Source: a virus
Virus record (IMG/VR): IMGVR_UViG_3300042899_000935
Coordinates: 1 to 24,662 of that record
Reading direction: 5' to 3' (one strand)
DNA length: 24,662 nucleotides
The notes under the pieces were generated by a model. The model was not told the origin of the DNA, made no database searches, and saw only the letters and a program-made list of their open reading frames with translations. This document shows, piece by piece, positions 1 through 24,662 of the stretch. Position 1 is the first letter of the stretch. The number at the start of each line of letters is the position of its first letter. The translations under genes and the position numbers were made by a program.

Positions 1-192
1 GGTTACGCAGCAGGTTATAAGAAAGATATTGAATTAGAATTACTTGACCCAACAGGTGTTGTAATTGAAAAATGGATTCTTCAAGGTACAATGTTAACAA
101 ACGTTGATTTTGGTTCATTAGATTATTCATCTTCTGATATTGCTGAGATTACCGGCACGTTAAGATTTGACCGCGCTATCCACGTATTTTAA
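1..192 (+). CDS. 19: Tail tube protein (T4 gp19-like), C-terminal part
   Basis: This is the last 63 codons of a gene that begins before the window, open in frame 1 and ending in TAA at 190-192. The fragment includes DIELELLDPTGVVIEKW and ends TGTLRFDRAIHVF. A beta-rich segment with a 'LDYSSSDIAEITGTLRFDRA' type ending is what I recognise from the C-terminus of T4-type tail tube proteins, which stack as hexameric rings to form the inner tube of a contractile tail. The position fits: tail assembly and tape-measure genes follow on the same strand after an accessory insert. A strong terminator lies directly downstream. Only the C-terminus is visible, so a related tube-like protein (for example a baseplate tube initiator) cannot be excluded. 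Confidence 0.68.
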   Translation, partial: GYAAGYKKDIELELLDPTGVVIEKWILQGTMLTNVDFGSLDYSSSDIAEITGTLRFDRAIHVF

Positions 193-219
193 AATTTCTC
201 TGTCGAAGTCGACTTTACT

Positions 220-257
220 ATCCCTTTTAGCATATTTATTGCTAAAAGGGATTTTTT
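220..257 (+). terminator. Perfect 13-bp hairpin terminator after the tail tube gene
   Basis: Bases 220-232 (ATCCCTTTTAGCA) pair perfectly with 240-252, leaving a 7-base loop (233-239), and the right arm runs into TTTTTT (252-257). This is a textbook intrinsic terminator for the tail-tube transcript. The T tract abuts the ATG of the homing endonuclease at 258, so the stem occupies the whole region where a ribosome would load for that gene. Confidence 0.9.
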
Positions 258-1124
258 ATGCAACACATTTGTAAAATTTGTAATCAAGAATTAACAAACC
301 CACAGGGGTTATCGGCTCATTGTCGTTTAAAACATAAAATGAAAGCTGAAGATGTTTATATCGAATACTTCTTAAATGGAATACCACCAACTTGTGCCTG
401 TGGTTGTGGTGAAAGACCAAAATATTTAGGTATTTATGAAGGCTTTAGAGAATATATTCACGGTCATATATCGAGGGTTCACAATAATTGGGGTCATAAT
501 AAAAAAGCTAATGATAAAGCACACGAAACTCAAAAAAAAATGCACCAAAATGGTGACTTAGTTATATGGAACAAAGGTCTAACCAAAGAAGTTGATGACC
601 GTTTGGGTTATGGTCAAAAAATTTCTGACAATAAAGAACGTTCTGAAAAAATATCCAAAGCTTTAAAAGGTCGTAAAAGACCAAAAAAAGTTTTGGAAAA
701 ATTAAATAAGGGTATGTTGGAGTATTGGTCCAAACCTGAGAATCGCGAACAAAGAAGATTAGATCAAGTTGAATATTTAAGAACCAAACAAATTAACAAA
801 AAATCCAAACTAGAACAAAAGTTTGAGGATTTATTAACCGAACTTAATATTCAATTTATTAATCAACATCCTTTAAATGGTTATCTATACGACTTCTATA
901 TTCCCAAACATAATATTTTAATTGAGGTTGATGGTGATTGGTTTCATTGTAATCCCGATGTTCATCCTGAGGCAATCCATGAAATTCAAAAGTTTGTTAA
1001 AGAAAATGATGAACGTAAAAATATAATCGCAAAAGAAAATAACATCCCGCTTTTAAGATTTTGGGAAAAAGATATAAATGATTCAATTGATTCTGTAAAA
1101 TCCAAATTATCTGAATATTTATAA
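258..1124 (+). CDS. Putative homing endonuclease: zinc finger + NUMOD3-like + Vsr-like nuclease
   Basis: The 288-residue protein starts with a C2H2-like finger (C5-x2-C8-x12-H21-x4-H26), followed by a CACGCG cluster (46-51) typical of phage homing endonucleases. A basic middle region around residues 130-165 resembles NUMOD3 DNA-binding repeats (SEKISKALKGRKRPKK). The C-terminal part (about 180-288) looks like a Vsr/EDxHD-type PD-(D/E)xK nuclease: an early Glu-rich helix, then YDFYIP, then IEVDGDWFH (E223, D225, H230), then LLRFWE near the end. Such free-standing enzymes cut alleles lacking the gene and spread by repair. The finger fixes the start at 258, which directly abuts a terminator stem, so expression probably depends on read-through and may be limited by the hairpin. 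The nuclease subfamily is inferred from motifs only. Confidence 0.82.
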   Translation: MQHICKICNQELTNPQGLSAHCRLKHKMKAEDVYIEYFLNGIPPTCACGCGERPKYLGIYEGFREYIHGHISRVHNNWGHNKKANDKAHETQKKMHQNGDLVIWNKGLTKEVDDRLGYGQKISDNKERSEKISKALKGRKRPKKVLEKLNKGMLEYWSKPENREQRRLDQVEYLRTKQINKKSKLEQKFEDLLTELNIQFINQHPLNGYLYDFYIPKHNILIEVDGDWFHCNPDVHPEAIHEIQKFVKENDERKNIIAKENNIPLLRFWEKDINDSIDSVKSKLSEYL

Positions 1125-1128
1125 TAAA

Positions 1129-1605
1129 ATGAAAAACCTTATCCGTAAAATATTAAAAGAAGAACAAGACGAGTTTGAATGGGCTCGTGGTTTTGATACT
1201 TCTGAGGCCGAAAAAATTGTCAAAAAACCTTTCATTCAAATAGAACGTAATTTTAATTTTGATGCTATTAACATTTATGATATGATAGTTGATGCTGGTA
1301 TTAGAGATATTAATAAATTAATGGAAATTGGTGATGAGTTGTATAATGAAGTAGATCGTGTTTACGAAGATGCTCGTGAGTCTGGTTATGAATCTGGTCG
1401 TGATTCTTGTGATTGTGATGGTTGTTGTGATGATTATGTTTATTATCAAGAAGCGGATAGGGAAAAAGAAGAAGCACGTGAAGAAGGTCGAGAAGAGGGT
1501 AGAGAGTCAGCACAAGAAGAAATCCAAGAATTAAAAGATAGAATAGAAGAATTAGAAAGTCAGTTAAATGAAACCTTTAATAAAAAAAATACTAAGAGAA
1601 TCTGA
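1129..1605 (+). CDS. Unknown acidic coiled-coil protein with KIL(K/R)E N-terminus
   Basis: I do not recognise a family for this 158-residue protein. It opens with MKNLIRKILKE, nearly the same as the next gene's N-terminus. The middle holds a compact Cys/Asp cluster (C94, C96, C99, C100 within RDSCDCDGCCDD), which could bind metal. Residues about 105-150 are a highly charged run of Glu/Arg heptads that should form a coiled coil. It starts 4 bases after the endonuclease stop and overlaps the next gene by 38 bases, so the two are probably translated from one message. The N-terminal LKE followed by E resembles the L/I-x-E cleavage rule of T4 prohead protease, suggesting (not proving) a packaged internal head protein. 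Confidence 0.72.
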   Translation: MKNLIRKILKEEQDEFEWARGFDTSEAEKIVKKPFIQIERNFNFDAINIYDMIVDAGIRDINKLMEIGDELYNEVDRVYEDARESGYESGRDSCDCDGCCDDYVYYQEADREKEEAREEGREEGRESAQEEIQELKDRIEELESQLNETFNKKNTKRI

Positions 1606-2047
1606 TTGGTTGGATGATTTATCTAATCAGTTTAGTGGTGTAGATTTACCATTTGAGGTTGCGTTAAACCCAATAAATAGACCAGCAAAATCAAATCTTT
1701 TTGTTATGAAAACTAGTTGGGACTACAGTGATGCTTATCTTAGAGAAGAATTTGTTTTTAATATGGAAAACCCAAGGTCTTTTGAAACCTTTGTTAATGT
1801 TTGTAAATTTTATTTGGTTTTATTAGACAATCGTGATTATAGTAGATGGAAAGATGTGTCAGCATTAGCTAAAAGTACTGGTTTGGCTTTAGGTTCTTTT
1901 GATGATGAAGAGGCTTACGGTACACCAAAAGATATGTCCGATTTTATCTTTGGTTCTGATTATCCCGCTCATCTTGAAAATGTTGAAATCTCTTATTTTG
2001 ATAAGGGTGGTGTTGAATACGGTGTTAGGTTAAAAGAACCTAATTAA
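1568..2047 (+). CDS. Unknown protein with KIL(K/R)E N-terminus
   Basis: This 159-residue protein of unknown function begins MKPLIKKILRES, paralleling MKNLIRKILKEE of the preceding gene, after which the two differ. The body is mixed acidic/aromatic (for example DNRDYSRWKDVSALAKST) without membrane segments or a motif I can name. Its first 38 bases overlap the end of the upstream gene in another frame, indicating translational coupling. It ends just before a bidirectional terminator shared with the leftward peptidase gene. The LRE-S junction at residues 9-12 fits the T4 prohead-protease site pattern (L/I-x-E then a small residue) better than its neighbour does. It could be head cargo or simply an accessory early protein. 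Confidence 0.72.
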   Translation: MKPLIKKILRESDWLDDLSNQFSGVDLPFEVALNPINRPAKSNLFVMKTSWDYSDAYLREEFVFNMENPRSFETFVNVCKFYLVLLDNRDYSRWKDVSALAKSTGLALGSFDDEEAYGTPKDMSDFIFGSDYPAHLENVEISYFDKGGVEYGVRLKEPN

Positions 2048-2050
2048 CAA

Positions 2051-2077
2051 AAAAGGGACCGTTAAGTCCCCCTTTAT
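2051..2077. terminator. Bidirectional terminator between convergent genes
   Basis: GGGAC (2055-2059) pairs with GTCCC (2066-2070) around a 6-base loop. The stem is flanked by an A run on the left (2049-2054) and a T-rich run on the right (2073-2080), so both strands show a GC stem followed by T's. It lies between the rightward gene ending at 2047 and the leftward peptidase ending at 2079, and probably serves both. Confidence 0.75.
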
Positions 2078-2078
2078 T

Positions 2079-3062
2079 TTACCAATCATAATCCTCATCC
2101 CACTCATTCCAACTTCTACTGTAATAATCATCTTTTTTACGGTCTGAATAAACATACTCACCACTATTAAAAATATCGTTCTCATCTTCATCATCTTCAA
2201 TCAAAAGTGTTTTTACTTCTTTTGTTTTAGTTTTAGAACTACCACTCCAATAAGTACTTAAATTATTGTAATTTTTATCTTCTTTTGGGTTTTCGTATTT
2301 GTTTTCACCCAATTCTTCAACAAGTTTTAAACCAAGTTCATAACCGTTTTGAACATCGTCAACAATAACATATTCATTATCTGTATGATAACGATAATAC
2401 CCAGCCGCCAAGTTTAAACAAGCAATATTAAATTTTTCCATGATTTGCCAAACATCGGTGTATGGATGGTATGCCCAATCAACAATACCATGTTCTTTAA
2501 TTAAACCTGTTACTTTATCCGCGAATTGTGATTTTTGGTTGAATAAATAACGACCCATTAATGTTAAACTCATTGATGCTCCACCTGGAGAATCATACTG
2601 AATTACATAACCAATATTCTCAAAAAACTTAGGGTCGGCATACATACTACCTTTACAACCAATTTCTTCTGAAACAAAAAATGCTGCTTTAACATTTGGT
2701 AATGTGTCTAACATTTCAAGAGCTAAATAAACACCACATTTATCATCACCACCAATACCTGAAGCTTTTTTGGTGACTTTGTCCATACCTGTAAGAATAA
2801 CACCATCTTCACCTTCTGTTTGAACAACAATCATATTCATATTAACAGGGTGAACCGTATCTGTATGTGCAACAAAACAAGGGAAGTTTTTACTAACACC
2901 TTTTGTAACATAAATATTACCGTGACTATCGGTATAGTGTTCATAACCTTTTTGGGTTAAAACTTTTTGTAAATACTCAATCATAAGTTTTTCGTTACGA
3001 GAGTGAGTCGGTACTGAAAGAACTTCAGTTAATCGAGTTAATTTATCTTGTGTCATTTTCAT
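2079..3062 (-). CDS. M20/peptidase T-like zinc metallopeptidase
   Basis: This 327-residue protein has the dizinc aminopeptidase signature set of the M20/M42/M28 clan, closest by eye to tripeptidase PepT: AHTDTVH (H66, D68), GIGGDDKCG (bridging Asp at 106/107), SEEIGCKG (E132 general base, E133 ligand), YDSPGG (D157) and YHTDNEYV (H226). These would let it cleave N-terminal residues from short peptides in the cytoplasm. At about 260 residues of catalytic core it is shorter than bacterial PepT (about 400), suggesting loss of the lid/dimerisation domain. The last ~65 residues are a Ser/Lys then Asp/Tyr-rich tail ending in WDEDYDW. It is transcribed against the tail genes, with a Bacteroidota-like -7 box just upstream. 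The start could be Met1 or Met3 (3056). A moron or host-derived gene is likely. Confidence 0.85.
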   Translation of the reverse strand: MKMTQDKLTRLTEVLSVPTHSRNEKLMIEYLQKVLTQKGYEHYTDSHGNIYVTKGVSKNFPCFVAHTDTVHPVNMNMIVVQTEGEDGVILTGMDKVTKKASGIGGDDKCGVYLALEMLDTLPNVKAAFFVSEEIGCKGSMYADPKFFENIGYVIQYDSPGGASMSLTLMGRYLFNQKSQFADKVTGLIKEHGIVDWAYHPYTDVWQIMEKFNIACLNLAAGYYRYHTDNEYVIVDDVQNGYELGLKLVEELGENKYENPKEDKNYNNLSTYWSGSSKTKTKEVKTLLIEDDEDENDIFNSGEYVYSDRKKDDYYSRSWNEWDEDYDW

Positions 3063-3066
3063 ATTA

Positions 3067-3074
3067 CAAATATA
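3067..3074 (-). promoter_or_regulatory. Bacteroidota -7-like box (TATATTTG) for the peptidase gene
   Basis: On the minus strand TATATTTG matches the Bacteroidota -7 consensus TAnnTTTG and lies 4 bases before the peptidase ATG at 3062 (10 bases before the alternative ATG at 3056). I see no clear -33 TTG at the expected spacing, so this is only half a promoter. If it is used, the message would be leaderless or start at the second Met. Confidence 0.4.
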
Positions 3075-3207
3075 AGAAGATTTTATTTAATAATAAAATT
3101 TTATTAAGGAAAAATTAAAATAAACCTATTTATGGTTATAATCTTTACTATTAAAAAATAAGTTTTAAGGTTAATTAGAATAATAAATTTAAAAAAAAGT
3201 TTTTATA

Positions 3208-3978
3208 ATGTCAAAACAACAAACACAAGAAATTCAATTTCAAGCCCCATTCGATGTTATTCCTTTGCCATCTAGAGGTCTTTTATACCCTGGACAACAA
3301 GGTGCTGTAAAAGTGGAATATATGACCGCAATGGATGAAAATATTTTAACATCACCCAATTTAATTAAAAGTGGGAAAGTTCTTGATGTTTTATTGGAAA
3401 GAAAAGTTAAAGAATCCCCAGTACCTTTTGAAGAATTATTAGTTGGTGATAGAAACGCAATCATGATTTGGTTACGTGCTACAGGTTACGGTGAAATGTA
3501 TCCTGTTAAATTAACTGACCCGACAAGTGGTGTTGAATTTGAAACTGAAATAGATTTATCTACTTTAAAAACAAAAGAACTACCAGAAGGTGTCGAACCA
3601 GATGAAAAAGGAGAATTTTCTTTCTTATTACCAAAATGTAAAAAGAAAATTAAATTTAGACTTTTAACCGTTGGTGATGAAAAATCTATTGTTAGTAGGT
3701 CTGAAAAATATGAGAAAGCAACAAAATCTCAAATTTCAAACGCTTTAACTTATAGACTACAAGCTCAGATTAAAGAAGTTGATGGTAATAGAGATATTAA
3801 CTACATCCAACAATTTGTTAATGTGATGCCAGCTTTTGATTCCCTTAAATTCAGAGAATATTCTGACTCAATTGAACCAGGTATAGATATGTCGGCCGAA
3901 GTGGAGGGACCGACAGGTACATTTCAAGCTCCAGTTACCCTCGGACTCAACTTTTTTTGGCCTAACGTCAGATTATAA
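3208..3978 (+). CDS. 26: T4 gp26-like baseplate/tail assembly protein
   Basis: This 256-residue protein contains the stretch PLPSRGLLYP followed by VKVEYMTAMDENILTSP and IKSGKVLDVLL, characteristic of the T4 gp26-type baseplate family and its relatives found before tape measures in contractile-tail phages. Its role is in baseplate hub or tail assembly, probably as a chaperone-like factor. A lysine-rich sub-region with paired Cys/Lys (LPKCKKKIKFRLL, about 146-158) is notable. The 3' end contains a run of seven T's (3952-3958). From there the +1/-2 frame stays open through the small gene at 4007-4147, so a 312-residue extended product is possible, analogous to lambda G/GT chaperones. The 146 bases before it hold no gene, only AT-rich sequence with a TATAAT at 3137-3142 and no good -35. 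Confidence 0.82.
   Translation: MSKQQTQEIQFQAPFDVIPLPSRGLLYPGQQGAVKVEYMTAMDENILTSPNLIKSGKVLDVLLERKVKESPVPFEELLVGDRNAIMIWLRATGYGEMYPVKLTDPTSGVEFETEIDLSTLKTKELPEGVEPDEKGEFSFLLPKCKKKIKFRLLTVGDEKSIVSRSEKYEKATKSQISNALTYRLQAQIKEVDGNRDINYIQQFVNVMPAFDSLKFREYSDSIEPGIDMSAEVEGPTGTFQAPVTLGLNFFWPNVRL
3952..3958 (+). other. Candidate +1/-2 frameshift site (T7 run)
   Basis: Near the 3' end of the gp26-like gene the codons read AAC TTT TTT TGG, with seven consecutive T's. A phenylalanine tRNA on the second TTT can re-pair perfectly after a +1 or a -2 slip. The resulting frame has no stop from 3959 to 4144 and runs straight into the small gene at 4007. Polymerase slippage on the run would give the same fusion. 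Confidence 0.45.
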
Positions 3979-4006
3979 TTTAAGTATTAAAAGAGAAATC
4001 TACTAT

Positions 4007-4147
4007 ATGGTAAAACATATGAGATTTTCTTATGAATCAGTTCAAAATATGCCAGTATGGGAAAGACGTATTTATCTTGATTTATGGCAAAAAGAACTTG
4101 AAGACCAGAAAAAAGAATACGATAAAGCAAAATCAAAAAGAAGATAA
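4007..4147 (+). CDS. Small protein, possible C-terminal extension of the gp26-like chaperone
   Basis: This is a 46-codon frame beginning MVKHMRFSYESVQNMPVWER. The segment MPVWERRIYLDLWQKE is followed by a Lys/Glu-rich helix, so it is a small, helical, charged protein. A second Met at codon 5 (4019) is an alternative start, and only a weak AGAGAAA precedes the first. It lies between the gp26-like gene and the tape measure, where lambda-like phages encode the T part of the G/GT assembly chaperone. Its frame is open upstream back to 3887, including the T7 run, with no ATG before 4007. It may therefore be made both alone and as a fusion. It ends 3 bases before a terminator stem. The family is not identified by name. 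Confidence 0.68.
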   Translation: MVKHMRFSYESVQNMPVWERRIYLDLWQKELEDQKKEYDKAKSKRR

Positions 4148-4150
4148 TTA

Positions 4151-4178
4151 AATGGGGTTAATAGCCCCATTTTTTATT
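4151..4178 (+). terminator. Intrinsic terminator after the small gene
   Basis: AATGGGG (4151-4157) pairs with CCCCATT (4165-4171) around a 7-base loop and runs into TTTTATTTA. It closes the gp26-like/small-gene transcript. An ATG at 4152 lies inside the left arm and is not a credible start for the next gene. Confidence 0.82.
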
Positions 4179-4189
4179 TACTTGATATT

Positions 4190-4197
4190 TATAAATA
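4190..4197 (+). promoter_or_regulatory. T4 late-promoter-like box TATAAATA
   Basis: An exact TATAAATA lies directly after a terminator and 11 bases before the preferred ATG at 4209. This is the T4-type late promoter core read by a gp55-like sigma factor. The embedded string ATATTTATA (4185-4193) recurs close to the starts at 8369 and 22202. No gp55 gene is visible in this window. Confidence 0.5.
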
Positions 4198-4208
4198 AAC
4201 ATTTTTCA

Positions 4209-5564
4209 ATGTCAGTAATTTTATTAAACAACAATAACTTTAAAAAACTTCTAAAAGAAGCTCCTATCTCTGGTGATAAAGCAGCTCAAGATATTGCTAA
4301 AGCTGAAGGTGGTATTGCTAAAGCAAAGGACAGGTTAGCTAGATTACAAATAACTGATATACCTGGATTGGATTCTATCAACACAATAGACCAATTAGCT
4401 ATAGAACCTTTTAAGTTTGATTTTTTACTACAAATCCCAGATAATCCTCAAGGACTTACTTTACCAGTACCACACCCATTTGAAACTTTGGCTCGTGTGG
4501 TTGAAAAAAACCCTTTGACTTTGGAGGTTAAGACTAATGAAGGTGTATTGTTTAAAATGATTTTTACAAAAGAGGAAGAATTAATTACACAACTACCAGG
4601 TACAAAAGAACCAATCATTGGTAAAAGTAATAAAGTTATGGCTTTAGTTTCTGAAGATGGTAAAGAAGAAGGTAAGTACTATTCAATACAATTCGATCAC
4701 GCTAAAGAACTTGTTGATGAAGCAAATAAAGAAAAAGAAAAAGGTGGGGTAGAAAGTGAAGAGGATAAAAAAAACAAAAGTGGAGAAACAAAAGGTGAGG
4801 AAACAGAAGGTGAGGGAACAGAAGGGGGTAAAAATAATAAAGAACAATTATTTAATGATTTAGCCGGATTTTTCAAATTTACATATAATAATAGAAGACT
4901 TGCTGCTCCAGAATTATTTCCAAAAGAAAAACGTAAAAATACGTTAGAGTCTTATATTAATCAAATAGCTAAAAAAGTTATTTTAATTAAAGAAGACGAT
5001 GAAGATGAGGGTGAGGGTGAGGAAGATAACTCAAAAGACCCAACTAAAATGACGGTTGAGAAAGATTACATTGGTCAAATTTATGTACAAACAATTGTTT
5101 TGGGTCCTAAGGCAAAAGCTAGAGCTGGTGAAGAAAAAAATAATTATGTGAATAAAGTAAATCAATCACAAAAGGGTCAAACAAAATGGGACGGTAATTT
5201 TAATAATTTACCAAAAGCAAAAGTAGGTCAAATCCCACCTACAGTAAATGTTGGTGGATTAAGTTTGGTTCTTGATGATAGCAATTTATCTCCTGAACAA
5301 GAAAGAATTTTTAAACAAATACAGGGTCTTTTAGGTAAAAGTAATTTTGAAGGTGAAACCACAATCAGAAGAAGTGCTAGAGATAAAGGCACTATTATAA
5401 TAGGGTTTCCAACACTTGGCGGTAAAAAAGCAATTGTTTGTAAATTATTAAATAAAGAAACAAATTTAATGAAAAATCTTAGTGTTGAAATTGCTCCAAA
5501 AATTACGGGAAATGATAAATTCACTGAATCAACAATAGCTAAAATACGAATTAAAAAACTTTAA
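4209..5564 (+). CDS. Unknown structural-type protein between assembly chaperone and tape measure
   Basis: This 451-residue protein is of unknown function. I chose ATG 4209 because the in-frame ATG at 4152 lies within a terminator hairpin and a TATAAATA box lies between the two. The N-terminus MSVILLNNNNFKKLLKEAP carries a KKLLKE-A segment like the KIL[KR]E peptides of the genes at 1129 and 1568. Residues about 20-190 and 320-451 look globular. Between them are two low-complexity acidic linkers (about 175-215, and about 262-280 with EDDEDEGEGEEDN). It ends 6 bases before the tape-measure gene, so it is probably in the same operon. Synteny suggests a tail or virion role. I found no catalytic motif. 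Confidence 0.75.
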   Translation: MSVILLNNNNFKKLLKEAPISGDKAAQDIAKAEGGIAKAKDRLARLQITDIPGLDSINTIDQLAIEPFKFDFLLQIPDNPQGLTLPVPHPFETLARVVEKNPLTLEVKTNEGVLFKMIFTKEEELITQLPGTKEPIIGKSNKVMALVSEDGKEEGKYYSIQFDHAKELVDEANKEKEKGGVESEEDKKNKSGETKGEETEGEGTEGGKNNKEQLFNDLAGFFKFTYNNRRLAAPELFPKEKRKNTLESYINQIAKKVILIKEDDEDEGEGEEDNSKDPTKMTVEKDYIGQIYVQTIVLGPKAKARAGEEKNNYVNKVNQSQKGQTKWDGNFNNLPKAKVGQIPPTVNVGGLSLVLDDSNLSPEQERIFKQIQGLLGKSNFEGETTIRRSARDKGTIIIGFPTLGGKKAIVCKLLNKETNLMKNLSVEIAPKITGNDKFTESTIAKIRIKKL

Positions 5565-5570
5565 TAATTA

Positions 5571-8246
5571 ATGGCAGACAATATTAAAAGGAATATAGAA
5601 GACGAAAAAGCGTTTTTACAGTTACAAGAACAAATTCGTGATGCTCAAAGAGATGCTGGTAAAAGTTTACAAAGTGCTGGTGAGTATACCAAAACCATTC
5701 TTTTAAATTATCGTGAAATGCAAAAAGTTTCTAGTAAAATTAGAGACTTAGAAAAAGAGGCTGATAAGTTAAGTAAATCTCGTAACAAAAGTGATCAAGA
5801 AAGAGCGGCAATTATACGTCAACAAGTAGAAGATCTTAAAAAACAAAAAGACGAAATAAAGTCTATCAATAAACAAATGGCTTCACTTGGTGGGGCTGTT
5901 AGAGCTGGTTTTAGTGGTCTTGTAAGTTACTTAGGTCAGGCTTTAACAGGTTATTTAGAATTTAGTCAAAAAACAAGAGACGTTGCTGCACAAATAGGTC
6001 TAGGTTCTAACAACATGAATATGTTACAGAGTAACATTCAACAAGCTGCTGTACAAATGGCAGGTTATGGTGTTAGTGTAACCGATGCTCTTGAGGCACA
6101 ACAAGCGTATTCCGATGAGTTAGGTCGTTCAGTTATTTTAACACAATCCGCATTAGAAAATATGTCCATGATTGGTAAAGCAACTGGTCTTGGTATGCAG
6201 GGTATGGCAGGTTTAACAGCTCAGATGAATCAATTTGGTCTTGGGGCTGAGGATTCAGCTAAAATGATATATTCTATGTATTCGGATTCAACAGCCATGG
6301 GATTAAATGCTGGTAAAGTAATTAAAAAATTTCAAGAAAATATCGGTCTGTTAAATAAATTAAATTTTAAAAACGGAATCAAAGGTCTACAAAAAATGGC
6401 TCAGTTAAGTGAGAAGTATAAAATAGACATGAATGGTATTGCGAATGCATCTGAAAAGGCTTTCTCACCTGAAGGTGCTATTGAAATGGCTGCTCAATTA
6501 CAAGTAATGGGTGGTGCAATGGCTAGTTTAGGAGACCCGTTTCAGTTAATGTATAAGGCTCGTAACAATCCTGAAAAATTTGCCGAAGATATGGCAAAAG
6601 CAGCCGCTGAATCAGCTACTTTTAATAGTCAAACAGGAGAGTTTCAAGTTAATGCTATGGAAATAGATAGATTACGTGTTGTTGCTGAAGCGACCGGACA
6701 ATCTATGGAAAACTTAGTTGAACAGGCAAAATCGACTGCTCAAGTTAACATGTTTAAAGGGTTATTGGGTGGTAAGGGTCTTTCACCTGAAGAACAAGAC
6801 GCTGTTGCCATGATGAGTCAAATGGTAGATGGTAAAGCACAAATTCAAATTGGTGTCGGTCCAGATGGTAAAGCCATGATGAAAGACTTGACTGCAGTCG
6901 GTAAAGATGATTTACAAAGAGTTTTAAATGATAAAAAAAGTGCTAAAGAAGCGGCATCACAGGCAACAGGTATCATGGAAAGAATCCAAAATGTTATGAA
7001 TCAATTAATGGTTGCGGTATATCCTTTATTTCAGGCTTTAGAACAAAACTTACAACCTTTAGTTGATATCTTAAAAGAAAAAACTACAGGTTGGGCCGAG
7101 TCACTAAAAAACTTTTTTACAAAAGTTGATATTTCAGGTTTTATAGACGGATTGAAAAACTTTTTTGTTGGATTAGGAGAAAAATTAAAATTTGTTGCTG
7201 AAAATTGGAAAACAGTGTTAGGTGTGGCGGCGATTGCTTTCGCAACATATTGGGTTAGTAAACAAGTGATAGCTGGTTTAGCGTTTGGTTTAGCCGCTGG
7301 TAAAGGTATTTTGATTAGTGCTGGAGGTAAACTTAAAAGTTTATTTGGTTCTTTAACTTCAAAATTACCTGGGGGTGGTGGTGAAACACCGATGACTGGT
7401 GCTCAAATGGCAATGCAAGGTCAGGCATCTAAAGCAGCAGGAATGGGTAGTATGATGAAATCTCTAGGTTCAGCTGCACAAATTTTAGCGGTAGGGGCTG
7501 CATTAATGATGGTTGCAAAGGCTTTGGATATTTTTGGGGATGCTATGTTAAAATTACAAAAAGTACCGACAAATTTATTAATTGGTGTTGGTACAGGGTT
7601 ATTAGTTTTTGTAGGGGCTATGGGATTGTTAGGAGCTAGTGGTATTGGTGAAATAGGGGTGGCAATAATGTTAGGTGTCGGTGCTGCTTTATTAATGATA
7701 GGGGGAGCGGTATGGATTGTCGCCCAAGGTATGTCGACTTTAGTAGATTCTTTTACCAATTTATTTACAATACTACCAAACGCGGGTTCACAATTATTAG
7801 ATGCTGGTTTAGGTTTCTTGGCTATGGCCGCTGGAATAGGTGTTTTAACATTGTCATTAATTGCTATGGGAGCGGCAGCTATTTTTGCATTACCTGGATT
7901 ATTAATATTGGGTGGAGTTACTTCAATGTTAACAGAAACTGCAACAGCGTTGGCGGCAAGTGGTGGTGGAGAAGGTATAGAAAAGGCTGTAAACGCAATC
8001 AATTCTGTAGACCAAAATAAATTAGATGCTTTAAAAGATTTATCCATGTGGTTTTCTTTAATAGGGGCATCACCAACAATTAAGTTTGAAGAAAATTTAA
8101 CAGTAGATGGTTCAATTGTTTTAAAAGGAGAGGCCGGAGGTAAATCAAATACAGACTGGGTTACAGACCCTATATTTGTTTCAAAATTAAAAGAATTTAT
8201 TGAATACTCGAAGGTAGCTGATAGAAACGGTGGAAAACCAAGATAA
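5571..8246 (+). CDS. Tail tape measure protein
   Basis: This 891-residue protein has the usual tape-measure layout. Residues 1-115 form a charged coiled coil. Residues 115-530 are a long Ala/Gln/Met-rich helical region. From about 545 to 790 there is a set of hydrophobic Gly/Ala/Leu/Ile/Met segments (for example GVAAIAFATYWV, ILAVGAALMMVAK, LGVGAALLMIGGAVWIVA), and a small polar C-terminal domain follows. Tape measures fill the tail tube, set its length and are ejected to help DNA cross the inner membrane. If mostly helical at about 1.5 angstroms per residue, this one would correspond to a tail of roughly 130 nm. Its place after the assembly-chaperone-like genes and before the baseplate genes supports the call. 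Confidence 0.86.
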   Translation: MADNIKRNIEDEKAFLQLQEQIRDAQRDAGKSLQSAGEYTKTILLNYREMQKVSSKIRDLEKEADKLSKSRNKSDQERAAIIRQQVEDLKKQKDEIKSINKQMASLGGAVRAGFSGLVSYLGQALTGYLEFSQKTRDVAAQIGLGSNNMNMLQSNIQQAAVQMAGYGVSVTDALEAQQAYSDELGRSVILTQSALENMSMIGKATGLGMQGMAGLTAQMNQFGLGAEDSAKMIYSMYSDSTAMGLNAGKVIKKFQENIGLLNKLNFKNGIKGLQKMAQLSEKYKIDMNGIANASEKAFSPEGAIEMAAQLQVMGGAMASLGDPFQLMYKARNNPEKFAEDMAKAAAESATFNSQTGEFQVNAMEIDRLRVVAEATGQSMENLVEQAKSTAQVNMFKGLLGGKGLSPEEQDAVAMMSQMVDGKAQIQIGVGPDGKAMMKDLTAVGKDDLQRVLNDKKSAKEAASQATGIMERIQNVMNQLMVAVYPLFQALEQNLQPLVDILKEKTTGWAESLKNFFTKVDISGFIDGLKNFFVGLGEKLKFVAENWKTVLGVAAIAFATYWVSKQVIAGLAFGLAAGKGILISAGGKLKSLFGSLTSKLPGGGGETPMTGAQMAMQGQASKAAGMGSMMKSLGSAAQILAVGAALMMVAKALDIFGDAMLKLQKVPTNLLIGVGTGLLVFVGAMGLLGASGIGEIGVAIMLGVGAALLMIGGAVWIVAQGMSTLVDSFTNLFTILPNAGSQLLDAGLGFLAMAAGIGVLTLSLIAMGAAAIFALPGLLILGGVTSMLTETATALAASGGGEGIEKAVNAINSVDQNKLDALKDLSMWFSLIGASPTIKFEENLTVDGSIVLKGEAGGKSNTDWVTDPIFVSKLKEFIEYSKVADRNGGKPR

Positions 8247-8341
8247 TTTTATCTGCTAGCTTTATTATTATATAAGCTATATTATTTTAAGCTTTATTAA
8301 AGATCTCGCGCTAATATTGTAAATAAAAAGTTTATAAGTAA

Positions 8342-8350
8342 ATATTTATA
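8342..8350 (+). promoter_or_regulatory. Possible late-promoter-like element ATATTTATA
   Basis: This sits 18 bases before the ATG of the 1648-residue baseplate gene, in the 122-base gap after the tape measure. It shares ATATTTATA with the stronger element at 4185-4197 but is followed by GAA rather than AATA, so the match to TATAAATA is incomplete. Confidence 0.28.
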
Positions 8351-8368
8351 GAAAAAGAAATTTAAATC

Positions 8369-11300
8369 ATGCCTAACAGTCCACAAATAAATCCTTTTGA
8401 TTACAATATAGATAAGTTTGATAGTGGTATTTTAGGACCAATAACCGATACCGATTTTAGAACTTATCTTTTTACACATAATTTAGGAACACCAAATCCG
8501 GTTATTAGTAGTGTTTTAAGTAATCCTTGGGCTGATAGAGGGACAGAGTATGATGTTAGTCAAAGTACTTTTAACGTTATAGATGTACCTAATTTAACTA
8601 CAGTTGCTAATACACCTTCTTTATACAATAATTTAACAAACCCAAGACAAATTAATCTTGGTAGTAACTTACAAGATATAAATCCGCAGATAGCTAACGT
8701 TTTAGGTCAAGATAAACCTGAAGAGGCTGGTTTAGGATTAGACGTAACTTTTAACCCAAATATTTCAAATATAGATTTACCTTCAGTCCAAGAGGTTTCT
8801 GAAACACCTTCTTTATACAATAATTTAACAAACCCAAGACAAATAAATGTTGGTAGTAATTTACAAGATATAAATCCACAAGTTGCCAATGTTTTAGGGC
8901 AAACTACACCACAACAAGCGGGTTTAGGTCAAGACGCTACTTCTTTGTTCAACTCAAATGTTGCTAATCTTGATTTACCTTCTGTACAGGAGGCATCAGA
9001 GATATCTAGTACGATAAACAATTTTACACAACCTAGACCAGATAATCTAGCTTTAAACCCTACAGAAGAAGACTTGTTAAGTTGGTATCCAGTTGAATTT
9101 GCGGCAGTTTACCAACAATGGTCAGGAGATTATAATACACCATATGGGGTCCCACAAACTTTAAGATTAAGTTTTGCTGGTAATATTAACTCTTGGGTTA
9201 AACCTGGTGGACAAGTTATAACAACTAGAGAAATTAGAGATAGGGACTTATTAACAAAAGCAAATAACAAATACGGACCAACACAAATAATTTCTTACGG
9301 AACTACAGGTGATGAGTTATTAAATAATCGTACAGGTTTTGTATCTTATAACCCAGGTATTCAAGGAGATTTTAGAGACCAACTATTTAGTAGAACTTTA
9401 GGTGTTGGTGTAATTCCTTTTAGTACTATAGGTTCAGGTATAAATTACAAACCCGATGGTACAAACATTTCGGAATTAGATACAATAGCTAGAAAAAGAA
9501 GAGGTGTAGAAGTTTTAAATAGAATTAAATTAAACTTTACTGATAATACAGTGGGATTGATTAATACAAGTCCAATTGGTTTATTAACAGGACAAGATTT
9601 AATTATTAAAAATTATTCTATTACTTCACGTAAAACAGCTATCGGTAAGGCAGCAGAATTTTTAGCTAAACTAACAGGATTTAATAACCCTAACTCTATA
9701 TTAAACTCAGGTGATTTTAATTTATCTGATTATAATAAACAAGTTCAAGTAGGTAGAGTACTAGATAAAAATCAAGTAAACTACAATGAAGTTGATATTA
9801 GTAGTAGTTTATTAGATAAAACTGGTAAAAATACCAGAAATTTAATAATAGATACTTTCAATATCAATAAATACGGACCTAATTTAGAAGGTAATTATGA
9901 AAAATATAATCAGGGTAATTACTTTTTTCCTTCAGATAAAAAGAAGGGTGGGCCAATACCACAAGAAGAATACAAGACAGGTCAGGCTGCAGAAGGTTTT
10001 TTTGGTAAAACAGAAATAGTAAATGACGCCAAATCACAATCAGATATTTTGGGGTTCCAAGAACTTACAGATACACTTCAGTTTAATACCGGTTATGACA
10101 CTAGATATATAGGTACCACTACTGAAGCTAACTCTGATGCTAATGCCTTACCTACAACTGAACAGTATTCTTGGCAAAAAAGAGAAACAAATCCTTTTAA
10201 AAGAGGTTTATTAAAATACACACAGGAAATTATAAATAATTCTGAAAATTTAAATGATGTTGGAAGTTATATAGGATATTTTGATTCACCTAAAGCCTTT
10301 AATGGTAATGCTGATTATTACCAAAAAAGTGATAAACACGGACATTCAACTGGACTTAAAGCGAGTAGTATTAACATTGGGGGTATTCCAGTAGTGCTTC
10401 CTGCAGTCGGTCCACCAAAACTACCATCAAGAGGTAATACGGCAAAAAATTCTACAGGTGAGTTTTATTGTCGTTCTTGGTCGTCTAAAAGAAAGTACAC
10501 TTCTTTTGAAAACTTAATTAGGGGTGAAAAAAATTGGTGGTTAACAACTAAACCTGCTGATGTACTTGGTTCTGACGTACCTAGTAATTATAGTGATTTA
10601 ATGACATTGAACGAGGTAGGTATGCCAAAAATTGCTTGGGAAAAAGATGGTGTTAGAGAATTAAACATACAAGAAAATTATAATGTATTAGTAAAAAATA
10701 TTAAGGACTCACCTTCTCTTAAGGCTTTAGAAGGTTTAGCAACTTTTAAACCCAAAGTAATACCTTACATGTTTTCAATAGAAAATTTAGCTTGGGTAGA
10801 TGCTCCACAATCAGCTTACTTACCACTTTGTGAAAAAGGACCTAATGGTGGTAGAATTATGTGGTTCCCCCCTTACAATATGGATTTTAGTGAAAGTACC
10901 AGTGTTAATTGGGATTCAACAACTATGGTAGGAAGAGGAGAACCAATTTATACTTACAACAATACTGAAAGATCGGGTAGTTTAAGTTTTTCAATTGTAG
11001 TTGATCACCCTTCCGTATTAAATAAATTAAGAAAAGATTACGCTGAAAATATATTTGATGATGTGTATCATTCATTTTTCGCGGGTTGTGGGGGTACAGA
11101 CGCGTATAGAGATTTTATACCACCTGTAAGAAAAGATAGTACTATCGAAATACCTAACACTGGTGTTATAACACCAGAAGTGGTTAAACCTAAAGAACCT
11201 AACAACCCACCTTATACATCTTTTAAAGTTTATTTTGATAACGCATTTAATGACAGTAAATGTTCTAAAGATAAATTACCTTGTAAAGAGGCTCAATATA

Positions 11301-13315
11301 TAAACACTACAGGTCAAGGTAGAGCATTAAGTTTTACTTATGAAGAAAATGATTTAGTTTGTAATGGAAATTCTAGACCTGGATTAAATAAACTTGTAGA
11401 AAATAAATTAGCCGAAACATGTCAATTTTTAGTTGGTAAAAGTGGATTGTTAATAAACGCTCAATCACCCAACCAACCCACATTTAATCAAAAATATGAA
11501 GGACAAGAAGATGGAAAAAATTATACGATACAGTTATACGGTTATTGTTCTGGGGCTGCTAATAAGGATTATAATCTTAAATTAAGTCATGATAGAATAC
11601 TGTCTGTTTATAATTGGATGATACAGTACTTAGAATCTATTGAGAATGGTGACCCTGTTAAATTTGGTGGTAGTGATAAAACTTACCCTACTGAAACACA
11701 ATTAAGGGGTGGTTTTGACGATTTTATTAATTCAGGTCAAAAAGGTTTAAGGTGGGAGTTTTATAGTTTAGGCGATAGTGCATCAGACCCAAACTCAACT
11801 AACGAAGAGTGGGCTAAAGAAGATACAACAGGACAAGACCCTTGTACATCAAATCAAAATAGTCCTGATAGTTATGCATCTAAACAAGCTAGATATGTGG
11901 AAGTTAGATTAATAAAAAACCCTTTAAATTCTACTAGAATATCTGAACAAATTAATAACGAAAATCAAATTGTTGCTCAAGAAAAAACTAAAGAAGAACA
12001 GGCTAAAAAAGACGCTGCACAAAGTATAGCTGATAGTGTTGCTAAATCTTATATTGGGGAGTGTGATTATTTTCAGGCACTTAAAAAATCAGATAGTTTT
12101 ATTTATAATACTTTAGGTGAAAAATTAGATAATTTTCACCCCGCTTTTCACGCTATAACCCCAGAAGGTTTTAATTCTAGATTAACTTTCTTACAACAAT
12201 GTACAAGACAAGGACCACAATTAATAGATATTGATAGTCCACAAAATATGATTTTTGGTAGACCACCTATTTGTGTATTAAAGATAGGCGATTTTTATCA
12301 CACAAAAATTGTCGTAGACAGTATTAATTTTAGTTTTGAACCAGTACAGTGGGATTTAAACCCTGAAGGTATTGGTGTACAACCTATGGTCGTTAAAGTA
12401 GATATGGGTTTTAAATTTATTGGTGGAAGTTCATTAGGTGGACCTATCAAACAATTACAAAATGCAGTTTCATTTAACTTTTTTGCTAACACCGGAATTT
12501 ACAATACGGCTAGAGCTGTTGATAATTATTTAGCACAAAGAGAAGGAGCGTTACAGAAAAAAGTGGTATATGGTGGTTATATTACACCAGGTCAAGAAAA
12601 TGCTTTATATGATGTGATAAAACAAAGTAGTGTTATGACCGATAAGAAAATTGATACAGTTACACCACAACCTAAACCTGTAGATGTACCGTCTACAAAC
12701 GCACAAGCATCAACAGCAGTTGTTTCAGCAACCACCGAAAATCAAAAAACAGATGTTAAAAAATCAGCTGTAACTAATAAACCGGCAACACCAACCGCAG
12801 TAGGTAACACACTAAAAGACGCTAGATTTGAACTTCTTAACTCATTAAATTCTCAAGAATGGGTTATAAGTAGTTACCAAGGTGAAGGTATCGGTGAATT
12901 ACTTGGTGGAGCAAAAATACCTAACGGTCTTTTAAATATATCCGCCCCTAAAACTGTTTACAATAAAACCGCCAACCCAGATGATTTATTAGCCTCATTT
13001 GGATTTGTTATTAAAGATTATAAAGCGTTATCGGGACAAAGAGATTCACAAGGCTCTAGATTATTTGTGCAGTTTAGAGAAAATGGTGTTGTTAATTTTA
13101 TAAAAACCTTTGGATTTCCTAACCCAGGTGTTAACGTTTTAAAGGCACAAATAATAAAAACAGGTAAATATTATAACTTTAATACCTTTAAACCTATTCC
13201 GGCTAATCTTGGAGAAGGATCTGAAAAAATAGATTTAACTATAGAAATAAATGGAATTAAAAGTTCTGGACAATTTTTAAGTGTTTTATTAAAGCAAATT
13301 ACAACAAATATGTAA
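8369..13315 (+). CDS. Giant baseplate/tube-initiator-type protein with OmpA-like domain
   Basis: The protein is 1648 residues long. Residues 82-211 are two ~65-residue repeats (TPSLYNNLTNPRQIN start) with a degenerate third. About 840-885 contains VGRGEPIYTYNNTERSG then SFSIVVDHPS, a pattern I associate with baseplate hub/tube-proximal proteins of contractile tails. About 1010-1205 resembles an OmpA/MotB peptidoglycan-binding domain: IQLYGYCSG, then N1069-LKLSHDRILSVYNWM (compare NxxLSxxRAxxVxxYL), then SKQARYVEVRLI. About 1255-1385 carries TPEGFNSRLTFLQQCTRQGP and IGDFYHTKIVV, with NPEGIGVQPM after it, likely a tube-initiator-like domain (T4 gp48/gp54 role). The C-terminal ~250 residues are unassigned. 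It is 3 bases from the gp53-like gene. The role is structural at the centre of the baseplate, possibly gripping the cell wall. The exact T4 equivalent is uncertain. Confidence 0.75.
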   Translation: MPNSPQINPFDYNIDKFDSGILGPITDTDFRTYLFTHNLGTPNPVISSVLSNPWADRGTEYDVSQSTFNVIDVPNLTTVANTPSLYNNLTNPRQINLGSNLQDINPQIANVLGQDKPEEAGLGLDVTFNPNISNIDLPSVQEVSETPSLYNNLTNPRQINVGSNLQDINPQVANVLGQTTPQQAGLGQDATSLFNSNVANLDLPSVQEASEISSTINNFTQPRPDNLALNPTEEDLLSWYPVEFAAVYQQWSGDYNTPYGVPQTLRLSFAGNINSWVKPGGQVITTREIRDRDLLTKANNKYGPTQIISYGTTGDELLNNRTGFVSYNPGIQGDFRDQLFSRTLGVGVIPFSTIGSGINYKPDGTNISELDTIARKRRGVEVLNRIKLNFTDNTVGLINTSPIGLLTGQDLIIKNYSITSRKTAIGKAAEFLAKLTGFNNPNSILNSGDFNLSDYNKQVQVGRVLDKNQVNYNEVDISSSLLDKTGKNTRNLIIDTFNINKYGPNLEGNYEKYNQGNYFFPSDKKKGGPIPQEEYKTGQAAEGFFGKTEIVNDAKSQSDILGFQELTDTLQFNTGYDTRYIGTTTEANSDANALPTTEQYSWQKRETNPFKRGLLKYTQEIINNSENLNDVGSYIGYFDSPKAFNGNADYYQKSDKHGHSTGLKASSINIGGIPVVLPAVGPPKLPSRGNTAKNSTGEFYCRSWSSKRKYTSFENLIRGEKNWWLTTKPADVLGSDVPSNYSDLMTLNEVGMPKIAWEKDGVRELNIQENYNVLVKNIKDSPSLKALEGLATFKPKVIPYMFSIENLAWVDAPQSAYLPLCEKGPNGGRIMWFPPYNMDFSESTSVNWDSTTMVGRGEPIYTYNNTERSGSLSFSIVVDHPSVLNKLRKDYAENIFDDVYHSFFAGCGGTDAYRDFIPPVRKDSTIEIPNTGVITPEVVKPKEPNNPPYTSFKVYFDNAFNDSKCSKDKLPCKEAQYINTTGQGRALSFTYEENDLVCNGNSRPGLNKLVENKLAETCQFLVGKSGLLINAQSPNQPTFNQKYEGQEDGKNYTIQLYGYCSGAANKDYNLKLSHDRILSVYNWMIQYLESIENGDPVKFGGSDKTYPTETQLRGGFDDFINSGQKGLRWEFYSLGDSASDPNSTNEEWAKEDTTGQDPCTSNQNSPDSYASKQARYVEVRLIKNPLNSTRISEQINNENQIVAQEKTKEEQAKKDAAQSIADSVAKSYIGECDYFQALKKSDSFIYNTLGEKLDNFHPAFHAITPEGFNSRLTFLQQCTRQGPQLIDIDSPQNMIFGRPPICVLKIGDFYHTKIVVDSINFSFEPVQWDLNPEGIGVQPMVVKVDMGFKFIGGSSLGGPIKQLQNAVSFNFFANTGIYNTARAVDNYLAQREGALQKKVVYGGYITPGQENALYDVIKQSSVMTDKKIDTVTPQPKPVDVPSTNAQASTAVVSATTENQKTDVKKSAVTNKPATPTAVGNTLKDARFELLNSLNSQEWVISSYQGEGIGELLGGAKIPNGLLNISAPKTVYNKTANPDDLLASFGFVIKDYKALSGQRDSQGSRLFVQFRENGVVNFIKTFGFPNPGVNVLKAQIIKTGKYYNFNTFKPIPANLGEGSEKIDLTIEINGIKSSGQFLSVLLKQITTNM
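8612..9001 (+). repeat. Two in-frame ~192/198-bp coding repeats
   Basis: Unit 1 (8612-8803, 64 codons) and unit 2 (8804-9001, 66 codons) both start TPSLYNNLTNPRQIN and end LDLPSVQE(A/V)SE or IDLPSVQE. The first 41 bases of each unit are identical. A diverged third copy begins at 9002 (STINNFTQPRPDNLALNP). Confidence 0.88.
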
Positions 13316-13317
13316 AA

Positions 13318-13644
13318 ATGAGTAAATTATACTACGATAGATATGAAAAATTTAAGGTTAATAATGAAATTAAACCTTTACCATTTATAAAGATACCCGT
13401 ATCCCCAAACGATATTTCGGCCGAATATACCACTAATAGTAGACTTGACATTTTGTCACAACAGTATTATGGTGTACCTTATTATGGGTGGTTAATCTTA
13501 CAAGCAAACCCAATATACGGTGGGTTAGAATTTAACATACCAGTTGGGTCTATATTAAGAGTACCATATCCATTAATTAATGCTTTACAAACTTATCAAC
13601 AAGAAATAGATAGGTTTGACGCTTTATACGGAATTAAAAGTTAA
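13318..13644 (+). CDS. 53: Baseplate wedge gp53-like / LysM-type protein
   Basis: This 108-residue protein matches the gp53 / tail protein X pattern. RLDILSQQYYGVPYYGWLIL is followed by ANP, and after it FNIPVGSILRVPYPL gives the LysM-like alpha/beta core (dwell on the 'YYG.P.YWW.I...NP' and 'I..G..L.IP' features). In T4, gp53 completes the baseplate wedge and joins wedges around the hub. It starts 3 bases after the previous stop and ends 3 bases before the giant hub gene, so it is tightly operonic. The gene 53 then gene 5 order of T4 is preserved here, which supports both calls. Confidence 0.85.
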   Translation: MSKLYYDRYEKFKVNNEIKPLPFIKIPVSPNDISAEYTTNSRLDILSQQYYGVPYYGWLILQANPIYGGLEFNIPVGSILRVPYPLINALQTYQQEIDRFDALYGIKS

Positions 13645-13646
13645 TT

Positions 13647-16600
13647 ATGTCCAACGGAAACCCATTTCAACAAAGTGATTACACACCTATAATTTTAAAT
13701 AATACTGGTTTAAATACTAATATTAAAGTTATTGATCCTAACCCAATAGGTCAAATAGTACCACAAGAAGATTTATTTATTTATGTTAGTTTAAAGGCTA
13801 AACAAAAATCAAAAAGTGTTTTAACAGAAGACCAAAATACTACTGGGGGTAAATATAATTTAAATAACGATGTTCGTGGTTCTATTGAAATGACTGTGCC
13901 ACAACAAAAATTTGGGGCAGACCAATTATTTTCTAACAAACCTTTTTTAACAACCGATTGGACCCAAATCGGAGGTAACCCCGACCAAGCAAAATTAGGT
14001 GGAATAGGCAACGATTTTGAAACATTTGGTATAACCAATGTTGATATTGAAATTAAAAGTCAAACCGTACCTAAAGTTGTAATTGATTTTGTAGATGTTC
14101 GTGGTGCAACATTATTTGAACAAGGTTCTTGTTCACCTTATGGTTTATTTTTTACACTACCTTATCCTATTTTTGAATTAACACTTAAAGGTTATTACGG
14201 TAGACCTGTAAAATACTATTTAAATTTACTTAAGTTTAATGCTAAGTTTAATTCTGACACGGGTAACATGGAATGTCGCGCAGAGTTTGTTGGTTGGTCT
14301 TTCGCTTTTTTATCTGATACAATAGTTAGTTATGTTACAGCATCACAATATTTAGACCAAAATATTTACACACCAAATAGTATATTAGAAGATAAATACG
14401 AAAATACTTGGAAATTTTATACTAACCCCGATAATCCTATAGTTGATAGTACTGAAACAAATAATCCATGGTGTAAAAATAAAGTTGTACCAGAAAGGTG
14501 TACAACAATATTTGATTTAGTCAAAGCAGTTAAAAATCTACAAACTTTAGATTTACCTGATGTTAAAGGAAGTCCAGAATGGACAGAATTACAAAATCTT
14601 AATGGGTTAAAAAATTATTATAATAACTACGATGATGCCGTTCAAAAAGTTTTTAGAGATTTAAAAACACTGAGTTCAGAACAAATAAATTCAACAGCAA
14701 ACGGGCAAACTAATAATTTATTTAAATTAGTTTTTAAAACCAAACCTTGTGCCAAAGGTTCCACCGTTACGGATAATTGTGACACCAAACTTAGGGATTT
14801 AATTGTACAATATTTTGATAAAACAAGTGGGTCCTTAGCCTCTAGTACCTCAATTATAAAAACACAAAAAATAACAGATTCAACAACTGGTTCTGATATA
14901 GTTGACGTACTTACAGATGCTAAAGCGGATGTTTTTAATGGACAGCCATCTGGGGTAACCGACAAAATATACAACCAAGTAGGTTCTGATTTTCAAAATA
15001 TAGTTTTATTTGATTATGGTTATAAAAATGCGGGTGGTACCGAATATTTTATAGATTTTGGTTATTTGATTAATGGAATTAAAGAAGACTATCAAAAATT
15101 AAATGATGTTATTACATCTAAAAAACAAGTTGTTGTAGAATCTTTAAATAATATTATAGAAGAAAGAATTGGGTTTAAACCGTCAATAAGAAACGTTTTC
15201 ACTGTTTTACTTTGTAATACAGATGCTTTTATGCAAATTCTTTTAAATATAGCAATAAAGGCTGAACAATATCATTTAGGTAACACAGAAAGTTATAAAC
15301 AATATATAAGTACAACAAACACAGATAATACGTCAAGTGCATCAAGCACTCGTATATCTGCAAACACAAAAGGAGTAAAACCTGTTGTTTATGCTTGGCC
15401 TACAGTTTATAAAAAAGACCATACACCTAAAAAAGGTGATGGTAAAACACAAGGTACAAAAGAAGTATTTCCTGGAGAAGATGCTAATTTTAGTAATTGG
15501 GTAGAAGTTAGATTTGTAGAAGATTTTATAACTGCTTATATAAAATTTTTAAAAGAAATAGATTTAATAAACGAAAAAAAAGAAGGTAGAGCGGGTTTTG
15601 ATAATTACGCACCTTTAAACGTTTTAGAGGCCCCAATTTTATTTAGTGATAATCCACAAATTTATAAAAATATTAGTTATAAAGGTGTGGAGGTTATACC
15701 TAAATTAATAGGTGAAAGGGTTTTTATTTCTTTAGACCATACACACCTTAATTGGACACGTTTAGGTGCTACTAATTTACCACTTTATAATTGGAATCCA
15801 TTTATACAGGGTAATAAAATTAATACAAATTTAGCGAAAATATTAGGGAAAGTAGATGCTTGGAATTTACTTAATGCACAAGAAGGTTCAGAAAGTATTA
15901 AATTTATACAAGCTTTACAACCATCAATACTTGGTGAAACTCCAGAAGAGTTTATTAATAAAGTTAAAACCGACTTAAATTTAGAAACAATAACTTATAC
16001 TTGGAATAACCCAAAAGGAGAGGAAAACATAAAAGGTTCAACTTATATATACAAACCATTAGAGGGTATCACCATTTCTGACCCTGAAGCACCTGAACCT
16101 GTTGTAATTTATGGTGATCCAACAAAGATGGGCGTTGATTTTTTATTCCAAATAAAAGAAGAATCAGACTATAATGAAAGTTTTCAAATTAACATCAATA
16201 CTGATACTAATTTAGGTAAAGATTTTAAAACTGTTTTAGATCGATATTCTAAAGATTTAACAGACAGATTACCAACTCTGATAGGTTTAGAAAAAGAAGA
16301 AAGTCCCTTTAAAATAAAATCTGAAGTTAAACCTGATTCTAAAAATCAATCACCTTTTTTTAGTGATGCAAGAAATTTTATTGTCGCAGGAATAACAAAA
16401 TACAAAGAAGGTATTACCTACGATGATGGAGCCGAACCAACTGATTGGTGGAAAGCAGGTACACCATCACAAATAAAACCTTATTTATTAACTTATTTTA
16501 CGGTTATAGATACAGACCTTGCAAACGAATATCAACCAATCAATATAAAAGCTTATTCTGGTTACGCTAATTTTTTACCAAAAACTGAGCCAAATAAAGT

Positions 16601-19600
16601 CTTTCAATTAAGTGTAGGTGTTACCCAAGCAGATGCTGGCGTAAACAACTTAATCCAAGATTTGGGTTATACAAGTTTTGGTGGTATTGGTGAATTTTCT
16701 AACAGAGGGTCTATAGATAGTTTTGTAACCACGCCAAGTTGGGTAGATAATGTTAATAGATTCAGAACGTTAGCTTGGGGTAATACTTATGAATTAAAAG
16801 CTCCGAATGGTTTTACTTCTGAAGAAACAGAAAACTGTAATTTAGCTTATTTATTTTTACATCTACTAAAACCAACACCTTTAGTAACTAGAGGTGTAGA
16901 TAGAGATTTTGATTTACTTTATAATACCACATTAAAATTTGATGAAAATAAATACCCAGCAAAATTATTTTCTATTAAAAATTTTAATATATCAGGAGGT
17001 ATTGTTAAAGTACCTAAAGCTTGGATATTAGCTTTGGGGGCTCAGTTATGGAGATGGAGAAGTTTTGTTGGATGGGATAGTAATAATGGTATTTGGACAA
17101 AACCTTTAAAAGGAGAATCACCAAAAGGATTTGACCCTTTAGCCCAACCTGGATATAATTCTGGTTTTGGTAATTTTAATAAAACTTATGCGGGGATAGA
17201 TAGAAACCAATTTTCAGATTATTTAAATAGAGTTTATAACGGTAACGGTAATTGGGCCTCAAAGATTCAAAAAAGTGTATTTCATGAAAACTATACAAAT
17301 TTTGGGAAAAATTTAAAAACACAATGGGGTAATAATAGTGCATTTGAAATTGGATCTAGAGACGATGTTAAAATTAAAGATGCAAATGGGGGCAATCTTG
17401 GAGAAAGTACTTTTGCTTTTGATTATTACGGGGTTGTTAGTGATTCGGGTAAAGATAATGGTCCGGCTAAATTTTATACAGACAGAATTATTAACCTCGA
17501 TAGTAATAAATATAATTGGGGTAAAGTAAGAAATTTTACAACATCGTTTAATTACCCAAGTCAAACATCAAACAGAGTTAACAGCAGTACATATTATTAT
17601 TCATGGCCTACACAGTATATAGCACCACATCACATACCTTATATACACCCAATAGTATTTTATGACGGAAAACTTAACATTGGAGGACCCGAACAGTACT
17701 CTCTTATAAACCCTTACGCCTTTACTCAGACAGGATGTTACAGATTAGATTACCAAACACTAATGCCTCAAACCCGTTTAGGAAATCCATACTATGAACA
17801 TTTAACCAACAACGCGTCATTTACTGAAAGAAGTCGATTAGCCGACGGTGATTTAGGATTCGTAATTCAAAATTTACCCGATATTGTAAAAAATAAAATA
17901 ATAGAATACTTTACAACGTGGGCTACTAGTGAAGGTGAAGATGGTTGGGGTGGTATATTAAAAATTATTGACCCAGTTCATTTTGCTGAAGGTACGACTC
18001 AAATGAGTACCTATTATGATAATACAACAGAAGCAGATGCTTTAGATGAAAATCTTAATGGTGTAGCCTTTCTTTTAAAAAATGATTCAAACACACAAAG
18101 TGTTGTTGATAAATTATTAGGTACTTCCGTTTATTTAGTTAATTCAACACCTAAAATATGGTACGGTCAAGAAACATTTACAGATGATTTTAGAGTAGAT
18201 AAAGAACTTTTTGAGGCTTATTTGACAGAATTTTGGCTACTAATAAAAGATAATAGAGATGCTGTTATAAAAAACATTACAGATAAAAGTGCTGAAAACG
18301 ATAAAGGATATGGACAATCATCTTTAGAAGATGACGACATTAAATTGTCTTTATATCGTACATTTAAATCAATGACAGATAAATGGATTTCAGCCTCACC
18401 AGGACAGGGCCAACTATTTTTTAATATTTTAGGTAACGGTATTGATAGTAAATGTGGGGGATTTAATGCGGGAGAAAAAGGTGTTTTAGCAGCACATTTC
18501 CAATACGTAAATAGGGTTATGGGTGATATTGGAAATGATGCTGTAATAGACATTACAAAATTAAACCAACTCAAAGACAATATTAAAATCACACTTTACC
18601 AATATATTTCTGATTTATTAACTGAAAACGAATACATGTTTTATCCTTTACCGGCTTATATTAATTTAGCGGCAAAAGGACTACAAGAAAATGATTTGTT
18701 AGATATGTTTAGACCTTCTTTAAATTTTGATAAAGTAAGTTGTGGACCATTATTTTTATCAATGTATGTTGGAGGAAATTCAAGACAATTAAGCTTTCAA
18801 GCGGCCGCTAACTGTTCCGCAGATATTACACCTAATTTTGACAATGATAGTTTTAATTTAAGTATTGAAGGTATTGAAAAACCGGATGAATTTTTAGGTA
18901 CTAGCACTAATAATAGCACACCTGGATTTACAGCATTCAAAGTTGTTTATGGTTTAGAAAACCAAAACCACTTTAAAAATATTCAGTTAGACCAAACAGA
19001 ATTTAGTGAAACCGCAGAATCTTTATTAGTTGTAGATAAGTTGGCCCAACAAGGTGGTACTGACCAATCAACAAAAGGACAAAACTTAAATTCCGTATAC
19101 TTAACACGTTCTTATACATGTACCATGGAATCATTGGGTAACATGATGATACAACCAATGATGTATTTTGATTTGTTTGGTGTTCCAATGTTTAATGGAG
19201 CTTATCTTATAACAGAGGTGAAACACAATTTTAAACCAAATCATGCTACGACTACATTTAAAGGTACAAGACAACCAATTGCAACAATACCTATTGTAAC
19301 AGACGCCGCAGTAGCTATGACACTTACTTTAAAAGATATTAAAGCAAGTACAAATGCCGGTAGTATTACTAACGCTGGTAGTAGTGGTGGTGGTACAGTA
19401 TACTACGGTACAAATGCCGGAACATTCCAAGTTAATGTTGTTGGTGTACAAAAAACAGACATTAAACCTATAGCAGACTTAGTAGCTTCAGTAGAAAGTG
19501 GTACATGTGGGGATAATTACGATTCTTACAATTATTATGATACTTCTTCTGGTAAAAAAGTTTTAAAATCTAGACTTAGATGTAGTGGAGGACCTTTTGA

Positions 19601-20714
19601 TATAGTACCAACTAGTTTAACATTAGGTCAGATAAAAAATTTACAAGCTCAAGGTAAATTATTTGCTGTAGGTAAATACCAAACAATACCGGTAACTTTA
19701 GATAGTATACAGAAAAAATTAAATCTACCTGATTCACAAATTTTTTCTAAAGAAATACAAGAAGAATTTGGTCGACAATTAATATTAAATTCCTCTGTAA
19801 GAAATGGTCTTAGGAGTTGGTGGTATGGTGCTGGTGAAGAAGTTGATTTACAAAAAGCTATCACAGATTTAGCTTTTGAATTTGCGTCATTTCCTAAGTA
19901 TCATCAAACAATTAAATATGTTGGTGTTATTGGTTATAACAGTAATACAACCGCTTACTGTGGTATTGGTGGTAACGGTTGTGTTAATAATAAATTTTGT
20001 GCTTATGATGTCGCAAAAAGATTAATATTAACATATGAAGGTGTTAACGGTAGGAAACCTAAATTTTCTTTAGATAAATTAGATGAGGCGTTGAAAAATG
20101 CACCAACAAAAAACAACCCAGGTTTACTCACATCCCCAATTGACGATAAAGTCGTTAAATGTGAAAAAGGTAGTACGGCTGTTACTTTAAATTCTTCCAG
20201 TACACATGTGATTATGGGTGATTCTGGTGTTTCTACATTAACCAATGTTGTGGGCTTTAGTACACCAGCTTTAAAAAAGATCAGTATCGGATCAAATTGT
20301 GTTGGTAGTGGGGTTAAATTTTTAATCGATTCATTTGAAAAAGACCCAATCTATAAAGACATGACTTATCCTAATGTACAAGTTTTTTATCTTAAAGTAG
20401 GTACAAACGACGCTTATAATACATCAACAGATTCTATAAAACGTATTAAACAACTTAATGATTTAGTAGTAAAACATTTTCCAAATGCTAAAAAAATCGT
20501 ATTACCTGGTACACTAGGGTGGGGTGGTGTGATAAATAAAACAAAAACAAATCAAGATAATTATTACCAAAACTATGTTAATTTAGGTTGGGTTTATGAT
20601 TACCCACAATGTGGTCAAACTTGTGTTAATGTAGGTAGTGATGCTGGAGCTCATAACTCAAAAAATCCGTATTTTGTAGATACGTTAAAAATAATAAACC
20701 AATATCGAGTTTAA
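13647..20714 (+). CDS. Giant baseplate hub protein with muramidase-like and SGNH-hydrolase-like C-terminus
   Basis: This 2355-residue protein follows gp53 as T4 gene 5 does. Near the N-terminus (about 165-230), PYPIFELTLKGYYGRPVKYY and CRAEFVGWSF look like a tube/hub beta-barrel. About 1820-1870 has SYTCTMESLGNMMIQP then FNGAYLITEVKH, typical of hub domains of the gpD/gp27 type. About 1940-2100 looks like a lysozyme/transglycosylase fold: SVESG with candidate catalytic E1950, then LTLGQIKNLQAQGKLFAVGKYQTIP around 1995-2010. About 2185-2355 looks like an SGNH hydrolase: GDS 2191-2193, GTND 2252-2255, and D2332 with H2336. The Asp is 4, not the usual 3, residues before His. The likely role is cell-wall penetration at the tail tip. 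Most of the 230-1800 region is unassigned. Its stop overlaps the stop of the opposite-strand gene. Confidence 0.82.
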   Translation: MSNGNPFQQSDYTPIILNNTGLNTNIKVIDPNPIGQIVPQEDLFIYVSLKAKQKSKSVLTEDQNTTGGKYNLNNDVRGSIEMTVPQQKFGADQLFSNKPFLTTDWTQIGGNPDQAKLGGIGNDFETFGITNVDIEIKSQTVPKVVIDFVDVRGATLFEQGSCSPYGLFFTLPYPIFELTLKGYYGRPVKYYLNLLKFNAKFNSDTGNMECRAEFVGWSFAFLSDTIVSYVTASQYLDQNIYTPNSILEDKYENTWKFYTNPDNPIVDSTETNNPWCKNKVVPERCTTIFDLVKAVKNLQTLDLPDVKGSPEWTELQNLNGLKNYYNNYDDAVQKVFRDLKTLSSEQINSTANGQTNNLFKLVFKTKPCAKGSTVTDNCDTKLRDLIVQYFDKTSGSLASSTSIIKTQKITDSTTGSDIVDVLTDAKADVFNGQPSGVTDKIYNQVGSDFQNIVLFDYGYKNAGGTEYFIDFGYLINGIKEDYQKLNDVITSKKQVVVESLNNIIEERIGFKPSIRNVFTVLLCNTDAFMQILLNIAIKAEQYHLGNTESYKQYISTTNTDNTSSASSTRISANTKGVKPVVYAWPTVYKKDHTPKKGDGKTQGTKEVFPGEDANFSNWVEVRFVEDFITAYIKFLKEIDLINEKKEGRAGFDNYAPLNVLEAPILFSDNPQIYKNISYKGVEVIPKLIGERVFISLDHTHLNWTRLGATNLPLYNWNPFIQGNKINTNLAKILGKVDAWNLLNAQEGSESIKFIQALQPSILGETPEEFINKVKTDLNLETITYTWNNPKGEENIKGSTYIYKPLEGITISDPEAPEPVVIYGDPTKMGVDFLFQIKEESDYNESFQININTDTNLGKDFKTVLDRYSKDLTDRLPTLIGLEKEESPFKIKSEVKPDSKNQSPFFSDARNFIVAGITKYKEGITYDDGAEPTDWWKAGTPSQIKPYLLTYFTVIDTDLANEYQPINIKAYSGYANFLPKTEPNKVFQLSVGVTQADAGVNNLIQDLGYTSFGGIGEFSNRGSIDSFVTTPSWVDNVNRFRTLAWGNTYELKAPNGFTSEETENCNLAYLFLHLLKPTPLVTRGVDRDFDLLYNTTLKFDENKYPAKLFSIKNFNISGGIVKVPKAWILALGAQLWRWRSFVGWDSNNGIWTKPLKGESPKGFDPLAQPGYNSGFGNFNKTYAGIDRNQFSDYLNRVYNGNGNWASKIQKSVFHENYTNFGKNLKTQWGNNSAFEIGSRDDVKIKDANGGNLGESTFAFDYYGVVSDSGKDNGPAKFYTDRIINLDSNKYNWGKVRNFTTSFNYPSQTSNRVNSSTYYYSWPTQYIAPHHIPYIHPIVFYDGKLNIGGPEQYSLINPYAFTQTGCYRLDYQTLMPQTRLGNPYYEHLTNNASFTERSRLADGDLGFVIQNLPDIVKNKIIEYFTTWATSEGEDGWGGILKIIDPVHFAEGTTQMSTYYDNTTEADALDENLNGVAFLLKNDSNTQSVVDKLLGTSVYLVNSTPKIWYGQETFTDDFRVDKELFEAYLTEFWLLIKDNRDAVIKNITDKSAENDKGYGQSSLEDDDIKLSLYRTFKSMTDKWISASPGQGQLFFNILGNGIDSKCGGFNAGEKGVLAAHFQYVNRVMGDIGNDAVIDITKLNQLKDNIKITLYQYISDLLTENEYMFYPLPAYINLAAKGLQENDLLDMFRPSLNFDKVSCGPLFLSMYVGGNSRQLSFQAAANCSADITPNFDNDSFNLSIEGIEKPDEFLGTSTNNSTPGFTAFKVVYGLENQNHFKNIQLDQTEFSETAESLLVVDKLAQQGGTDQSTKGQNLNSVYLTRSYTCTMESLGNMMIQPMMYFDLFGVPMFNGAYLITEVKHNFKPNHATTTFKGTRQPIATIPIVTDAAVAMTLTLKDIKASTNAGSITNAGSSGGGTVYYGTNAGTFQVNVVGVQKTDIKPIADLVASVESGTCGDNYDSYNYYDTSSGKKVLKSRLRCSGGPFDIVPTSLTLGQIKNLQAQGKLFAVGKYQTIPVTLDSIQKKLNLPDSQIFSKEIQEEFGRQLILNSSVRNGLRSWWYGAGEEVDLQKAITDLAFEFASFPKYHQTIKYVGVIGYNSNTTAYCGIGGNGCVNNKFCAYDVAKRLILTYEGVNGRKPKFSLDKLDEALKNAPTKNNPGLLTSPIDDKVVKCEKGSTAVTLNSSSTHVIMGDSGVSTLTNVVGFSTPALKKISIGSNCVGSGVKFLIDSFEKDPIYKDMTYPNVQVFYLKVGTNDAYNTSTDSIKRIKQLNDLVVKHFPNAKKIVLPGTLGWGGVINKTKTNQDNYYQNYVNLGWVYDYPQCGQTCVNVGSDAGAHNSKNPYFVDTLKIINQYRV

Positions 20715-21166
20715 TTTCTTTTTCCACAATAAGGGCCTAAACCACTTTTGATTGATTCAGGAGTGGTTAGTTTTTTTCCACACTTACCACATTTACCTGA
20801 GTGATAAACTTTAACAGTTTTATAACCATTTGGGTTTTTAAAATAATGTTGAAAAAACCATTCAATAACTTTATTAGAAGTGGAAGAAAAACCAATTTTA
20901 CTTTTTGCTGAATGTCTGTACAACTGATTTTTACCACCAAAGTAACTACCTAAAAAAGTATATGAAGATTCATTATCCGAACCTGTTAAAACAGAAACAT
21001 AAAAAATGTCTGATTTAACATCAGAAGTACCCCAACCAGCTTTACGAATACGATATGTAAAACGATTACCTGTTTGTTCATTTACAACAGTAAAAATAGC
21101 TGTACCAGCAAATATAAAATTTTTTAACGTTTCAGAAGTAAGTTCGTGATTGGTTTCTTTTTTCAT
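20711..21166 (-). CDS. DUF6011-type zinc-ribbon protein
   Basis: This is a 151-residue leftward gene. The C-terminal end GKCGKCGKKLTTPESIKSG with GLGPYCG holds C126, C129 and C147 plus H122 nearby. It matches the small DUF6011-like zinc-binding motif (CxxCGxxLtdpeSixrGiGPxCg) found at the ends of many phage and bacterial proteins of unknown role. The first ~115 residues are a basic/aromatic domain (FTYRIRKAGWG; SSYTFLGSYFGG), as seen in proteins that precede such ribbons. A good Bacteroidota promoter sits just upstream, so it is likely expressed independently of the tail operon. Its stop codon overlaps that of the hub gene by 3 bases with no visible terminator. DNA or RNA binding is possible but unproven. 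Confidence 0.78.
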   Translation of the reverse strand: MKKETNHELTSETLKNFIFAGTAIFTVVNEQTGNRFTYRIRKAGWGTSDVKSDIFYVSVLTGSDNESSYTFLGSYFGGKNQLYRHSAKSKIGFSSTSNKVIEWFFQHYFKNPNGYKTVKVYHSGKCGKCGKKLTTPESIKSGLGPYCGKRN

Positions 21167-21187
21167 TTTTATCTCTTATATTTAAAA

Positions 21188-21217
21188 CAAAGATACAAAA
21201 ATGATTATTGTTGGCAA
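21188..21217 (-). promoter_or_regulatory. Bacteroidota-type promoter (TTG-N19-TATCTTTG)
   Basis: On the minus strand TTG (21215-21217) and TATCTTTG (21188-21195) are 19 bases apart, fitting the Bacteroidota sigma consensus TTTG-N19ish-TAnnTTTG. The box ends 21 bases before the ATG of the zinc-ribbon gene. The -33 element lies inside the first codons of the divergent gene at 21201. Confidence 0.6.
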
Positions 21218-21812
21218 TATAATTACAAAAGAAAGTACAACAGGAATACCTAGTAATTTTGGTATTCACGAAACCATACCAACATCCGACACACCCAATT
21301 TAATTATTGGTTGGGAGCTAACAAAAACTTTATGTCCTGAAGCCTCTATTTTAAGAAAAAAAATTAAAGACAATCTTTATTGGACATTTTCACCAACAGA
21401 AAAAAGAAGTGTATTTGAAAATGATTTAAAAAAATATATAGATAAATCTTATAAAGATTATATTAAAAATATAAAATTTTACAATATAGACCCGATAATT
21501 TATAAAATAAATACTATTGATGAATTATTGGGTAAATTAAGTATTGTTGCAGGTGGTTTTACATATTTATATGTAAATAAAGTTGTGTATGTATATCACA
21601 ATTTTATTATTTATTCTATCGACCTTGAATTATTAGATTTTATTGGTTTTGATAGAAAAATAATTTTAAGTTCCTTAAAAGAAACAACAAACTTTTTTGA
21701 AGGTGAGTTAAAAAATTTTAAGAATGAACTTAAATATTTAGATATAAAATATTTGCCATACTTAATAAATAAAGATGCAACAAAAAATATTACTTCTAGC
21801 TTCGTTCCTTAA
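21201..21812 (+). CDS. Unknown conserved-looking phage protein
   Basis: I do not recognise this 203-residue protein. It begins MIIVGNIITKESTTGIPSNF and includes LYWTFSPTEKRSVFENDLKK, followed by a Tyr/Ile/Lys-rich helical second half with alternating hydrophobics (YLYVNKVVYVYHNFIIYSI). It has no signal peptide or clear membrane helix. It diverges from the zinc-ribbon gene and begins a run of closely spaced genes leading to gp32. T4 places genes 59 and 33 ahead of gene 32, so a replication or transcription accessory role is a possible reading, but I see no sequence match to gp59. The next gene overlaps its last 38 bases. Confidence 0.72.
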   Translation: MIIVGNIITKESTTGIPSNFGIHETIPTSDTPNLIIGWELTKTLCPEASILRKKIKDNLYWTFSPTEKRSVFENDLKKYIDKSYKDYIKNIKFYNIDPIIYKINTIDELLGKLSIVAGGFTYLYVNKVVYVYHNFIIYSIDLELLDFIGFDRKIILSSLKETTNFFEGELKNFKNELKYLDIKYLPYLINKDATKNITSSFVP

Positions 21813-22179
21813 GGCTGAAAATCTGGACCCTTTCTTAGATAAAATCAAAAAAAAATTTGGAGTTAAAAAAGAAAATGTTTTTTTCTTTAAAACAGAAGAA
21901 GATTATCTTTTAACTTATAAAATAAATATAGATGTTGAACATAAAATCAATATTAAAAAGGAACTACCCAAAACAATCCAAGTCCATAAAAAAGGTGATA
22001 CTATTTTTACAATTAATGCTTTAAACAAACTTATTGAACAAGAAAGTGGTTTGGGTGGTAACGTTAATTATAAAGAGTATAAAATAGATTGGGAAAAGTT
22101 TAAAAACAAAATTATTTTGTTAAAAGGTGACAATCTTGAGATAAACACAATTGAAAGGATATTTTTATCTGAATCTTGA
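21775..22179 (+). CDS. Unknown small protein upstream of gp32
   Basis: This 134-residue protein starts MQQKILLLASFLKAENLDPF, alternates basic and hydrophobic stretches, then reads IQVHKKGDTIFTINALNKLI and IDWEKFKNKIILLKGDNLE. The fold looks alpha/beta and soluble. The family is unknown to me. It overlaps the previous gene by 38 bases in a different frame, and its TGA merges with the ATATTTATA string before the next gene. Its position among genes leading to gp32 and uvsX suggests a regulatory or replication-accessory function, which is inference from place only. Confidence 0.68.
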   Translation: MQQKILLLASFLKAENLDPFLDKIKKKFGVKKENVFFFKTEEDYLLTYKINIDVEHKINIKKELPKTIQVHKKGDTIFTINALNKLIEQESGLGGNVNYKEYKIDWEKFKNKIILLKGDNLEINTIERIFLSES

Positions 22180-22187
22180 TATTTATA
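22179..22187 (+). promoter_or_regulatory. Possible late-promoter-like element ATATTTATA
   Basis: ATATTTATAATAA ends 14 bases before the ATG at 22202. It is similar to the elements at 4185 and 8342. The first base is the last base of the upstream stop codon. It is only a partial match to TATAAATA. Confidence 0.25.
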
Positions 22188-22201
22188 ATAAAAAAGAAGT
22201 T

Positions 22202-22399
22202 ATGATTACAGATAGAAATAAACAAAAATCTGAAAAAGAAATTAAGTCAAAACTTGATTCTTTTTTATCAAACAACAAACAAGGGTGTCAAGATGAGGAA
22301 TGTTTAATGAACAACCCTGAAGAAATTGTTAAAAGAGAAAATAAGAAAATCATCACAAACGATGGTCGTCAATTATTAAGTGAATATACACAAAGATAG
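22202..22399 (+). CDS. Unknown 65-residue hydrophilic protein
   Basis: This short charged protein begins MITDRNKQKSEKE, has a Cys pair (C29 and C34 within GCQDEECLM), and ends TNDGRQLLSEYTQR. I chose ATG 22202 over the in-frame ATG at 22151 because the latter would overlap the previous gene by 29 bases and add a segment (GYFYLNLDIYN) that runs through the promoter-like element. There is no recognised family. It lies between an unknown gene and the acidic 373-residue gene, all rightward. Confidence 0.6.
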   Translation: MITDRNKQKSEKEIKSKLDSFLSNNKQGCQDEECLMNNPEEIVKRENKKIITNDGRQLLSEYTQR

Positions 22400-22452
22400 T
22401 GGATAGAAAAACTTATATAAAAGAATGGAAAAAAAATAATCCAGAAAGATAA
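22399..22452 (+). CDS. Possible 17-codon micro-ORF (GTG start, TAGTG overlap)
   Basis: The stop TAG of the previous gene overlaps a GTG start (TAGTG), followed by 17 sense codons giving MDRKTYIKEWKKNNPER and TAA. The KEWKKNNPER string resembles the basic repeats at the start of many HNH endonucleases, so this may be a relic rather than a working peptide. It has no independent support. Confidence 0.2.
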   Translation: MDRKTYIKEWKKNNPER

Positions 22453-22463
22453 AATAAACACAT

Positions 22464-23585
22464 ATGAATAAATTAAGCGAAGATTTAAAAAGACATAGAG
22501 AACTTCTTGGTTACGATCCAACTAAAGGTACAACTACCTTAACTGAAGTGAGAAGACATACCTATACCATGGATGAGGAAAACACTGATTATGCTGACGA
22601 AGAAGAAACCGAAACAGAAGAAACTGAAACTGAAGAAGGTGAAGACAATCCAGATTTTGATTTTGGTGGTGAAGAGGGAACTGAAGAAGAAGGTGGGGAA
22701 GAAGAAACAGATGATGAGTTTGGAACCGCTGATGAATTCAGTGCGGTTGATGATATTGAATCTGAAGAAGATTCTGATACAGAAGAAATTGATGTTACTG
22801 ATATTGTAAAAAGAGCTGACGATGCTAAAGGTTACGCTGAAAAGGCTGTAACAGCTGCTGAAGAAGGTAAAAACATGATTCAAGATTTAATGACTAAATT
22901 TGAGGCATTACAAACATCTCTTTCCAAAATAGATACGGTATCCAATGAAATCCAATCAATGAAAAAAGATATCCAATCTCAAAGGCCAAAAGAAAAATTA
23001 GAATTACGTTCTTTAGACTCATATCCTTTTAATGTAAAACTTACTGATTATTGGAATGATGAGAAAATAAAAGCTAATTACGAGATTAATGGCGGAACAC
23101 CTGATGCTGAAAGTCCAGATGGTGAAGTTAAGGTTTGGAAATTAGACCCAAATGAAGCTAAAGATTTTAGTACTGTTGATATTAAAAAATCTTTTGTTCC
23201 TGAGTCAAAATCTAAAAAAAAGGTTTTAACTGAGAATTTAATTCTAAATAGTAGACAACAAACACAGTTTATTGATTTATTAAAAAATGAATTACCACAT
23301 GAGTATAGAATAATGGTTGGTGGAATGACTGAAAGTGGTATAGATTTTTATGATATAGAAAAGGATGGTGGTAAACATGTTTCACTAACCTTAAACGATG
23401 TCAACAGTCCAGAACAATACATAACTCTATTTAGAATGGATGAATGGGATGAAGATTTTTTAGGTGATTACAAAAAGATTGGATCTTCAGTAGAAGAAAT
23501 CTTTTACAACGTTAAAGATAATTTGATTAGAGATATTAAAAAATCTTTTGTTCCTGAGTCAAAATCTAAAAAAAGAAGAATTTAA
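22464..23585 (+). CDS. Unknown acidic protein with duplicated KSFVPESKSKK tail
   Basis: This 373-residue protein starts MNKLSEDLKRHRELLGYDP and contains TTTLTEV (a possible L-x-E cleavage site at 27-29). A very acidic Glu/Thr/Asp region follows (about 38-115, with TETEETETEEGED). Then comes a coiled coil (about 120-170), a short linker domain, and a C-terminal domain from about 255 (NSRQQTQFIDLLKNELPHEY). The sequence DIKKSFVPESKSKK occurs twice, at about 239-252 and at the C-terminus, encoded by an exact 43-base repeat. No family is recognised. The acidic-linker/coiled-coil layout fits a virion-internal or scaffold-like protein, or an acidic DNA mimic, but nothing decides it. A strong terminator follows, so it ends the transcript before gp32. 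Confidence 0.72.
   Translation: MNKLSEDLKRHRELLGYDPTKGTTTLTEVRRHTYTMDEENTDYADEEETETEETETEEGEDNPDFDFGGEEGTEEEGGEEETDDEFGTADEFSAVDDIESEEDSDTEEIDVTDIVKRADDAKGYAEKAVTAAEEGKNMIQDLMTKFEALQTSLSKIDTVSNEIQSMKKDIQSQRPKEKLELRSLDSYPFNVKLTDYWNDEKIKANYEINGGTPDAESPDGEVKVWKLDPNEAKDFSTVDIKKSFVPESKSKKKVLTENLILNSRQQTQFIDLLKNELPHEYRIMVGGMTESGIDFYDIEKDGGKHVSLTLNDVNSPEQYITLFRMDEWDEDFLGDYKKIGSSVEEIFYNVKDNLIRDIKKSFVPESKSKKRRI
23178..23220 (+). repeat. 43-bp exact direct repeat, copy 1
   Basis: Identical to 23532-23574 and separated from it by exactly 354 bases (118 codons), so both copies are read in the same frame as DIKKSFVPESKSKK. After this copy the frame continues as KVLTEN. Confidence 0.93.
23532..23574 (+). 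repeat. 43-bp exact direct repeat, copy 2
   Basis: Identical to 23178-23220. Here the repeat forms the protein's end, followed only by RRI and the stop codon. Confidence 0.93.
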
Positions 23586-23608
23586 TTATAAAAATAAAAA
23601 AAATAAAG

Positions 23609-23631
23609 AGGGGGCTAGTCCCCCTTTTTTT
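23609..23631 (+). terminator. Strong intrinsic terminator before gp32
   Basis: AGGGGG (23609-23614) pairs with CCCCCT (23620-23625) around CTAGT, followed by six T's. It separates the acidic-protein transcript from the gp32 transcription unit. Confidence 0.88.
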
Positions 23632-23661
23632 GTTTACTAACACCAAATTATTTATTATACT
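23632..23661 (+). promoter_or_regulatory. Possible T4-early-like promoter for gp32
   Basis: GTTTAC (23632-23637), the T4 early -35 sequence, is followed after 18 bases by TATACT (23656-23661). It lies just past a terminator and 43 bases before the gp32 ATG, in a place where a promoter is needed. The match uses an E. coli-type consensus, whereas the host appears to be Bacteroidota, so it may be chance. Confidence 0.3.
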
Positions 23662-23704
23662 TGAGTTAAGTATTTTAAGTTAAACAATTTAAACAAAAAA
23701 CAAA

Positions 23705-24538
23705 ATGAGTAATGTATTAGATGCGATTATGTCGCAGTATGAAAAAAACAAAAACTCTGGTGGAGGAAAATCTTTCGAAGAGAAAGACTTCTCAAAGTAC
23801 TTTAACACAAGATTAGAAGATGGAGAAAAGAATGGTGAAGCAACCATTCGTTTAATGCCAACCAAAGAAGGTGCATCACCTTTTGAAGAAGGATATTTCC
23901 ACGTAATGCAGGTTAATGGACAATGGAGAAAACTTTATTGCAGAGAACACAATGATGGTGAAACCTGTCCGATTTGTGAAGTAGAAAAAGCTTTAAAAGC
24001 TACAGGTAGTGAAGAAGATAAAAAAATTGCTAAAACCTACAAGGCTAGTAAATTTTATTTAACTCGTGTGATTGACCGTTCAAAAGAAGATGACGGGGTT
24101 AAAATCTGGCGTTTTAAACACAACTACAAAGGTGAAGGTGAATTAGATAAAATGATTCCACTTTTTACTAAAAAAGGAAATCTTGCTGATGGTAGAGAAG
24201 GTCGTGACCTTACACTTATGTTAGGTCGTGGTGATAAGAACAACACCAAGATTACTTCTATTATGGCAGAAGACCCTTCAATGTTAACAGAAAACAAAGA
24301 AAAGGCTAAAGCTTGGGTGAAAGACACAATGTCTTGGAAAGAAATTTACAAAGCATCTCCTGTTGAGTATCTTGAGATTATCGCTAACGGTGAAAATCCT
24401 GTTTGGGATAAGAAATTAGAAAAGTTTGTTGCTAAAGGTGAAGAAACTGTTAAGAAAGATACACCTACAACAAGTGCTAAGTATAAAGCCCCAGTCGTTG
24501 AAGATGAGGCTGATAACGATGATGAAATGCCATTTTAA
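23705..24538 (+). CDS. 32: Single-stranded DNA-binding protein gp32
   Basis: This 277-residue protein is the T4 gp32-type ssDNA-binding protein for replication, recombination and repair. The N-terminal basic/acidic lead (about 1-30) is followed by the OB-fold core with the zinc site H66-x12-C79-x8-C88-x2-C91, closely matching T4 (H64, C77, C87, C90). Aromatic/basic strands continue (KASKFYLTRVIDR, VKIWRFKH). The C-terminal ~35 residues are flexible and acidic, ending EADNDDEMPF. Such tails bind replication partners. The DDEMPF tip looks like the bacterial SSB tip (DDDIPF) rather than the T4 gp32 end. The start has an A-rich leader (AAACAAAATG) without Shine-Dalgarno. It is followed after 10 bases by the uvsX-like gene. 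Confidence 0.94.
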   Translation: MSNVLDAIMSQYEKNKNSGGGKSFEEKDFSKYFNTRLEDGEKNGEATIRLMPTKEGASPFEEGYFHVMQVNGQWRKLYCREHNDGETCPICEVEKALKATGSEEDKKIAKTYKASKFYLTRVIDRSKEDDGVKIWRFKHNYKGEGELDKMIPLFTKKGNLADGREGRDLTLMLGRGDKNNTKITSIMAEDPSMLTENKEKAKAWVKDTMSWKEIYKASPVEYLEIIANGENPVWDKKLEKFVAKGEETVKKDTPTTSAKYKAPVVEDEADNDDEMPF

Positions 24539-24548
24539 TTAAAAAACT

Positions 24549-24662
24549 ATGTCTACAGTAAAGAAATCAATAGGTAAAAAAGAGTTCTCACTAGATTCTC
24601 TAAAAGATAAATTTAGTACAAAAACCAAATACAAGGCTGATAGATTTATCGACTTGGGTTCG
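24549..24662 (+). CDS. uvsX: UvsX-like RecA-family recombinase, N-terminal part
   Basis: Thirty-eight codons are visible before the window ends (MSTVKKSIGKKEFSLDSLKD through YKADRFIDLGS). A lysine-rich lead followed by a DRFIDLGS segment just before the expected Walker A region is what I associate with UvsX-type recombinases of T4-like phages, which load on gp32-covered ssDNA for strand exchange. The gp32-then-uvsX order supports this. No catalytic motif is inside the window, so the call depends on the short N-terminus and context. Confidence 0.6.
   Translation, partial: MSTVKKSIGKKEFSLDSLKDKFSTKTKYKADRFIDLGS

What the first reader, a model, noticed from the sequence alone, without database searches (positions are those of the whole stretch)
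1129..4262. Shared N-terminal peptide [IF][RK]K[IL]L[KR]E: a possible capsid-targeting / prohead-protease signal
Three otherwise unrelated proteins begin with almost the same peptide: MKNLIRKILKE-E (1129), MKPLIKKILRE-S (1568) and MSVILLNNNNFKKLLKE-A (4209). In T4, internal head proteins such as IPIII carry a ~10-residue N-terminal capsid targeting sequence (MKTYQEFIAE-A) removed by the gp21 protease at L/I-x-E. The spacing, amphipathic basic character and final L-x-E fit that logic. If right, these unknown genes encode cargo packaged into the head and injected with DNA. The same prefix could be used to find all cargo genes of this phage lineage.
Basis: partly seen in the sequence, partly recalled or inferred. 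Interest (0 to 1): 0.76.

Follow-up and report, generated by a model that had tools for sequence, protein, structure and literature searches.

The report
Phage address labels for loading capsids
Many unrelated proteins of a group of large viruses of aquatic bacteria begin with one of a few interchangeable short peptides that very probably steer them into the virus head and are then cut off, which would mark dozens of unknown genes as cargo injected into the host.

Summary
Both class-1 peptides (1129, 1568) match MK.LI[KR][KQ]IL[KR]E, absent from 100 shuffles. The same leader opens at least 133 distinct ORFs in other viral contigs but almost none in 257 Gb of prokaryote genomes. It is one of at least four leader classes in a group of T4-like jumbo phages, probably of Bacteroidota. 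The classes are swapped in front of homologous bodies, and all or most end [LI]xE, the cutting rule of the T4 prohead protease gp21. The phages encode a gp21-type protease, and their capsid protein carries the same kind of site (LINE|). Where position P1 was left free it is Glu in 111 of 113 proteins and never Asp. Leader genes share a promoter-like box with tail genes, while DNA polymerase and UvsX have neither leader nor box (0 of 10). In 635-642-kb phages the same enzyme body carries a leader matching the proven T4 capsid-targeting sequence at all four critical residues. Best reading: an expanded, modular capsid-targeting propeptide system that pre-loads enzymes (RNA repair, DHH, SOD, lysozyme and others). 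Packaging and cleavage are inferred, not shown. The 4209 leader is weaker evidence.

The parts
1129..1161 (+). class-1 leader MKNLIRKILKE of ORF 1129; predicted cut after Glu11
   Evidence: Glu11 invariant in an alignment of 9 sequences, two of which carry a class-3-like leader instead
1162..1605 (+). body of ORF 1129: helical, Cys-rich CxxCxxCCDD-like stretch and coiled coil; function unknown
   Evidence: alignment; AlphaFold2 mean pLDDT 63.6 with the leader block at 47
1116..1122 (+). TATTTAT box, 6 nt before the ATG of ORF 1129 (late-promoter candidate)
   Evidence: sequence; box enrichment
1568..1600 (+). class-1 leader MKPLIKKILRE of ORF 1568 (overlaps the 3' end of ORF 1129)
   Evidence: I5 K6 K7 I8 L9 E11 invariant in relatives 38-65% identical overall
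1601..2047 (+). body of ORF 1568, alpha/beta; resembles uncharacterised phage proteins
   Evidence: AlphaFold2 pTM 0.67, leader block pLDDT 31; Foldseek BFVD best E 2.4e-6 to a Vibrio phage pVp-1 protein; nothing in PDB at E<=0.001
4209..4259 (+). leader MSVILLNNNNFKKLLKE of ORF 4209; predicted cut after Glu17
   Evidence: relative L086 has a different leader ending IMTE|A on the same body
4260..5564 (+). body of ORF 4209, upstream of the tape-measure-like gene; no family match
4186..4192 (+). TATTTAT box before ORF 4209
   Evidence: sequence; also present before the L086 relative
   Evidence: 9 of 9 listed N-termini (8 relatives and the window) end an N-terminal stretch in [LI]xE, by eye; weak, no motif statistics made

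Best explanation
The peptides are capsid-targeting propeptides of the T4 kind. During late infection, proteins carrying one of several short N-terminal leaders are bound to the prohead core through the leader (inferred). The phage's gp21-type serine protease then cuts after the Glu of [LI]xE and frees the mature protein inside the head (inferred from the shared site). The cargo is injected with the DNA into the next host (inferred from T4). Shown here: the leaders are modular and exchanged between classes on homologous bodies, their end is fixed while what follows varies, they occur with the protease and with a capsid protein that has the same kind of site, and they are absent from the replication proteins tested.
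For: Modularity: 266 leader-bearing proteins fall in 134 body clusters, and 14 of 49 multi-member clusters carry more than one leader class; 102 of 364 homologous leader-bearing pairs differ in class under a looser definition. One DHH-type body carries MKNLIRKILKEEGQRLLNE|SG, MKIIITESQYKQLIKE|SG, MKRLIKE|SG, MIISENILQALLVE|TG and, in 635-642-kb phages, MISKYNQFINE|E and MLRKYGQFINE|E. Site: P1 left free is Glu in 111 of 113 class-1 proteins, Asp in 0; class 3 in whole records Glu 25 of 26. The capsid protein has LINE| or LLNE| in 14 of 15 loci (the 15th was not extracted). Protease S77 and gp23 each in 16 of 24 records. Known rule L/I-X-E, and roles of T4 leader residues 4 and 7 (targeting), 8 and 10 (processing): PMC9026906. 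T4 ipII/ipIII MKTYQEFIAE matches KKYNQFIKE-type leaders at all four; such leaders open 13 of 443 ORFs of LR745206 against 0 of 307 internal stretches. Late expression: TATTTAT upstream in 41 of 62 leader genes against 442 of 2143 others, 12 of 17 sheath and 13 of 18 tube rows, 1 of 7 PhoH rows. Controls: DNA polymerase and UvsX 0 of 10 with leader or box; CCA-enzyme relatives in three other phages start after the leader position, 3 of 3.
Against: No proteome shows these proteins in virions or cut. Class-1 leaders lack the Tyr4/Phe7 that matter in T4. Leader number varies from 1 of 563 ORFs (G006, which does have protease and MCP) to 20 of 180 (G022). Three lysozymes carry leaders, odd if they act only in lysis. 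Some relatives of tagged enzymes (Nudix, the CCA enzyme of G006) lack any leader. S77 matches in LR745206 and LR756502 are below Pfam's cut-off, and a looser Y..F.E pattern (41 of 443 against 27 of 307) and a generic site pattern (37 against 28 of 331) are not enriched in LR745206. Codon identity between equal leaders is somewhat above expectation (0.674 against 0.556), so part of the similarity may be shared descent.
Confidence: 0.8

Rival explanations
1. The carriers are mainly prohead-core (scaffold-like) proteins that enter and are cut in the prohead but are then mostly expelled, so they are assembly parts rather than injected cargo.
For: Some leader genes lie beside the protease and MCP (L240:4725, L219:5489), like T4 genes 67 and 68; in T4 most core fragments leave the head (PMC9026906).
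Against: Many carriers have enzyme domains (superoxide dismutase, tRNA nucleotidyltransferase, Nudix, lysozyme, kinase) with no obvious scaffold role.
Confidence: 0.12
2. The leader is an amphipathic helix that anchors proteins to the host membrane or to another site in the cell and is never cut.
For: Class-1 leaders are basic and amphipathic and are predicted as helices.
Against: It does not explain the near-invariant Glu with no Asp, the same kind of junction in MCP propeptides, the 7-aa minimal leaders, or exchange with a T4-like leader.
Confidence: 0.05
3. The similarity is a DNA or RNA element (start-region cassette for late, nearly leaderless mRNAs) rather than a peptide signal.
For: TATTTAT lies 4-7 nt before many of these start codons; Ile8 is ATA in 114 of 133 cases; codon identity is above expectation.
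Against: 112 distinct 33-mers encode 49 peptides; sheath and tube genes share the box without the peptide; the leader classes differ in sequence but keep the end.
Confidence: 0.03

Closest known systems
T4 capsid-targeting sequence (CTS) of internal proteins IPI-IPIII
   Same: Short N-terminal leader ending [LI]xE, shared by otherwise unrelated proteins, together with a gp21-type protease; the leader type in the 635-642-kb phages matches MKTYQEFIAE at Tyr4, Phe7, Ile8 and Glu10.
   Different: At least four leader classes unlike the T4 sequence, swapped between bodies; up to 20 leader genes in a record against T4's handful; cargo includes recognisable enzymes; Bacteroidota-type jumbo phages.
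Prohead-protease propeptides of giant phages (phiKZ, 201phi2-1, SPN3US)
   Same: Several head and ejected proteins are cut after Glu by a gp21-like protease (PMC9026906 and PMC10052503, passages).
   Different: There the motif differs (S/A-X-E in phiKZ) and many propeptides are 111-254 residues; here leaders are about 7-25 residues and form recurrent sequence classes.
bS21-encoding Bacteroidetes phages (PMC9723584)
   Same: Probably the same phage group: up to 331 kb, prohead protease, MCP and TerL close together; ORFs that look to me like bS21 lie near the protease in L159, L161, L163 and L166 (recognised by eye, no family search).
   Different: In the passages I read, that paper treats bS21 and late expression, not N-terminal leaders.

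Membership tests
T4-type capsid-targeting sequence | short N-terminal leader shared by otherwise non-homologous proteins | tested here: met
   134 body clusters; 88 of 2303 N-termini against 2 of 1495 internal
T4-type capsid-targeting sequence | leader ends in [LI]-x-E (gp21 site) | tested here: met
   class 1 with P1 free: E 111 of 113; class 3 at the main position: E 97 of 121, with longer variants shifting it; class 3 in whole records 25 of 26; class 4 less fixed, E15 in 10 of 25
T4-type capsid-targeting sequence | gp21-type prohead protease (Peptidase S77) in the same phage | tested here: met
   16 of 24 records, including the window's nearest long relative G005; not testable in the window fragment itself
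T4-type capsid-targeting sequence | targeting residues Tyr4 and Phe7 of the T4 sequence | tested here: not met
   absent from class-1 leaders; present in the leader type of LR745206 and LR756502. So this is not the T4 sequence itself but an analogue
T4-type capsid-targeting sequence | late expression | tested here: inconclusive
   promoter-like box shared with tail genes; no transcript data
T4-type capsid-targeting sequence | protein found in the virion, cut at the leader, and injected | not testable with these tools
   needs proteomics or infection experiments

The most novel reading that the evidence does not exclude
Large T4-like phages of Bacteroidota, and separately lineages above 600 kb, run a general head-loading code: several interchangeable N-terminal zip codes that load dozens of enzymes (RNA repair, nucleotide and redox enzymes, lysozyme, perhaps anti-defence proteins) into one capsid for delivery with the genome. 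The different leader classes may set the place or amount of loading, and tags are gained by fusing a leader in front of an existing gene.
Probability: 0.4. Interest if true: 0.88.

Novelty: new variant of a known kind. Interest (0 to 1): 0.74.

Why it matters
It turns a large set of unknown genes of abundant, largely uncultured phages into a predicted class (head cargo injected at the start of infection) that can be listed by sequence and tested. In T-even phages such proteins are diverse anti-defence agents linked only by their leader (PMC3012670, PMC12373910; passages), so the same search could reveal many counter-defence proteins. The leaders are also candidate tags for loading foreign proteins into capsids.

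Tried and rejected
Cultured carriers: T4-like Tenacibaculum phage PTm1, Flavobacterium phage immuto and Microcystis phage Mel-JY01 show no convincing class-1 leader with up to 3 mismatches, so no existing virion proteome could be used. A 24-aa class-3 leader query gave no match in the phage collection, probably because of low-complexity filtering, so that is not evidence of absence.

ADP-ribosyltransferase idea: ORFs of LR756508 near its MCP start M[KR].K..LL.E and looked Alt-like to me; PHROGs gives only unknown families, so I make no such claim.

Function of the window's bodies: no convincing family for 1568 or 4209; 1129 gives only low-complexity coiled-coil hits. The AlphaFold models are of low to middling confidence (63.6 and 66.6) and fold searches with the 1568 model gave only uncharacterised phage proteins.

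A T4-type late promoter (TATAAATA, recalled) on the coding strand: ATAAATA is found upstream of 4 of 62 leader genes against 219 of 2143 others, so it was rejected in favour of TATTTAT. MCP genes themselves lack TATTTAT in the 50 nt printed.

Selection notes: A1 holds 126 of the 134 cluster representatives (8 short ones left out) plus L065. Its invariant Glu column is partly by construction, so I rely, where P1 was free. One search counts 62 leader genes because copies already held in other loci were removed; one search counts 88 without that step.

Literature: no paper in the library was seen to describe these leaders (searches; of the 24 papers holding one of the peptide strings the 20 listed are unrelated). 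Papers were read as passages only, except section 10 of PMC9026906, which I read whole.
Full report
What is there. The window is a 24,662-base IMG/VR record of a T4-like myovirus fragment: baseplate hub (3208), tape-measure-like gene (5571; its place and relatives), gp53-like wedge (13318) and gp32-like SSB (23705). Two of them (1129, 1568) fit one degenerate 33-base pattern, with 2 hits and 0 in 100 shuffles.

How widespread. The same scan of prokaryote genomes gave 14 stretches. On inspection only one has clear leader genes, three of them, on a 63,985-base contig of a Prochlorococcus single-cell genome, the same length as an IMG/VR virus contig (L089). The signal is therefore viral. It is mainly a peptide signal: 112 different 33-mers encode 49 peptides, though codon identity between equal peptides (0.674) exceeds the 0.556 expected from the bodies' codon usage.

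A family of leaders. In eight phage records fetched in pieces, N-termini are enriched for four recurrent motifs: class 1 MK.LI[KR][KQ]IL[KR]E; class 2 such as MNLQEHIRKVLREE; class 3 such as MKKIIRLTESDLTRIVKRVIKE; class 4 such as MKIIITESQYK.LIE. Together 88 of 2303 ORFs carry one, against 2 of 1495 at residues 61-105. Per record the count runs from 1 of 563 (G006) to 20 of 180 (G022). A more general test, any [ILVMFY][ILVM]xE at residues 6-23 against 61-78, gives 61 against 13 of 147 for G022, weaker excesses in the other seven records, and none in the stretches of PTm1 (1 against 2 of 47) and immuto (1 against 1 of 24).

The leaders are exchangeable. I found 266 leader-bearing proteins in 134 body clusters; 14 of 49 multi-member clusters hold more than one leader class. 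On one contig (L071) the same body follows MKIIITESQYKRLIE in one copy and MKYLIKKILKE in another. The family of window ORF 1129 has class-1 leaders in most members and class-3-like ends (KLVQKIIKE, KLVVKIIKE) in two of nine, with Glu11 invariant. The family of ORF 1568 keeps I5 K6 K7 I8 L9 E11. For ORF 4209 the only relative with a different leader and a readable N-terminus (L086) ends IMTE|A, against LLKE|A in the window. In both AlphaFold models the leader is the least certain part or nearly so (blocks at 47 and 31), as expected for a loose extension, but the models are modest.

The end of the leader is fixed. With P1 left free in the scan, class 1 has Glu in 111 of 113 proteins, Asp in none, and a varied next residue that includes Asp 10 times. 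Class 3, selected only on its first half, has Glu at the main position in 97 of 121; most of the rest look like a longer variant with the Glu shifted. In whole records it is 25 of 26. Class 4 is less clear: Leu13 16 of 25, Glu15 10 of 25. Two hydrophobic residues usually precede x-E.

The protease and its known substrate. Of 24 records behind leader loci, 16 have a gp23 capsid protein and 16 a gp21-type protease (Peptidase S77), all over Pfam's cut-off; the other records may be fragments. The capsid proteins start with a conserved propeptide of about 60 residues that ends LINE| (LLNE| in one) in the 14 of 15 loci from which I could extract it, where T4 has FLTE|A. T4 gp21 is known to cut after L/I-X-E, and in the T4 leader residues 4 and 7 matter for targeting and 8 and 10 for processing, with Asp at 10 blocking processing but not targeting (PMC9026906). 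The absence of Asp at P1 here is what selection for cutting predicts.

The bridge to T4. A DHH-type body (class recognised by me; no Pfam match) carries leaders of 7 to 19 residues in eight aquatic records, all ending [LI]xE before S/T-G (one further relative is truncated). In the uncultured 635- and 642-kb phages LR745206 and LR756502 the same body begins MISKYNQFINE|E and MLRKYGQFINE|E, and the CCA-adding enzyme MILKKYKMFLE|S and MIITKYAKFLE|S. T4 ipII and ipIII begin MKTYQEFIAE|A. Tyr4, Phe7, Ile8 and Glu10 all have their counterpart in the DHH leader of LR745206 and in KKYNQFIKE. In the first 320 kb of LR745206 this strict pattern opens 13 of 443 ORFs and occurs in 0 of 307 internal stretches; a looser one (41 of 443 against 27 of 307) is not enriched. 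gp23 is over cut-off in both, S77 only below it. So a leader proven in T4 to load capsids has a close match on the very enzymes that carry class-1 and class-4 leaders elsewhere.

When and what. TATTTAT lies within 60 nt upstream of 41 of 62 leader genes against 442 of 2143 others (Fisher p 4e-14), 12 of 17 sheath rows and 13 of 18 tube rows (most sheath misses are ORFs without their true start), 1 of 7 PhoH and 0 of 2 RNR rows, and 0 of 10 DNA polymerase and UvsX genes, which also have no leader. I read it as this group's late promoter (inferred). Recognisable leader-bearing bodies include Fe/Mn superoxide dismutase, tRNA nucleotidyltransferase with a 2H-type tail, Nudix, a P-loop kinase and lysozyme, and by PHROGs RNA ligase, polynucleotide kinase and HNH nuclease families; most are unknown. 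CCA enzymes of three other phages start after the leader position. The three lysozymes with leaders are awkward for pure cargo; a head-borne lysozyme is possible but not shown.

Conclusion. What it works like: a T4-type capsid-targeting propeptide, cut by the prohead protease. Membership: class 1 lacks the T4 targeting residues, so I call it a new variant, not the T4 sequence. Shown: modularity, fixed end, co-occurrence with protease and MCP site, promoter association, absence from the replication proteins tested. Inferred: binding to the core, cutting, packaging, injection. Against: no virion data, uneven numbers, untagged relatives of some enzymes. Hosts are probably Bacteroidota, because the phages resemble the bS21 phages of PMC9723584 (passages); I did not test the host.

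Noticed in passing
upstream of 258, 1129, 3208, 4209, 8369; loci L167-L257: A TATTTAT box precedes late-type genes; for many leader genes it ends only 4-7 nt before the ATG, suggesting nearly leaderless late mRNAs.
   Followed up: partly
class-1 leaders in L002-L120: Ile8 is encoded by ATA in 114 of 133 leaders whereas Ile5 uses ATA in 31 of 133; unexplained codon bias inside the leader.
   Followed up: no
L005, L019, L022, L034, L050, L051, L061, L068, L076, L077, L101, L108 and others: An F-D-W-like motif follows the cut site within 20 residues in 16 of 76 class-1 families, 0 of 76 further in, 24 of 3395 untagged proteins; perhaps a second shared module.
   Followed up: partly
window 22464-23585: Acidic protein near gp32 whose N-terminal stretch ends [LI]xE in all 9 listed N-termini despite divergence; possible further propeptide protein.
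   Followed up: partly
L259 (LR756508 160792-185520): In a 484-kb phage, ORFs around the MCP start MRLKNVLLKE, MKLKGILKE, MKFKELLKE and similar on bodies of unknown family: another leader type.
   Followed up: partly
window 258-1124: ORF with a zinc-finger-like N-terminus and a DUF559 nuclease-like domain, perhaps a homing-type gene beside the leader genes.
   Followed up: no
window 2079-3062 (-): M42/M20-like peptidase (phrog_4191) on the opposite strand, with close relatives in many of the leader-bearing contigs.
   Followed up: no
L268 / L089: A 63,985-base contig in Prochlorococcus single-cell genome AG-409-L21 carries three leader genes and has the length of an IMG/VR virus contig; the host or a bound virus is unclear.
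   Followed up: no

Follow-up and report, generated by a model that had tools for sequence, protein, structure and literature searches.

A conserved +1 frameshift site at the end of a gp26-like gene very probably yields a tail assembly chaperone in two lengths

G/GT-type frameshifting was long said to be conserved across long-tailed phages 'except T4' (PMC5009743). The tail assembly chaperones (TACs) of T4-like phages have been identified by Vladimirov, Gautam and Davidson (Virology 2022, 566:9-15, as cited in PMC10885494 and PMC12846349), and those of the T4 family are there described as being made by -1 shifts or from two genes (PMC10885494, PMC12846349). According to the authors of PRFect, no general motif is known for +1 frameshifting (PMC10885494). 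The locus described below lies in a stretch of viral DNA of 24,662 nucleotides from IMG/VR, which was analysed whole and is called the window. To judge from its sequence and from its relatives, the locus very probably encodes one tail assembly chaperone that is made in two lengths through a +1 programmed frameshift. The pair is best read as TAC-N and TAC-NC of the lambda G/GT type, belonging by homology to the T4-like TAC family, with a conserved frameshift site where TAC-N ends as the predicted source of the two lengths. A first-pass annotation of the window had offered a G/GT role for gp26 as a new reading; the comparative evidence supports the G/GT-type reading, and the chaperone role had already been published by Vladimirov, Gautam and Davidson in 2022, as cited above. 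Relative to that literature as cited, the new elements would be the +1 direction, the site rule, the lineage-wide extent and the switch between +1 and -1.

The gp26-like ORF of the window ends CTC GGA CTC AAC TTT TTT TGG CCT AAC GTC AGA TTA TAA, with seven T's at 3952-3958 falling in the 0-frame codons AAC TTT TTT TGG CCT (Table 1). From 3887 to 4144 the +1 frame contains no stop; it is closed at 4145-4147, has its first ATG at 4007, and adds 62 codons past the second Phe codon, so that the long product would have 250 + 62 = 312 residues; after a skip of one base, the frame translates as FF followed by GLTSDYNLSIKREIYYMVKHMRFSYESVQNMPVWERRIYLDLWQKELEDQKKEYDKAKSKRR. The junction coordinates, open frame and residue counts of the first-pass annotation are reproduced exactly when recomputed from the sequence. 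The -1 frame, on the other hand, reaches a stop within three codons of the window junction. The plus strand of the window holds six T7 runs; as such a run is not rare, it means little by itself, and the evidence lies in conservation. Directly 3' of the T domain, a sequence reading reveals a terminator-like hairpin, which overlaps the listed ATG (4152) of a 470-aa ORF; a later ATG near 4210 is the more likely start of that ORF.

Table 1. Coordinates of the features of the window discussed in the text
Feature	Position	Strand	Basis or remark
Peptidase-like gene	2079..3062	-	weak M42/M20 match; opposite to the tail genes
gp26-like gene, short chaperone form (TAC-N / G), 256 aa	3208..3978	+	PF12322, PHROG 150, AlphaFold model
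GGA CTC AAC TTT TTT, lowest synonymous change in the gene	3943..3957	+	possible 5' stimulator
+1 slip site TTTTTTTGGC	3952..3961	+	UUU or CUU before a codon beginning with a pyrimidine (U or C) in 169 of 173 distinct +1 junctions, among the matches listed
C-terminal (T / TAC-C) domain, 62 codons, +1 frame	3959..4147	+	PHROG 634 (gp51), hhalign to cyanophage gp51
ATG of the '46-codon gene' of the first-pass annotation	4007..4009	+	within the conserved domain; not conserved as a start
Terminator-like hairpin ATGGGG..CCCCAT, then TTTTTT	4152..4175	+	sequence reading
891-aa gene in tape measure position	5571..8246	+	candidate by position and length only
1648-aa protein, tail region	8369..13315		match to an OmpA-like domain (E=1.5e-5, slightly short of the curated cut-off)

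Both parts of the predicted long form can be assigned to known phage families. The gp26-like protein matches PF12322 T4_baseplate above the curated cut-off (E=1.3e-9) as well as PHROG 150 (E=4.6e-11), and the extension matches PHROG 634, 'baseplate hub assembly catalyst' (gp51; E=1.7e-7), and, by hhalign, the cyanophage gp51 profile (E=5.9e-10). T4 gp26 (208 aa) and T4 gp51 (249 aa) both match PF12322, and residues 147-246 of T4 gp51 match PHROG 634. As a single sequence, T4 gp51 gave no significant hhalign match to the T-domain profile, and the T4 link of the T domain is that provided by the PHROG and Pfam profiles. Judged by these matches, the upstream part is a member of the T4 gp26/gp51 family and the extension is homologous to the gp51 C-terminus. 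An AlphaFold model of the 256-aa form (pLDDT 92) strongly matches viral gp26-type models. In contrast to these, the match of the model to the HK97 tail assembly chaperone 2OB9 is weak (rank 5, E 1.6, probability 0.47; TM 0.49 by target), and the predicted likeness of fold is only suggestive; a sequence search of solved structures returned no significant match.

The +1 frame is conserved well beyond the window. In a close set of 55 IMG/VR loci encoding gp26 relatives, with identity down to 47%, the +1 frame is open and encodes the same domain in each locus complete to the end of the gene, as it does in Flavobacterium phage immuto and Microcystis phage Mel-JY01; among unique close relatives, the frame is open in 41 of 41. 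Between the 0-frame stop and the ATG of the window, the 370 codons of the +1 frame contain no stop, whereas the other two frames contain 29 and 27, and the synonymous share of codon differences is 30%, against 7% and 11%; the stop and substitution counts are uncorrected for relatedness, and the wider set spans deep branches. By these patterns, the +1 frame before the first ATG of the window is evolving as protein. Moreover, of the 251 five-codon windows along gp26, the one made up of the last five codons ranks first for scarcity of synonymous change. The homologue alignment proposed in the first-pass annotation has thus found the slip site and the open downstream frame both conserved; at the junction, no homologue's downstream frame is interrupted by a stop, and no conserved start was seen. 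A conserved site, a conserved +1 coding frame and gp26/gp51 homology of both parts can be read from the aligned sequences.

It is very unlikely that the T domain forms a gene of its own, with ribosomes reinitiating at the ATG (4007) once they have terminated gp26. Such a gene would agree with the ATG found at extension codon 16 or 20 in the window and most close relatives, and with the annotation of cyanophage gp51 as a separate gene whose ATG adjoins the gp26 stop. However, extension codons 6-15, which lie upstream of the ATG, evolve as protein in +1, and the codon-16 ATG has been lost in L017, L027, L029 and L032-L054; the first starts of L017, L029 and L032-L054 fall mostly at codons 27-30 or beyond, barring lone GTG/TTG codons, and several lineages are free of any start upstream of extension codon 27. 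In cultured immuto, no start occurs before extension codon 44, which lies beyond the conserved MP..ER-type motif, and the domain therefore cannot arise there by separate initiation. In many lineages, then, the aligned sequences offer the T domain no usable start. The 46-codon gene of the first-pass annotation, whose ATG is not conserved, is best regarded as the 3' part of the 62-codon extension.

Searching with a gp26 profile yielded at least 598 IMG/VR relatives plus 10 on MAG contigs, several of the latter assigned to Flavobacteriales, and an extra scan seeded with the outlier L157 added 80 more loci. When the junctions of cultured phages, MAGs and IMG/VR were pooled and reduced to one per distinct T-domain end, 186 remained, of which, among the matches listed, 173 are +1, 13 are -1 and none is in frame. 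A tally of site types, made on 123 junctions from before the L157-seeded scan, is dominated, among the matches listed, by TTT TTT TGG (82), followed by TTT TTT CGN (19), TTT TTT TAC (9) and TTT CTT TGG (6). The rule that describes most +1 sites is a P-site UUU or CUU followed by a U- or C-initial codon (UGG, CGN or UAC). Among the matches listed, 120 of the 123 tallied junctions have UUY as the P-site codon after the shift, so that Phe tRNA could re-pair fully after a +1 shift in nearly all of them. L053, L059, L061 and L123 fall outside the UUY rule. The L053 junction (about 4715-4725 of that locus), TTT TTA TGG, is a heptamer of the -1 type, yet the domain lies in +1, and the site fits either site rule poorly. 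The +1 arrangement extends to Firmicutes phages, namely Streptococcus phage vB_SagM-GXN1 (L060, TTC TTT CGT), Listeria phage LIS04 (L061, TTT TTT AGT) and Bacillus phage SP-15 (L062, TTT TTT CAC), and the records of these three phages carry no fusion annotation. Since the skip point is kept in about 170 distinct relatives, a real conserved switch is very likely, not a chance overlap.

The variant sites also bear on how the frame would be changed. A -2 slip as in Mu, with one extra Phe, is permitted by re-pairing on UUUUUUU, and the frame by itself cannot separate it from +1. In prfB, CUU slips to UUU. CUU replaces UUU at the slip codon with three independent origins on the gp26 tree, each still +1, and the TTC TTT TGG and TTC TTT CGC variants also keep the +1 frame. 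At TTT CTT TGG and TTC TTT sites, -2 re-pairing would be non-cognate, which argues against -2, whereas +1 re-pairing would be cognate or prfB-like; a -2 slip is very unlikely. The same variants speak against slippage of RNA polymerase on T7, in which mRNAs one base longer or shorter would be translated normally. T runs can cause transcriptional slippage and the window has seven T's, but TTT CTT TGG (three origins), TTC TTT TGG and TTC TTT CGC are +1 with runs of three or four T's, and the lack of a long homopolymer in them makes such slippage hardly credible. A sequencing or assembly indel that splits what is really one ORF has a negligible chance, for although homopolymers are error-prone on some platforms and the domain is fused in frame in T4 gp51 and two bacterial-genome loci (L164, L165), the same offset occurs in about 170 distinct sequences from many independent metagenomes, in the cultured GenBank phages immuto, Mel-JY01, SP-15 and LIS04, and at sites without a T7 run. 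Overall, the frame, the substitutions and the conservation of the site argue strongly for a +1 slip joining gp26 to the downstream frame; of the '+1 or -2 slip' that the first-pass annotation had put forward, the +1 part is borne out and the -2 part is disfavoured by the TTT CTT TGG and TTC TTT variants.

From these comparisons we infer the ribosomal slip itself, its efficiency, the identity of the slipping codon and the chaperone function. In the +1 mechanism proposed, most ribosomes would read gp26 through to its own stop and produce the 256-aa short form (TAC-N). A fraction would stall while UUU occupies the P site and UGG the A site, whereupon the P-site UUU (3955-3957) would re-pair on UUU (3956-3958) and GGC would become the next codon; the skip of one base would fuse the 62-codon domain and generate the 312-aa long form. 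On the model of lambda G/GT, coating of the tape measure protein would fall to the short form and recruitment of tail tube subunits to the long form.

The sequences around the site differ between clades. The CGN clade, which has one origin on the gp26 tree, carries SD-like GGGGUNGAG immediately 5' of the site; GGG is found in 17 of its 20 sites, whereas at other places it makes up 22 of 194 Gly codons; an SD 4-mer occurs in 85% of sites against a background of 13%. At UGG-type sites, the type of the window's clade, no SD-like stimulator is enriched (4-mer cores in 19% against a background of 13%). Gly codons that end in a purine are nevertheless overrepresented at -5 of these sites (44 of 51 against a background of 39%), in counts uncorrected for relatedness, and the window has such a GGR codon at -5, within the segment of lowest synonymous change. 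No consistent downstream RNA structure was predicted in the +1 clade that includes the window, whereas folding predictions place a hairpin a few bases 3' of most -1 sites in cyanophages.

Among the matches listed, every -1 junction (13 of 13) carries a canonical XXXYYYZ heptamer, so that site type and frame change together: U_UUU_UUC occurs in five cyanophages, U_UUU_UUU in Cr30 and A_AAU_UUC in seven loci (L157, L170, L172, L174, L175, L177 and L178). The loci with A_AAU_UUC have kept the C-terminal domain, and their gp26 is otherwise of the +1 superfamily to which the window belongs. It appears from these sequences that one subclade of the superfamily has switched to -1 through an acquired A_AAU_UUC.

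Tail genes surround the pair in related loci. In immuto, an annotated tape measure follows the chaperone pair; in the window, the 470-aa gene lies between the pair and the tape measure candidate. Homologues of the 891-aa protein are found 3' of the pair in most loci (HMM matches in 95 loci). Pfam/PHROG-type profiles gave no family match for this candidate, and an HMM link to the annotated immuto tape measure was not obtained. Contractile-tail-like loci in bacterial genomes (L163, L166, L167 and L168) have a short gp26-like protein and then, in the -1 frame, DUF6760 (PF20546), for whose start codon hardly any space, or none, is left; L167 has a TGATG overlap, and GGGGGA lies near the junction in three of the four. 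In L164 and L165, the gp26-like and DUF6760 parts are fused in one ORF. It may be that contractile injection systems, too, employ a chaperone in a short and a long form.

On balance, it seems probable that a very large, mostly uncultured T4-like lineage of contractile-tailed phages makes its chaperone by a +1 shift with a simple site rule, and that one of its subclades has flipped to -1. The same orthologous junction would then be +1 in most relatives, -1 in others and two genes in T4. If unreported, such a flip amounts to a natural experiment in which the direction of a conserved recoding event has changed, and, as the slip site predicts the frame, the junctions form a ready data set from which the rules of +1 frameshifting could be studied by comparison. 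Annotations of hundreds of environmental genomes list gp26 as a baseplate protein and either miss its second half or call it hypothetical.

Compared with lambda G/GT, in which the shift is -1 at GGGAAAG, the likenesses of the window's pair found here do not include sequence homology. With prfB (RF2), the window's family shares a predicted +1 slip of the P-site tRNA onto UUU, including CUU_U sites, and, in the CGN clade only, SD-like GGGGUNGAG just 5' of the site. In contrast to prfB, the A-site codon is UGG, CGN or UAC instead of a stop codon, and the window's own clade is without the SD-like element that prfB has 3 nt upstream; as its A-site codon is UGG and SD enrichment is absent from the UGG clade, the window was not assigned to the prfB type. 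The influenza PA-X site UCC_UUU_CGU shares its P-site codon, and in part its A-site codon, with UUU_UUU_CGU/C of the CGN clade, although the gene is unrelated and the ribosome eukaryotic. A canonical -1 frameshift was likewise rejected for the window, where the -1 frame is closed and downstream structure is lacking. Cyanophages S-PM2, P-SSM2, P-HM1, S-CAM4 and S-BM3 and Caulobacter phage Cr30 have a homologous pair with its junction at FF and the C-terminal domain out of frame; they differ in that the frame is -1, at U_UUU_UUC (U_UUU_UUU in Cr30), with a downstream hairpin predicted in most, and in that the pairs, where annotated, are two genes. T4 gp26 and gp51 belong to the same families (PF12322, PHROG 150 and PHROG 634), gp26 corresponding to the short form and gp51 to the same family plus a C-terminal domain. 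From these profile matches, and in agreement with Vladimirov, Gautam and Davidson (2022) as cited above, T4 holds the short and the short-plus-extension forms as two separate genes, whereas the window would produce both from one gene and a +1 shift.
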